Shown piece by piece: positions 1 through 64,000 of a DNA stretch of 64,000 bases. Both the position numbers and the translations under genes were made by a program. The stretch covers positions 26,588 to 90,587 of the forward strand of contig CAJBLH010000027.1 in the NCBI GenBank assembly GCA_903953895.1, read 5' to 3'. Under the pieces are notes generated by a model. It saw nothing but the letters and a program-made list of their open reading frames with translations. It ran no database searches and was not told the origin of the DNA. The DNA is from an uncultured Desulfobacteraceae bacterium (GTDB taxonomy: Bacteria; Desulfobacterota; Desulfobacteria; Desulfobacterales; Desulfatirhabdiaceae). The first letter of the stretch is position 1. Each line of letters opens with the position of its first letter.

Positions 1-2115
1 GTCGACTGGAAGGCATTCGAGATGGATTCCATACCGGAAGGCGCCATCGTGGTTGTGCCGCAGGCTGTTGCCGTGAAGCTGCCTGATTCTTCCGTCAAAT
101 CGATTCAGTCATATGTCCGAAAGGGCGGCAGGTTGATTCTGGATGGACCCAGTCCCCTGAGCCAGAGTGTGGGGGTTCAGAAACAGAAGCGATCGATCAA
201 GGTTCGGTCTGTGGAAGAGATGCTGTACGGTGCTCAGGAAGTTATATGGAATCCATCGGCCACCGTGCCGCGCTTTACCATTTCGAAAACGCTTGCGGTC
301 TACGTCCGGGACGAGGAAAGCGAACTCCCTTTAGCGGTTCTGGGTGGGTTTTATGAAGGTCGGTTTCTGTATCTGGGGGTGCGGTTCGATCCGATCAGCA
401 AGCTTGGGTTTACCCGCTATCCCTATCTTGTTCATTACCTTCGAGAGGGCTTTAAGCTGAACCTGCCGGCTCAGCGCAAACAGCTTGAGCTGTATTTCGA
501 TCCGGCGCTTGCCAAGCGGCAGGGGGCCGAGGACAAACTCGCCGAACAGTGGAGTCGAATGGGGGTTCGCGCTATTTATGCAGCCGCTTACCAGTTCTGG
601 CCGAAATGGTCTTATAACTATCAGCATCTGGTTGATGTCTGTCACAGAAACGGTATTCTGGTCTATGCATGGTTTGAGTTCCCGCATGTCAGCATGAAAT
701 TCTGGGAAGATCATCCGGAGTGGCGGGCCAAAACAGCCACGAATGAAGACGGTCATGTGGGCTGGAGACATCACATGGATCTGGATATTCCCGAATGCCG
801 GGCGACTGTCTTTGATTTTGCCGTCGCTTTTCTGCAAAAATACGACTGGGATGGTGTCAATATCGCTGAACTCAATTATGACACCGCCAACGGGCCCGAA
901 ACCCCCAAATCCTATCTGCCCATGGGATCGACGACCCGGTCGGCGTTTCTTGCCCAGCATCATTTTGACCCGATTTTGCTCTTTTCGCCAGCATCGCCGT
1001 ATTACTGGCAACGCAACCGAACGGCTTTGAAAAAATTTGAAACGTTTCGCTCACAGCGGGTCCAGGCATGGCATCAGGAATTGCTGGAGAAGATTACACC
1101 GGTTGCCAAGGCCCGCGATATGGAAGTTATCGTGACTATGCTCGACAGTCTTCATTCGAAAACCTTGAACCGGGATACCGGTGTGGACTCCCGCCTGATT
1201 CTTGCGCTCATGGATCGCTTCCCGTTTACGCTTCAGGTGGAAGATCCTTCCCACTTCTGGGCGGATGCACCGGACCGGTATCAAAAGTTTGCGGAGACGT
1301 ATCTGAAATTGGTCAAGGATCGTAATCGCCTGATGTTTGACATCAATGTCGTTCCCGACCGCAATATAGAAAAATCGCATTCTCCCTCTCAGACGGCAGT
1401 GGGGATCGAGCTGGCCCAGACCGTGATTGCCGCCAGACAGGCATCCGGAAGGGTTGCCGTTTACAGTGAAGGAACCATGCCCTATCCGGATATCGAGGCG
1501 ATTTCCCGGGTGCTGGCCAACGATACCGTTGTGGAAAACCTCTCGAATTCCTGGACCGTGGAATCGAAAGACGCTGTTATCCTGAGCGCACCCGGCCTCT
1601 GGCGGGATTATCAGATCAACGGCAAAATTTGGCCCGGCTGGGGAGATAACGCCATCTACATGCCTGCAGGAAAACATTTGATTTCACCGTTAGACCGCAA
1701 GTATAAGCTGATGGATACGTCCGCTCTGGATATCCGTATGCTCCGTTTTTCCGGAGACATGGATTCGCTGACGCCCACTCTGGATGGATTTGAATTTACC
1801 TACGATTCCACGCTGCGGACGATTGCACTCCTGAACCGGGAGCCGCATGAGATTCAGATTGACGGCAGAAAAACCGATGGGCGTTCCATGGGGTTTGCCG
1901 GCAACTGGATCGTTTTGCTTCCAAGCGGCAAGCACCGGGTGGAAATCATTGCCGACAGCACGGCATCGACGATCGTCAATACTACCAGCCTTTACAGCGC
2001 AACAGCGATCGTCATTTTTGGAACCGTAGCCTGCGGCCTGCTGGGATTGCTGTATATGGCCATCTTGGTACGCCGTACTTTCGCAGGCGCCGTTCGTCGC
2101 AGCACGCATTTATAA
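1..2115 (+). CDS. Membrane-anchored TIM-barrel glycoside-hydrolase-like protein (5' end outside window)
   Basis: Frame is open from base 1 (VDWKAFEM...), so the ATG at 22 is probably internal. TIM-barrel-like segments (GVRAIYAAAYQFWPKW, WDGVNIAELNYD) and one C-terminal TM segment. Next to a processive-type GT2. Confidence 0.6.
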   Translation, partial: VDWKAFEMDSIPEGAIVVVPQAVAVKLPDSSVKSIQSYVRKGGRLILDGPSPLSQSVGVQKQKRSIKVRSVEEMLYGAQEVIWNPSATVPRFTISKTLAVYVRDEESELPLAVLGGFYEGRFLYLGVRFDPISKLGFTRYPYLVHYLREGFKLNLPAQRKQLELYFDPALAKRQGAEDKLAEQWSRMGVRAIYAAAYQFWPKWSYNYQHLVDVCHRNGILVYAWFEFPHVSMKFWEDHPEWRAKTATNEDGHVGWRHHMDLDIPECRATVFDFAVAFLQKYDWDGVNIAELNYDTANGPETPKSYLPMGSTTRSAFLAQHHFDPILLFSPASPYYWQRNRTALKKFETFRSQRVQAWHQELLEKITPVAKARDMEVIVTMLDSLHSKTLNRDTGVDSRLILALMDRFPFTLQVEDPSHFWADAPDRYQKFAETYLKLVKDRNRLMFDINVVPDRNIEKSHSPSQTAVGIELAQTVIAARQASGRVAVYSEGTMPYPDIEAISRVLANDTVVENLSNSWTVESKDAVILSAPGLWRDYQINGKIWPGWGDNAIYMPAGKHLISPLDRKYKLMDTSALDIRMLRFSGDMDSLTPTLDGFEFTYDSTLRTIALLNREPHEIQIDGRKTDGRSMGFAGNWIVLLPSGKHRVEIIADSTASTIVNTTSLYSATAIVIFGTVACGLLGLLYMAILVRRTFAGAVRRSTHL

Positions 2116-2154
2116 GAGATTTTTTTCAATGGTGGGAGTTTAATAGGATCGTTC

Positions 2155-3441
2155 ATGTTTTCGCATCTGGTTTTGAATTACACATTCGTTTTTAGTGTCG
2201 TCGTCATCTGGTTCATGCTGGGGTATCAGTTTATCCTCTTCATGCTGGGGTATCTATATGGATTTCGGGCACAGCGCAGACGCCAGGAAATCGAGCAAGC
2301 CTGCCCGGAGCTTCCGGAAATTTCCATCATGATTCCTGCTCACAATGAGGGGATGGTGATTGCCAAGACGCTGGATGCGCTGCTGAATCTCCATTATCCA
2401 CTGGAAAAAATTGAATTTCTGGTCATCAACGACGGCAGTACAGATGATACGGCAAGTATTGTCGAAACCATCGCTGCCCGGGACGCCAGGGTGCGGCTCT
2501 TCAATGTTCCTGAGGCATTGGCTGCGCGGGGCAAGTCGGCGGCGTTGAATCAAGGGCTTAAACTCTGCCGTTATAACATCATCGGAATTTTCGATGCCGA
2601 TAATACGCCCGAGCCGGATTCGATCATTCACCTTGCCCGCCAGCTCGTTGCCGATGAACGATTGGGTGCTGTGGTCGGTAAATTTCGCTGTATCAACAAG
2701 AAGAAAAATCTTCTGACCCGTTTCATCAATATTGAGGGACTGGCCTTTCAGTGGATTATCCAGGCCGGCAGGTGGAATCTCTTCCAGATGGCGACCCTTC
2801 CAGGCACCAATTATCTGATGCGGCGGACGCTGATCGAGGCGCTGGGAGGGTGGGATACGAAAGCGCTGACCGAAGACTCGGAACTCTCCATTCGTATCTA
2901 CGAGGCCGGGTATCTGATCAAGTTCGTTCCCTATGCCGTCACCTGGGAGCAGGAGCCCGAGACCCTGCGGGTCTGGTTCAAACAGCGGGTCCGGTGGGCG
3001 AGGGGGAACAATTACGTACTTGAAAAGCACATCGGCCGGATATTTAAAATCAGACCACGGATTGTGGGGATGGAGCTTTTTTATACCATGGCTGTGTACT
3101 ATCTTTTTTTTCTGGCGATCCTGCTCTCGGACCTGCTTTTTTTTCTGGCGGTTAGTGGCTGGATTTCAATTCCGGTTCCGGGCCCGTATCAGGAGGTGTG
3201 GTATTTTGCATTTGGCCTCTTTACGCTGGAGCTGATCATCGCTTTGTCACGCGAGCGGGAAGATACGCCGGTCAATATCGTACTTATCATCCTGTCTTAT
3301 TTTACTTACTGCCAGCTCTGGATCGCAGTTGTGCTGAAAGGTGTTTACGATGATTTTGTTTTGCGGCGCGAGCATAAATGGGATAAAACTCAGCGGTTCG
3401 AGGTCGACCTCCAGGAATGTGAACAGTTGATTAAAGGATAG
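2155..3441 (+). CDS. Family 2 glycosyltransferase, membrane-bound processive type (BcsA/PgaC-like)
   Basis: ISIMIPAHNEG, VINDGSTDDT, TEDSELSIR, QQRVRWARG-like (KQRVRWARGN) motifs plus several TM segments. Confidence 0.85.
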   Translation: MFSHLVLNYTFVFSVVVIWFMLGYQFILFMLGYLYGFRAQRRRQEIEQACPELPEISIMIPAHNEGMVIAKTLDALLNLHYPLEKIEFLVINDGSTDDTASIVETIAARDARVRLFNVPEALAARGKSAALNQGLKLCRYNIIGIFDADNTPEPDSIIHLARQLVADERLGAVVGKFRCINKKKNLLTRFINIEGLAFQWIIQAGRWNLFQMATLPGTNYLMRRTLIEALGGWDTKALTEDSELSIRIYEAGYLIKFVPYAVTWEQEPETLRVWFKQRVRWARGNNYVLEKHIGRIFKIRPRIVGMELFYTMAVYYLFFLAILLSDLLFFLAVSGWISIPVPGPYQEVWYFAFGLFTLELIIALSREREDTPVNIVLIILSYFTYCQLWIAVVLKGVYDDFVLRREHKWDKTQRFEVDLQECEQLIKG

Positions 3442-3480
3442 CCTTTTCCAAGATACTTACCATTCTCTTAAGGATATCAT

Positions 3481-4347
3481 ATGGAAGAACATCCGATTTT
3501 AGAAAAAACACAGAGTGAAAAAAAATTTTATATTTTAGGGGATGCGCGGGTACTGAATACCAAAGCACCTGCAATTTTTTCTTCAATCATGAAAAAAGCC
3601 GATATAAAGGGCAGTTATGAGCCTTTCGTGATCACTCCCGGAAAGCTGGGCGATGCGGTAAAAGAAATCAGACTGATGAATGTTGCCGGGGCCAACGTTA
3701 CCATCCCCTACAAAGAGTCGATCATTCCTTATCTTGACGACCTCTCCGAGGGGGCGACCATTATTGGATCCATCAACACCATTGTTACGGTTGGTAATAA
3801 ACTCAAAGGGTATAATACGAATGCCATCGGCTTTATGGACTCCCTCAAGGACGCCGGATTGGATGTTGCCGGCAAGTCCGTCCTCGTATTCGGAACCGGT
3901 GGTGCGGCCAGAGCCGTTGTATTCATCCTCAACTGGGTTCGTGCCAATCCGATTCTGATTACCGGCCGAAGCCAGGGTAAGATCAATGCCATCACCAAAC
4001 AGATCGGCGGTCAGTCTATATCCCTGAGCACGCTTCCGGATAGCCCCCTTCCGGTCAATCTTGTGGTCAATGCCACATCGGTATCCAGTCCAGGTGAGTC
4101 TCCGGAATTGGCCGCACTGGTGCAGCAGCTCCAATTGCCAAATTGTGAGATGGTGATCGATCTGAATTACGGTCGTTCCCGTAATTTCTGGCAGGACATG
4201 GCGCAAAGCAAAGGCATTCCGTTTATGGACGGCCTGTCTTCCCTTGCCAATCAGGCCAAACGCACATTTGCCCTGTGGACGGGGATAGATATCAATCATG
4301 AAGATGTGTTAGCAGCCATTCAGGATGCCTCGACAGCCGCCGACTAG
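3481..4347 (+). CDS. aroE: Shikimate dehydrogenase
   Basis: GANVTIPYKE, SINTIV, GYNTNAIGF, GTGGAARAV and NATSV motifs. Confidence 0.9.
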   Translation: MEEHPILEKTQSEKKFYILGDARVLNTKAPAIFSSIMKKADIKGSYEPFVITPGKLGDAVKEIRLMNVAGANVTIPYKESIIPYLDDLSEGATIIGSINTIVTVGNKLKGYNTNAIGFMDSLKDAGLDVAGKSVLVFGTGGAARAVVFILNWVRANPILITGRSQGKINAITKQIGGQSISLSTLPDSPLPVNLVVNATSVSSPGESPELAALVQQLQLPNCEMVIDLNYGRSRNFWQDMAQSKGIPFMDGLSSLANQAKRTFALWTGIDINHEDVLAAIQDASTAAD

Positions 4348-4393
4348 CTCTTTCATCATCATCCACATCGATTCATTAAAAAGCAATGGCGCA

Positions 4394-4651
4394 TCATCGA
4401 TCCGCTTTGTGGTCGATAGGGTTGTATGCGGGAGCTGCTTTTTTCCAACCAAGCGGACAGTTCATAACATCAGGATAGTAACCCCTTGGGCTTCTGCAAT
4501 AGTATCGATAGCTGGGATCGCCTACAGTCATTTGCAGCGCCGGTGTTTTCGGTATGAGGGGCCGTGCGACTTCAACGGTTCTATAGTAGGTCCGTTGGTA
4601 AGTCCTGGGAGGAGATTCGTAAAAAAGAGGGAGGGGATAGATTTTTTTCGG
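4394..4651 (-). pseudogene. C-terminal fragment of a small exported-type protein with a YYC-x-GYYPDV-x-CP-x-GW motif
   Basis: Manual reverse-strand translation: ...FYESPPRTYQRTYYRTVEVARPLIPKTPALQMTVGDPSYRYYCRSPRGYYPDVMNCPLGWKKAAPAYNPIDHKADR*. No start codon before the in-frame stop at 4652-4654. Confidence 0.45.
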
Positions 4652-4692
4652 TCATCCCCGACCGATAACGCACCCAAAATCATTATCTGCAA
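4630..4692. repeat. Hairpin-containing dispersed repeat, copy 1
   Basis: AGGGAGGGGATAGATTTTTTTCGGTCATCCCCGACCGATAACGCA...; related to 63635-63696. Confidence 0.6.
4632..4660 (-). terminator. Possible rho-independent terminator of the thioesterase gene
   Basis: On the minus strand GGGGATGACCGAAAAAAATCTATCCCC is followed by TCCCTCTTTTTT, downstream of the 4695 stop. Confidence 0.45.
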
Positions 4693-4694
4693 AG

Positions 4695-5099
4695 CTATAG
4701 ATATTCACTCAGTTTCTGTTTTAGTTCTATGGGAACCGCGATGGACTTGTTTTCCTCATAATCGAAACAGACCTGAACGGATTCGCCTGTTGCAAATGTT
4801 GCGGATTCATCTGTCTGGTCCGCCAGACGATAGGCCAGTACAAAACTCTTGTTCCCAATTTCCTTTACCCACATCTCCAGGGAGACCAGGCTGTTCAGTT
4901 TGATGGGGCTGATAAAGTCGCAACCAATGTTAGCCAGAATAAATGGAAAAAGTGAGAAACCCGATCCTCTTGATATTTTCAGAAAAAAAACCTTTCTTCC
5001 TTCTTCAAAATATGTGAAGAATACCGCGTTGTTGACATGTCCCATGCTGTCAATATCTCTAAATCTTACTTGAATTTGGGTCTTGAATATGTTTTTCAC
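4695..5099 (-). CDS. Acyl-CoA thioesterase, 4HBT/YbgC-FadM-like
   Basis: IQVRFRDIDSMGHVNNAVFFTYFEEGR hot-dog thioesterase signature. Confidence 0.85.
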   Translation of the reverse strand: MKNIFKTQIQVRFRDIDSMGHVNNAVFFTYFEEGRKVFFLKISRGSGFSLFPFILANIGCDFISPIKLNSLVSLEMWVKEIGNKSFVLAYRLADQTDESATFATGESVQVCFDYEENKSIAVPIELKQKLSEYL

Positions 5100-5273
5100 G
5101 CTATCTTTCCCTCAAATTACTTGCACTATTTTCAGATGCGGCATTCATTTCTTCCATTGAAATAAGCCGTTGAAAATGGAATACAAGATTGATTAAATGA
5201 TGTTTTTATAATAAAGTACCCAACAAAGAAGTCAATGAGTCTATATCAATATAATTATAGGAAATATTAGCAC

Positions 5274-6119
5274 ATGTCAATTACTCTAGATGATAATGCA
5301 GTTGATGTCTTCAAATTGTATGATGAGCTGGCCGTCGCTTATGCTAAAGATATCGATGGCTACAAATCGATCCTTAAGGCAATCGAGGTGATGATCGTTC
5401 AGAAAGAAGAGGTGCTGGACGCCCTTAAAAATCAAACACTCGATTTGATTAAAAGTTCACTGTCAGCCCCTGCTGTTTCGCCTTCCATGGAGGCCCCTTC
5501 TCCGCAATCGGTAAAGAAATTCAATTATGCGGGTGTAGATGAAAACGATCTGGCGCCGGAGAATGTCGTTTCCGGCCTGCCGGATGCTGTTCCAGACAAG
5601 GAAATGCCTCCGAAATCTGAACGCACACGTCAAAAGAAAACATCCCAGCAGGCAAAGAGAAAGATAGTGCGGTCCGAAAAGCCTAAAAAGCAGCCCCTTC
5701 AATCCAAAAGCACAGCAGAGAAAAGCTGGAACGATCGACTGCCGCCGAAAGCTTCAAAAAGACAGATTTCCAGGGCTGAATCAACCGGCGACGACTCTGA
5801 TATTAAATGTCTCTATCACCCTGAAATTGCGGCAGTCGACCACGGACGACAATTGTGTTCTTCCTGTAAATGGAAACTCATCAACAGCGGTCTGTTGAAT
5901 TTTCATAAAGAGCCCGAGGTGATTGCATTTTTGAAGGGTGAAATAACCAAATTTCCGAATTTGGGGCAGTCCATGTGCCCCATTCATCCCGAGGTTCCGT
6001 CATACAACAGGAAAACGGCATTATGTAAAGTTTGCCAAAAGAAAGCCAACGGAATCGGGATTCAGAATCGGCAATTAAATGAAGAAGAGCTTAATCTATT
6101 GCGGAATCCTTCTTTGTAG
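5274..6119 (+). CDS. Hypothetical protein with tandem C-terminal CxxHPE..LCxxC putative zinc-binding modules
   Basis: CLYHPEIAAVDHGRQLCSSCK and CPIHPEVPSYNRKTALCKVCQ at the C-terminus; basic, low-complexity middle. Confidence 0.65.
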   Translation: MSITLDDNAVDVFKLYDELAVAYAKDIDGYKSILKAIEVMIVQKEEVLDALKNQTLDLIKSSLSAPAVSPSMEAPSPQSVKKFNYAGVDENDLAPENVVSGLPDAVPDKEMPPKSERTRQKKTSQQAKRKIVRSEKPKKQPLQSKSTAEKSWNDRLPPKASKRQISRAESTGDDSDIKCLYHPEIAAVDHGRQLCSSCKWKLINSGLLNFHKEPEVIAFLKGEITKFPNLGQSMCPIHPEVPSYNRKTALCKVCQKKANGIGIQNRQLNEEELNLLRNPSL

Positions 6120-6219
6120 GCATCTTTTTGATTTTCTAAATCCGACTGTAAACGACTATACTTGGAATGCTACGTCAATCAACTGAGAACATTGCCCGTC
6201 ATTCATGATTTGAATCGGC

Positions 6220-6870
6220 ATGGAGAATGATGACATGATCGAAGATAGCGTCTATCAGAATTATTTTACAGCCCTTCTTGCAGGCAGTCGTTCGGCATGT
6301 CATGACATCGTTCAGAAACTGCTTGATGCGGATACCGAGATCAGAGAGATTTATGAAAAACTGTTTCAACAAAGTATGTATAAGGTTGGCGAGCTGTGGG
6401 AAAACAATCTTATCACCGTTGCCGGGGAGCATTTGGCGACATCCATCACGGAAGGCGTGTTAAACCTGGTCTATCCACATCTCTTTGCGATCAAACGTGT
6501 CGGGAAAAAAGCCGTCGTGTCATGCAGCGCCAATGAATTTCACCAGATCGGCGGTAAAATGGTTGCGGATATTTTTGAGCTTAACGGCTGGGACGGTTAT
6601 TTCCTTGGCGCCAACACCCCATCGGAAGAACTGATGCGATATATCCATGAAGTTAATCCGGATATTTTGGCGTTATCTCTTAGCTTATTGTCGAATATCG
6701 ACAACTTGATCCGTTGTATCGAAATCGTAAAAAGCGATTTTCCAAACCTGAATTTGCTGGTCGGCGGTCAAGCTTTCAGGTGGGGCGGTATCGACATGAT
6801 CAAGTGTTTTTCCGGAGTCAAATATGTATCCTCCCTCGATAGGCTTGAAAAGTTTATCAAGGAAGTCTGA
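6220..6870 (+). CDS. Stand-alone cobalamin (B12)-binding sensor protein, CarH-like sensory module without a DNA-binding domain
   Basis: WENNLITVAGEH matches Wx9EH; EFHQIG matches the (D/E)xHxxG cobalamin ligand motif; helical-bundle N-terminus followed by a Rossmann-like B12 domain (LLVGGQAF). Confidence 0.8.
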   Translation: MENDDMIEDSVYQNYFTALLAGSRSACHDIVQKLLDADTEIREIYEKLFQQSMYKVGELWENNLITVAGEHLATSITEGVLNLVYPHLFAIKRVGKKAVVSCSANEFHQIGGKMVADIFELNGWDGYFLGANTPSEELMRYIHEVNPDILALSLSLLSNIDNLIRCIEIVKSDFPNLNLLVGGQAFRWGGIDMIKCFSGVKYVSSLDRLEKFIKEV

Positions 6871-6871
6871 A

Positions 6872-7825
6872 ATGCTCACGGACCAACACATTCATAGCGA
6901 AATTTTTACATATTTCACAAAACATGCACCGGTTTTATTTTTTGTTCTTTCAGAACAAGGTGTGATCAGCGATACGAATGACTATGCCGACCATATTGTC
7001 GGTTATCCGATGACCGGAAAAATTTTCCAGGAAATCATCGTTGATTTTACGGGTAATTTCGATTTATCCGCTTTAATAATCGAACCGTCGCGTGAGCAAT
7101 TGATCAATATTGGTACTGCGTCCAGGTTGCCGCAGAGTTATTATTTCATTTTCAAAAAGCTGACCGATTGCATTCTGGCTTTCGGTCGTCAGGACATTGA
7201 AGAAATCGGCAGCATGCGCAAAGAAATTCTGTCCTTGAATCATGAATTGAATAATTTCATGCGCGAGCTTCACAAAAAAAATGCCATACTGAATCAGGTG
7301 AATGAAGATCTGCAGGCCGCCAATCAAAAGATCGAAGAACTGGCCAGAACGGATTCTTTAACGCAATTGGCCAACAGACGCTATTTCGACGAGCGAATCA
7401 GGGAAATGGCGCCTTTATCCATTCGAAAATTCCAGCCTCTTTCAGTTGTTATGACTGATATCGATAAATTTAAACAAGTCAATGATACGTTCGGGCATTT
7501 TATGGGTGATCGTGTTCTGGTCGGATATGCGGATTTGATGAAAAAACATACCAGAGCCGAAGACATTGTCGCGCGCTATGGCGGGGAAGAATTCATTATT
7601 TTGCTTCAACAGACTGATGCCAGCCATGCTTATTTAGTAGCCGAACGCGTCAGAAAAGCGTTGACGGAGGTGAATTTGCTCAATAACGCGTATGTCGTAA
7701 CAGCCAGTTTCGGCATCAGCCAGTTGAAAACAGGTGAAAGTGTTGAGACGTTTATCAACCGTGCAGACATCGCATTGTATCGGGCGAAACAATCCGGGCG
7801 GAACCGGTCCATTCTGGCTGAATGA
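6872..7825 (+). CDS. Diguanylate cyclase with N-terminal PAS-like sensor and coiled coil
   Basis: GGEEF active site (ARYGGEEFIILL), I-site RAED five residues upstream, DIDKFKQVNDTFGH. ATG lies just after the stop of the B12-binding gene. Confidence 0.9.
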   Translation: MLTDQHIHSEIFTYFTKHAPVLFFVLSEQGVISDTNDYADHIVGYPMTGKIFQEIIVDFTGNFDLSALIIEPSREQLINIGTASRLPQSYYFIFKKLTDCILAFGRQDIEEIGSMRKEILSLNHELNNFMRELHKKNAILNQVNEDLQAANQKIEELARTDSLTQLANRRYFDERIREMAPLSIRKFQPLSVVMTDIDKFKQVNDTFGHFMGDRVLVGYADLMKKHTRAEDIVARYGGEEFIILLQQTDASHAYLVAERVRKALTEVNLLNNAYVVTASFGISQLKTGESVETFINRADIALYRAKQSGRNRSILAE

Positions 7826-7884
7826 AGCGTGTTTTGAACTTCTGATAGCCGGCGCCATCAGGCTGGCAACATCGGCGTGGTAGT

Positions 7885-8531
7885 AGTCTGCGGCTTTTCT
7901 GGGTGCCGATCCTCAAGCAGTACAAGGAATTGGAGCTGGGCCCGGACGTCCTCTCTCCCCTGGAAATGGGATACATCTACGAGGAGATTCTCAGGCGATT
8001 TTCGGCACAAAGCGGCGAAGAGGCCGGTGAACACTTTCGCGGGCTTGATGCATCAGTTCAACTGGCTGATTCTGGTGAACCGACGCTGGGTATGATTCCA
8101 TCACACTGGCACAAGACAAAACTCCGTTATGAGATTTCAATCCACAGCGGCGGCGAAATGAAACTCCGGCCGGGCAGAAGAGGCAAAAAAGGGGATGGCC
8201 TGCCACCCCGGAAATTTTCGGTACAGGACATGATCGACCAGATCCGCACAGCATTCGAAATCAGCGACGATGAGGCGCTTTACATCCGGCAGGTTACAGA
8301 ACAAAAGGTCGCCGATCCGGTCATTCGCAGCACGGTGCAGGCCCACCATGAGGATGTGATCTATCTCGAAGGCGCTTACCGCGGGCCAGGTTGAACGGGG
8401 AAATCCGTGTCATCTACAACGATCTGGCTCGCTACGAAGAGCTGGCCCATCCCAAATACACCGACACGGGCGGCATTTTCGATATCATGGCCGTGACCGT
8501 GATCCGGACCCATTTGATGGAGGCGGCATAA
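7885..8531 (+). pseudogene. Collapsed remnant of a type I restriction-modification locus (hsdM, hsdS and hsdR-like fragments)
   Basis: LSPLEMGYIYEEILRRFSAQSGEEAGEHF resembles HsdM; DSGEPTLGMIPSHWHKTKLRY resembles the HsdS N-terminus; FEISDDEALYIRQVTEQKVADP...DTGGIFDIMAVTVIRTHLMEAA resembles the C-terminal part of a type I R-M-associated subunit, with a frameshift near 8390. Confidence 0.65.
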
Positions 8532-8535
8532 CGCT

Positions 8536-9211
8536 ATGAAACGGCGCATCCAGGACATTCCCGAACAAGACAGGCCGCGGGAAAAACTGCTTCGAAAGGG
8601 GGCTGCAGCATTGAGCGACCTGGAGCTTCTGGCCGTTCTCATCGGCAAGGGCACCCGTGACATGGATGTGATGACTCTGGCGGGGAAACTGTCCACCGTC
8701 ATCGATCACAAAGGAATGAATGTCAGCGCCGAAGATTTGCAGGAATTCGAAGGGATCGGCGATGCCAAGGCGGCTCTTTTACTGGCGGCGCTGGAATTTG
8801 CCCGCCGGCGCATCAAACCCGAAGGCGTGCGTATCGAAACACCGGCGGATTTGCTGCCCCATATCCGGCACTATGCCGATCGCATGCAGGAGTACCCGCT
8901 GTGCGCCAGTATCAACGGCGCCAACGAGGTGATGAATATCCGGCTGGTCTCCATCGGACTGGTGGACCGAAGCTCGGCTCATCCCCGTGAGGTCCCTGAT
9001 GGATCGCGCATCGGCCGTTATCATCGCCCACAACCATCCTGCCGGCAGCCTTGAGCCTTCCCCGGCCGACATCGAAACGACCCGACAGCTCAAGGCCGCC
9101 GTGGGGATCGTGGGGATTACGCTGCTGGATCACATTATTTTCAATCGTACCGACTACTTCAGCTTTTTGGAATCGGGGAAGCTGTATGGTTCAGGTCAAA
9201 ATCGGTCTTGA
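8536..9211 (+). pseudogene. radC: RadC-family JAB/MPN domain protein, frameshifted
   Basis: Frame 1: DIPEQDRPREKLLRKGAAALSDLELLAVLIGKGT...RSSAHPREV. It continues in frame 2: MDRASAVIIAHNHPAGSLEPSPADIETTRQLKAAVGIVGITLLDHIIF. Confidence 0.8.
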
Positions 9212-9551
9212 AAAAATAGGTTTCAGGAAACGGCAGGAATTGATCCAAATCGCTGAGTTGGGAAAGGGATGACCATTCCGATTTTGCTGCCAAATAGGGG
9301 GATTTCTCCGGAAAGTACTTTCGCATGAATGTGCCAAAATATTTGCCGTCGAACATGTTCCCCACGGAATGCTTCAGCGCAGCGGTAATATCCTGCCTGT
9401 CAGAATCGGTGTTGTGAGCGATATCGTAACGGAAATCATCAATTGATCCCTTGAATGACAGATTGACAGCATTGACGATTTCGCAGATCAGATTGGCGCC
9501 TCGGAGAGCATTTTCAATCACCTGGGGTTTTACTGAAGCCTCCTGGTTCAT
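9159..9551 (-). CDS. Hypothetical protein, third gene of the HlyD/CDF-like operon
   Basis: 130 aa ORF overlapping the stop of the upstream gene (TAATG). Confidence 0.55.
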   Translation of the reverse strand: MNQEASVKPQVIENALRGANLICEIVNAVNLSFKGSIDDFRYDIAHNTDSDRQDITAALKHSVGNMFDGKYFGTFMRKYFPEKSPYLAAKSEWSSLSQLSDLDQFLPFPETYFFKTDFDLNHTASPIPKS

Positions 9552-10615
9552 TATATCCTTTCCGCCTTCACGGCTTCGACCTGCCGAATCTCCGGAAAAT
9601 CATCCAGCTCAAAAGTCACTTCCAAAATCTCTGCATTTCGGGAGATGTGATTCTTGATGAGAGTTTCCTGACAGTGCATTCCTTCCCCCATCGGCAATAA
9701 CCTGCCTCGGTTATCGACAACTTCCGATACGACAGTCACGATGGAATTGGGTATTTCGGATTCCATATCCCGCAGAATCGGTTCCAGGCGAAACTGAATT
9801 TCAGCAACCGTCGTCTGCGCAAAAAAACCCAAGGTTATCGTGATGAACAGATCTTTACCGGATCGGCGCGTGCGATATCCACCGAAGCCATCATACTGGT
9901 CGAAATGCTTGGTGAGAACTCGCAGAATCTGATGCTGATCCGGGTCGGGCACCGATCGATCGAGAATTTCGGGCATACTCTCCTTGAGCAGATCAACGGC
10001 GATGACCAGCATGAAGCACAGGATGAATATGGATCCAATTATATCGACAATTCTGGCCGATTTGGGATCCTGCAGGCACAGGGCGAATATCAAGATCACC
10101 AGAACAATAAGTGAAGAAACCGTTTTCGCAATGCGGGATTTGATCTGGGATTGAATAATGATCGAGTTCTCTTGCTGATTGACCCGGATGAATGACAGGG
10201 TGAACCAGACATTGATAGCCAGATTGAAATCCGCTGGAAAGACGAACAAGAACAGGTTGAGAAGAGAAAGCGGCACATCGTCTCCCATCGAAACGATCTT
10301 GGAGAAGATATACAGACATGTAATCCCCAGACCGAATGCAACCAGCAGATTGACGATCCGCTCGATTTTTCCGGTGCCGAATTCGTATTCGTGGAACCTT
10401 CCCCGATGTGCGCGCCGCAGCACACTATACGAAACGATCTCGATGATCAAAAGCAACAAGAATCGGGTGATTTCGGATATCACCGTCATGGAACCCGAAA
10501 ACAGGCCCACCCCCAGCATGAAGCAAAAACAGGACAAATCGAGAACGATCGCCCAGTAAACGGCGGATTCCTTGTTTCGCTGTTCCGGCGTGATGGAGTC
10601 ATTGTCTCGGATCAT
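9551..10615 (-). CDS. Cation diffusion facilitator (CDF)-like membrane protein
   Basis: Multiple TM segments, GKIERIVNL and C-terminal cytoplasmic domain typical of CDF; canonical TM2 HxxxD-type site not seen. Confidence 0.65.
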   Translation of the reverse strand: MIRDNDSITPEQRNKESAVYWAIVLDLSCFCFMLGVGLFSGSMTVISEITRFLLLLIIEIVSYSVLRRAHRGRFHEYEFGTGKIERIVNLLVAFGLGITCLYIFSKIVSMGDDVPLSLLNLFLFVFPADFNLAINVWFTLSFIRVNQQENSIIIQSQIKSRIAKTVSSLIVLVILIFALCLQDPKSARIVDIIGSIFILCFMLVIAVDLLKESMPEILDRSVPDPDQHQILRVLTKHFDQYDGFGGYRTRRSGKDLFITITLGFFAQTTVAEIQFRLEPILRDMESEIPNSIVTVVSEVVDNRGRLLPMGEGMHCQETLIKNHISRNAEILEVTFELDDFPEIRQVEAVKAERI

Positions 10616-11823
10616 CTCAGAAAAGACCCCAGATATTGTTCGATCAGACCGATGCCTTCAAACTCGGCAAAGGCGGTATGGCCGACGCCACAAAACCTGG
10701 CGGTGTCGCGGTATAGTTCCGGATCGTCGATGCGTACCAGTACACGTCCATCCCGTACCGACTTTGCCTTGACAGTGGCGGCAAAACGAGCGGCGGATCG
10801 ATCTGCAGCCGATCCAGAAACCAATACGACTTTTCCATCAATAAACCGCTCGCTTCCAAATAGCCGGATGCGAACCGGATGGCCGGGATGAATCAACGCC
10901 AGCGTGGAATCGTCGATGGCCACATCCACCAGCAGAGTGCTGCGGTCGATGGTGGAGAGAATTCTGTCCCCCTTCAGCACTTCCATTCCGGTTCGGACAT
11001 CAACCTCCCAGATTACGGAAGTGTCCGGCAATTGCACGGCAGCGGTCGATCGGCGTTCCAGATCGGCACGGGCAGACTGAAGAGAGGTACAGTCGGCTGC
11101 AAGATCGGCCTCGGTTTCCTGGATGCGCCGCTTGTATTCCAAGATCGAGATGAAGAGCGTATTGATCTGGTTTTGTATCTGAAGCACGCCATCGGAAAGG
11201 TTCGACGGAAATAGATCGTTTCGCAGCATCTGACGTCGGTGTTCGATCTGCTTCTGCTCCAGTCGGGTGGATTGAACGAGGGACTCGGCATGCAGATAAT
11301 CCGCTTCGATCCGATCGAAATCGGCCAATGCCACTGCATTGATTTTGATCAGTTGACTGTTTCGCGTGCGAAGCTGTGCGGCTTCCTTCAGCCGGGCTTC
11401 CTGCCCTTCCTGACGGGCTTTCAAGATGGCGACCGTCTGGTCCAGGTCATGTTGCAGCAGCGTGCGGTAATCCGAGAGATGGCTCTCGCTGACAATCATC
11501 CGGGATTGAAGTGCGGCGATTTCCTCCTGAAGGAAGGCAGCGGATTTGGACTTTTCGCGGTGCCGGGCTTCCAGCATGTCGATCTCGGTGTGCGGTGTTC
11601 GGGAGTTTCGCAGCACCACGACGGGGGATTGACCGGAAACGGTGCCGGGGGTTGCGTTCACAGACACGACAACCCCGTCGATCGGTGCCCGGACATCATA
11701 AACATAGGCGGTAACGACGGCATTGCGGACGATGAAGGTTCGCAGATATCGGAAAAGGGCAGGCATCGGCAGCAACAGCACCGCCATGACGAGAAGCCAG
11801 GCAACCCACTTGTTCTTAAGCAT
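10612..11823 (-). CDS. HlyD-family membrane fusion protein
   Basis: VRAPIDGVVVSVNATPGTVSGQSPVVVL lipoyl-like motif, long coiled coil, single N-terminal TM. Confidence 0.8.
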   Translation of the reverse strand: MLKNKWVAWLLVMAVLLLPMPALFRYLRTFIVRNAVVTAYVYDVRAPIDGVVVSVNATPGTVSGQSPVVVLRNSRTPHTEIDMLEARHREKSKSAAFLQEEIAALQSRMIVSESHLSDYRTLLQHDLDQTVAILKARQEGQEARLKEAAQLRTRNSQLIKINAVALADFDRIEADYLHAESLVQSTRLEQKQIEHRRQMLRNDLFPSNLSDGVLQIQNQINTLFISILEYKRRIQETEADLAADCTSLQSARADLERRSTAAVQLPDTSVIWEVDVRTGMEVLKGDRILSTIDRSTLLVDVAIDDSTLALIHPGHPVRIRLFGSERFIDGKVVLVSGSAADRSAARFAATVKAKSVRDGRVLVRIDDPELYRDTARFCGVGHTAFAEFEGIGLIEQYLGSFLR

Positions 11824-11909
11824 AATAAGCCTTCATCAGGTTGATGTTCGTCAACCAACCCCATATGTTCTTCACCGATAAGAGAATCGGAATGTGGCCA
11901 ACCGATTGT

Positions 11910-12167
11910 TCACCGCCACGGCTTCATCGATTCTGATAATTCTCCCGGACCGGCGAAAAGACCTCCACATTTCCTGCACGAAATGCTTTTTTTATCACGC
12001 TTTCGGGCATATTCCGCCCACCTGGAGCCTGCCAAATATAGTGCTTTTTCATTCGCATAGACAAGTCCGATGCCAGTATCGGTTAAAAAAAGTTCGAGTT
12101 CCCGTTCAGAAGGAAACATCGCCGCCAACTCGGTAAAAACAACTTCACAAATAATCAGTTTTCCCAT
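11910..12167 (-). pseudogene. VapC/PIN-domain toxin-like fragment
   Basis: GKLIICEVVFTELAAMFPSERELELFLTDTGIGLVYANEKALYLAGSRWAEYARKR...CRKCG. Lacks the usual N-terminal DTN and C-terminal DFLIGAHA-type segments. Confidence 0.5.
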
Positions 12168-12204
12168 GGATAAATGGCGATCCAGTAGTCTCTTTGACAG
12201 ACCT

Positions 12205-12263
12205 CGTTATCGCGCAAAAATTTGGCACCTGCTTTGAGGCGAAAACACTGGTTTTCAGTGTTT
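12205..12263 (-). repeat. Short dispersed repeat, copy 1 (reads RLKAGAKF)
   Basis: Minus strand AAAGCAGGTGCCAAATTT...CGATAACG; similar to 25718-25766. Confidence 0.4.
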
Positions 12264-13505
12264 GAAACTGCGCTGTCCCGTATAAACCATAGTCGCGCCC
12301 ACTTCGTTGCAGGCTTCGATGGACTGGTAGTCATTATCAGATCCGCCCGGCTGAATGACGCAGGATACCTTTTCGTTCAGGCCAACATCGATGCCGTCCC
12401 GGAACGGAAAAAACGCATCGCTGACCATGGCCGAACCTTTAAGTCCACCGTTTTGTGCAGCTACGCGCCGGTCGATATCGGCTTTCTTTTCCGAATCTTT
12501 CAAATCGTTATAGGCCATCCCGAGGGTTTCGAAGCAGTAACGATCCGCAAGCTTTCGGTACGCCTTATCTCTGGCGATTTCAGCCACGCCGACCCGGTCC
12601 TGTTCTCCGGTTCCGATGCCGACCGTTACCCGGTCCTTGACATAAATCACGGAATTGGAGGTAATGCCGGCTTCGACCAGCCACCCGAACAACATGTCCT
12701 GATATTCCTTTTCCGTAGGTTCCCGCTGGATTATATAGGTTTTTCCCTTGCAGTCGCAGGCCGCCAGCTTTAAATCCGCCTTTGTCCTGGCCTGGGGAAC
12801 AAACGACCACTGAGCCACGAGGCCGCCGTCCATCAGGCTCTTGAAATCCACAAATCGCTGCCCCACAAAATCCTGGAGCCGAGCAATGTTCTGAATGCGA
12901 ACAACCCGTAGATTCTTTTTTGCAGAGAATATGGCCATAACACCATCTTCAAATTCGGGCGCCACCACGACTTCGGCGTACTGATTGCCGATAGCCTCAG
13001 CCGTTGCCTTATCCACGGGCCGGTTGACCGCAATACAGCCGCCGAAGGCCGCCACCCGGTCCGCCATCATGGCTTTATGGTAGGCATCGGCCAGCACATC
13101 GGACTGAGCCACGCCGCAAGGGTTGTTGTGCTTGACAATAACCGCGGTCGGCGTATCCATGAAATATCTTAGAATGTTCAGGGCATTGTCTGCGTCGGTC
13201 ACGTTGGTTTTTCCGGGATGTTTGCCGGACTGAAGCAGTTCGATATCGGATGCCAGATATCGGCCCGGCTGAATGGTCCGAGTTTCCCCAAAAATCAAAT
13301 TGCCGTTGACCAACTTGAAAAGAGCGGCTTCCTGGCCGGGATTTTCGCCGTACCGCAGGCCTTTCTGCTCACCCTGAATATCCCAGAGAACTTTTTCGAA
13401 AAACAGGGTCTGACGGCTGGTTTCGTCGATAAAGCTGATTTCCATGCGCGGTGGAAAATGCTCGTCCACAATGGTTTTGTACATTTTTTTCAGGTCGTCT
13501 GCCAT
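12255..13505 (-). CDS. purH: AICAR formyltransferase, stand-alone (PurH C-terminal activity)
   Basis: RYGENPGQEAALF, VIVKHNNPCG, GFFPFRDG-like (DAFFPFRDG), QPGGSDND and C-terminal TGQRSFKH motifs. Confidence 0.9.
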   Translation of the reverse strand: MADDLKKMYKTIVDEHFPPRMEISFIDETSRQTLFFEKVLWDIQGEQKGLRYGENPGQEAALFKLVNGNLIFGETRTIQPGRYLASDIELLQSGKHPGKTNVTDADNALNILRYFMDTPTAVIVKHNNPCGVAQSDVLADAYHKAMMADRVAAFGGCIAVNRPVDKATAEAIGNQYAEVVVAPEFEDGVMAIFSAKKNLRVVRIQNIARLQDFVGQRFVDFKSLMDGGLVAQWSFVPQARTKADLKLAACDCKGKTYIIQREPTEKEYQDMLFGWLVEAGITSNSVIYVKDRVTVGIGTGEQDRVGVAEIARDKAYRKLADRYCFETLGMAYNDLKDSEKKADIDRRVAAQNGGLKGSAMVSDAFFPFRDGIDVGLNEKVSCVIQPGGSDNDYQSIEACNEVGATMVYTGQRSFKH

Positions 13506-13574
13506 GGCAAGCCTCCTTGAATGGGGAAAAAAGATGAAAACTGAAACGCAGAGCAGGGAAGGATAACTTCCCCT

Positions 13575-14252
13575 CTATGACGGATAACATCCATTCACGT
13601 TCGAAATCGTTTGAATGTTCAGGTATTCGGCGATCATTCGGTCATAATCAGCAGTATGCTTGAAAGCTTTCTGCGCCAGCCTGAAACGAAGTTCCAGAGA
13701 TATTCGGCCGCGTTCTTCCCGCATCTCGGATAAAATGGCGTCGTAGTCCGCCGGATCCACCACGGAAGCCACCCGGATGAAATTCTTGGCAGAGGCCCGG
13801 ATCATGCATGGTCCTCCGATGTCGATGTTGCCTCGGGCCTGTTCCACGGTAACATCCGGTTTGGATATGGTCTGCTTGAACGGATAGAGATTCACCACCA
13901 CCATATCGAAGGGCACGGCCCCGGTTCTGACCAGATCGCCCTGGTGATCGGCATTGAAAGTTTCGGTAAGAATACTTAGATAAATCTTGAAATCCAGTGT
14001 TTTGACCAGACCTCCCTGGGTTTCCGGCTGGCCGGTATAGTCCGACACCTGTTTCAGACAGGTGTCGGCCTGTTTTCCCAGAATCTCCCGAATGGCATTG
14101 TAGGTGCCTCCAGTCGAATACAGGGTCATTTTCGGATTGATCTCCAGAAGCCGGGTGACAAGTTGATCGAGTTTGCTTTTGTCGGAAACGCTGATCAGGA
14201 CATTGCGAACTTCGACAAGCGGATCGATCCGGGTAACCACGTTGATTGACAT
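13575..14252 (-). CDS. IMP cyclohydrolase, stand-alone (PurH N-terminal activity)
   Basis: NVLISVSDKSKLDQL, YSTGGTYNAI, VVNLYPFKQTI, NIDIGGPCMIRASAKNF. Confidence 0.9.
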   Translation of the reverse strand: MSINVVTRIDPLVEVRNVLISVSDKSKLDQLVTRLLEINPKMTLYSTGGTYNAIREILGKQADTCLKQVSDYTGQPETQGGLVKTLDFKIYLSILTETFNADHQGDLVRTGAVPFDMVVVNLYPFKQTISKPDVTVEQARGNIDIGGPCMIRASAKNFIRVASVVDPADYDAILSEMREERGRISLELRFRLAQKAFKHTADYDRMIAEYLNIQTISNVNGCYPS

Positions 14253-14255
14253 CGA

Positions 14256-14882
14256 TTATATCTCCCCATCATATTCCTGTAAAAAACGGTTAAAAAATGC
14301 GGTCATGAACTGGTGGCGTTCATCGGCCATGCGTTTGCCTGCGGAAGTCATCATGCGGTACTTGATTTTGCGGAGCTTGACGCGATATTCCCTGAAGCCG
14401 GTATCATCGATGGAATACGGTGCGCTTTTTTCCGGGTCGATACCGGGACTGTGCAGCCGCGCTCCGATTTCTCCGGCGAAGAGATAGGCCCTGGCGATAC
14501 CGATGGCGCCGATGGCATCCAGCTTATCGGCGTCAAAAAGGACTTTGGCCTCAAGGGTTTCGGGGATATGGCATCCCCGGAAACGGTGGGTACGGATACA
14601 GTGAAGGATATTGTCTTTCCGTTCCGATGAAACCGCCAGATCGTCCACGATCGGCTTGGCCAGCACAGCGCCGTGGATTGCATGGCAGAGCGCTCCCTTG
14701 GCTGCATCCTGATGGGATCTGCCGATGTCGTGCAGGAGGGCCGCAACCCGCAGGACATCCATGTCCGCCTGTTCCACAGGGCCGATCTGCTCGCACAGCC
14801 TGAGTACCCGGATCGTATGATCCCAGTCGTGACTGGCGCGTGCGCCGGTGAAAAGCTGCTGTGCCGTTGCCTGAATATCCAT
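14256..14882 (-). CDS. HD-domain phosphohydrolase
   Basis: HDWDHTIRVLRL, AALLHDIGRSHQD, LFDADKLDAIGAIGIARA. Confidence 0.85.
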   Translation of the reverse strand: MDIQATAQQLFTGARASHDWDHTIRVLRLCEQIGPVEQADMDVLRVAALLHDIGRSHQDAAKGALCHAIHGAVLAKPIVDDLAVSSERKDNILHCIRTHRFRGCHIPETLEAKVLFDADKLDAIGAIGIARAYLFAGEIGARLHSPGIDPEKSAPYSIDDTGFREYRVKLRKIKYRMMTSAGKRMADERHQFMTAFFNRFLQEYDGEI

Positions 14883-14883
14883 C

Positions 14884-15339
14884 TTACGCCGCTGTTTTTC
14901 CGGTCAACTCCGTGATGGCGACCTTTATAACGACGATTTTATCCACGGCGGACGCCGGATAGGTAAATGTTTCACTGCAATACTGCCGCATGATGATATC
15001 CAGGGCCGCCCGCTTTTCCGCAGCATCCTCGATAAAGGCGGCAACCCCGAAGGCGACGGCGCTCTGGAAAGAAAACCCCCAGTTGCAGGGGCTGTCGCCT
15101 GTTTTCAACCGGCAATCCGTATCGAACTCGATACAGACGCGGGGATTTTTTTGAAGAACATCGATTTTTCTGCCTTCGGATGCGCTGTGAAAATAAACGA
15201 CGCCGTCTTTGTATCCAAAACTCATGGGAATGACGTAAGGCTGACCGTCATCCGACATCGCCAGACGACAGACGGTTGATTTGCGTATAATGGATGTAAT
15301 GGCATCCGGATCGGTTATTTCTTTGTCTTTTCTTCTCAT
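14884..15339 (-). CDS. Pyridoxamine 5'-phosphate oxidase-family / NimA-like flavoprotein
   Basis: CRLAMSDDGQPYVIPMSFGYKDGVVYFHSA... signature. Confidence 0.8.
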   Translation of the reverse strand: MRRKDKEITDPDAITSIIRKSTVCRLAMSDDGQPYVIPMSFGYKDGVVYFHSASEGRKIDVLQKNPRVCIEFDTDCRLKTGDSPCNWGFSFQSAVAFGVAAFIEDAAEKRAALDIIMRQYCSETFTYPASAVDKIVVIKVAITELTGKTAA

Positions 15340-15467
15340 AAATATTCCTGATGTATATTTGCAAAATTTTCGATATTGAAACGAATTATCTGATGGGCTT
15401 GATCATCATTTCTGCCATTTTGCTTTGCCCGACCCTCCCCCAGCGGGCAAGAGAGTTAATCAGCCGA

Positions 15468-16166
15468 TCAGCCCAGACTCATGACCGATTCCCACCGTTC
15501 AAATTCCGTGGATACCGGAAGATTCTGTTTCTTGAGAATTTCAATGAATCCGCTGTCGTTGAACCGCAAGTAGGGATTGACTTTCAGCTCATCGCCGATA
15601 AGCGAGCAGACATGGGCCGGGTTGTAGGCTTTCAGATAGGGGTCGATGTCGGGATTGTCCGGCTCGACGATTCGGGAAAAGGACATGGCGTATTGCAGAT
15701 AGTCATGGCCGGCATATACGACCGTATCAGCGGGAAAGGCCGTTAGAAATTTGATGGAATTGTAAAACGCCCGGAGATCGCCGGAAAAACAGTTACCGAT
15801 GGTTCCGTTGAACAGGGTGTCTCCGGTAATCAGACAGTTGCCGACATGAAAGGTCACCGAATCCTGGGTATGGCCGGGCGTGGCATAGACCCGGACGGGT
15901 GTTCCGTCCAGCGCAATGGACGCCTGCCTGCTCAGGGATGCGCCGTCCAGAAGGACGGCTCCGGATCGGGCCAGGAGTTCCTGGGTTCCGCTGGTATGAT
16001 CCGGATGCTGATGGGTGTGGGTCACGTGGGTGAGTCTGAGCTTGTTTTTTTCGACAAAGCGCAGAATGGAATCCACCGCACCGCCGTCGATGGCCATCGC
16101 CGAATGTTCTCCATAAACGACATAACTGAAATTATCGGAAGAATATGGGATTTGCTGAATATTCAT
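15468..16166 (-). CDS. MBL-fold metallohydrolase (glyoxalase II-like)
   Basis: HTHQHPDHTSG, TPGHTQDSVTFHVGNCLITGDTLF, YAGHDYLQYAM. Confidence 0.88.
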   Translation of the reverse strand: MNIQQIPYSSDNFSYVVYGEHSAMAIDGGAVDSILRFVEKNKLRLTHVTHTHQHPDHTSGTQELLARSGAVLLDGASLSRQASIALDGTPVRVYATPGHTQDSVTFHVGNCLITGDTLFNGTIGNCFSGDLRAFYNSIKFLTAFPADTVVYAGHDYLQYAMSFSRIVEPDNPDIDPYLKAYNPAHVCSLIGDELKVNPYLRFNDSGFIEILKKQNLPVSTEFERWESVMSLG

Positions 16167-16235
16167 GGGCCTCCTGGTGATGGATACTTTGAGCGTGCCG
16201 AAACGATAATCAAGGCCGAATATCTATAGCAGCGA

Positions 16236-18362
16236 CTATTCTTTGTCAATGTGTAACTGGTTGGACAGCAATTCCCCCAGGCCGGATGCGCGGTGCGTCC
16301 GCCGCTGAACGGCCTGTTCCAGAACCGCCATGGACGGGCAGACCAGTGTGAACCAGTTGCGGGCCCGCGTGATGCCGGTATAGACCAGCTCCCGTGTCAG
16401 AACCGGATTCATGGCATCCGGCAGCACCATGGCCGTGTGCGCGAATTCAGAACCCTGGGATTTGTGAACGGTCATGGCATAGACCGTTTCCACATTCGAA
16501 AGGCGGGACGGCAGCACTTTTTTCAGTGTGTTATCCGGCATCAGAAACACCACCCGCATGAGTTTTTGAGCTGAACCCATACCTGCGGCAACCGGCAAGA
16601 CGATACCGACATCGCCATTCATCAACCCGAGACTGTAGTCATTTCGGGTAACCATCACGGGCCGGCCCGCATACCATCCCTCCGTAGCCCGAATGAGCCC
16701 TGCCCGGTAGAGATTCGCTGCGGTTTTTTCGTTCAGACCTTCAACCCCCCACCGGCCTTTGCGGACGGCGGCAATCAGTTGAAACCCGCCGAATGCTTCC
16801 AACACGCTCCGCAGCCAGTCATCCTCGGCCCGGGGATCCTGTGGCGAACCAGACCCTGCGATTTCCAGATACGCCCGATACCCGACCGGTGTCTTCGATG
16901 CCGCAACACGCGAAAATCCCGAGGGATCGCCATCCAGCACCAGACGCATAAAATTGGTATCATTTAGGGTCTGAATGTTCAGCCGGGCGATATCACCGAA
17001 ACCCCGATTCCAGACGGCGGCCACTGCTTCAGTTTCTCCGGCGTTGACAGCTCTGGCCAGCTCGCCGATGCCGCTGTCTGATCCGAAACGGTGGCTTGTC
17101 CGCAAAACAACGATCTGTTGATCCAGTTTCGTGCCGTTTCCCGCATGAGCGGTTAGGTCACATCCCGTGTGTTTTCGTAGCCATGCAAGGGTCGAAGGCA
17201 AATAGCGGGCTTTTTCGGCCTGCGCACAGATATCTCCCAGCACAGACCCGGCTTCGACCGACGCCAGTTGATCCTTGTCTCCCAGCAGCACCAGCCGGGC
17301 ATTTGGTGGCAGGGCCTCCAGGAGTGAGGCCATCATCTCCAGATCGATCATCGAGGCTTCATCCACGACAACCAGATCGACATGCAGGGGATTTGCTGAA
17401 TTGTGGACAAACCGCCGGGAATCCGGCCGACTGCCCAGCAAGCGATGCAGGGTGGTGGTTTTTATGGGCAGTCTGGTTTGCATCTCAGGCGGTAGCTCCG
17501 TTGTTGCCTTGCCGATGGATTCGGTCAGCCTTGCGGCCGCTTTTCCCGTGGGCGCAGCCAGACAAATCCGAAGGGGTCTGCCCTGCTCCAGAGCCAGCGA
17601 CTGAAGAAGCGCCAGCAGTCGAATCACGGTGGTGGTTTTACCGGTTCCGGGACCCCCGGAAATCACGGTAAAGGCGCTGTTTGCTGCAATGGCCGCTCCG
17701 ATACTCTGCCAGTGGATGCTGATTCCGGCCTTTTCATCAGGACTTCGAATCGATTGAAACAGCGCATCCAGCCTGTCTTTCAAATTGTCGGGCGGATAAT
17801 CGCACAGACTGCCGGACAGACTGCTCGGGGAACAAACCGGATTGTCAATCCGATGTAAAATTCCCTGAGCCACCTGCTGCATATATTGCCAATACCGCCG
17901 CAGATACACCCGACCCGAAGACAGCAGCAACGGCGCGTTGCTCTGCAGCGGCGCACCTATGTGCTGGCCCTGAACGTCCACCGGGCCCGAACACATCACC
18001 AGCGATGACGCCGTCAAACATTTTTCCCACAATTCCCGGGTCATGCCGGACAAGAACGCCAGGGGGTTATCTGTCGGCGGTTCCTCCCCTTCGGGCGGCA
18101 GCGACAGGACCCCAACCGGATCATCCTGCACAGCCTGAAGATCCAGACAAATATGCCCGCGTCCCAACTGGTGACTGGTCAGAGCCGCAGCCAGCAGCAC
18201 TTCAGCAGATGCATCCGACGCCTCGCTCATCAGAAAGCGGACAAACGCAAGGTCCAGAGTCCGAATCCATCCCAGTTTCACCCAGTCTTTCAGCTTGCAA
18301 ATCAGTTCATCGGTCTGCATGGCGAATCTCCTTGCCGGCAAAAGCCATATCGAGGGTTTCAA
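16236..18362 (-). CDS. recD: Exodeoxyribonuclease V alpha subunit
   Basis: ISGGPGTGKTTTVIRLLALL Walker A, VVDEASMIDLEMM, MTVHKSQGSEF; adjacent to recB. Confidence 0.92.
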   Translation of the reverse strand: MKPSIWLLPARRFAMQTDELICKLKDWVKLGWIRTLDLAFVRFLMSEASDASAEVLLAAALTSHQLGRGHICLDLQAVQDDPVGVLSLPPEGEEPPTDNPLAFLSGMTRELWEKCLTASSLVMCSGPVDVQGQHIGAPLQSNAPLLLSSGRVYLRRYWQYMQQVAQGILHRIDNPVCSPSSLSGSLCDYPPDNLKDRLDALFQSIRSPDEKAGISIHWQSIGAAIAANSAFTVISGGPGTGKTTTVIRLLALLQSLALEQGRPLRICLAAPTGKAAARLTESIGKATTELPPEMQTRLPIKTTTLHRLLGSRPDSRRFVHNSANPLHVDLVVVDEASMIDLEMMASLLEALPPNARLVLLGDKDQLASVEAGSVLGDICAQAEKARYLPSTLAWLRKHTGCDLTAHAGNGTKLDQQIVVLRTSHRFGSDSGIGELARAVNAGETEAVAAVWNRGFGDIARLNIQTLNDTNFMRLVLDGDPSGFSRVAASKTPVGYRAYLEIAGSGSPQDPRAEDDWLRSVLEAFGGFQLIAAVRKGRWGVEGLNEKTAANLYRAGLIRATEGWYAGRPVMVTRNDYSLGLMNGDVGIVLPVAAGMGSAQKLMRVVFLMPDNTLKKVLPSRLSNVETVYAMTVHKSQGSEFAHTAMVLPDAMNPVLTRELVYTGITRARNWFTLVCPSMAVLEQAVQRRTHRASGLGELLSNQLHIDKE

Positions 18363-21300
18363 TCAAGGTTTGCGACGGCCTGTCCAGAAAGACGCCATGA
18401 CCCTGGTCGTCAACTCCCCGAAGGAAAAGGTAAACGGCGCCGCCCACATGTTTTTCGTAATCGTAGTCCGGCAGTCTGAGTTTTAATAACCGGTGAAGGG
18501 CCAGGGTATAGATCACATATTGAAGATCGTAGCGATGTTCCAGAATGGCTTTTTCCATGGCCTTGGTTTCGTAAGCGGCTTCGCTGTCTCCCAGATGGTT
18601 GGATTTGTAATCGAGAACATAATAGCGGTTCCGATAACAGAAAACCAGGTCGATAAAGCCGTTGAGCATCCCGTTGACCGAAGTGTCCAGGAGTCGGGGA
18701 CGGGGTGTTGCGGGCAAAATGGCGGCGGTTACCGCATCATCGAGTTCCCGGGCGCCAACCCCATGGCCGGCGAACCAGAACTCCATCTCCGACCGGCAGT
18801 CTTCCTGCGAAAGCCCGGCCAGGGTCATTTCACCGAAATCTTTCGGCAACCGGATCGGAGTTTGAATGAGTTTTTCAAGCCAGCTTGTCAGGATCTCATC
18901 CCAGTCTGCCCAGTCCCGCCGTCGGCACAGATCGCTGATCCTGCCAAAAATATCTTTCCGACGAGACGCCAGCCCCGCAAACCCTTCATTGGCAGCCCAT
19001 TCCAGAATGTCATGCAGAAAACTTCCAGGCTCCGGACCCCGGGGAAATCCGTGAATGGATCGGGCAGTATCGACTGCCGGCGATGGCCCGACAGTTTCGG
19101 ATATCGCTTCCAGCAGATGATCTTCTTTGGCCGAATTCGGCGAAAGGGAAACAGGAAGGAGCGGCAGAGCGGCAGAGGGGAAGGGTTCGATTCCGGCGCC
19201 TGCCGCAGCATCGGGTTTCGCCATGTGTGCGCCAGCCACCATTTTGGAATAACTGGCAATCCACCAGTCACTGGGAATTTTGCCGGAAAATATCAATGCC
19301 GGCCCCAATGCCGGTGATTCCGTCCTTGGCACATACAACATGCTACGGGGTTCAGGCAACGGATCGATTTCAATGTGCCGGCAATTTCCTTTCAGCACAG
19401 CAAGCTTTTCAGCCAATCGATCCGGTGCAATCGGTACTCCGGCCGAAAGCAGGTAGCCCAGAGCGGACAGTTCCAGGCGGCTGTCTCTCCCCATGACACC
19501 TATTCCCAGCCAACAGGCATGTTTTGCACGGGTCATGGCCACATAAAGCATGCGCAAATCTTCCGCCAGCCGCTCCCTGTCCGCAGCGGCCAGCTCTTCA
19601 TCCCCCGGATTCCTCACCAGCCGCCGATCACCGTTTTCATCGTGGATTTTTACCACCGGGTTCCTCTCGGCTGTCACTTTACGAAGACTGCAAATAAACG
19701 GCAAAAACACGAGCGGATATTCCAGCCCCTTGGATTTATGGATCGTAATCACCCGAATCAGTTCTTCATCACTTTCCAGACGCAGGATCTGATCCTCGAC
19801 GCCTGGCTCCGGCTGTTCGAGCTGTTCCGCCAACCACCGAATCAGCGCCTGTTCCCCTTGAAGTCCTGCCGACGCCGCCTGAAGCATTTCTGATAGATGC
19901 AGCAAATTGGTCAACGTTCTTTCGCCGCCGGGAACATTCAGCAGACGGGAGGGAACCCCGAATTCCTGAAACAACAGGCGCAGCATGGGCAGCACCCCCT
20001 GGTTCCGCCAGAGTACCCGATATTTTCGAAACCGGTCAATCTCGGCCTCCCAGGCCAGTTCGTCTTGAACCAGCCGATCCAGCGTGTTGAAGGACAGGGC
20101 CAAAACGTCAGTGGCCAATGCCGGTCTCATAAGGCTTTCCTGCTCGGGTTCCGCACAGGCCCGCAGCAGATAAAACAGGGAGTTGGCCTCGGGCGTGTCA
20201 AACACGGAATCCTTGTCGGAGAGATACACGCTGCGCACCTGGCGCTTGTACAGCGCCTGACGCACCGCACGGGCTTCGCTGCCGTTTCGTACCAAAATGG
20301 CGATATCCGCCGGGCGCAGGGGGTAAAAATCGCCGTCCAAGGTCTCGAATCCAGTCCGTTCAGGCTTCGATTCCGCCAGATTGAGCCAAAAAACGATTTC
20401 AGAGGCAGTGGATTCGGCCATCCGGTTGATATAGCCGTCATCACCGGACTTATTTATCGGGGACTCCTGTTGAATCCGCCAGAACGTCATGGCCGCCTGC
20501 GGCTTGCCATCAATCCGGAGCCGATCCTTACGGCCCTCTGCCGCGACTTCCACATACGGAATGCGATCCTGAAACAAAAACGCTCCGTCCGGATGCCCGG
20601 CACCGACCCCGAACACCTGGTTGACAGCCATGACAAGCCCTTCCGTGGAGCGAAAATTTTTTCCCAGCGTATACGGCGTTCCGTCGGCATCCCCACGCGC
20701 AGTTAGATAGGTATGGATATCCGCACCACGAAAGGCGTAAATCGACTGTTTGGGATCGCCGATCATCAATAAGGTACAAGGTACTCCCTCTTTATGATAA
20801 ATTGTTCTGAAAATGGCATACTGAATCGGATCGGTATCCTGAAATTCATCGATCATCGCCACCGGAAACTGATCGCGGATGATCCGGGCCAGTTGTCCGT
20901 TTTCCGAGTTGTTCAGGGCGCGGTGGAGGCGGATTAAAAGATCGTCGAAATCCATCTGAGATGTGCGGTCTTTTGCCTGTTGAATGCGCAGGCCGATGTC
21001 CGCGGCTGCATCGTCAAAGAGCGCCGTCTCGATATGGAGTGCTGCCAGTGTTTCATTCAGCCGTTCCATGGCATCGTATGCCGGGTGCTGCGGGGCGGAT
21101 TTGTTTTTGTTTACACCCGCCGCCAGACCGGAGCTGGACAATTTTTCCCGCGTTTTTTCATCGGGCAGTGGACCGTTTTCATGGATCCAGACGCGCATCG
21201 CTTCCTGCCATTTGGCCAGAGAATCGTTTTGGTATTTTTTGCCGCTCAGACGCTTATCGGCCTGGGCGTTTCGCACCTGTTCGATTGCGCGGTCAAAATC

Positions 21301-21990
21301 CGAAGCCCACGCCTGCCGGGCTGCATCCATCGCCTGAAGGCGTTTTCCGATCTGAACCACCGGGTCAATCGGATCGCTCAAGGGCTCCTTGATCAAGGGT
21401 TCGATATTTTTCAGCAACACCTGGGGTGTGGAACAGATGGACAGCAGCTCGGATACGATTTCTTTGGGTTGAGGATAAAAACGGCTGCGCCAGTAGTCAT
21501 AGACGGCTTCTTCCAACAGCTCCCGGTTGCGGGGGGTCAGGTCCAGATCAAAGAGGCCGCCGCTGTCGAATGCGTGCTGACGGATCATCTGCCGACACCA
21601 GGCATGAATGGTGTAAATCGCGGACTCATCCATCCATTGCGCCGCATGATCCAGGCGTTGGGCGCAACCCAGCCATAGGTCGGCATCGTAAGAACTTCTC
21701 AGGGCATGCAGATAGTCATCCCCCCTGCCCTCTCCACGGAAAAAAGCCGCAGCCTCGGTCAGGCGGTTGCGTATCCGGTCCCGCAATTCCTCTGTAGCGG
21801 CATTGGTGAAGGTAACGACCAGAATTTCCGGAGGCGTCAATGCCCGAAAAAAGCCGCTTTCACCGCCATGTCCCAGTATCAGCCTGAGATAAAGGGCCGC
21901 GATCGTGTAGGTCTTGCCGGTACCTGCACTGGCTTCGATCAGACGAACGCCGTGCAGGGGAAATGTCAGCGGATCCAGTACATTGACCAT
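18307..21990 (-). CDS. recB: Exodeoxyribonuclease V beta subunit
   Basis: LIEASAGTGKTYTIAALYLRLIL, MIDEFQDTDPIQYAIF, nuclease motif YYVLDYKSNHLG. Confidence 0.93.
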   Translation of the reverse strand: MVNVLDPLTFPLHGVRLIEASAGTGKTYTIAALYLRLILGHGGESGFFRALTPPEILVVTFTNAATEELRDRIRNRLTEAAAFFRGEGRGDDYLHALRSSYDADLWLGCAQRLDHAAQWMDESAIYTIHAWCRQMIRQHAFDSGGLFDLDLTPRNRELLEEAVYDYWRSRFYPQPKEIVSELLSICSTPQVLLKNIEPLIKEPLSDPIDPVVQIGKRLQAMDAARQAWASDFDRAIEQVRNAQADKRLSGKKYQNDSLAKWQEAMRVWIHENGPLPDEKTREKLSSSGLAAGVNKNKSAPQHPAYDAMERLNETLAALHIETALFDDAAADIGLRIQQAKDRTSQMDFDDLLIRLHRALNNSENGQLARIIRDQFPVAMIDEFQDTDPIQYAIFRTIYHKEGVPCTLLMIGDPKQSIYAFRGADIHTYLTARGDADGTPYTLGKNFRSTEGLVMAVNQVFGVGAGHPDGAFLFQDRIPYVEVAAEGRKDRLRIDGKPQAAMTFWRIQQESPINKSGDDGYINRMAESTASEIVFWLNLAESKPERTGFETLDGDFYPLRPADIAILVRNGSEARAVRQALYKRQVRSVYLSDKDSVFDTPEANSLFYLLRACAEPEQESLMRPALATDVLALSFNTLDRLVQDELAWEAEIDRFRKYRVLWRNQGVLPMLRLLFQEFGVPSRLLNVPGGERTLTNLLHLSEMLQAASAGLQGEQALIRWLAEQLEQPEPGVEDQILRLESDEELIRVITIHKSKGLEYPLVFLPFICSLRKVTAERNPVVKIHDENGDRRLVRNPGDEELAAADRERLAEDLRMLYVAMTRAKHACWLGIGVMGRDSRLELSALGYLLSAGVPIAPDRLAEKLAVLKGNCRHIEIDPLPEPRSMLYVPRTESPALGPALIFSGKIPSDWWIASYSKMVAGAHMAKPDAAAGAGIEPFPSAALPLLPVSLSPNSAKEDHLLEAISETVGPSPAVDTARSIHGFPRGPEPGSFLHDILEWAANEGFAGLASRRKDIFGRISDLCRRRDWADWDEILTSWLEKLIQTPIRLPKDFGEMTLAGLSQEDCRSEMEFWFAGHGVGARELDDAVTAAILPATPRPRLLDTSVNGMLNGFIDLVFCYRNRYYVLDYKSNHLGDSEAAYETKAMEKAILEHRYDLQYVIYTLALHRLLKLRLPDYDYEKHVGGAVYLFLRGVDDQGHGVFLDRPSQTLIETLDMAFAGKEIRHADR

Positions 21991-22054
21991 GCGTATCTCC
22001 TCATTCCAATTTGCGTAATTTAAACATCATTTTGGTATTGAATGCAAATTGGCG

Positions 22055-25000
22055 TCATTCTGTAAAATTTATGATTCGAACGGTCTGGAGCAGTGGTGAG
22101 TACAAGGATTGCGCCAACTGGTGAAACGGATGGCCGGATGCCTGCCAGATAGTGTTAAAATCGGGATAGGATCGCATCAGATAACGGCTGTAGCCCAGCT
22201 CTCCCAAAGAATTGTAACCATCCCCTTCATACACCTTGCGGGCCGCAGCCATCGCTTTGTTCAGTTTCGCACCCGAATCGATCTTCGAATCATCGGAATT
22301 CATCACCGACAAAAACGCCAGAGCGGTTTTGGCCGTGACTGGCAGGGGATGGGTCAACCCCGATTTCCAGCACATCACAACCTCATCCAGCCATTTTTCA
22401 GCACAAACCTGATCCAGAGGCGGCATTTGCACCACAGCATCCGGCGCCGCCAGATAGCTGGTCACAGAAATTCCCTGTGCGCACCCGACCAGATGTTTGA
22501 CCCATGAACCGATTGCACTGGTCAATCGCAAAATTTTACCATTATCCCCCAGGATATTGCCGCCATAAAACTCCCAGCGGGCATACGTTTCAGTCCCCCC
22601 CGAATCGGCCTGCCGCAGCCCATCCATCCAGTCTTCCAGAAACACATCCGACGATAAGGATGCCCCTTTTAGAAGAATTTCCCTGGCTGCCGCCGCAACC
22701 GGCCACAGACGGATCAGTTTGTGGTGATGGTCAAGCATTCGCAGTACCCGCTCGATCAGATCAGCAGCAGCCAGTTCGCCGAAACCTTTCAGCGGCAGCA
22801 CGCCGGTGCGGCGAAGGCGAGCCGATTCTTCATGAACTGCATCGCAGGACTTCTCGGGTCCGGCGGCCAGTCCCGCAGACAGCAGCCGGGCTCCGAGGCT
22901 GAAAGGCGCCAGCCGATCCAGAGCAAAAGGTTCGTGATCTTCAGCCGTGGCCTGGATGTCATCGAAATAGACTTTCAGCCGCCGGTTAAAAAAATAGTGA
23001 ACCGGATGCTTCAGAAATCGAATCAGATCGTTCATCTGTATGGCGGCGTCAATCGGATACGCCGAAAGAACCGGCGGCGGAACCTCCAGGGCCGTACCTG
23101 GCTGTAAATTCAGAATATCGCGCCATTCATGGGCATAAGTTAACAGGGTCGGGTTCCGATCCGGCAGAAAATACGCTCTGCTGAACGGCTGAAGCGGATG
23201 CTGACAGGTCAAATGATTCAGAAACGCCGCGCACTGATCCTGATCCGTGGTATCCGAGCCTGCCGAAGTGTCGTTCAACCGCCAGCCGGCTGCCAGATAG
23301 TCGCGCAGTTGACCGACCAGTACCGAAGGCATCTGCTCGCTGTTGTCCTGGATATTGCGACCGATGTAGGAAATATAGAGTTTTTCCCGGGCCGACAAAA
23401 GCGCTTCGAGAAACAGATAGCGGTCATCTTCCCGGCGGGAACGGTCTCCGGGCCGATAGGCGCCCTTGGCCGCCATCAAATCGAAATCCAGAGGGGGGCG
23501 GCTTCGTGGATACTTTCCATCGTTCATGCCGAGCAGACAGACCACTTTGAAAGGAATAGCCCGCATGGGCATCAGGGTGCAGAAATTGACTTTACCGGCC
23601 AGAAAACGCTGAGACAAGGAGGATTCCTGAATGGCGCTCAGAAAGGCTTCGCGCACCACCGTCAGCGGCAGCGATTCTGTCAGCCCGGCGTCTATACAGG
23701 CATTCAGCCATTTTTCCAGCTCCGATTCCATGCGGCTCTGGACCAGTTGTTCCGCGCTGTCGGTTGGCTGAAAGCAATCATTTGAGAGATCCCGAATACG
23801 CGTAAACCACGTTTGCGCATCGGTCGGCTGATTCAACACATGGCAGTACCGTTCCAGTGTTTCCAGCAGGGTCGCCAGCGGGCCCACCAGCGCGGCTTCC
23901 AGGCCGCCCACTTCATCATACGGCTCGATCCCCCGCCAGGGCCGGCCCGCACCCGACGCATAGCCCAGGAGCATGCGTCGAAGGCCGAACAACCATGTGT
24001 TTTGTTCCAGGCCCGCAGGAAGTTCAAACCCTGTGCGATGTTCAGCATTCAAACCCCAGCGGATTCCGGCATCTTCAATCCACTGCCGAAGTTTCGGCAG
24101 GTCTGTTTCCGCCAGATCAAACCGGTTACGGAAAGCGGGAACATCAAGAAGATCGATCACATCGCTGACCGCCATGCGCGATTCCGGCAGATGAAGCAGC
24201 TTGTCGAGCGCCTCTCGCATGGGAACGCCAGCACGCTCCGGACTGTCGGCCACCGTAAAGGGAATATACCGTTGATCCTGCTGCCGGATGTTGCCGAACA
24301 CGGCCTCGATGTGGGGTGCATAGGCATCGATATCCGGAGTCATCACAATGACATCCCGGGGGTGAAGGCCCGGAATCTCGGCAAAACAGGCCAAGAGCTG
24401 GTCGTGCAGGATTTCCACTTCACGCTGTGGGCTGTGGGCCAGATGAAATTGGATCGACCCATCGTCGATATCGATGCACGGCCTGTCTTGCAACGTGGAC
24501 GGCAGGGAGCGCAGATCCAGTACAGCCTGCTGAACTTGCTTCAGCAGACCGGCAGCAGACCCTTGTGGAGCGACATCTCGAAAGAGATCGATTTCAGCAA
24601 AATTCTCCCGATAAGTCTCCGGCCGGTCATAGCTGGCAAGCAGCCCCATATAATCGCGTCCCTGCTTGCCCCAGGCCGCCAGAAGCGGGTTGACATGCTG
24701 GTGCAGCAGTTCCGGACTCGGATATTCGGGCATGTGGGGCTTGCGCGGTTGTCTGGCGCTCTCGATTCGCAGCAGTTCCCTGTCTTCGATGATATCCGCC
24801 CAGTGATACCGGCAGGGATTGTGAATGCATACCATCACCTGGCTGAGGCGGGATACGGCGTGAAGTACGTCCAGCGTCTGTTGCGGCAGCGAGCAGATGC
24901 CAAAGACGATCACCCGGCGCGGCAGACCAGCCGGTCTTTTGTCCAGGTTTTGCACCGCTTTCAGAAACCGGCGATGCAGGCTGGATCGACTTTTTCCTCG

Positions 25001-25642
25001 CAGGTTCGGTGACATGCGCTGATCGATGCTTCGCCAGAGTTCGGCCTGCCACATCTGACTATCCGGCATTTCAGTCGGCGCACCCAGGGCATTTCGCAGC
25101 CGGTCAACGCCGTTTTCCCAGTCTTCCAGCCAGTCGGCCCGGTAAACCTGGTACTGATCGAAAATATCCGCAAGGCGGCAGGCCAGTTGATACCGCTTGC
25201 GCAGGTTCCGGTCGATGTCAAGATATCGGGCCAGCGGCTGAAAACAATCCTTTTTCATGAGATCCGGCAGCATTTCAAGCAACCGCCAGATCAACCGATC
25301 TTTTTCAAACGGCGACTCCCTGGGGATTGCCTCCGGCCCCAGGACCACTCGATAGGCGCTCCACAAAAATCGGGCGGGCATCTGCATCTGCATGGCGGCG
25401 GCGATGCCGCACCCATCGTCATCCGCCAGCCCAAGTTTGAGCCACTGGGCCATGCCGTTGCTCTGAATCAGAAACAACTCGTTTTCCAGCGGCTTCAGCG
25501 GCCGGCGTCTGATCCACGCCACCGCCACCTGCCGCAGGTCTTCGAGATGATTGGCATGAATTATCGACAGACCGGGAACGATGATCAAGTCGGCTTCGCA
25601 ATGATCTTTCGGTATATCCAAGTCATTCTCCTGTAAAAACAA
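22055..25642 (-). CDS. recC: Exodeoxyribonuclease V gamma subunit
   Basis: LFLIQSNGMAQWLKLGLAD, FCTLMPMRAIPFKVVCLLGMNDGKYPR, RSRREDDRYLFLEALLSAR. Confidence 0.93.
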   Translation of the reverse strand: MFLQENDLDIPKDHCEADLIIVPGLSIIHANHLEDLRQVAVAWIRRRPLKPLENELFLIQSNGMAQWLKLGLADDDGCGIAAAMQMQMPARFLWSAYRVVLGPEAIPRESPFEKDRLIWRLLEMLPDLMKKDCFQPLARYLDIDRNLRKRYQLACRLADIFDQYQVYRADWLEDWENGVDRLRNALGAPTEMPDSQMWQAELWRSIDQRMSPNLRGKSRSSLHRRFLKAVQNLDKRPAGLPRRVIVFGICSLPQQTLDVLHAVSRLSQVMVCIHNPCRYHWADIIEDRELLRIESARQPRKPHMPEYPSPELLHQHVNPLLAAWGKQGRDYMGLLASYDRPETYRENFAEIDLFRDVAPQGSAAGLLKQVQQAVLDLRSLPSTLQDRPCIDIDDGSIQFHLAHSPQREVEILHDQLLACFAEIPGLHPRDVIVMTPDIDAYAPHIEAVFGNIRQQDQRYIPFTVADSPERAGVPMREALDKLLHLPESRMAVSDVIDLLDVPAFRNRFDLAETDLPKLRQWIEDAGIRWGLNAEHRTGFELPAGLEQNTWLFGLRRMLLGYASGAGRPWRGIEPYDEVGGLEAALVGPLATLLETLERYCHVLNQPTDAQTWFTRIRDLSNDCFQPTDSAEQLVQSRMESELEKWLNACIDAGLTESLPLTVVREAFLSAIQESSLSQRFLAGKVNFCTLMPMRAIPFKVVCLLGMNDGKYPRSRPPLDFDLMAAKGAYRPGDRSRREDDRYLFLEALLSAREKLYISYIGRNIQDNSEQMPSVLVGQLRDYLAAGWRLNDTSAGSDTTDQDQCAAFLNHLTCQHPLQPFSRAYFLPDRNPTLLTYAHEWRDILNLQPGTALEVPPPVLSAYPIDAAIQMNDLIRFLKHPVHYFFNRRLKVYFDDIQATAEDHEPFALDRLAPFSLGARLLSAGLAAGPEKSCDAVHEESARLRRTGVLPLKGFGELAAADLIERVLRMLDHHHKLIRLWPVAAAAREILLKGASLSSDVFLEDWMDGLRQADSGGTETYARWEFYGGNILGDNGKILRLTSAIGSWVKHLVGCAQGISVTSYLAAPDAVVQMPPLDQVCAEKWLDEVVMCWKSGLTHPLPVTAKTALAFLSVMNSDDSKIDSGAKLNKAMAAARKVYEGDGYNSLGELGYSRYLMRSYPDFNTIWQASGHPFHQLAQSLYSPLLQTVRIINFTE

Positions 25643-25717
25643 ACTTCTTATAATTTGACAAAAATCAGGAAATAGGTTAGCTGTTGCCGATTAAATATCA
25701 TCAGTTACAGGGAATGC

Positions 25718-25766
25718 CGTTATCGATTCTGAAATTTCGCACCGGCCTTCACTCGCGTTTTAACCG
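25718..25766 (-). repeat. Short dispersed repeat, copy 2 (reads VKTRVKAGAKFQNR*)
   Basis: Minus strand GGTTAAAACGCGAGTGAAGGCCGGTGCGAAATTTCAGAATCGATAACG; similar to 12205-12263. Confidence 0.45.
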
Positions 25767-25791
25767 GGTTCAGACAAAGAGATGATCAATC

Positions 25792-27297
25792 ATGGATATC
25801 GAAAAATCAAGTGATATTATTGAAAAACGAAGAGAAAAACTATCAGAGCTGAAAGCCGGACATACTCAGCTTTTCCCAAATAACTTCAAGGTATTGCATA
25901 CAATTCAGGATATTTTGTCTCAAATCCGTAGCCACCCGGAATCCATCACCCCGGAAGCACCTGTTTTTGTGACGGCCGGACGGATGATGGCCATCAACCG
26001 GTTCGGAAAATCCACATTTATCCGATTCCGGGATCGCACCGGACAGCTTCAGGCGTATATCAAAAAAGACGGCGTCGGAAACGATGCCTATGATCTGTTC
26101 AAACAACTCGATGTGGGCGATTTTGTGGGACTGACCGGAAGCATGTTCCAGACCAAGACGCAGGAGTGGACCCTTCTGGTCAACGACATCCGTCTGCTCT
26201 GCAAAGCCACAAGGCCCCTGCCCGAAAAATTTCACGGACTCAAAGATCCTGAAAAACGCTATCGCCAGCGCTACATCGATTTGATCATGAATGCCGACGT
26301 TCGCGACATTTTCATCAAACGCAGCCGGATGATTCAAGCCATTCGCACATTTTTGCTGGAACGCGATTTTCTGGAAGTCGAAACCCCCATGATGCAGACC
26401 CTTGCCGGAGGTGCTGAAGCCACCCCGTTCGTCACCCATCACAATGCGCTGAACATCGATCTGTTTTTGCGGATTGCACCCGAGCTTTATCTAAAGCGCC
26501 TGGTTGTCGGCGGTTACGAGCGGGTTTTCGAGATCAATCGCAATTTTCGAAACGAAGGGGTATCCACCCGGCATAACCCGGAATTCACCATGCTGGAGTT
26601 TTATCAGGCATATGCAACGTATGAAGATCTGATGGATCTAACCGAACGCATGTTTTGCGACATCACGGCGGCGGTTACCGGATCGACGCAGATCGTCTAC
26701 CAGGGCCATGCCATCGAGATGTCCGGGAAATGGAAACGCATGACCCTGGCGTCGGCGCTTTCTGAAATTGCAGGAATCGATCCGTCCCTGCTCAAAGACA
26801 GACAAGGGCTGCTTGATCTCGCCGCTTCCCGGGGAATTGCGATTGCGCATAAAAACCGCCTGGGAAAAATTGTCACCAAGCTTTTTGATACCCTGGTGGA
26901 ACCCCATCTGATTCAACCCACTTTTATTACCGGCTATCCGGTTGAAGTGTCTCCGCTCTCCCGAAAGAGCGATCTCGACCCCGATATCACGGATCGTTTC
27001 GAACTCTTCATCGCAGGCTACGAAATCGCCAACGGCTTTTCCGAACTGAACGACCCGCAGGATCAGAAAGAACGGTTCCTGCAGCAGGTTGCCGACAGAG
27101 ATGCCGGCGATCAGGAAGCCCATTGCATGGATAGCGATTACATCGAAGCACTGGAATTCGGACTTCCGCCCACAGCCGGCGAAGGCATCGGCATCGACCG
27201 GTTGGCCATGCTGTTGACAGACTCGGTTTCCATACGGGAGGTCATTCTTTTTCCGCATATGAAGCCCCAGACAAAGACCCCTGCCGAGTCCATTTAA
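25792..27297 (+). CDS. lysS: Lysyl-tRNA synthetase
   Basis: Class II motifs: RYRQRYIDLIMN, FLEVETPMMQ, FEINRNFRNEG, GIGIDRLAML. Confidence 0.95.
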   Translation: MDIEKSSDIIEKRREKLSELKAGHTQLFPNNFKVLHTIQDILSQIRSHPESITPEAPVFVTAGRMMAINRFGKSTFIRFRDRTGQLQAYIKKDGVGNDAYDLFKQLDVGDFVGLTGSMFQTKTQEWTLLVNDIRLLCKATRPLPEKFHGLKDPEKRYRQRYIDLIMNADVRDIFIKRSRMIQAIRTFLLERDFLEVETPMMQTLAGGAEATPFVTHHNALNIDLFLRIAPELYLKRLVVGGYERVFEINRNFRNEGVSTRHNPEFTMLEFYQAYATYEDLMDLTERMFCDITAAVTGSTQIVYQGHAIEMSGKWKRMTLASALSEIAGIDPSLLKDRQGLLDLAASRGIAIAHKNRLGKIVTKLFDTLVEPHLIQPTFITGYPVEVSPLSRKSDLDPDITDRFELFIAGYEIANGFSELNDPQDQKERFLQQVADRDAGDQEAHCMDSDYIEALEFGLPPTAGEGIGIDRLAMLLTDSVSIREVILFPHMKPQTKTPAESI

Positions 27298-27319
27298 CCC
27301 AGCAATGTGAAATAAAACC

Positions 27320-28555
27320 ATGCAGTTTGAATATTTTATCGGCGCTCGCTATCTGCGGGCCAAGCAGAAACAGGCATTCATCTCACTGATCACGATCTTG
27401 TCCATCGCCGGGGTTACGGTCGGTGTGATGGCGCTGATCATCGTCATCGCCGTAATGGCCGGATTCGAGTCGGATCTGAAATCCCGTATCCTGAGCGTGG
27501 AATCCCATATCGTGGTGATGCGGCATGGGGGCCGATTCACAGACTACGCCCAGATCAACGACTGGATCGGTGGTGTCAATGGCGTGGAAGCATCCACGCC
27601 TTTTATTTTGTCCCAGATCATGATCCGATCCGCATCGGGTATGTCCGGCGCTGTGTTAAGAGGCATTGCGCCGGAATCCGCCGGCAAGGTCATCACCTCG
27701 ATCAGTCCGGACGGATTGAAAGCCCTGGCGGCCCGCAGCACAGTCAGACCATCTGCTGCGGATGTTCCTGGCGTTGTTCTCGGAAAAGAACTGATGAAAA
27801 ACCTAGGCGTCGCCCGGGGAGATACGATTCACATCCTGTCTCCGCGCGGCATGATTTCCCCGGCTGGGCTGATCCCTGTGATGAAACGGTTTCAAGTCAT
27901 CGGCGAGTTTGAATCCGGCATGTATGAATACGACGGTTCCATCGCCTACATTCACCTGAGTGAAGCACAGAAGTTTCTCCACATGGAAGACGCTATTACC
28001 GGCATCGAAGTCCGGGTGCAGGATATTTATAAAGCCCGTGAGATATCCGAGACGATCTCCACCCACCTGGGATTCCCGTATTGGGGCAGAGACTGGATGC
28101 AGATGAACCGGAATCTGTTTTCAGCCCTCAAGCTCGAAAAAACCGTCATGTTCATCATTCTGGCGCTGATTATCCTGGTGGCCGCCTTTAACATTGCCGG
28201 CAGCCTGATTATGATGGTAATGGAAAAAACAAAGGATATCGCCATATTGAAAGCCATGGGTGCAACTGATCAAAGCATTCGCCGCATTTTTGTGTTTAAA
28301 GGGATGACCATCGGCGTCATCGGAACCACCCTCGGGGTCAGCCTCGGGTTTGTGCTGTGTAAACTCCTAGAGCATTATAAATTCATTGAACTTCCCGGAG
28401 ATGTTTACTATATTACCAAACTTCCGGTTCTCTTGAAAACATTCGATGTTGTTTCGATTGCAACCGCTTCCCTGCTCATCTGTTTTATCGCCACGCTGTA
28501 TCCGGCCAGACAGGCATCCAGGCTAAATCCGGTGGAAGCGATTCGATATGGATGA
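27320..28555 (+). CDS. lolC: Lipoprotein-releasing ABC transporter permease (LolC/E family)
   Basis: FIGARYLRAKQKQAFISLITILSIAGVTVGV; MacB-like periplasmic domain; followed by lolD. Confidence 0.9.
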   Translation: MQFEYFIGARYLRAKQKQAFISLITILSIAGVTVGVMALIIVIAVMAGFESDLKSRILSVESHIVVMRHGGRFTDYAQINDWIGGVNGVEASTPFILSQIMIRSASGMSGAVLRGIAPESAGKVITSISPDGLKALAARSTVRPSAADVPGVVLGKELMKNLGVARGDTIHILSPRGMISPAGLIPVMKRFQVIGEFESGMYEYDGSIAYIHLSEAQKFLHMEDAITGIEVRVQDIYKAREISETISTHLGFPYWGRDWMQMNRNLFSALKLEKTVMFIILALIILVAAFNIAGSLIMMVMEKTKDIAILKAMGATDQSIRRIFVFKGMTIGVIGTTLGVSLGFVLCKLLEHYKFIELPGDVYYITKLPVLLKTFDVVSIATASLLICFIATLYPARQASRLNPVEAIRYG

Positions 28556-28635
28556 AGATTTTCGGATGCAGTGCGCCATCGATTCCGGCATAGCGCACAA
28601 AACAGTCCGGACAGCCGGGTCTCAGTTAGGTTGAT

Positions 28636-29364
28636 ATGGAAAACATCGGAATAAATGGCAGCACGGCTCAGGATGAACCAAATATCGACAGCCTGGTTCA
28701 GGCCAGGGATATCAAGAAAAGTTTCATCAGCAGCGGATCACGAATCGACATATTGAAATCGGTCGATTTAACATTGATGGCCGGAGAAACCGTTGCCATT
28801 GTCGGTGCATCCGGTATTGGAAAATCCACCCTGCTTCAGATACTGGGCACTCTGGATCAACCGGATTCCGGGAATTTATGGTTTCAGGGAAAAAATATTT
28901 TCAAGCTGAATCCTTTCCAGTTGGCCAGTTTCAGAAATGCGTCCATTGGTTTTGTATTTCAGTTTCATCATCTGCTGCCGGAGTTCACCGCACTTGAAAA
29001 CGCCATGATGCCGGGGCTGATCAAGGGACTGTCCAAACCCGCGGCCCAAAATCTTGCGGAAAAGGTTCTGGTGCGGGTCGGCCTGAAAAGCAGATTGCAG
29101 CAGCAGGTCACCAAGCTTTCCGGGGGTGAACAGCAGCGGGTGGCGCTTGCCAGGGCCCTGGTTTTAAAGCCTGCCCTGCTCCTGGCCGATGAACCCACCG
29201 GAAATCTGGATCAAAAGAACAGTGAACAGGTTCATGAATTATTGATGGAACTCAATCAAGAAATGAATATGACCATGGTGGTCGTCACGCACAACATGAA
29301 ACTGGCCTCCTATATGGCAAGACGCATCACCATTACGGACGGGAAACTGGTCGAAGCAAACTGA
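28636..29364 (+). CDS. lolD: Lipoprotein-releasing ABC transporter ATP-binding protein
   Basis: [44 protein letters not shown]. Confidence 0.92.
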
Positions 29365-29373
29365 GGTGTCTAC

Positions 29374-32076
29374 ATGTTAAAACGGTTATGGCTCGTCATT
29401 ATCGGAATCTTATGCGGTTTCCCTCTTATGGGTTTTGGCGCCGAACGCGTCCAGGTAATGGTCTTGCCGTTTGATATTCACGCACAGCAAAATCTGGAAT
29501 ATTTAAAAGACCAGGTTCCGCAGCTTATTTCGCGTCACCTGGAAAGAAGCGGTGCTGTCATCGTCAATCCGGACAGTGAACCCGCCATCCTTTCCGGCAA
29601 AGAGCCAACCCTTGAAACCATCCGCGTGATCGGCTCCAAAAAAAGCGCCGACGTGGTGATCTGGGGCAGCCTGACCTGGCTCGGAGAGAATTTCAGTCTA
29701 GACGCCAGAATGATGGATGTTTCCACAGACAGACCACCGGGATCATTTTTTTCTGAAGGACAGGGTGTTGAAAACCTTCCGGCAGCCGTAAAATCGCTTT
29801 CAGACGCCATCGGTGCAAAGCTCTTCAAACGGGAAAAAATTGCCGAAGTCCGGGTGACGGGCAACAGACGCATCGAGCAGGACGCCATCAAACGCATTGC
29901 AAAGACACAGCCAGGCGACACGCTGCTTGCCAGGAATTTAACCGAAGATATGAAGGCCATTTATGCCATGGGCTATTTTGATGATGTTCGGGTTGAATCC
30001 GAAGACAGCCCTGCAGGCAAGATCATTATTTTTGTCGTCAAAGAAAAGCCCACCATCCGGCACATCTATATCAAGGGGGGCAAGGATAGTCAGCAGGAAT
30101 CCGGGAGCAAAAAATTCAAGGAAGAGAAAAAAGAAGATGTTAAACCAGGATCTCTGGTGATCGATGAAGAAAAAATCCTGAAAAGTCTGGATATCAAAAC
30201 TGGCTCAATCGTTAATATTTTTAAAATCCAGAGCAATATCAAGCGAATTGAAGATCTCTACAAAGAAAAGAACTACCATAACGTCAAGGTTACCTACAAC
30301 ATCAAGGAACAAGACAACAATCAGGCAGATCTTGAATTCATCATCGATGAAGGAAAAAAAATCCTGATCAAGGAAATTCACTTTGTCGGAAATGAGTCCT
30401 ATCCGGATAAGAAATTGAAAAAAATCATGAAAACATCCGAGAAAGGTTTCTGGTCCTGGCTGACCTCCTCCGGAGATCTCAAAGCGGAAGATCTGAATCA
30501 GGATGTTGAACTGCTCACTTCTTTTTATCACAACAGCGGCTATATCCAGGCCAAAGTGGGTGAACCCATCGTTGAATTTAAAGACAACTGGATTTATATC
30601 ACGATCAAGATCGACGAAGGCCAGCGATTTAAAGTCGGTGACGTCAAATTTGCAGGGGATCTTCTCAAGCCGGAATCCGAGCTGTTGAAGCAGCTAAAAA
30701 TCTCCAAGGAACCGTATTTCAGCAGACAGGTCCTGCGCGACGACATCATCGGCATCGGTGATCAGTATTCAGATGAAGGCTACGCCAATGCGGATGTCGT
30801 TCCCAATATCGATCAGGATGTCGAAAAATTGATTGTCAACATCACCTTTACGATTACAAAAGGCGGCCTTGTCTATTTTGAAGAAATCCGGATCACCGGC
30901 AATACCAAAACCCGCGACAAGGTCATTCGCCGCGAACTTGAAATTTATGAACAGGAATTGTTCAACGGATCGAAATTGAAACGCGGTATCAGAAACCTGA
31001 ATCGGCTTGATTATTTTGAAGACGTCAAGGTCAACACGACCAAGGGAAGCGAACCCGACAAAATGATCCTCGATATCGACGTCAAAGAAAAACCGACCGG
31101 TACGTTCAGCGTCGGCGGCGGTTACAGCAGTGTCGAAAATATGTTTGTCGTTGGTTCCATCTCTCAGCGTAACCTCTTCGGCAGAGGACAGTTGCTGAGA
31201 CTGAAAGCGGAGATCGGCGGCCGAACCACCCGCTATGATCTGTCTTTTACCGAACCGTGGCTGTTTGACATCCCCCTTACCGCAGGCGTCGATCTATATA
31301 ACCAGACCAGAGACTACGACAGTTACAACGTGTCGAGCGTCGGAGGCGCGGTCCGATTCGGCTATCCGGTCTATGACTACACACGGGCTTATCTTACATA
31401 CGCATACGACGTCAGCGATCTGACCGATCTGTCCGCCACCGCCACGGATTATTTCAAGCAAATGGCCGGAAAACATACCACCAGCAGCATAACGCCGTCG
31501 ATTCGCTACGACTCCAGAGATAAAACATTCAACCCGACCGAAGGGTCTCTCAGCAACATTTCTGTGGAATATGCCGGAATCGGCGGAGATGTCGGCTTCA
31601 CCAAATATGTTGGAGAGGCCGGCAGATATTATCCGCTGTTCTGGAGTACGGTGGGTTTTCTGCATGCCAAGGCCGGCTATGTCGAGCAACATCCCGATGC
31701 CTTGCTGCCGCCCTACGACCGCTTTTATCTGGGCGGCATCAACTCGATCAGAGGTTTTGCCTGGGATGAGCTCAGCCCAAAAGATGCAAACGGCTATGCA
31801 TACGGCGGGAACAAGTTCGTTCAGTTCAACATCGAGTATATTTTTCCGCTGATTAAAGACATCGGCCTGATGGGGGTCTTATTTACCGACATCGGTAACC
31901 TTTACGACGACAATCAGGATATCGATTTAAGCAGCTTGCGTCAGACCGCCGGGTTCGGCATTCGCTGGTATTCACCCATGGGCCCCATTCGGCTGGAAAA
32001 CGGTTTTATTCTCGACCCGAAACCCGGCGAGAATCAAAACGGCCGTTGGGAGTTTACCATGGGCCAGGCATTCTGA
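29374..32076 (+). CDS. bamA: Outer membrane protein assembly factor BamA
   Basis: Repeated POTRA domains and a C-terminal barrel (FYLGGINSIRGFAWDELSP, GIRWYSPMGPIRLE). Confidence 0.93.
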   Translation: MLKRLWLVIIGILCGFPLMGFGAERVQVMVLPFDIHAQQNLEYLKDQVPQLISRHLERSGAVIVNPDSEPAILSGKEPTLETIRVIGSKKSADVVIWGSLTWLGENFSLDARMMDVSTDRPPGSFFSEGQGVENLPAAVKSLSDAIGAKLFKREKIAEVRVTGNRRIEQDAIKRIAKTQPGDTLLARNLTEDMKAIYAMGYFDDVRVESEDSPAGKIIIFVVKEKPTIRHIYIKGGKDSQQESGSKKFKEEKKEDVKPGSLVIDEEKILKSLDIKTGSIVNIFKIQSNIKRIEDLYKEKNYHNVKVTYNIKEQDNNQADLEFIIDEGKKILIKEIHFVGNESYPDKKLKKIMKTSEKGFWSWLTSSGDLKAEDLNQDVELLTSFYHNSGYIQAKVGEPIVEFKDNWIYITIKIDEGQRFKVGDVKFAGDLLKPESELLKQLKISKEPYFSRQVLRDDIIGIGDQYSDEGYANADVVPNIDQDVEKLIVNITFTITKGGLVYFEEIRITGNTKTRDKVIRRELEIYEQELFNGSKLKRGIRNLNRLDYFEDVKVNTTKGSEPDKMILDIDVKEKPTGTFSVGGGYSSVENMFVVGSISQRNLFGRGQLLRLKAEIGGRTTRYDLSFTEPWLFDIPLTAGVDLYNQTRDYDSYNVSSVGGAVRFGYPVYDYTRAYLTYAYDVSDLTDLSATATDYFKQMAGKHTTSSITPSIRYDSRDKTFNPTEGSLSNISVEYAGIGGDVGFTKYVGEAGRYYPLFWSTVGFLHAKAGYVEQHPDALLPPYDRFYLGGINSIRGFAWDELSPKDANGYAYGGNKFVQFNIEYIFPLIKDIGLMGVLFTDIGNLYDDNQDIDLSSLRQTAGFGIRWYSPMGPIRLENGFILDPKPGENQNGRWEFTMGQAF

Positions 32077-32134
32077 TTTCCCTATTCTGACAATTTTACC
32101 ATTAACAAGCACTACATTTGAAAAGGATTTAACA

Positions 32135-32704
32135 ATGAACATGATGAAGCGTATTCTGGCTGTTGGAGCTATTTCATTTTTCTTTCTGACAGGGATGTCA
32201 TCCGCTGCGGATGCCGTCAAAATCGGGGTCGTGGATTTCCAGAAGATACTTGAGGTTTCCAGCGCCGGCAAGGCTGCACAGGCAGAAATCAACAAACAGG
32301 GAAAACAGATGGAAACGGATCTCAAAGACAGAGGCACCGAGATCGAAGAAATCGAAAAGAAGATTGAGCGGGAGTCTCCGGTCATGAGCAAAGATATCCG
32401 GGAAGAAAAACAGCGGGAGATCCGAATCAAGATCGGCGATTTCAAGGCCCTTCAGCAAAAATACATGGAAGATTTCAAAGCGCTGGAGAATCGCATCATC
32501 AGCAAAATCCAGAAAGAAGTGGTTGAACTCGTTCAAGATATCGGGAAAAAAGAAAGCTATACGCTGGTTGTCGAAAAGCGGACCGGCGGCGTTGTCTATG
32601 CCCCTCTGTCCATCGATATCACCGATGCCGTCATTCAAAGTTACAATTCCCAGTCTCCGAAATTCGATGAGACGTCCGCCGTCACAGAAAAAAAGAAAAA
32701 ATAG
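32135..32704 (+). CDS. skp: OmpH/Skp periplasmic chaperone
   Basis: Signal peptide, KIGVVDFQKILEVSSAGKAAQAEI, coiled coil; between bamA and lpxD. Confidence 0.88.
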   Translation: MNMMKRILAVGAISFFFLTGMSSAADAVKIGVVDFQKILEVSSAGKAAQAEINKQGKQMETDLKDRGTEIEEIEKKIERESPVMSKDIREEKQREIRIKIGDFKALQQKYMEDFKALENRIISKIQKEVVELVQDIGKKESYTLVVEKRTGGVVYAPLSIDITDAVIQSYNSQSPKFDETSAVTEKKKK

Positions 32705-32716
32705 AGGCTGATTGCG

Positions 32717-33757
32717 ATGGATATGACAATTGAGCGGATTGCATCTCAGGTTCAGGGACGAATGCAGGGGGATGGCCGGAAATGTATCCAGGGTGTCGCG
32801 CCGTTTGAAACCGCTGAGGGTAGCCAGATCACCTATGCCGGAGGCCCTAAATTTCTCAAGCGCCTTCACGAAACCCGGGCTGGCGCCGTTTTGGTTCCTC
32901 ATGATTATATCGGAGAAGATGACCGCGTCATTCGGGTCAAGAATCCACAGCTTGCTTTTTCCCATGTTGTCAGGATGTTTTATCCATCATCTCCGGCATG
33001 GACCGGCATCAGTCCGCTGGCGCATATCGGACAACATTTTGCAATGGGAAACGATGTCGCCATAGGTCCATTTGTGGTGATTCAGAATCATGTCTCCCTT
33101 GGAAATCGGGTCATCCTTCACCCCCATGTGGTGATCGGAGACCATGTGGTCATCGGCAGCGATGTGGAAATCTTCCCGAATGTCACCCTGTTGAATGGCG
33201 CCTGTATCGGCAATCGGGTCTCTATCCACGCCGGAACCGTGATCGGCAGCGACGGATTCGGGTATACTCCGGATGACGGCGCCTATCACAAAATCCCCCA
33301 CCTCGGCACCGTACAGATCGATGATGATGTCGAGATCGGCGCCGGAAACACCATTGACCGTGCGACATACGGGAAAACATGGATTCAGCGGGGTGTTAAA
33401 ACCGATAATCTCGTGCATATCGCCCACAATGTCGTGGTGGGCGAAAATACCCTTCTTGTGGCTCAGGTCGGCATTTCCGGCAGTACGACCATCGGAAGAC
33501 AAAGCATACTGGCCGGTCAGGTCGGGGTGTCGGGTCATCTGAAGATCGGTGATCGGGTCACCATCGGTCCGCAGTCCGGAATCGCCGGCTCCATTCCGGA
33601 CGGCATGGTCGTTTCCGGATCACCGGAGCTGCCACACAAACAATGGCTCAGAATTCAGCGGATCATCCCCCGGCTTCCGGAAATGAAAAAGAAGCTGGGT
33701 GAACTGGAAAAGCGCCTGAACGAACTTGCAAACACCCAGAACAACACGGAGACATAA
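32717..33757 (+). CDS. lpxD: UDP-3-O-acylglucosamine N-acyltransferase
   Basis: Hexapeptide repeats, GSDGFGY, NTIDRATYG, HNVVVGENTL. Confidence 0.93.
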   Translation: MDMTIERIASQVQGRMQGDGRKCIQGVAPFETAEGSQITYAGGPKFLKRLHETRAGAVLVPHDYIGEDDRVIRVKNPQLAFSHVVRMFYPSSPAWTGISPLAHIGQHFAMGNDVAIGPFVVIQNHVSLGNRVILHPHVVIGDHVVIGSDVEIFPNVTLLNGACIGNRVSIHAGTVIGSDGFGYTPDDGAYHKIPHLGTVQIDDDVEIGAGNTIDRATYGKTWIQRGVKTDNLVHIAHNVVVGENTLLVAQVGISGSTTIGRQSILAGQVGVSGHLKIGDRVTIGPQSGIAGSIPDGMVVSGSPELPHKQWLRIQRIIPRLPEMKKKLGELEKRLNELANTQNNTET

Positions 33758-33770
33758 AATCGTGCAACGC

Positions 33771-34205
33771 ATGGATATCTCTGAAATCATGGCACTGCTT
33801 CCACACCGGTACCCGATGCTGTTGATCGATCGGATCATCGACCTGGTTCCGGGGGAAAAAGTGGTGGCATTAAAAAATGTTACCATCAACGAACCTTTTT
33901 TCTCCGGCCATTTCCCCACACTCCCCGTAATGCCCGGCGTATTGATCGTAGAAGCGATGGGACAGGCAGGCGGGGTTCTGATCATGTCGGAGCTGCCGCG
34001 GGAAAAAATCCCAGGAGCGATTTATTTTATGGGATGCGACAAAGTGAGGTTCCGTATACCGGTCACTCCCGGAGACCAATTGATTCTGGAAGCCAAAATA
34101 ATAAAAAAGCGATTGAAAGTCGTTAAATTGTCGGCAACGGCCATGGTCGGTGATAAACTGGTGGCTGAAGCCGAATTGCTTGCCACTTACGGAGATCCTG
34201 CATGA
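33771..34205 (+). CDS. fabZ: 3-hydroxyacyl-ACP dehydratase FabZ
   Basis: ISEIMALLPHRYPMLLIDRI, FFSGHFPTLPVMPGVLIVEAMGQAGG; the longer ORF start at 33726 overlaps lpxD. Confidence 0.94.
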   Translation: MDISEIMALLPHRYPMLLIDRIIDLVPGEKVVALKNVTINEPFFSGHFPTLPVMPGVLIVEAMGQAGGVLIMSELPREKIPGAIYFMGCDKVRFRIPVTPGDQLILEAKIIKKRLKVVKLSATAMVGDKLVAEAELLATYGDPA

Positions 34206-34990
34206 TTCACCCCACTGCGATTGTCAGCTCCCAATCTGAAATCGGCGCCAATGTAACGATCGGGGCCTATTCCGTTGTTGCAGATCACGTCTGTATCGGG
34301 GATGGAACCGAAATCAGTTCCCATGTGGTCATCGATCCCTATACGACCATCGGCGAAAACTGCCGCATTTTTCAGTTTGCATCCATCGGCGCCATCCCTC
34401 AGTCCCTTAAATTCGAAGGCCAAAAAACCCTTTTGACCATCGGGCGGGGAACCACCATTCGCGAATTTGTCACGATCAACCGTGGAACGGTTTCCGGCGG
34501 GGGGATCACCGCGGTGGGCGAAGAAAATTTTATCATGGCCTACTGCCATATCGCCCATGATTGCATCACCGGCCGCAATGTAATACTGGCAAACGCAGCC
34601 ACCCTGGCCGGACATATCACCATCGGCAATTACGCCACCATCGGCGGCATCGTCGCCATCCATCAATTTGTCCGGATCGGTGATTATGCCTTTGTCGGTG
34701 GCGCATCCGCCGTTGTAAAGGATGTGCCACCGTTTGTCATCGCCGCCGGAGACCGGGCCACCCTCCACAGTTTGAACGCAGTGGGCCTGAAGCGACAGGG
34801 ATTTTCACCCGCCACCCTGTCCGCCTTGAAAAAAGCCTATCGCATCATCTTTCGCATCGGTCTTACCCTGAATGAAGCCATTGAAAGAGCGCGTGCCGAA
34901 GTGGAGCAGATTCCGGAAGTCGTTCAATTCATCGATTTTATCAAATCATCCCAGCGGGGCGTCACCCGCTGCGGCAAGAGCAAGGATTGA
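34202..34990 (+). CDS. lpxA: Acyl-ACP--UDP-N-acetylglucosamine O-acyltransferase
   Basis: IHPTAIV, hexapeptide repeats, REFVTINRGT, HIAHDC, HQFVRIGDYAFVGG. Confidence 0.94.
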   Translation: MIHPTAIVSSQSEIGANVTIGAYSVVADHVCIGDGTEISSHVVIDPYTTIGENCRIFQFASIGAIPQSLKFEGQKTLLTIGRGTTIREFVTINRGTVSGGGITAVGEENFIMAYCHIAHDCITGRNVILANAATLAGHITIGNYATIGGIVAIHQFVRIGDYAFVGGASAVVKDVPPFVIAAGDRATLHSLNAVGLKRQGFSPATLSALKKAYRIIFRIGLTLNEAIERARAEVEQIPEVVQFIDFIKSSQRGVTRCGKSKD

Positions 34991-35005
34991 CAACTGATAA
35001 CCGAT

Positions 35006-35965
35006 ATGAAAAAAGTGCGCTTAGGAGTTGTAGGTGTGGGGTACCTCGGCAAGTACCATGCCGAAAAATATGCCGGTATGGCGCATGTGGATCTTGTCGG
35101 TGTTGTGGATACCCACCGCAGTCTGGCCGACGGGATCGCCTCAAAATTCAATACACAGGCATTTTACAACCACCTGGATCTCATCGGGAAAGTGGATGCC
35201 GTCAGTATTTCCGTGCCGACCCCGGAGCATTTTATCGTCAGCCGGGATTTTCTTGAAAACGATATCGATGTTCTGATTGAAAAACCGATTACCACATCCC
35301 TTGCCGAAGCCAACGAACTGATTCACCTGGCCGAATCCCGGGGGTTGATCATTCAGGTCGGTCATCTCGAGCGGTTCAATCCGGCGGTGACAGCCTTGCA
35401 GGGGGTCATCAAAAAACCCATGTTCATCGAATCCCACCGGCTCAGCATTTTCAAAGACCGGTGTACCGATGTCAGTGTGGTTCTGGATTTGATGATTCAT
35501 GATATCGACATCATCCTGAATTTCGTCAAGTCTGATATCAAAACCATTCACGCGTCTGGAATCTCGGTGATATCCAATCATGTCGATATCGCCAATGCCA
35601 GACTGGCTTTTGAAACCGGCTGTGTCGCCAATGTTACTGCCAGCCGGATTTCCACAAAAAATGAGCGAAAAATCCGTCTTTTTCAAAAGGATGCTTATGT
35701 TTCCGTCGATTTTGCCAACCAAGACATTACGCTGATTCGAAAGAGCAGCGCGGCGTCCGGCGGCATTGTTCCCGGCGCCGATATACAGACACTTTCCTTT
35801 TTGAAAGGCGACGCCCTCGAAGATGAACTGACTGCCTTCGTCAAAGCCGTCACCCTTCGCCGGCAACCCGAAGTCACCGGCCAGATGGGCCGCGATGCGT
35901 TGAAAATCGCCCTGCATATCATGGATCAGATTCAGGCCACCAGCACCCGTTATGCATCTTTTTAG
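35006..35965 (+). CDS. Gfo/Idh/MocA-family oxidoreductase
   Basis: LGVVGVGYLGKYHAEKY Rossmann motif, VLIEKPITTSLAEANEL, QVGHLERFNPA. Confidence 0.9.
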   Translation: MKKVRLGVVGVGYLGKYHAEKYAGMAHVDLVGVVDTHRSLADGIASKFNTQAFYNHLDLIGKVDAVSISVPTPEHFIVSRDFLENDIDVLIEKPITTSLAEANELIHLAESRGLIIQVGHLERFNPAVTALQGVIKKPMFIESHRLSIFKDRCTDVSVVLDLMIHDIDIILNFVKSDIKTIHASGISVISNHVDIANARLAFETGCVANVTASRISTKNERKIRLFQKDAYVSVDFANQDITLIRKSSAASGGIVPGADIQTLSFLKGDALEDELTAFVKAVTLRRQPEVTGQMGRDALKIALHIMDQIQATSTRYASF

Positions 35966-35974
35966 TCTCTTTTT

Positions 35975-37120
35975 ATGAATTCATCCGACAACCCGCACCA
36001 TATTTTTCTGATTGCCGGTGAGGCATCCGGAGATATTCACGGCGCCAATCTGGTCAAAGCACTGAAACAGCGCTGCGATACCATCGTCTTCAGCGGCATT
36101 GGCGGTAATGCCATGCAGGAAGCCGGTGTCGAGATCGTGGTGGATGCAGCGACCTTGTCGGTTGTCGGCATTACCGAAGTCTTATCGAGGCTGCCCGACA
36201 TCCTCAGCGGCATGGCTGTTGCCAAATCATTTCTGAAAAACAAACACCCCGATCTGCTGATTCTGATCGATTTTCCGGATTTCAATCTGAGGATGGCCGC
36301 ATTCGCCAAAAAATGGGGAATTCCGGTTCTTTATTATATCAGTCCTCAAATCTGGGCATGGCGATCCGGAAGAGTTACGAAAATCGGCAGACTGGTGGAT
36401 CATATCGCGGTCATACTGCCGTTTGAAGCCTCTTTTTACCGCAAGCACCATATTCCGGTCACGTTTGTCGGCCATCCACTGCTTGACGCGTTCGGGGGGC
36501 CGCTGCCTGCCCTGGCTCTGGGGGATTCCCCGCCGGTCGTCGGGCTGCTTCCCGGATCCCGGGAAAGTGAAATATTCAGGCATCTGCCGATCATGCTTCA
36601 AGCTGCCGGAATTCTGTCGGAGCAGATGGACATCCGGTTTGTCCTCTCGGTCGCCCCCGGTGCGCCTCAGGCCGCCATTCAGGCCGTCTCATCTCCTTTT
36701 CAAAACCGGTTTTCTCTGGAAATCGACATCCAAGGCGCCCGATCGGTTTTCTCCAAAAGCCATCTGGTTGTGGCTGCCTCCGGAACCGTAACCCTGGAAG
36801 CGGCGATTGCCGGAACACCCGTCGTTATCATCTATAAAGTATCGCCGCTGAGCTACCGGCTGGGCAAGGCCCTGATCAAAGTCAAAAATATCGGCCTGGT
36901 CAATCTGATCGCTGAAAGGCAGATCGCTCCGGAACTCATTCAAGACCGGGCAAATCCCGAATCGATTGCAGAAACCGTGAGAAATCTGTTAGAAGACCCT
37001 GCTGCTCTGGATGCCATGCGTCAGGCGTTCGGCAATGTCAGATACCGGCTTGGTGGACCTGGGGCTTCTGCACGTGTAGCGGATATCGCCATGAAAATGA
37101 TGAAACAGGAAAGATCATGA
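35975..37120 (+). CDS. lpxB: Lipid-A-disaccharide synthase
   Basis: IAGEASGDIHGANLVKAL, LILIDFPDFNLR, YYISPQIWAWRSGRV, LLPGSRESEI. Confidence 0.95.
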   Translation: MNSSDNPHHIFLIAGEASGDIHGANLVKALKQRCDTIVFSGIGGNAMQEAGVEIVVDAATLSVVGITEVLSRLPDILSGMAVAKSFLKNKHPDLLILIDFPDFNLRMAAFAKKWGIPVLYYISPQIWAWRSGRVTKIGRLVDHIAVILPFEASFYRKHHIPVTFVGHPLLDAFGGPLPALALGDSPPVVGLLPGSRESEIFRHLPIMLQAAGILSEQMDIRFVLSVAPGAPQAAIQAVSSPFQNRFSLEIDIQGARSVFSKSHLVVAASGTVTLEAAIAGTPVVIIYKVSPLSYRLGKALIKVKNIGLVNLIAERQIAPELIQDRANPESIAETVRNLLEDPAALDAMRQAFGNVRYRLGGPGASARVADIAMKMMKQERS

Positions 37121-38856
37121 TCCGACTTGAACTCAAAGACCGACATAAACGCATCCTTGATTTGATAAAGGACAACCGGCTCCGGCTTTTTCTGGCCATG
37201 CTGTGCATGTTTGTAATGTCGGCCGCAACATCCGCCACCGCGTTTCTGGTGAAACCGGTACTGGATGATATTTTTTTCAACAGAAATGTTCAGATGCTCA
37301 CGCTGATTCCTGCGGCTGTTGTCATAATTTATCTGCTTCGGGGTTGCGGCATGTACGGCCAGGAATATTTCATGAGTTTTGTGGGACAGGGCATCATCCG
37401 CAGGCTCCGGAACATGCTGTATAACCATATTCAGGATCTGCCCCTGTCTTTTTTTCATGAGGAAAAAACCGGGGTGCTGATGTCGCGGATCACAAACGAT
37501 GTCAATATCATAAAATCCATGGTGTCTACGGCCGTAACCAGTGTCCTGAGAGACGGATTCACCATTGTCGGCCTCATTGTTGTTATTTTCTACCGGGACT
37601 GGAAACTGGCCCTTTACGCTATTCTCATTCTGCCCATCGCGTTTATGCCCATCGTCCAGTTCGGCAGACGGGTCAGACGGGTCAGTACCGGATGCCAGGA
37701 ATCCATGGCGGAGCTGAACGCTTTCCTTCACGAAACATTTTCAGGAAATAAAATCGTGAAAGCTTTCGGCATGGAGACTTACGAAAAGCAGCGCTTTCAC
37801 GAAAAAACTCTCAGCCTCTTTCATCTTGAAATGAAAGCCGTCGTCGCCCGGTCTCTGTCTTCCCCCATCATGGAATTTCTGGCCGGCGTCGGTATTGCTT
37901 TTATCATCTGGTACGGCGGATATCGGGTGATCAGCGGCGAGTCCACAGCCGGCACATTTTTTTCTTTCATGGCGGCGGTGTTGATGCTCTATGATCCGGT
38001 AAAAAAACTGAGCAACCTCAACAATTCAATTCAGGAAGGTCTGGCAGCCGCAGACCGGGCCTTCGACATCATCGAAAAAGAGTCGGATATTCAGGAAATC
38101 GCCAATCCTGTTGAAATTCCGGTTCAGCCGCATGCCGTGACTTTTGAAAATGTCGGGTTCCGCTATGATGAAACCGAGGTGTTGAAACACATCGATCTGA
38201 CGGTCAAAGCCGGAGAGATTCTGGCTCTGGTCGGCATGAGCGGCGGCGGAAAAACAACGCTTGTCAATTTAATCCCCAGATTTTACGACATCACCCAAGG
38301 CGTGATCCGGGTGGATGAAACCGACATCCGCAATGCATCCCTGAAATCTCTTCGAAAACAGATCGCCATCGTCACCCAGGAGCCCATACTCTTTAATGAT
38401 ACCATCCGCAACAATATCGCCTACGGCTGCCCTTCGGCCCCGTTCGAGGAGATCGTCGAAGCGGCCAAGGCGGCATTTGCCTTTGATTTTATCGAGCGCC
38501 TTCCCCACCAGTTCGACACATTCATCGGAGAGCTGGGCAGCCGCCTGTCAGGGGGCGAAAAACAGCGGTTGTGCATTGCCAGAGCCCTTTTGAAAAATGC
38601 GCCGATTTTGATTCTGGACGAGGCCACCTCGTCTCTGGACTCAGAGGCCGAAATGCTGGTGCAGCAAGCCCTGGAAAATCTCATGAAGGGCCGCACCACC
38701 TTTGTCATTGCCCACCGGCTCTCCACCATCGGCTATGCCAGCCGGATCATCGTTATTGTCAACGGTGAGATTGTCGAGCAGGGGTCTCATGACGCACTGA
38801 TGGCCAGGCAGGGGGAATACCACAAACTGTTCGAAATGCAGTTTGTGAACAGGTAA
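37117..38856 (+). CDS. msbA: Lipid A export ABC transporter MsbA
   Basis: ABC exporter TM domain plus GMSGGGKTTLVNLIPRFYD, LSGGEKQRLCIARALLKNAPILILDEATSSLD. Confidence 0.92.
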   Translation: MIRLELKDRHKRILDLIKDNRLRLFLAMLCMFVMSAATSATAFLVKPVLDDIFFNRNVQMLTLIPAAVVIIYLLRGCGMYGQEYFMSFVGQGIIRRLRNMLYNHIQDLPLSFFHEEKTGVLMSRITNDVNIIKSMVSTAVTSVLRDGFTIVGLIVVIFYRDWKLALYAILILPIAFMPIVQFGRRVRRVSTGCQESMAELNAFLHETFSGNKIVKAFGMETYEKQRFHEKTLSLFHLEMKAVVARSLSSPIMEFLAGVGIAFIIWYGGYRVISGESTAGTFFSFMAAVLMLYDPVKKLSNLNNSIQEGLAAADRAFDIIEKESDIQEIANPVEIPVQPHAVTFENVGFRYDETEVLKHIDLTVKAGEILALVGMSGGGKTTLVNLIPRFYDITQGVIRVDETDIRNASLKSLRKQIAIVTQEPILFNDTIRNNIAYGCPSAPFEEIVEAAKAAFAFDFIERLPHQFDTFIGELGSRLSGGEKQRLCIARALLKNAPILILDEATSSLDSEAEMLVQQALENLMKGRTTFVIAHRLSTIGYASRIIVIVNGEIVEQGSHDALMARQGEYHKLFEMQFVNR

Positions 38857-39545
38857 TGGGGCTTTCTCGGGTTTTTCTGGTGTCGGCTTCGGCGGCGGTA
38901 TTGCTATTTTCCTTTTTTCCGGAATTGGACATTCGATTTTCGATGTGTTTTTATGATCCGGCCAGCCGCTTTTATCTGGCCGATGCGCCCTTCTGCAAAT
39001 GGATATACCAATCGGTTGAAATCATCACTATTGTCTGGGTAGCGATGGCCGTTCTGCTGCTGGCTGTCATGTGGATTCGAAAAAAAAAACGCTTCGGACT
39101 GTCGATCAAACAGATCATCTATCTGCTGGCGGCGCTGGCGATCGGCCCCGGCCTGATTGTCAATATTGTTTTAAAAGACAACTGGGGCCGCGCGCGGCCC
39201 TATGATGTAACAGCGTTCGGCGGCACATCCGCATTTACGCCGGCCTTTGTGATTTCCAGTGAGTGTCGCAACAACTGCTCTTTTGTTTCCGGACATGCGG
39301 CCATGGGTTTTTATTTTATCGCTTTCGGTTTTCTCTGCCGACAGCGCCGCAGCCTGATCATTTTTTTTGCCGGTATTTACGGTACTGTTCTGGGGTTGGT
39401 CCGAATCCTCCAGGGCGGCCATTTTTTAAGTGATGTCGTCTTTGCATTTTTCATCATCTATGCCGTATCGGCTGTCTTATACTGGATCATGTTCGAAAGG
39501 AAATCTCTGCATGAAACTGTCCATCATCATTCCGGCTTACAATGA
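38856..39545 (+). CDS. PAP2-family membrane phosphatase (possible lipid A phosphatase)
   Basis: KDNWGRARP, CSFVSGHAAMG and RILQGGHFLSD, the three PAP2 motifs. Confidence 0.85.
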   Translation: MGLSRVFLVSASAAVLLFSFFPELDIRFSMCFYDPASRFYLADAPFCKWIYQSVEIITIVWVAMAVLLLAVMWIRKKKRFGLSIKQIIYLLAALAIGPGLIVNIVLKDNWGRARPYDVTAFGGTSAFTPAFVISSECRNNCSFVSGHAAMGFYFIAFGFLCRQRRSLIIFFAGIYGTVLGLVRILQGGHFLSDVVFAFFIIYAVSAVLYWIMFERKSLHETVHHHSGLQ

Positions 39546-40224
39546 AGAAGACCGGATCATCCATACCCTCAACACCTCCCTGGCGTTTTTAAATCAGCAG
39601 AATTTCAACAGCGAAATCATCGTCGTCAGCGACGGCAGCACGGATAACACCCGATCGGTTGTGAAAGGTTTCGATGCCGGTGGAAAAGTCGCGCTGCGGG
39701 TGATCGAATATCACCCCAACCGGGGAAAAGGCTATGCGGTCCGCACGGGAATGCTGGCCGGAAATGGTGAGATGATCCTGTTTATGGATGCGGACTATGC
39801 CGTACCGATTGAAGAAATTACCAAAGGCATCGACCTGATCGAAACCGGATTCGATGTGGCCATGGGCTCACGGGCGCTCAGCGGTTCGGTGGTGGCGGAC
39901 CACCAGAATTTTTTTAGAGAACTTTCCGCCAAACTCTATACCCTGATTCAAATGGCGTATCTGGGGATTTTCTACAAAGACACCCAGTGCGGATTCAAGA
40001 TTTTTGCCAAACCGGTAGCTCAGCGGCTTTTCAGCCTGCAGAAGCTGCACAGCGTAATCTTTGACCCGGAAATTCTCTGGCTTGCCAAAAAAGCCGGGTT
40101 CCGGGTTGCGGAATTTCCTGTAAGCTGGCGCCATGTGGGAAATTCCCGCATCCAGTACGACAGTCTGAGAAAATCGCTCTTTGTGTTTCAGGAGCTTTTC
40201 CGCATCCGAAAACTGCATCGATAA
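39511..40224 (+). CDS. Family 2 glycosyltransferase, dolichyl-phosphate sugar synthase-like
   Basis: MKLSIIIPAYNEEDRIIHTL, VVSDGSTDNT, MDADYAVP; longer ORF start at 39430 overlaps upstream gene. Confidence 0.87.
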   Translation: MKLSIIIPAYNEEDRIIHTLNTSLAFLNQQNFNSEIIVVSDGSTDNTRSVVKGFDAGGKVALRVIEYHPNRGKGYAVRTGMLAGNGEMILFMDADYAVPIEEITKGIDLIETGFDVAMGSRALSGSVVADHQNFFRELSAKLYTLIQMAYLGIFYKDTQCGFKIFAKPVAQRLFSLQKLHSVIFDPEILWLAKKAGFRVAEFPVSWRHVGNSRIQYDSLRKSLFVFQELFRIRKLHR

Positions 40225-40272
40225 CGGATTGGGATCGGTGAACCACCCCATTACGGCACAGTGTCCGTCACC

Positions 40273-40446
40273 TCAAACACCCGAGCCAATGAAGGCATTT
40301 TTCAGCGGCGTCGGATTCTGCCCGATCCAGGCGTGGCCGACATCCTGAATCTTGATCTCTTCCTTGAGCAATTCGGAGAGAAAGCCATCCAGTACGACGA
40401 AATTAGCCTTGCTGTGCAGCAACCGCTTACCCACGCGAATTATCAT
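40273..40446 (-). pseudogene. Fragment of Rpn/PD-(D/E)XK transposase-type nuclease family protein
   Basis: Manual reverse translation MIIRVGKRLLHSKANFVVLDGFLSELLKEEIKIQDV... resembles the (S)KANFDxLEGFLSELLKExIxI segment of that family. Confidence 0.55.
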
Positions 40447-40488
40447 TCATTTTATTCATGCATTTGGTGGTTAACAGTATTTTCACGG

Positions 40489-43308
40489 TTAAGGAGATAA
40501 AAGCGGCTTTAAATACCGACCGGTATGGGAACCAGGAATCTGAATCAGCGCTTCGGGCGTTCCGCAGCCGACCACCCGCCCGCCATTGTCTCCGCCTTCC
40601 GGGCCCAGATCGATCAGATAGTCCGCAGACTTGATCACATCGAGCTGATGTTCGATGACCAGCACTGTGTTTCCGGCATCCACCAGCCGGTTCAGGATAT
40701 TGAGCAGATTCTGAATGTCTGCGATATGAAGGCCGGTGGTGGGTTCATCCAGAATATACAGGGTTTTTCCGGTTCCTTTTTTGGAAAGCTCGCTGCTGAG
40801 TTTTACCCGCTGGGCTTCTCCGCCGGACAGGGTGGTGGCAGCCTGTCCCAGGCAGATATAGTCGAGCCCGACATCCGACAGGGTCTGAAGCCGGGAATGA
40901 ATGGCCGGTATCTTTTCGAAAAACCCCAGAGACTGATGTACCGTCATCTCCAGGACTTCAGCAATGTGTTTTCCCCGGTAGCGAATCTCCAGCGTCTCAC
41001 GGTTGTAGCGCTTTCCCCGGCATATATCACAGGTGACGTACACATCCGGGAGAAAATGCATTTCGATTTTGACGACCCCGTCCCCGCAGCAGGCTTCGCA
41101 CCGACCCCCCTTGACATTGAAGCTGAAGCGGCCTGGCTTGAATCCCCGCATCCGGGCATCCTGGGTCCTGGAAAACAGATCGCGGATATGCGTGAACACA
41201 CCGGTGTAGGTGGCAGGATTGGACCGGGGCGTCCGGCCAATGGGGGATTGATCGATATTGACCACCTTGTCGATTGCGCTCAGCCCTTCCAGCCGGGTGT
41301 AGGGACCGGCGGACACCCGGGAATGGTACAGGCGCTGAACCAGAGCACTATACAGGGTTTCCAGCACCAACGTGGATTTTCCGGAGCCGGACACCCCGGT
41401 GACGCAGACCAGACATCCGAGGGGGATTTCCGCCCGGATATGCTTGAGATTGTTCCCGGAAGCGCCTTCGATCACAATCCGGCCGCCGTTGCCGGGCCGA
41501 CGACTTGATGGAATTTCGATTCTCTTTTTGCCCGAAAGATATTGCCCGGTCAACGACCGGCTGTTCTCAGCCAGCAGTTGCGGCGTTCCTGAAAACATGA
41601 CTTCCCCGCCGAGAATGCCGGCGCCTGGCCCCATATCCACGACATAATCGGCTGCCCGAATGGTCTCTTCATCATGTTCCACAACCAGCACGGTGTTTCC
41701 CAAATCTCGCATCTGCTCCAGGGCGGACAGAAGTCGCTGATTATCGCGCTGGTGAAGGCCAACACTGGGCTCATCCAACACATAGAGAACGCCGGTCAGC
41801 TTGGAGCCGATCTGTGTGGCCAGGCGGATGCGCTGGCTTTCCCCGCCGGAAAGGGTGCCGGCAGATCGGTCCAGGGTCAGATACGACAGCCCGACATGAC
41901 TCAAAAAGCCCAGCCGCTCGATCACTTCTTTGAGAATTCTCTCGGAAATTACTTTTTGCCGGCCAGCCAGCGTCAATTCACGAAAATACACCAGGGCGCC
42001 GCCGATGGACAGTGCGGTCAATTCACTCAGATTCCGCCCCTGTATCCGCACCGAAAGCGCGGCTGCATTCAGCTTTGCCCCCTTACATTCAGGACAGGGC
42101 CGAAAACTCATGTACTGCCGGATTTCCTCTCTGGAACCGGCAGAATCCGTCTCCTTGTACCGACGCTCCAGTTTGGGAATGATGCCTTCAAACGGCCTGT
42201 CATAAAAAATGCGGCGCTCGTTTCGTTCGATATGAAATCGGATGGGAACGTCTTGCGACCCGTAGAGCAACGCATGCCTAAATAGCTCCGGAAGCTGTTT
42301 GTATGGGGTATAGATGTCGGTGCCATAGGCCGCTGTCAGGGCATCCAGAAATTCAATAAAATGAAGGGAATCGCGTTTTGCCCAAAGTGTGACTGCGCCT
42401 TCCCGAAGGGACAGTTCCGGATTGGGGATGACAATATCCGGGTCCACGGCCGTCGTCGAACCCAGCCCGTCACACTTCGGGCAGGCGCCATGTGGGGAAT
42501 TGAAGGAAAATCCGGCGGGTGTAAACGGCGGATAACTGACTCCGCAGACGACACAGACGGCTTTTTCGCTGAACTGAATGGATTCCTGGCCTGCAATATC
42601 AATGATAGCGCGGCCCCCGGCCTGGGACAGGGCCAGCTCCAGAGAATCGGCCAGCCGGTTTTGCAGTCCCGGTTTGATGATCAATCGATCCACCACCACA
42701 TCGATGGTGTGTTTGGCCTTTTTATTCAGAATACCGATATCTTCGATATTCTTCAACACACCATCGACCCGGACTTTTGAAAACCCCTGACGCACGAGCT
42801 GTTTGAACAGCTTTTCGTGACTGCCGGCCTCGCCCGCCACCAGCGGCGACATCAGAACGATGCGCGTTCCGGTCTCCAGAAACATCAACTGGTCCACCAT
42901 CTGATCCAAGCTCTGGCTGACAATCGGCTTCCCGCACTGGTGACAGTGCGGGGTTCCAACTCTGGCAAACAACAATCTCAGGTAGTCATAAATTTCCGTC
43001 ACTGTTCCAACGGTGGACCGGGGATTGTGGCTGGCTGTTTTCTGCTCGATGGCGATGGCCGGGGAGAGTCCTTCGATAAAATCCACATCCGGTTTTTCCA
43101 TGCGCTCCAGAAATTGGCGCGCATAGGTGGACAATGACTCCACATACCGTCGCTGGCCCTCGGCATACAGTGTATCGAAGGCAAGCGACGATTTTCCGGA
43201 CCCAGACAGCCCGGTAATCACCACCAGTCGGTTTCTGGGAATATCCACATCGATATTCTTCAGGTTGTGCTGCCGAGCGCCGCGAACGGAAATGCAATCC
43301 GATGTCAT
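40489..43308 (-). CDS. uvrA: Excinuclease ABC subunit A
   Basis: [55 protein letters not shown]; two ABC modules; zinc-finger CxxC motifs. Confidence 0.97.
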
Positions 43309-43312
43309 GAAG

Positions 43313-45952
43313 CTACTCTCTGCCGATCACCTCGATGGCTTTTTTCAGGGCGTCATCGAGCTTATCCGGCAGCGTACCGCCTGCCTGGGCCATGTCGGGC
43401 CTGCCGCCGCCGCTGCCGCCAACAACAGCGGAAATCTCCTTGACGATGTTGCCGGCATGAAACCGTTTAATCAGGTCTTTGGTGACCAGGGCGACCAAGA
43501 GGACTTTTCCGGCAGCCTCACTTCCCAGCACCACGACACCGGAATGAATTTTATCCTTGAACTGATCCCCCAGGTCCCGAAGTGCGGTTGGAGAGTCTGC
43601 CGAAACTTTTTTCACCAGAACCGACACCCCCTGAAGCGTCTGGATGTCGTCCATGGCGGTTTGCATGGAGCCGGCCGCCAGTTGCAATTTGAGCTTTTCC
43701 ACTTCTTTTTCAAGGGATTTCTGTTGAGACAGCATTTTTTCGATGCGGACGGGAATTTCTTCGGGCTTGGTTTTCAGCAGGCCGGCGCACTCCTGGATCA
43801 TGCGGAATGACTTGAAAATATACTCCATGGCCACATCCCCCGTGACCGCTTCGATACGCCGTACCCCGGAAGCCACACTGGCCTCGGAAACGATTTTAAA
43901 CACCCCGATATTGCCGGTGCGCTGGGTGTGGGTGCCGCCGCAGAGTTCCTTGCTGAACGTATCCAGCGAAATGACGCGTACCCGGTCTCCGTATTTTTCC
44001 TCGAACAGGGCCGTGGCGCCGGATTGAAAGGCGGCATCGGCATCCATTTCTTCGATCTGCACCGGCACGTTTTCCCGGATCCGCTGATTCACCAGTCTCT
44101 CGATCCGATCGAGGGAATCGACGTCCACCTGGGAAAAATGGGTGAAATCAAAGCGTAACCTGTCGGCGCTGACCAGCGACCCGGCTTGTTTCACGTGGTC
44201 TCCAAGCACCTGGCGCAAAGCCGCATGAAGAATATGGGTGGCCGTATGGTTGCAGGCCGTGGCTTCACGCTGGTTCCTCTCCACCGTGAGCGTTACGCTG
44301 TCTCCTTTTCGAATACATCCTGAAAGTACCGTTCCACGATGAATGATGATTCCAGCCGGATCCTTGATGGTTCCGGTGACCCGGATCTCGAGACCAGGAT
44401 TCGCTTCACCACCGCTGATGGTTCCCCCGTCCCCGGCCTGCCCCCCGGATTCGCCGTAAAACGGGGTGATGGCGGTGACGATCTCGATGGCATGTCCGAG
44501 CGTTGCTTCCGGAATTTCGTGGCCGTCTTTGGCCAGAACCAGTACGGTCGCCATGCAGTCATGTTGGTGATAGCCGACAAATTCAGGGCGAATGCCGTCG
44601 GCTGACAGTTGTACGAACGCATCGCCGGCGCTGGCGAATTTTACAACCGAACGGGACTGAACCCGCTGGGTTTCCATGGCCGACTCAAAACCGGCCATAT
44701 CCACCGTCATGCGTTCATCACGGATCACATCCCGAACAATGTCCACCGGAAATCCGAAGGTGTCGTAGAGCTTGAACACCACGTTTCCGGGAACCTCTGC
44801 CTGACCTTTGGCCTTCATATCGTGAAGCGTATCGTTTAACAGCTTGAGACCGTTATCGAGTGTTTCGGAAAACCGACGTTCTTCGTTCTGAATGACATTG
44901 GTGATAAAGGCAAAGGCATCGGAGAGTTCCGGATAGGCCGGTTTCATTAGCTCGCAAACAGCGCCTGCGGTCTTATGAAGAAATGGTCGGGTCAGGCCGA
45001 TGTTCCGGCCATAGCGGATGGCCCGGCGCATGATCCGGCGCAAGACATATCCTCTGCCCTCGTTGGACGGTAGAACCCCGTCTCCGATCAGAAACGCGGC
45101 AGCCCGGCTGTGGTCGGCAATCACCTTCATGGCCACATCGCTGTCGTGGGAGTCTCCGAGACGCCGCCCGCAGAGCGCTTCGGCCTCTTTCAGAATGGGC
45201 ATGATCAGATCCGTGTCGTAATTGGTCGCCACATTCTGAACCACCGAAACGATCCGCTCCAGGCCCATGCCCGTATCGATGCTGGGTTTGGGCAGCGGCG
45301 TCATTTTGCCGGTTTCATCCCGGTTGAACTGCATGAACACCAGATTCCAGATCTCGAGATACCGGTCGCAGTCGCATCCAACCCGGCACTCAGGCAGGCC
45401 GCATCCATAGCTCTCGCCCCGGTCGATCAGAATTTCCGAGCAAGGGCCGCAGGGGCCGGTATCGCCCATCGCCCAGAAATTATCTTTTTCACCGAACCGG
45501 ACAATTCGTTCTGTCGGAACGCCGATATTCTTGTGCCACAGATCGTATGCCTCGTCGTCATCCAGATATACGGAAGCATAGAGCTTGTCCGCCGGCAGCC
45601 CATAGCCGTTGATCAACAGATCCCATGCAAATTCAATGGCCTTTTCCTTGAAATAATCGCCGAATGAAAAATTTCCCAGCATTTCAAAAAAAGTGTGATG
45701 CCTGGCCGTATATCCGACATTTTCAAGGTCATTATGCTTTCCGCCTGCACGGACGCATTTCTGCGACGTAACGGCCCGGTCGTACCCGCGTTTTTCCTCT
45801 CCGAGAAACGTGCGTTTGAACTGCACCATGCCCGCGTTGGTGAATAAAAGGGTGGGATCATCCTGGGGAACCAGGGATGAACTCCGTACCTGCTGGTGCG
45901 AAGATTTCTTGAAATATTCCAGGAATTGCCTGCGTATCTCGTTACCCGTCAT
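43313..45952 (-). CDS. alaS: Alanyl-tRNA synthetase
   Basis: [43 protein letters not shown]-terminal [15 protein letters not shown]. Confidence 0.96.
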
Positions 45953-45971
45953 AGAACGCTCCATAAAGACA

Positions 45972-46020
45972 GTGGTCAGGGGTCAGTGAATTAGTGGTCA
46001 GGGTCAGCGGGGTCAGGGGT
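45972..46020. repeat. GGTCAGGG-type short degenerate tandem repeat
   Basis: gtggtcaggggtcagtgaattagtggtcagggtcagcggggtcagggg; extends into the recA 3' end. Confidence 0.6.
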
Positions 46021-47115
46021 TGTAATCGATTGATCAGGGGGCGTCATTGGATTTTCAGTTTTATTATTTTGTTTGAATGGTTCGTCCTTTTTGACACCCA
46101 GCCCCATATCTTCCCTGACCCGGGCCAAAATGGCTTGATATGTCTCCGGGTTATCGACAAAATAGTTTTTGACATTTTGTCGGCCCTGGCCGATCCGTTC
46201 TCCCTGATAGGCATACCAGGAACCGCTTTTTTCGATGATGCCGGCCTCGACGCCGACATCGAGCAGATCGCCTGCAGCAGAAATGCCTTCGCCATAGAGA
46301 ATGTCGAATTCCGCTTCCCGGAACGGCGGCGCCAGTTTGTTTTTGACAACCCGGACCTTAGTGCGGTTTCCTGTCTGCTCCAGCGCATCCTTGATGGGGG
46401 TGGTGCGCCGAATATCCAGCCGGACAGAGGCATAGAATTTCAAGGCATTACCGCCGGTGGTGGTTTCAGGATTACCGAAAACCACACCGATTTTGGATCG
46501 GATCTGATTGATGAAAATTACGCAGGTCATGGTCTTGCTGATGGTTCCGGTCAGTTTTCGGAGGGCCTGGGACATAAGCCTGGCCTGAAGCCCCATGTGG
46601 GAATCTCCCATATCGCCTTCGATTTCCGCACGGGGCACCAGGGCCGCCACGGAGTCGATGACCACGATATCGATGGCGCCGCTTCGCACCAGCATGTCGG
46701 CGATTTCAAGGGCCTGCTCTCCGGTATCAGGCTGAGAAATCAGCAATTCATCGCAATTGACCCCGAGCTTTCGGGCATAAATCGGGTCCAGTGCATGTTC
46801 GGCATCGATGAAAGCCGCAATACCGCCTTGTTTCTGGGCGCTGGCAACAGCATGAAGGGCCAGTGTGGTTTTACCGGATGATTCCGGTCCGAATATTTCA
46901 ACCACCCTTCCCCGGGGAAGGCCGCCGATGCCAAGAGCCTTGTCCAATGCCAGAGACCCGGTGGGAATCGTGGGAATATCCTGCACGGTACGGCTTCCAA
47001 GTTTCATGATAGAGCCTTTGCCAAACTGGCGCTCTATCAGAATCATTGCCGCATCGAGTGCTTTTTCCTTTTCCGGCATAGTACTCATATGCCCTCCTCC
47101 TGTTTCTTTTTTCAT
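45991..47115 (-). CDS. recA: Recombinase A
   Basis: [65 protein letters not shown]. Confidence 0.97.
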
Positions 47116-47174
47116 AAGCTAATTTCCATAGTTGACTGTGATATCGGAATTGTTCAGCACCACACGCCTGAGCG

Positions 47175-47308
47175 GCGTATAAATTTCCAGGGGATACCCA
47201 TGAGACACGCAGCCCATGGAGTTTGAGTTTCTGTTGAACTTCGGACACCCGGCCGATCAAGGGATCGGGAAGTGTCACGGCGATAAACGCCCTGATCAGA
47301 TCCGTCAT
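47175..47308 (-). pseudogene. thpR: N-terminal fragment of RNA 2',3'-cyclic phosphodiesterase (LigT/ThpR family)
   Basis: MTDLIRAFIAVTLPDPLIGRVSEVQQKLKLHGLRVSWVSPGNL; then similarity ends about 60 bp before recA. Confidence 0.6.
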
Positions 47309-47320
47309 AACAGGGCTCCG

Positions 47321-48487
47321 TCAGACCGGCAGGGTGAACTGTGGTTCGCCCAGCAGAAATTCTCCGCGGCAAATCCAGTCTTTCAGGGTGGATGCAATTT
47401 CCCTGGCTCGAACCACACTGGACAGCGGAACAGTCTGTACATCCACGCCGTTCAACTGGATGGTTCCACTTTTCAACTCGGCGTAACTGACCTGACCCAG
47501 GCTTCGGGAAATGCCGTTGGGGTAATCATGACCATAGTCCAGAATCTGGGTAAATATCTCGTCATCTGAAACCCCTGCATATGCGGCAATTTCTTCATTC
47601 AAAATCGGAATCGGAATTCCCAGACCAACCGACAGCGAACAACCGTATCCCAGAATACTGACCCCAACCAGCCACCTCGGACTCATTTTTTTCAGATCTC
47701 CCATCACCCACAGGGTGCCGGCCGGGGTTACCGGAACCCCCCTGTCGTTGCGCTTGGCGGATGGTTTATGCTGGGTGCCGTACCAGGTGACATAGCCTTC
47801 CGCACCGCCCAGAAATATCCGGGTTCCCAGTCCGATGGTCTGGTAATAGGGATCATTGAAGAGCGGACTGAGTGCGCCCGACGTACTGTAATTGGCATTC
47901 CCAGCTCGGGGTTTCAGGGTTCCCATATATGTATAAACGGTTTTTTTGGTGAGGTTCACAGCGCAGTTATAATTCTGATATCCGTTTCTGGGATTGCACA
48001 GCATGGCATTGGGAAGGGTCTGAAGCGTGATTTCCTTTTCGACATGCCTGTTGGGATAACAGTCCGTACCGTAAGCCGTGGCTTTCAGGTATACCCGCTT
48101 GCCGGCCACCAAGTCCTGGATCACATGGCCGCCCCCGTAATTGAACTCGCCAGGATACACTTTGTTCAGCGGGTCATCCTCACAGGGTTCCGTGGCGCCG
48201 ATATAGCAATCCACCGCAGCAAGCCCACCATATGCCGGAACATTGTTCATCCAGACTTTGGATGCCTTGATGCCGGGCGACGAGTGACCGAAATTGATGA
48301 ATGCGCCGGATGAGCACATGGGGGCAAAGGTTCCGGTCGTTACCACATCCACATACCGGGCCGCATCTTCCGCACCTTTGTCTTTGACAATATCCGTCAT
48401 TTCTTCGGCAGTGACCACCACCACCTCGCCGGATCTGATCTTGTCATTGATTTCTTTGTAAGTTTTCGTAATTTTATGTTTTTTCAT
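47321..48487 (-). CDS. Homocysteine biosynthesis protein (DUF39 family)
   Basis: VVTTGTFAPMCSSGAFINFGHSSPGIKASKVWMNNVPAYGGLAAVDCYIGATE. Confidence 0.85.
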   Translation of the reverse strand: MKKHKITKTYKEINDKIRSGEVVVVTAEEMTDIVKDKGAEDAARYVDVVTTGTFAPMCSSGAFINFGHSSPGIKASKVWMNNVPAYGGLAAVDCYIGATEPCEDDPLNKVYPGEFNYGGGHVIQDLVAGKRVYLKATAYGTDCYPNRHVEKEITLQTLPNAMLCNPRNGYQNYNCAVNLTKKTVYTYMGTLKPRAGNANYSTSGALSPLFNDPYYQTIGLGTRIFLGGAEGYVTWYGTQHKPSAKRNDRGVPVTPAGTLWVMGDLKKMSPRWLVGVSILGYGCSLSVGLGIPIPILNEEIAAYAGVSDDEIFTQILDYGHDYPNGISRSLGQVSYAELKSGTIQLNGVDVQTVPLSSVVRAREIASTLKDWICRGEFLLGEPQFTLPV

Positions 48488-48515
48488 AAATCTCCAAAAG
48501 AAAATCAGTGCCGCT

Positions 48516-49898
48516 TCACTTAAAGGTGGCTTGCACATCTTTGATTTTATCAGTGATATTGTTTTTTATCCACCCGGCATCCCACCATTCGATCGGATTG
48601 ACAAAGGTATTTCGAACCAGCATCGAAAAATGCAAATGATCTCCGGCGGCCATGCCAGTACTCCCGGTATAACCCAGAATATCATTTTTTGAAACCACCT
48701 GGCCCACTTTAACAGCAAAGCGGCTGAGGTGGGAATACATGCTGAACAGCCCGAAACCGTGATCCAGCAGCACCGTGTTGCCATAGATTCCGATAAAATC
48801 GGTAAACACCACCCTGCCGGTGTTGGCGGCAGGAACCGGAGACTGCTGGAGAGACGCCAGATCCACGCCAAGATGATCCTGCCGGTCCACTTCCTTGCCC
48901 TCATACATATACGTCCGGTGATCGGCGAATCCGGCTCTGGGCGCGGAATTGGGAAGTCGGGTAAAAATTCCTTCCCAGTACAGCTTGTTGTCGCTCGACG
49001 CAACAGCGGATGAAATTTTCTGGTAGTTGGATTCGCGAAGTTCTTTATTCACCTTGATGAATCTGTCAAGCATGGGGTTGCGACTGTCCGGAGAAACCGG
49101 TACATCGAATTCGGGCATTTTCTGATTCAAAAAGCTGTCGGTTAAAGATATTGCGTCCTTTTTGAACATCTTTCGCTTGATATGATGCGGAAAACCCGTT
49201 CGCGCCACATTCTCCGCCTGATCGACCGCCTTTACGAAGAATTCGGTCCCCTCCCCCTGAAAATGCGTGAGTGCGATAAAGGATAGATGGATTCCAGGAT
49301 CACTGAAATACCCGCTCTGACCCGGATAAAAAATATCCCCCACCAGCACCCCGCTGACCGGACAGGGTTTAGAAAGCCTGTAAATGACAAGACCCGCTCC
49401 TCCCAGATTCAGGTTGTGAACCCGGCTCAGCACTGCGATCTCCGGCGGTCGCGTGTCGATGACAACCTCTTTTTCCATGGTGGCTTTATTGCCGTGAAAC
49501 CAGCTTCGCCAGGAATTGTCTCGAACCATGATCCGGAAAACGGCCTTACCATCCATAATCGCCAGCTTTTTGACATCCACCGTGATGGGAACGGCCAGCA
49601 CATGGACAGGCCCCGTATTGGATCCACCTTTCAGCGGATAAAGATCATCACGAAGCACCGTTTCTTTGCCATTTTGCTCGATGGCGATCCATACTCGTCG
49701 AATGCCGCTTTCGGAATCGGAAAGATTGAGAAAAAATTCCCGGGCAGGATTGAGATAGGAAGGGATTTCTGTGGCGATAATGGGTTTTTCGCCTTCCAGC
49801 CGGTGCCATAAAAACCATCCGGATACCAGCGTAATGCCCCCGACCGCCAGCACTATCAGGCGAAAGAAAATTTTTGCAAGGTTAAGTTTGCTTTCCAC
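48516..49898 (-). CDS. M23-family peptidoglycan endopeptidase with N-terminal TM
   Basis: HLGVDLASLQQSPVPAANTGRVVFTDFIGIYGNTVLLDHGFGLFSMYSHLS...GDHLHFSMLV. Confidence 0.9.
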   Translation of the reverse strand: MESKLNLAKIFFRLIVLAVGGITLVSGWFLWHRLEGEKPIIATEIPSYLNPAREFFLNLSDSESGIRRVWIAIEQNGKETVLRDDLYPLKGGSNTGPVHVLAVPITVDVKKLAIMDGKAVFRIMVRDNSWRSWFHGNKATMEKEVVIDTRPPEIAVLSRVHNLNLGGAGLVIYRLSKPCPVSGVLVGDIFYPGQSGYFSDPGIHLSFIALTHFQGEGTEFFVKAVDQAENVARTGFPHHIKRKMFKKDAISLTDSFLNQKMPEFDVPVSPDSRNPMLDRFIKVNKELRESNYQKISSAVASSDNKLYWEGIFTRLPNSAPRAGFADHRTYMYEGKEVDRQDHLGVDLASLQQSPVPAANTGRVVFTDFIGIYGNTVLLDHGFGLFSMYSHLSRFAVKVGQVVSKNDILGYTGSTGMAAGDHLHFSMLVRNTFVNPIEWWDAGWIKNNITDKIKDVQATFK

Positions 49899-50135
49899 TA
49901 CGTTTCGACCCGCCTCTATTTAATATATCTATGACACACCGAATACTTAGATGACTTCTATTATTATCAATTAACCCGGTGCATATCAAGGTTTGTTTTT
50001 TCAGCCGCACGATTCCGGGACCTTCATCATTTCTTGACTTTTGCCTGTTCGAGCTATAAATAAGAACTTCATGAAATTATTGGAAAGTCAAGATATCGGC
50101 CAGAAAATCCTTTTTATTGATTCCATGTTGCGTTC

Positions 50136-50158
50136 AAAACGACACCCAAAACGACACC
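50136..50158. repeat. 11-bp direct repeat AAAACGACACC
   Basis: AAAACGACACC-C-AAAACGACACC at 50136-50146 and 50148-50158. Confidence 0.7.
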
Positions 50159-50252
50159 TTGGTCGGGTCGGGTTTCAAAGCCGCCCCTTACGGATGTTTA
50201 TGCTTAATTGTGTTGTTTTGATTTTCTATTGGAATACAGAATCGTAACTCAT

Positions 50253-51125
50253 ATGAATTTCAAGACTGCATTCACCGAAATCACCATGGGCTCGGGCACG
50301 GAACTAGTCTTGTTCGCCGGGCCATGCGTCATTGAAGACTACAACACCACGCTATCCATTGCCCGTTTTTTGAAACAGGTCACCGGCGAGCTGGGAATCC
50401 CCTTTGTTTTCAAAGCATCCTATGACAAGGCCAATCGGACGTCATTTCAATCTTACCGGGGGCCGGGGATGCGTGAAGGTCTTGAAATCCTGCGCCGCAT
50501 CAAACATGAATTATCCATCCCCATCCTCTCGGATGTTCATTCCCGATCGGAAGTGGAAGATGCGGCTCAGGTTTTGGATATTATTCAGATTCCCGCCTTT
50601 TTATGCAGACAAACCGATCTGATTCTGGAAGTCGCCCGAACCGGCAAGCCGGTTAACATCAAAAAAGGCCAGTTCCTGTCTCCATGGGAAATGATTCCGG
50701 TCACCGAAAAAATCAAATCTACCGGAAACCATCATATTTTATTGACGGAACGCGGCACCACGTTTGGGTATTCCAATCTTGTCGTCGATTTTCGGAGTAT
50801 CAAGATCATGCAGGACACGGGCTTTCCGGTGATATTCGACGCCACACACAGCGTACAACTTCCGGGCGGCGCCGGCAACAGTTCCGGTGGGCAGAGGGAA
50901 TTTGCACCCCTGCTGGCAAAAGCGGCGGTTGCGGCAGGCGCCGATGGCATTTTTATCGAGGTACACCCGGATCCGGATCATGCCCGGTGTGACGGCCCTA
51001 ATTCATTGCCCCTGACGATCCTCCCCGACCTGATCAGCCGGCTCAAAGCGATTCGCAGCGCAGCAACCGAAATTACTTCCCCAAATCAACAGCATACAGA
51101 TGAAAAATCAACTTCTATTAGATAA
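50253..51125 (+). CDS. kdsA: 3-deoxy-8-phosphooctulonate synthase
   Basis: LFAGPCVIEDYNTTLSIA, FKASYDKANRTS, SDVHSRSEVE, VNIKKGQFLSPWEM. Confidence 0.95.
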   Translation: MNFKTAFTEITMGSGTELVLFAGPCVIEDYNTTLSIARFLKQVTGELGIPFVFKASYDKANRTSFQSYRGPGMREGLEILRRIKHELSIPILSDVHSRSEVEDAAQVLDIIQIPAFLCRQTDLILEVARTGKPVNIKKGQFLSPWEMIPVTEKIKSTGNHHILLTERGTTFGYSNLVVDFRSIKIMQDTGFPVIFDATHSVQLPGGAGNSSGGQREFAPLLAKAAVAAGADGIFIEVHPDPDHARCDGPNSLPLTILPDLISRLKAIRSAATEITSPNQQHTDEKSTSIR

Positions 51126-51627
51126 ATTAAAAAAAATTAAACTGTTGCTTCTGGATGTCGATGGTGTACTGACGGATGGCGGCATTATTTATGATGATGC
51201 GGGTTCACAGATCAAGGTATTCAATGTCAAAGACGGTCTGGGTATCCGCCTGCTGATGTTTGCCGGCGTTCAAGTGGGGATCGCCACGGGCAGACGTTCC
51301 AAAGCCCTCCTGCATCGATGCGAAAACCTCGGGATTACCCTGATTCTGGATGGACTTTCAACAAAAGCGGATGTTCTGAAATTCGTTTTTCAGCAAACCG
51401 GCTTTTTGGCGGATGAAACAGCTTATGTCGGCGATGATCTCATGGACCTGCCGTTGATGAAAACAGCCGGAGTTTCCATCGCCGTAGCCGATGCCCACGA
51501 ACTGGTGCGCCTGCATGCAGATATGGTTACCCTTACATCTGGGGGAAAAGGAGCGGTCAGGGAGATCTGCGAAACCATTTTAAAAGCCAGAAATCAGTGG
51601 GATAGTGCTGTCAGTCGTTTTATGTGA
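51100..51627 (+). CDS. kdsC: KDO 8-phosphate phosphatase
   Basis: KLLLLDVDGVLTDGGIIYDDAGSQIKVFNVKDGLGI HAD motif. Confidence 0.92.
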   Translation: MKNQLLLDKLKKIKLLLLDVDGVLTDGGIIYDDAGSQIKVFNVKDGLGIRLLMFAGVQVGIATGRRSKALLHRCENLGITLILDGLSTKADVLKFVFQQTGFLADETAYVGDDLMDLPLMKTAGVSIAVADAHELVRLHADMVTLTSGGKGAVREICETILKARNQWDSAVSRFM

Positions 51628-51664
51628 TGACAGGTCACGGCATTTTTTTTTGAAGATCACAGCC

Positions 51665-52234
51665 ATGAAAATCACCCGAAAAAAGATGACGATCGCCCTG
51701 GTTGCTTTCAGCCTGATCACAACGGGTGTGATTGCCTGGATTTTCATCAAAAACCGCTATCTGAGTCAAGACCCGGTCAAATTGATTACCGCCATTCAGC
51801 AGAATGCCACCCTGTCTATCGGCAATGTTCACCAGGTCTCGACACGGGATGGCGTCAAGGAATGGATTTTGGACGCCAAGTCCGCCCATGTTGTTGACGA
51901 AAGCAAACATTTGATGTTAGAAGATGTGACGGTTGTCTATTTTGTCAAAAACGGCAAGGAGGTTCGACTGACCGCCGAGCGGGGAATTCTAAAAACCGAA
52001 ACCAAGGATATCGAAGTCACCGGCCAGGTGATATTGACGTATACCGATTACACAATTGAAACAAAACAAATGAATTATGACCATGGGCAACGGGTGCTTT
52101 TTTCCCCGACTCCTGTAAAAATCATTGGAAAAACGGTCACTTTAACGGCCGATTCCATGAAATACGATTTAACCGCCAACCAAACCTGGTTTCAAAAAAA
52201 CGTTGAGGTATTGTTGCGTGAGAATTTTATATAG
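51665..52234 (+). CDS. lptC: LPS export protein LptC
   Basis: N-terminal TM; LptC-like domain (VHQVSTRDGVKEWILDAKSAHV); between kdsC and lptA. Confidence 0.85.
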   Translation: MKITRKKMTIALVAFSLITTGVIAWIFIKNRYLSQDPVKLITAIQQNATLSIGNVHQVSTRDGVKEWILDAKSAHVVDESKHLMLEDVTVVYFVKNGKEVRLTAERGILKTETKDIEVTGQVILTYTDYTIETKQMNYDHGQRVLFSPTPVKIIGKTVTLTADSMKYDLTANQTWFQKNVEVLLRENFI

Positions 52235-52781
52235 TCTCAAAAAGCGCTGCCCATGGCTATCGGTTTTTCTGACGGTTCTGATATTGAATTCGGCTGTGAC
52301 GAACCGGAATGCGTATGCAGCGGATAAAAAAGAGGATCTCGGCAATATCCAGATCAAAGCGGACAGTCTGGTGGCTTATAATGAAGCCAGTTATGCCGAG
52401 TTTTCCGGCAATGTCAGCGCCGTTCAGGGTACGACACTGATCACGTCAGACAAGCTTCGCATTTATTATAGTAAAGTATCAGACGACAAGAAGAGTCAAA
52501 AAGATACCGGGGAAGAATCCGTGAAAAAAGTGGTGGCTTCCGGAAAAGTCGTGATTCGATCGGAAAATCGAACAGCTTATACCAGCTTGGCCGAATATAC
52601 CCCGGCATCGAAACTGATTGTCCTGAGCGGACCGGATTCGAAAGTTGTCAGCGGCAATAACTTTGTTTCCGGAGACAAAATCACTTTTTATGTGAATGAA
52701 GACCGCGTTACGGTTGAACGCGGCAAAGAAAAACAGGTCGAGGCGGTTTTTTATTCAGGTGAACTGGATAAGAAACCCTGA
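52218..52781 (+). CDS. lptA: LPS transport periplasmic protein LptA
   Basis: Signal peptide; OstA-like IQIKADSLVAYNEASYAEFSGNVSAVQGTTLITSDKLRIYY. Confidence 0.88.
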   Translation: MRILYSLKKRCPWLSVFLTVLILNSAVTNRNAYAADKKEDLGNIQIKADSLVAYNEASYAEFSGNVSAVQGTTLITSDKLRIYYSKVSDDKKSQKDTGEESVKKVVASGKVVIRSENRTAYTSLAEYTPASKLIVLSGPDSKVVSGNNFVSGDKITFYVNEDRVTVERGKEKQVEAVFYSGELDKKP

Positions 52782-52782
52782 C

Positions 52783-53505
52783 ATGGCAGTATTGTTGCTG
52801 AAGAATCTGATCAAGACCTTTGACAGCAGACGGGTTGTCAATTCCGTCAGCATGAATATCGCCAGCAGTCAGGTGGTGGGTTTGCTGGGTCCGAATGGAG
52901 CTGGCAAAACTACTACGTTTTATATGGCTGTCGGCATGCTGAAACCCGATTCCGGTCACATTTTTCTCGATGAAGAAGATGTAACAGGTTTTCCCATTCA
53001 TGTCCGGGCCCGCAAAGGAATCGGCTATCTCCCCCAGGAGACTTCCATATTCCGAAAGCTGACAGTACGGGAAAATCTGATGGCGATTCTAGAGCATCAG
53101 CCGATTTCCCACTCCGAACAGGAAGCCCGGGCGGAAAGACTTTTGGATGAATTGGGGATACGGCATCTGTCGCACCAGAAAGCGGTGCTGCTTTCCGGCG
53201 GAGAAAAACGGCGACTTGAAATTTCTCGAGCGCTTTCTACCAATCCGGCTTTCATTTTGCTGGATGAGCCTTTTGCCGGCATCGACCCACTTGCTGTCAT
53301 AGACATCAAGGCCATCATCGTGCATTTGAAAGAACTTGGGATCGGTGTCTTGATTTCCGACCACAATGTCCGTGAAACTCTGGGCGTCTGTGATGAAGCA
53401 TTCATATTAAACGGCGGAGAAATCATCGAATCCGGATCCCCCAGGCAGATTGCATCCAGCGAAGTCTGTCGACGCATTTACCTGGGAAATGAATTTACAC
53501 TTTAA
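52783..53505 (+). CDS. lptB: LPS export ABC transporter ATP-binding protein
   Basis: GLLGPNGAGKTTTFYMAVGMLKPDSG, LSGGEKRRLEISRAL, LLDEPFAGIDPLAV. Confidence 0.95.
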   Translation: MAVLLLKNLIKTFDSRRVVNSVSMNIASSQVVGLLGPNGAGKTTTFYMAVGMLKPDSGHIFLDEEDVTGFPIHVRARKGIGYLPQETSIFRKLTVRENLMAILEHQPISHSEQEARAERLLDELGIRHLSHQKAVLLSGGEKRRLEISRALSTNPAFILLDEPFAGIDPLAVIDIKAIIVHLKELGIGVLISDHNVRETLGVCDEAFILNGGEIIESGSPRQIASSEVCRRIYLGNEFTL

Positions 53506-53523
53506 CCCATAACCAGATACCCG

Positions 53524-54957
53524 ATGGCTCTTGAATTACGCCAACAATTGAAATTGTCTCAGCAACTGGTCATGACGCCTCAGTTGCAAATGGCCATTAA
53601 ACTTCTGCAACTATCACGGCTGGAGCTTTTAGAGACCATTCATCAGGAGCTACAGGAAAACCCGGCGCTTGAAGAGGCCACAGAAGACGCTTCAACCGAT
53701 CAGATGGAAGAGGCCCCTGAAATCATCCCTCCGGATATCGGTTTGATATCCGGAGATATTTCAGATCACAAAACCGTTGAAGATACCGACTGGAGCAGCC
53801 TGATCAATGAATACAGCTCATCCGGACGAGTCTCTTCAGAAACTGAGAAAAGAGATTCCCCTAACTACGAATCTTTTATCGCCCAGAAAGAATCGCTACA
53901 GGATCATCTTTTCTGGCAGTTGCTGATGACATTTCCAGATCAGGAACAGGAAAACATAGGCAGTTTGATAATCGGCAATTTAAATGCAGATGGTTATCTT
54001 GAGCTGAGTCTTGAAGAACTTGCCGCGACCGGTCAAACGTCTTCCGAAAAAGCAATAGAGATGCTGCAGATGCTGCAAACATTCGATCCGATCGGTGTAT
54101 GTTCCAGGGATCTCAGAGAATGCCTGCTGATTCAGGCCAGACATCTGAACCTGGAAGGCACGCCGGTTGTCGAGATTATCGCCAACCACTTGCATGATCT
54201 TGAGAGAAAAAACTACAAAGCCGTCAGCAAGGCATTGAAACTCCCGATCGAAGACATCATATCGGCAGTTGACATCATCAAAGGGTTCGAACCCAGGCCG
54301 GGACGCGAGTTCAGTTCCGAGTCCCCCCAGTATATCACGCCAGACATTTATGTTTACAGAGTGGAAGACGAGTTTGTTATCGTCCTCAATGATGACGGCA
54401 TGCCGAAACTCAAGGTGAACTCGTTTTACAAAGACGCCATCCAGCGGAAAAAAAACGTATCCGAGCAAACCCGGGATTATGTGCAGGAAAAAATGCGATC
54501 CGCCACCTGGCTTATCCGCAGTATTCATCAGCGCCAGAAAACCATTTACAAGGTCATGGAAAGCATTTTGCGGTATCAGCGGGAATTTTTCGAAAAAGGA
54601 ATTTTACACCTTAAACCTATGGTACTCCGGGATATCGCAGAAGATATCGGCATGCATGAATCCACCATCAGCCGGGTGACCACCAACAAATATGCCCATA
54701 CCCCGCAAGGCATTTTTGAATTGAAATTTTTCTTCAACAGCTCTATTAACCGGATGCACGGAGAAGCCATTGCCTCTGCCAGTGTGTTGAATCAGATCAA
54801 GCAGATCATCGGCAGTGAAAACACAAAAAATCCATACAGCGATCAGCAGCTATCGGAAATGCTGGAAGCCGCCAACATTAAAGTGGCGCGAAGGACTGTT
54901 GCTAAATATCGGGAGATATTAAAACTTTTACCATCCAGCAGACGCAGGGAATTTTGA
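53524..54957 (+). CDS. rpoN: RNA polymerase sigma-54 factor
   Basis: LKLSQQLVMTPQLQMAIKLLQLSRLEL; RpoN box ARRTVAKYREILKLLPSSRRR. Confidence 0.96.
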   Translation: MALELRQQLKLSQQLVMTPQLQMAIKLLQLSRLELLETIHQELQENPALEEATEDASTDQMEEAPEIIPPDIGLISGDISDHKTVEDTDWSSLINEYSSSGRVSSETEKRDSPNYESFIAQKESLQDHLFWQLLMTFPDQEQENIGSLIIGNLNADGYLELSLEELAATGQTSSEKAIEMLQMLQTFDPIGVCSRDLRECLLIQARHLNLEGTPVVEIIANHLHDLERKNYKAVSKALKLPIEDIISAVDIIKGFEPRPGREFSSESPQYITPDIYVYRVEDEFVIVLNDDGMPKLKVNSFYKDAIQRKKNVSEQTRDYVQEKMRSATWLIRSIHQRQKTIYKVMESILRYQREFFEKGILHLKPMVLRDIAEDIGMHESTISRVTTNKYAHTPQGIFELKFFFNSSINRMHGEAIASASVLNQIKQIIGSENTKNPYSDQQLSEMLEAANIKVARRTVAKYREILKLLPSSRRREF

Positions 54958-55000
54958 GACGTCCTTCGTAACATATCGAACAGAAAAAGGAGATTTTTCC

Positions 55001-55534
55001 ATGCAAACATCTGTAACATTTAAAAATATCGATCCTTCAGATAATTTATCGCAATATGTCGGCCACAAGCTCGACAGATTCGACAAGTTCCTAGACAATC
55101 CCGCTGAAGCCAGCGTCGTGCTGTCTGTCGAAAAATTCAGACATATCGCAGAAATCAATATTGTTGGAGATCGACTCAATATCTACGGCAAAGAAGAAAC
55201 CGTAGACATGTATTCGGCCATCGACATGGTACTCGACAAACTGGAAAAGCAGATCAAAAAAAATAAGGACAAAACGCGGGAAAGAAGAACCGGTTCCAAA
55301 GCCCGGGTGAAACCTTCCGCAGAAGAGACGCTGCTTGGCGCCGACACAGAAGAACGCGGCCAGGTAATTGTGGAGCATATCGAATATAAACCCATGGATG
55401 TGGAAGAAGCCATCATGCAGATGGATCTGACGGAAGATCATTTTTTTGTATTCACAAACGCTAGATCTGAACGGGTCAATGTTCTGTACCGGCGAAAAGA
55501 CGGGGACTACGGGCTGATCCAGCCCAGCAATTAA
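55001..55534 (+). CDS. hpf: Long-form ribosome hibernation promoting factor
   Basis: RaiA/HPF N-terminal fold and C-terminal EHIEYKPMDVEEAIMQMDLTEDHFFVFTNARSERVNVLYRRKDGDYGLIQP. Confidence 0.92.
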   Translation: MQTSVTFKNIDPSDNLSQYVGHKLDRFDKFLDNPAEASVVLSVEKFRHIAEINIVGDRLNIYGKEETVDMYSAIDMVLDKLEKQIKKNKDKTRERRTGSKARVKPSAEETLLGADTEERGQVIVEHIEYKPMDVEEAIMQMDLTEDHFFVFTNARSERVNVLYRRKDGDYGLIQPSN

Positions 55535-55606
55535 TTCTGTTGCCGGCCGGTTGCCGGATTGACTGATTTTTCATTTGCTACCGGCCGTTTTTCGAGCCCC
55601 GAGACC

Positions 55607-56065
55607 ATGAAAATACTTGAAGCATTACATCGCGATGCCATTCTTACCGATTTAGTCTCCCGGGATAAACAGGGACTGATCGTTGAACTGGCTGCTCCAG
55701 TCGCTCGGATTATCGGCGTAAGCTGCGCCGACCTGGTCGAAGTTCTGATGGAGCGCGAACGCCTCGGAAGCACCGGCATCGGTATGGGAATCGGTATTCC
55801 TCACGGAAAGCTCAAGTCAATAGATACGCTGGTGATGGGTTTTGGATTGAGCAGAAAAGGCGTTGAATACGACACTCTGGACGGACGGCCCGCCCATTTG
55901 TTTTTCATGCTGATCACCCCTGAAAATTCTACGGGTCTTCACCTGAAAGCACTGGCAAGAATCGCAAGAATGTTGAAAAATGAAGCATTCAAAGAAAAAC
56001 TTTTTCGTGCGCAGACCCCTGATGATATCATTTCCACCATCCAGGCGGAAGATGAAGATTTCTGA
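55607..56065 (+). CDS. ptsN: PTS IIA-Ntr component
   Basis: LMERERLGSTGIGMGIGIPHGKL with active-site His; rpoN cluster context. Confidence 0.9.
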   Translation: MKILEALHRDAILTDLVSRDKQGLIVELAAPVARIIGVSCADLVEVLMERERLGSTGIGMGIGIPHGKLKSIDTLVMGFGLSRKGVEYDTLDGRPAHLFFMLITPENSTGLHLKALARIARMLKNEAFKEKLFRAQTPDDIISTIQAEDEDF

Positions 56066-56076
56066 CAGATCCATTC

Positions 56077-56949
56077 GTGAAAACACATAACATCATCATC
56101 ATCACCGGGTATTCCGGTTCGGGTAAAAGCACCGCCATCGCCGCTCTTGAAGACGCCGGATATTACTGTGTCGACAACATGCCGGTCGCGCTCCTGCCCA
56201 AATTGCTGGAACTTCCCATCGAACCGGACTTCAAGACCGCCGGTCTGGCCTTTGTCATGGATGTTCGTGAAAAAAACTTCCCGGCCGGTTATCCCCCCAT
56301 TTTCGAATCCCTGAGAACTCAGGGATATGCGTTCAAGATTCTTTTTCTCGAAGCCGATGACGATGTCCTGATTCGCCGATACAGCCAGACCAGAAGACAG
56401 CATCCGCTGTCACAGAATAAAAATCTGCCAGACAGCATCCGGATGGAAAAAGAACAACTGACGGATCTGCGAACCGTATCCGATCTGATTATCGACACAT
56501 CCACCTGCAATGTGCATGAACTCAAATCCATGATTCAAAACATTGCCAAAAAAAGCGGGGTGTTGTCTGCCATCCATATCACGGTGTTGTCTTTTGGCTT
56601 TAAATTTGGCATCCCCAAAGATGCGGATCTGGTCATGGATGTCCGTTTCATTGCCAACCCGTTTTACATACCGGAATTAAAACCGCTGAATGGAACGTCG
56701 CAACGCGTTAAATCCCATGTTCTCGACAATGCCGAATGTCAGGAATTTCTCGGTCGATATCTCGATTTATTGACATATCTAATCCCCTTGTACGAAAAGG
56801 AAGGCAAAGCCTACTTGACCCTGGCGATCGGTTGTACGGGTGGTAAACATCGATCCGTCGCCATTGCCGAAGCAATCGGCGGACATCTGGCAAGCCGGCA
56901 TCCGTCGAAACACATCGAGATTCACCACCGGGATATCGCGCTGACATAA
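56077..56949 (+). CDS. rapZ: RNase adapter protein RapZ
   Basis: IITGYSGSGKSTAIAALEDAGYYCVDNMPVALL; GCTGGKHRSVAIAE. Confidence 0.94.
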   Translation: MKTHNIIIITGYSGSGKSTAIAALEDAGYYCVDNMPVALLPKLLELPIEPDFKTAGLAFVMDVREKNFPAGYPPIFESLRTQGYAFKILFLEADDDVLIRRYSQTRRQHPLSQNKNLPDSIRMEKEQLTDLRTVSDLIIDTSTCNVHELKSMIQNIAKKSGVLSAIHITVLSFGFKFGIPKDADLVMDVRFIANPFYIPELKPLNGTSQRVKSHVLDNAECQEFLGRYLDLLTYLIPLYEKEGKAYLTLAIGCTGGKHRSVAIAEAIGGHLASRHPSKHIEIHHRDIALT

Positions 56950-56980
56950 ATGAAAAAATTAAATTTTAACAGGAGCGTTC

Positions 56981-57403
56981 ATGATAGGGATTGTTATTGT
57001 CACCCATTGCAACCTCGGCGATGCCTTGATCGAAGCCGCGGCATTCATCCTTGGCAGCCGTCCGGAGCAACTGGAATCCGTTTCCATCAATATAAGTGAA
57101 GAGGCTGAAAAACTGCGCGGTAAAGTTGCCGCAGGCATCAAAAAAGTGGATCAGAAGGCCGGTGTTCTCATTTTAACTGATATGTTCGGCGGAACTCCGT
57201 CCAATATCAGCTATTCCTTTCTGGAAGAAGGAAGGATAGAAGTACTCTCCGGAGTGAATCTTCCCGTGCTGATCAAGGCGATTCACCTGCGCAAAGATAC
57301 GGAGCTCGGCAAGCTGGCTGTTACCCTGGAAACATCTGGGAAAAAGAGTATTTCACTGGCAAGTGGGATATTAAAAGGAAACAAGCGAGGAGAATCATCG
57401 TAA
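56981..57403 (+). CDS. PTS mannose/fructose-type IIA domain protein
   Basis: GIVIVTHCNLGDALIEAA; ILTDMFGGTPSNI. Confidence 0.88.
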   Translation: MIGIVIVTHCNLGDALIEAAAFILGSRPEQLESVSINISEEAEKLRGKVAAGIKKVDQKAGVLILTDMFGGTPSNISYSFLEEGRIEVLSGVNLPVLIKAIHLRKDTELGKLAVTLETSGKKSISLASGILKGNKRGESS

Positions 57404-57483
57404 AGACAAAGACCGGAAACACTTCGTTTCCGATCTGCTGCCTATGGATCAATATTCTGATAATCTTTTGAAGGAGGTTTTTT

Positions 57484-58488
57484 ATGAGCATCAAGATAGG
57501 GATAAATGGTTTTGGTCGAATTGGAAGACTTGTTTATAGAGCAGCTATGAACAGATCGGATGTAGAAGTCGTCGCCATCAATGATCTTACCGATGCGGCC
57601 ACCATGGCGCATCTCCTTGAGTATGATTCGGTTCACGGGAAACTGCCTGTGGCGGTTACCGCCAAGGATGGAAAGATCGAAGTCGCCGGTAAAACCGTTG
57701 CCGTCACAAGCATCAAAGATCCCGCCAAACTTGAATGGAAAGACCAGGGCGTTGATATTGTCGCCGAGTGCACGGGACTTTTCACGGATAAGGAAAACAC
57801 GTCCAAGCATCTGGCAGCCGGTGCCAAAAAAGTCATCATTTCCGCACCGGCAAAGAATCCCGACATCACCATCGTCATGGGTGTCAACAACAACAGTTAT
57901 GATCCCCGTAAACACGACATCATTTCGAATGCCTCCTGTACGACCAACTGCCTGGCGCCTGTCGCCAAAGTGCTGATGGAAAGTTTTGGCATCCGCTGCG
58001 GCCTGATGACAACCATTCATTCCTATACCGGAGATCAGCGGCTGCTGGATTTTCCCCATCGAGATCTGCGACGCGCCAGAGCCGCAGCCCTGTCCATGAT
58101 TCCGACCACAACCGGTGCTGCCAAGGCCGTAGCCCTGGTGCTTCCGGAATTGGCGGGCAAATTAAACGGTCTGGCCATCCGGGTGCCGACCCCCAATGTC
58201 TCCATCGTTGATTTTGTTGCAACCATCGAAAAATCCGGAGTCAGTGTGGCTGATGTCAACAATGCCCTGAAAGAAGCCTCTCTCGGGTCTCTTTCCGGAA
58301 TTCTCTCCTATTGCGACCTGCCGCTGGTCTCTTCCGATTTCAACGGCTCTGCCTACTCATCCATTGTGGATGCCATCTCGACTTTCGTCGTTCAGGATAT
58401 GGTCAAGGTCATGGCGTGGTACGACAATGAAACCGGATATTCCACACGAATGGTCGATCTGGCCGCCATGATAGGAGAACAGCTCTGA
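57484..58488 (+). CDS. gap: Glyceraldehyde-3-phosphate dehydrogenase, type I
   Basis: IKIGINGFGRIGRLVYRA; SNASCTTNCLAPV. Confidence 0.97.
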   Translation: MSIKIGINGFGRIGRLVYRAAMNRSDVEVVAINDLTDAATMAHLLEYDSVHGKLPVAVTAKDGKIEVAGKTVAVTSIKDPAKLEWKDQGVDIVAECTGLFTDKENTSKHLAAGAKKVIISAPAKNPDITIVMGVNNNSYDPRKHDIISNASCTTNCLAPVAKVLMESFGIRCGLMTTIHSYTGDQRLLDFPHRDLRRARAAALSMIPTTTGAAKAVALVLPELAGKLNGLAIRVPTPNVSIVDFVATIEKSGVSVADVNNALKEASLGSLSGILSYCDLPLVSSDFNGSAYSSIVDAISTFVVQDMVKVMAWYDNETGYSTRMVDLAAMIGEQL

Positions 58489-59255
58489 TGAACCCGACGC
58501 TTCGAAAACCGCTCATTGCCGGCAATTGGAAAATGTACAAAACCGTTGCAGAGGCTGTTCAAACCGCCAAAGACCTGGTTCAGTGTACCGCCGGTGTCGA
58601 TGTCGATATCATGATTGCACCGCCCTTTACGGCGCTGGCCCCGGTTGCCGAAGTCGTCCGGGGAACATCCGTCGCCCTGGGCGGGCAGAACCTTTTCTCG
58701 AAAAACGATGGTGCATATACCGGTGAAATATCGCCGGTCATGCTTGCGGATATCGGCTGCCGATATGTGATCATCGGCCATTCCGAACGCAGACAGTTTT
58801 TTGGGGATACCGATGCATCGGTGAATGCCAAAATCCGGGCAGCGCTCAACCATCGCTTGATTCCGGTTTTTTGCGTGGGTGAAACCGATGCGCAGCGGGA
58901 AGCTGGAGAAACGTTTTCTGTTCTTGACAAACAGGTCTCAAAGGGTTTAGAAGGCTTTTCGTCCGAAATGCTGTCAAACGTTATTGTCATCGCCTATGAA
59001 CCGGTTTGGGCCATCGGCACCGGCAAAACCGCTACCAGCGATCAAATTCAAGAAGTTCATACGTTTTTGCGATCACTTGCAGAAAAACGATTTGATAATC
59101 TGCTTGCCAAAACCGTAAAAATTCTGTATGGTGGCAGCGTTAAACCTGAAAATGTTTCTGAAATCATGAAACTGCCCGATGTAGACGGCGCTCTGGTCGG
59201 CGGCGCCAGCCTTTCGGCGGAGGTGTTTAGCAAAATCATTCGTTTTCATCATTAA
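58488..59255 (+). CDS. tpiA: Triosephosphate isomerase
   Basis: KPLIAGNWKMYKT; IIGHSERRQFFG; VIAYEPVWAIGTGKTA. Confidence 0.97.
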   Translation: MNPTLRKPLIAGNWKMYKTVAEAVQTAKDLVQCTAGVDVDIMIAPPFTALAPVAEVVRGTSVALGGQNLFSKNDGAYTGEISPVMLADIGCRYVIIGHSERRQFFGDTDASVNAKIRAALNHRLIPVFCVGETDAQREAGETFSVLDKQVSKGLEGFSSEMLSNVIVIAYEPVWAIGTGKTATSDQIQEVHTFLRSLAEKRFDNLLAKTVKILYGGSVKPENVSEIMKLPDVDGALVGGASLSAEVFSKIIRFHH

Positions 59256-59275
59256 CCCTAAAAATACGGTAACTT

Positions 59276-59647
59276 ATGTCCGTTTTATTAATTGTTATTC
59301 ATGTCATCGTGTGTGTTGTGCTGATTATGGTCGTTCTGCTGCAAACCGGCAAAGGCGCTGATATGGGCGCGGCTTTCGGCGGCGGGTCCAGCCAGTCTCT
59401 TTTCGGCAGCACCGGCGCTTCGACGTTCTTGAGCAAAGCGACGACCGTGTCAGCGATCATTTTCATGATCACGTCGCTATCATTGGCTTATGTATCCACC
59501 AATCGAACCAGCAAATCCATCATGACAAACACATCGGCTCCGGTATCAGCTCCAGCAACTTCGGAAACAAAGCCGGAACCAGCGCAGAGTTCACCCCAAA
59601 CCGCGGCGCCTTCCCAGCAGCAGCCGGAAAGTGCGCCAAAAAAATAG
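59276..59647 (+). CDS. secG: Preprotein translocase subunit SecG
   Basis: [38 protein letters not shown]; long Pro/Ser-rich tail. Confidence 0.93.
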
Positions 59648-59707
59648 ATTGCCTCATGGCTGTCTTCCGCTAAGACTTTTATCTTTGCGAACCCAGCCTT
59701 ATCCCAT

Positions 59708-59793
59708 GCCGAAGTGGTGGAATTGGTAGACACACTATCTTGAGGGGGTAGCGCTCTACGGGCGTGCCGGTTCAAATCCGGCCTTCGGCACCA
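59708..59793 (+). tRNA. tRNA-Leu, anticodon GAG, CCA encoded
   Basis: Acceptor GCCGAAG/CTTCGGC, anticodon arm CTATC-TTGAGGG-GGTAG, long variable arm, T-loop TTCAAAT, 3' ACCA. Confidence 0.95.
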
Positions 59794-59804
59794 TTCATCA
59801 GACG

Positions 59805-59842
59805 AGGTCGTAATCCTTAGGGGTTACGACCTTTCTGTTTTG
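59805..59842 (+). terminator. Rho-independent terminator downstream of tRNA-Leu
   Basis: AGGTCGTAA...TTACGACCT perfect 9-bp stem followed by TTCTGTTTT. Confidence 0.75.
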
Positions 59843-59998
59843 GCTGGTTGCGGGGAATCAAGTTTTAACGGCACCTTCTAAACCCTTTCCTGGGAAAGGC
59901 ACTCGAAGCTGGTATCCATCAATTCGTCAAGGAACGTTTCATTTTGAAACCAGATATGTGTTGCGTACTTTGATTGTTGCAAATACGACCCTTTCCCC

Positions 59999-61276
59999 CT
60001 ACGTCATGATTGATGTCGCTTCCATGATCTTATATACGGGGATGCCCCTGTGGATAAAATTTACCATACGTTTCATGGAGGGATTGACGTAATGATAGAA
60101 TTTCTTAAATCCTTCACAGAGGTAGTTTAATCCAGGATCTCCGCCGGGAGACCTGGCGAAGCGATGTTTTGGGCATCCGCCCCGGCATGCAAAAAGAAAA
60201 TCGCAATTATGACAATACCTGGGAAGTGCGGTTTCCTTGGATGCGCCGAAGTCGATCTGTTTACTTGACTCGACCATCTTACTCAATTCACCGTCAAGTA
60301 TATTGCCAAGACGGTACGCGGGGTACATAAAGTGGTCACAGGAAAAAATATCACCGTTATACTCCATGATGAGATTGCGCCCACAACGAGGGGAAAGATA
60401 ACATACGCCTGGTACTGCCCCTGCCCAGGCTCCTAAACTCCACTCAAAATTCATGACAAAGATATTACCGACATCATTTTTTATCCACTCTTCAAAGACG
60501 CTTATGAGGAATTCACCATACTGGCTCGGCTCTACACTCCATGAGGTCACAGCAGTTGATTCGTCCAAACGCGTCATAGAGGGGGGAAGTGCAAGCGGAA
60601 TCCCCAACTTAACGGATTCCGGGCCAGCATCTCTTTCGACGATGGGAACAAATTGGATGAACTGCACGCCGTGCTTTCGAAGAAAACGGTAAACCTCAAG
60701 GGGTTGCTTTGAACTTTCGCTATTTACGGCGGCCAGAACGTTTACCTGGACGCCATACTTTTGCATCAGATGCAAGGCATTCAGAACCTTACCTGAGGTG
60801 GGCCCCCCATCTTTATCCACGCGGTAGGCGTTGTGAACCGCTTCGGGCCCATCCAGACTCAAGCCAACCAGAAAGTTATTCCTGGCCAGAAACTCACACC
60901 AATGGTCGTCAAGAAGGGTTCCATTCGTCTGAAAGGAGTTGGCAATGATTCTCCCTCGGCTGTATTTCTTTTGCAGCTCAAGGGCTCGCTGAAAAAAAAC
61001 GACTCCCATCAGAGCAGGTTCTCCCCCCTGCCATTCGAAGGTGACCGAGGAACCGGGCTGGGACTGGATATATTCCCGGATATAAGTCTCAAGGACTTCA
61101 TCTGACATGCGTGAATGCCTTTTTTCGGGAAGGAATGCCTTCTTCTCGACGTAGAAGCAGTAGGTGCAATGGAGATTGCACGCCGGGCCGGTGGGCTTGG
61201 CCATGAGTTGATAACCCTGCTGTGCCGGGCGGTTGAGCCCGCCTGCTTGTCGAAACTTTGTCTTATGATAACCCAT
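59999..61276 (-). CDS. Anaerobic sulfatase-maturating enzyme, radical SAM/SPASM
   Basis: AKPTGPACNLHCTYCFYVEKKAF; SPASM cysteines CHNCDFLFACRGGCPKHRF; next to sulfatase. Confidence 0.92.
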   Translation of the reverse strand: MGYHKTKFRQAGGLNRPAQQGYQLMAKPTGPACNLHCTYCFYVEKKAFLPEKRHSRMSDEVLETYIREYIQSQPGSSVTFEWQGGEPALMGVVFFQRALELQKKYSRGRIIANSFQTNGTLLDDHWCEFLARNNFLVGLSLDGPEAVHNAYRVDKDGGPTSGKVLNALHLMQKYGVQVNVLAAVNSESSKQPLEVYRFLRKHGVQFIQFVPIVERDAGPESVKLGIPLALPPSMTRLDESTAVTSWSVEPSQYGEFLISVFEEWIKNDVGNIFVMNFEWSLGAWAGAVPGVCYLSPRCGRNLIMEYNGDIFSCDHFMYPAYRLGNILDGELSKMVESSKQIDFGASKETALPRYCHNCDFLFACRGGCPKHRFARSPGGDPGLNYLCEGFKKFYHYVNPSMKRMVNFIHRGIPVYKIMEATSIMT

Positions 61277-61306
61277 ACCGTAAAAAGGATACCTCTTCAG
61301 GAACGA

Positions 61307-63334
61307 TTAGCTGGATTTGCCAAAAATGAAAGCTTCCTGCCGGGCGAGCTCTTTTCTCAACTGCATATTTTTCGCTACCAATTGCCTCCGATTCAGACCG
61401 GGCACTGTCACATCCTTGCGCACATCCCCCGTCCTGAAATCGACGAGGTTGATTTGTTCGATGGGGTCAGATTTCAGGCAGTAGAGCTCCCATTCATCAG
61501 GTTCAGGTTCGTCGTCTCTGGGGTCCACATAGCGGACAATCTTCCAGTCTCCGGTACACAAGGCTCTCACGTTGTTAGGTTGCCTAACCGTTCCGGATGC
61601 CAAGGGATAGCCATTGGCCCTCTCATCATCAACTTTTTGGAGAAATAGATTAAACTGGTCCATCCTCTTTTGATCTTCCCAAAGGGAATCACCGGGTTCG
61701 GTGACCATGTCATTGGTCATGTAAAAAACACCTGTTCGTGGTCTTCCGTCAGGCCCAGGTATGTCTCCATATCTTCTTCCTTTTAGATGAGCCACCAAAT
61801 TAGCTCCCACAAAAGGTCTCACTACTGACTTGCCATGAATGGCTTCCATTTTATGCCTCAAATCCGATTCCTTATATCCGGCAAGGGCCACCAATGTCGG
61901 CGCAACATCAATGGAGCTTGTTGGTTGAAGAATTTCCCTCATCTCATATGGGTTTTTATTGATGAGAGGGGAAGATATGACCATCGGCACTCTTATCATC
62001 TCTTCATAGGCGCTGTGAAACTTCTGAATCATTCCCCCATGCGCCCCCGCCATCTCACCATGGTCAGAGAGGAAAACGACAATAGTGTTCTCTGTGAGCC
62101 TGTTGTCGTCAAGAGCCTGCAATATTTTACTGAGCTGACGATCCGCCAGATACTGACAATAATAATAAAACTGGTTAAAAGCCAGGGACCAGGTTGAGGC
62201 ATTTTCTCCCTGAAGCTGAAATGGGTAAGGCGATGGAATTCCAGGCATGTCGGATTCCTGCTGTGACTGGATCGCAAGCCCAAACTTAAGAGAATAGTCA
62301 TACTGACACCTTGGCTTATCGGTAAGAGACTCCTCAAAGGTAGGCGGCAAAGAGCAGTTGTCTTGAGGAAAGCCATCCAGATTCAAGTCCACCACAAGTC
62401 CCTGGTTTTTCAAAATGTTTTCTATGCAGTTGTAATCATCCTCATTCATCGGAGGAGGACAGGGGAGGCTTGTTTCGCCTTTGGCGGGGATTCCCGGCGG
62501 AGGAGGATAATCAGTCCAGGGAACAACCCCATGGTAGTCAGGGTTGTCCGGGTTTTCAGGGAGTTGCCAGTGAATGGGCCAACTGCCGTTGTCATGAGGG
62601 TTTACCAGCGAGCCTACTGCAAGCCATGGCTTACCGGATTGATCCTCTCCCTTTGTTTTAAGAAAGTCAACCACATTGTCCGCGAAGCCGACGTCTCGAT
62701 AGACCCCCAAATTCTCAGGTCCGCCACGGTGAGGATCAGGACATGCGCTATCCGAATCTAAAAACCCGAAAAGCTTAAGATAATCAGGTGCGTCAGGATA
62801 GGATACATGCCATTTGCCAAAATAATGTGTGGAGTAGCCCATAGCCAGAAACCAATCGCCAATAGTCGGCATGCCATCGGGGTCAAGCCATGTCATATCT
62901 TCGGGGATTTTGAACATTCCATCCGTAGCATCGACACCGGTTACATTCGGGTATTGGCCCGTCATTATAGAAGTCCTGCTGGGTGTGCAAGCGGAAGAAA
63001 CGGTATAGTGGGTTCTCATGACAACAGCATTTTGTCTTAATCGTAAAAAACCAGGGAAACACTGGGTGAAGGGATTGTCTGGAGAGATCGTCTTCTGAAA
63101 ACCAAGAATCTCCTTAAGTTCCTGTACCAAACCCTCGCCAGCGCCGTAGCCCTGTGGCGGCATATGCTGCTGATCCACCATGATCAGCAATATGTTCGGA
63201 TGGGATTGTTCGTGATCCTTATCCTTCTTTCCGGAACGGCCGAAAACTTCATCAGTGCCAGCAATTACGCCAAGCAGAGCGGCAGCAGAAATTTTACTAG
63301 AACGCTCGATGAATTCCCTACGCGTAATCTTCAT
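61307..63334 (-). CDS. Cys-type sulfatase (alkaline phosphatase superfamily) with Tat-like N-terminus
   Basis: NILLIMVDQQHMP; YTVSSACTPSRTSIMTGQYP (CxPxR); VVFLSDHGEMAGAHG; MKITRREFIERSSKISAAALLGVIAG. Confidence 0.9.
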   Translation of the reverse strand: MKITRREFIERSSKISAAALLGVIAGTDEVFGRSGKKDKDHEQSHPNILLIMVDQQHMPPQGYGAGEGLVQELKEILGFQKTISPDNPFTQCFPGFLRLRQNAVVMRTHYTVSSACTPSRTSIMTGQYPNVTGVDATDGMFKIPEDMTWLDPDGMPTIGDWFLAMGYSTHYFGKWHVSYPDAPDYLKLFGFLDSDSACPDPHRGGPENLGVYRDVGFADNVVDFLKTKGEDQSGKPWLAVGSLVNPHDNGSWPIHWQLPENPDNPDYHGVVPWTDYPPPPGIPAKGETSLPCPPPMNEDDYNCIENILKNQGLVVDLNLDGFPQDNCSLPPTFEESLTDKPRCQYDYSLKFGLAIQSQQESDMPGIPSPYPFQLQGENASTWSLAFNQFYYYCQYLADRQLSKILQALDDNRLTENTIVVFLSDHGEMAGAHGGMIQKFHSAYEEMIRVPMVISSPLINKNPYEMREILQPTSSIDVAPTLVALAGYKESDLRHKMEAIHGKSVVRPFVGANLVAHLKGRRYGDIPGPDGRPRTGVFYMTNDMVTEPGDSLWEDQKRMDQFNLFLQKVDDERANGYPLASGTVRQPNNVRALCTGDWKIVRYVDPRDDEPEPDEWELYCLKSDPIEQINLVDFRTGDVRKDVTVPGLNRRQLVAKNMQLRKELARQEAFIFGKSS

Positions 63335-63634
63335 GAGACTGTTCTCCTTTCTTTTGCGTTGGACAATAACGATTCCCAAAATTATCAGGTCCAAATACTT
63401 CCGAAAATGTACGAGATTTTCAGCGGCTGTTGAGTTGTGAATCACCTGCGATATCACGCGGCAGTTCCTGCCCGATTATGCATTCAGCCATACTGATTTC
63501 ATTTGCCATGGTTATATTATTCATCATGGATGAACAGTTATTTGATCGGATGTTTTCGCCTATCATACCAGATTGAAACCTGCACGCACAACCAAGAAAC
63601 TATAGACTTTCAGAAAATTTATTTCGCAAGGCAA

Positions 63635-63696
63635 CAGGGAGGGAATAGGCCTTTTTCGGCCATTCCCGACCGATAACGCAGCGAAATTATTTTTCT
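63635..63696. repeat. Hairpin-containing dispersed repeat, copy 2
   Basis: AGGGAGGGAATAGGCCTTTTTCGGCCATTCCCGACCGATAACGCAGCG...TTTTTCT; related to 4630-4692. Confidence 0.6.
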
Positions 63697-64000
63697 GTGC
63701 GGCCGGGCAAGGTTGCGTGTTTTAGCGGGTGTGAAGCCCGCCCCGGAAGGAATAGCCATCCACCGGGTAGCGAGTTCTTGGACAAGAGGGGGTGACCTTT
63801 TGAGTTAAGCGTAGAACAGCGAGCCGGCAGGCCGTAAGCTGTAAAGCTGAAGTGATAGAGCCTCGAAATAATTATTCACGGGAAAGATGACGCTGTGGAA
63901 ATTGCGGAAATCAATAAGAAATCAGCGCAAAGTGGCGAGTTGGTGGATTTTCCCCGGGGTCTGAGAGCATGGCATGTCGGATATAGCGAACACGTGGTAA
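63697..64000 (+). mobile_element. 5' portion of a bacterial group II intron (domain I), truncated by the window end
   Basis: Starts GTGCGGCCGGGCAAGG (GUGYG consensus) and continues with CGGGTGTGAAGCCCGCC...GGGGTCTGAGAGCATGGCATGTCGGATATAGCGAACACGTGG, typical of intron RNA; no ORF. Confidence 0.75.

Follow-up and report, generated by a model that had tools for sequence, protein, structure and literature searches.

A new family of miniature inverted-repeat transposable elements in Desulfobacterota, one copy of which is interrupted by a group II intron

Introduction

Among the closest described systems are the Correia/NEMIS elements of Neisseria, which fall into a size class of about 107 bp, carry terminal inverted repeats of about 24 bp with 5'-TA-3' ends, duplicate their target and are present in more than 100 copies (PMC2229807; PMC10969869). 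The RUP element of Streptococcus pneumoniae is 107 bp long, uses a TA target and occupies intergenic positions in about 108 copies, and its mobilization in trans by IS630-Spn1 has been proposed (PMC2229807). The Chunjie MITE of Geobacter uraniireducens measures 178-235 bp and occurs with many partial copies (PMC10969869).

Here, we characterize a repeat from an uncultured Desulfobacteraceae bacterium (GCA_903953895.1, contig CAJBLH010000027.1, positions 26,588-90,587 of the forward strand; this whole stretch of 64,000 nt is referred to as the window). We identify it as a non-autonomous miniature inverted-repeat transposable element (MITE) of ordinary architecture that constitutes a new family, as judged against the nearest known elements by their descriptions. 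Likened in this way, it resembles Correia/NEMIS in size class, terminal repeats, TA ends, target duplication and copy number, and in both cases a transcript would form a long stem-loop (PMC2229807; PMC10969869). It differs from Correia/NEMIS in its host phylum, Desulfobacterota, in an inner hairpin that varies but covaries, in asymmetric core motifs of its own and in its longer forms, which measure 115-125 bp with no 155-bp form seen. RUP shares the 107-bp length, the TA target, the intergenic location and the copy number, but whereas the ends of RUP are common to IS630-Spn1, no such partner was found for the MITE described here. Chunjie, another MITE family with numerous partial copies, comes from a related bacterial lineage and is set apart by its described size. 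We found no report of the present family in the open-access literature searched, the coverage of which is incomplete.

With a probability of about 0.9, we favor the reading that the MITE was spread by a transposase at TA targets (type II) and that the copy at 63.6 kb of the window was later invaded by a group II intron via EBS-IBS pairing. The features of the window are collected in Table 1.

Table 1. Coordinates of the two MITE copies and associated features in the window
Feature	Position	Strand	Evidence
MITE copy, subfamily B, recognizable positions 36-107	4628..4699	+	nhmmer 3e-18
4HBT thioesterase gene	4695..5099	-	ORF list; Pfam 4HBT_2 2e-17
MITE copy, subfamily A, positions 1-97 of 107	63601..63697	+	nhmmer 7e-27; covariance model R1 96.3 bits
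Inner hairpin region of MITE, GGGAGGGAATAGGCC / GGCCATTCCCGACC	63637..63678	+	fold z = -3.2; helix 3 pair counts
Group II intron, 5' part	63697..64000	+	Rfam RF02005 at 63733-63969, 135 bits
Putative EBS1, GGAAAGAT	63881..63888	+	8/8 pairing with ATTTTTCT of MITE right arm, G-U allowed

Results

Two hairpins of the window belong to a dispersed family

An earlier note on this DNA had pointed to matching hairpins at 4630-4692 and 63635-63698. Both are present there, and their alignment is far better than expected by chance: a search of the host genome (5.47 Mb in 315 contigs) that used the 4.6 kb region as the query returned 40 matches, including the 63.6 kb copy at E = 6e-10, so the similarity between the two is not a two-copy coincidence. 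The element of about 60 nt that the note had delineated reflects a real similarity but covers only the right two-thirds of a palindromic MITE of 105-110 bp. The 4.6 kb copy reaches 4699, ending in a terminal CTATA, and the 63.6 kb copy spans from 63601 to the point at which the intron cuts it, 63697.

A covariance-model search of the host genome, as the note had proposed, yielded 110 matches at E <= 0.001. A few of these represent the same copy on opposite strands, and as 150 candidates were scored, the resulting estimate of about 105 copies is a lower bound. The 17-nt terminal motif, with up to two mismatches, occurs 181 times in the same genome, versus six times for a reversed control. Together with covariation and relatives across the phylum, these copy numbers (about 105 or more) strongly support the structured dispersed element that the note had suspected.

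Architecture and folding of the MITE

Each MITE consists, in order, of TATAGACTTTCAGAAAATTCATTTCGC, AAGGCAGCAGGGAGG, a variable hairpin, CGACCGATAACGCA and a right arm ending in GAAAGTCTATA. The commonest form in the host genome, TATAGACTTTCAGAAAATTCATTTCGCAAGGCAGCAGGGAGGGAATAGGCCTTTTTCGGCCATTCCCGACCGATAACGCAGCGAAATTATTTTTCTGAAAGTCTATA, is 107 bp long and is found in five identical copies at unrelated sites; overall, lengths range from about 105 to 125 bp. These dimensions, combined with 110 model matches, conform to the short (<500 bp), near-identical dispersed copies expected of a MITE. The terminal sequence is TATAGACTTTCAG, and the terminal inverted repeats form arms of about 27 bp that contribute 24 outer pairs, with 92% of cells paired, as expected of a MITE with terminal inverted repeats. 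Between these repeats and the inner hairpin lie two conserved asymmetric stretches, AAGGC..GGAGG and CGAYCGATAACGCA. A second subfamily has the ends TATAGCTTTCAAGATAAT, and hybrids of the two subfamilies exist (locus L029).

Unusual arrangements were observed at several loci. Head-to-tail tandem arrays with a period of 87-88 bp, in which adjacent copies have a shortened terminal repeat in common, are present in the uncultured Desulfobacteraceae MAG Umea1_bin-2529 (L043:1-240 and L046:1-220). At L163:328-580 and L164:2950-3258, MITE copies hold another long palindromic insert of about 150-190 bp, which is probably a second, unrelated miniature element. The 253- and 309-bp forms were considered as ancestral long elements and rejected, as they are MITEs with another palindromic insert.

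The stem pairing described in the earlier note is maintained through double substitutions, as judged from both the fold and the pair counts, and all helices covary. In an alignment of 40 copies, the proposed fold pairs 91.5% of cells, and 158 cells are changed on both sides, compared with 63 +/- 5 in shuffles and 10-31 when the structure is slid along the alignment. At least one double change is seen in 20 pairs, nine of them among the 12 pairs of the inner hairpin (helix 3). For a full copy taken as one strand, the fold has z = -8. Since the outer stem doubles as the terminal repeat of a transposon, its covariation need not mean that RNA or DNA folds; the inner hairpin is the more telling part of the signal. 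In the reading that we favor, this hairpin and the asymmetric motifs AAGGC..GGAGG and CGAYCGATAACGCA are maintained within the MITE family.

A G+C-rich stem near gene ends, and the REP-like size of the part first seen, could also suggest intrinsic terminators or REP sequences that came to look alike by convergence. An intrinsic terminator has a G+C-rich stem followed by a T-run, but here the stem is followed by GACCGATAACGC and the T-run sits in the loop. REP and REPIN sequences are short imperfect palindromes with a 5' GTAG or GGAG and a genomic RAYT (Y1) transposase, against which the long inverted termini and the TA insertion argue. Five copies that are identical throughout their 107 bp, long terminal inverted repeats included, as well as the empty sites and nested insertion described below, make convergence extremely unlikely.

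Insertion at TA and genomic position

At locus L112, one MITE is nested within the hairpin of another. The uninterrupted host sequence, inferred from sister copies, reads GGGAGGAGA-TA-ATACTG, and the occupied site reads GGGAGGAGA-TATAGAC...GTCTATA-ATACTG, with a TA target and TA on both sides. At each of three further loci (L004, L020 and L015), three to five congeners have an orthologous site without the MITE. Type II MITEs are marked by insertion at TA, by duplication of the TA and by the existence of empty sites; here, the duplication is clean in the single nested case of L112, and the orthologous empty-site junctions are too diverged for base-by-base proof. The MITE thus groups, by analogy, with type II MITEs that use a TA target, among them Correia/NEMIS and RUP (PMC2229807; PMC10969869). 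All 48 full-length host copies lie outside long ORFs, and in 13 of the 48 an ORF of at least 120 aa ends inside the MITE.

A transposase acting on the terminal inverted repeats of about 27 bp would have spread the MITE, inserting it at TA with duplication of the TA; mobilization in trans, and the family to which such a transposase belongs, are points that we infer. Among the DDE_3 transposase loci examined, we found no autonomous transposon with MITE ends. As candidates for an IS630/Tc1-type partner, the two DDE_3 loci of the host genome have other terminal repeats, and 19 DDE_3 matches in 15 element-bearing genomes likewise lack MITE ends. Orphan terminal repeats were also considered as transposon ends, but most of those inspected are truncated MITEs, and the sampled terminal repeats belong to MITEs or their fragments. 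An unlikely alternative is that, in this phylum-wide family, terminal repeats borrowed from an IS would not suffice for mobility, which would instead require either an unrecognized transposase or recognition of the hairpin together with the core (AAGGC..GGAGG / GAYCGATAACGC).

Distribution across the phylum

The MITE is carried by seven of the eight genomes of the genus, host included. The exact 25-nt terminal pattern is found in 29 of 292 genomes of the order, representing 12 of 138 genera, with no control match in the listed genomes, and the covariance model is positive in 13 of 395 genomes of the phylum, including other families. Named records with the MITE are MAGs of Desulfobacteraceae and Deltaproteobacteria; the viral contigs and plasmids searched gave no match. 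In three genomes of two genera (L151, L152 and L153), MITE insertions have identical flanks and inner hairpins that have diverged yet remain paired. These common flanks indicate that the insertion was apparently inherited from a common ancestor.

Such a shared insertion, along with core motifs conserved across families of the phylum and a hairpin kept through covariation, would fit an element now retained by its hosts as a structured RNA or protein-binding site, with the asymmetric core selected for a cellular role. We consider this unlikely: within the host genus, recent identical copies and empty sites attest to mobility; many copies are truncated; and a conserved core would be just as likely if transposition itself required it.

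A group II intron interrupts the 63.6 kb copy

The 63.6 kb copy matches positions 1-97 of the 107-bp consensus with 98% identity. The intron start GTGCGGCC breaks into the right arm, ATTTTTCT|GAAAGTC, at 63697, and the G at this position is assignable to either the MITE or the intron. The fading of similarity at the intron start that the earlier note had reported is borne out, as GTGCGGCC replaces the last 10-11 bases of the element and the right end GAAAGTCTATA is thereby displaced. Both the contig and the window end inside the intron, leaving the 5' junction only in view; additional copies of the intron are present in the host genome and in relatives. Similar to mobile group II introns that choose their targets by EBS/IBS pairing, the window intron has a GUGCG start, an Rfam match to domains I-IV and a motif resembling EBS1 that can pair with its 5' exon, and it differs in being cut off by the contig end.

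The putative EBS1, assigned together with IBS1 from pairing alone, matches the right arm at all eight positions, an outcome with a probability of about 2e-4 for a random 8-mer when G-U pairs count; five to six positions pair in two further intron copies of the host genome. A match between AATAATT and AATTATT exists that could represent EBS2-IBS2, which we do not claim because it overlaps IBS1. The three RVT_1 loci of the host genome, considered as sources of the intron's maturase, lack a group II intron RNA match. Next to the reverse transcriptase ORFs of these two loci, L038 and L039 (443 and 557 aa), lie similar 127-aa ORFs, and L038 has a further 228-aa ORF ending in a variable domain of the WRLP..YVRAVRGG type. 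The 127-aa ORFs look like a DGR accessory protein, and we take these loci to be probable diversity-generating retroelements, not intron maturases.

Position within the right arm of a MITE could alternatively mean that the hairpin is a preferred landing site of a hairpin-targeting (IIC-like) intron, the other copies being unoccupied targets. In at least 29 of the copies fetched, the identical 15-nt site stands empty. L034 (C20) and L035 (C217) hold internal fragments of this intron at distances of about 45 and 125 bp from complete MITE copies, a proximity that may come from mobile DNA accumulating within shared intergenic stretches. At L092 (G006:C225), seen from the 5' side only, the intron is preceded by 16 nt (GAAATTATTTATCTGA) that are similar to the right arm, with no MITE core before them. 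Against hairpin targeting, 22 of 23 five-prime junctions of the intron lineage, examined in seven genomes, lie outside any recognizable MITE, the window junction being the sole exception. Across these 23 junctions we found no shared upstream hairpin, and most lack one stronger than in shuffles. Group IIC introns insert just downstream of a stem-loop or terminator, but about 29 nt separate the inner hairpin from the window intron, which lies downstream of it and within the outer stem. Of about 30 matching sites, one alone holds an intron. With EBS1 pairing 8/8 with the actual site and poorly with the 4.6 kb copy, hairpin targeting is very unlikely. On the sequence evidence, the putative IBS1/EBS1 pairing (8/8) is the better explanation of the site and the presumed cause of its choice. 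The 63.6 kb copy would thus have received the intron, after the MITE had inserted, by ordinary EBS-IBS pairing with the right arm, and the insertion of the intron in a MITE appears incidental, a matter of chance.

The 4.6 kb copy and the thioesterase gene

The 4.6 kb copy comprises the right two-thirds of the MITE with its CTATA end, the left arm having been lost or diverged. Covariance model R1 gives 46.7 bits over 4599-4699, with the outer stem largely unpaired. The terminal CTATA (4695-4699) supplies the TAG stop codon (4697-4695) of the thioesterase gene. At the equivalent of the intron site the copy has CATTATCT, of which about five of eight positions pair with EBS1. As a member of the other subfamily that has lost the left arm and whose fit to EBS1 is poor, this copy is not a good unoccupied target, contrary to what the earlier note had proposed. 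The same intron lineage is found elsewhere in unrelated flanks, and the intron-target pairing that explains the 63.6 kb site is largely lacking here.

Discussion

Our analysis describes an abundant repeat family of Desulfobacterota that is carried at gene ends and that can supply stop codons and palindromes. The ends and core of the MITE provide a handle for finding the transposase. Furthermore, the strong covariation of the inner hairpin within a mobile element turns the reason why Correia-like elements keep a structured core into a testable question.
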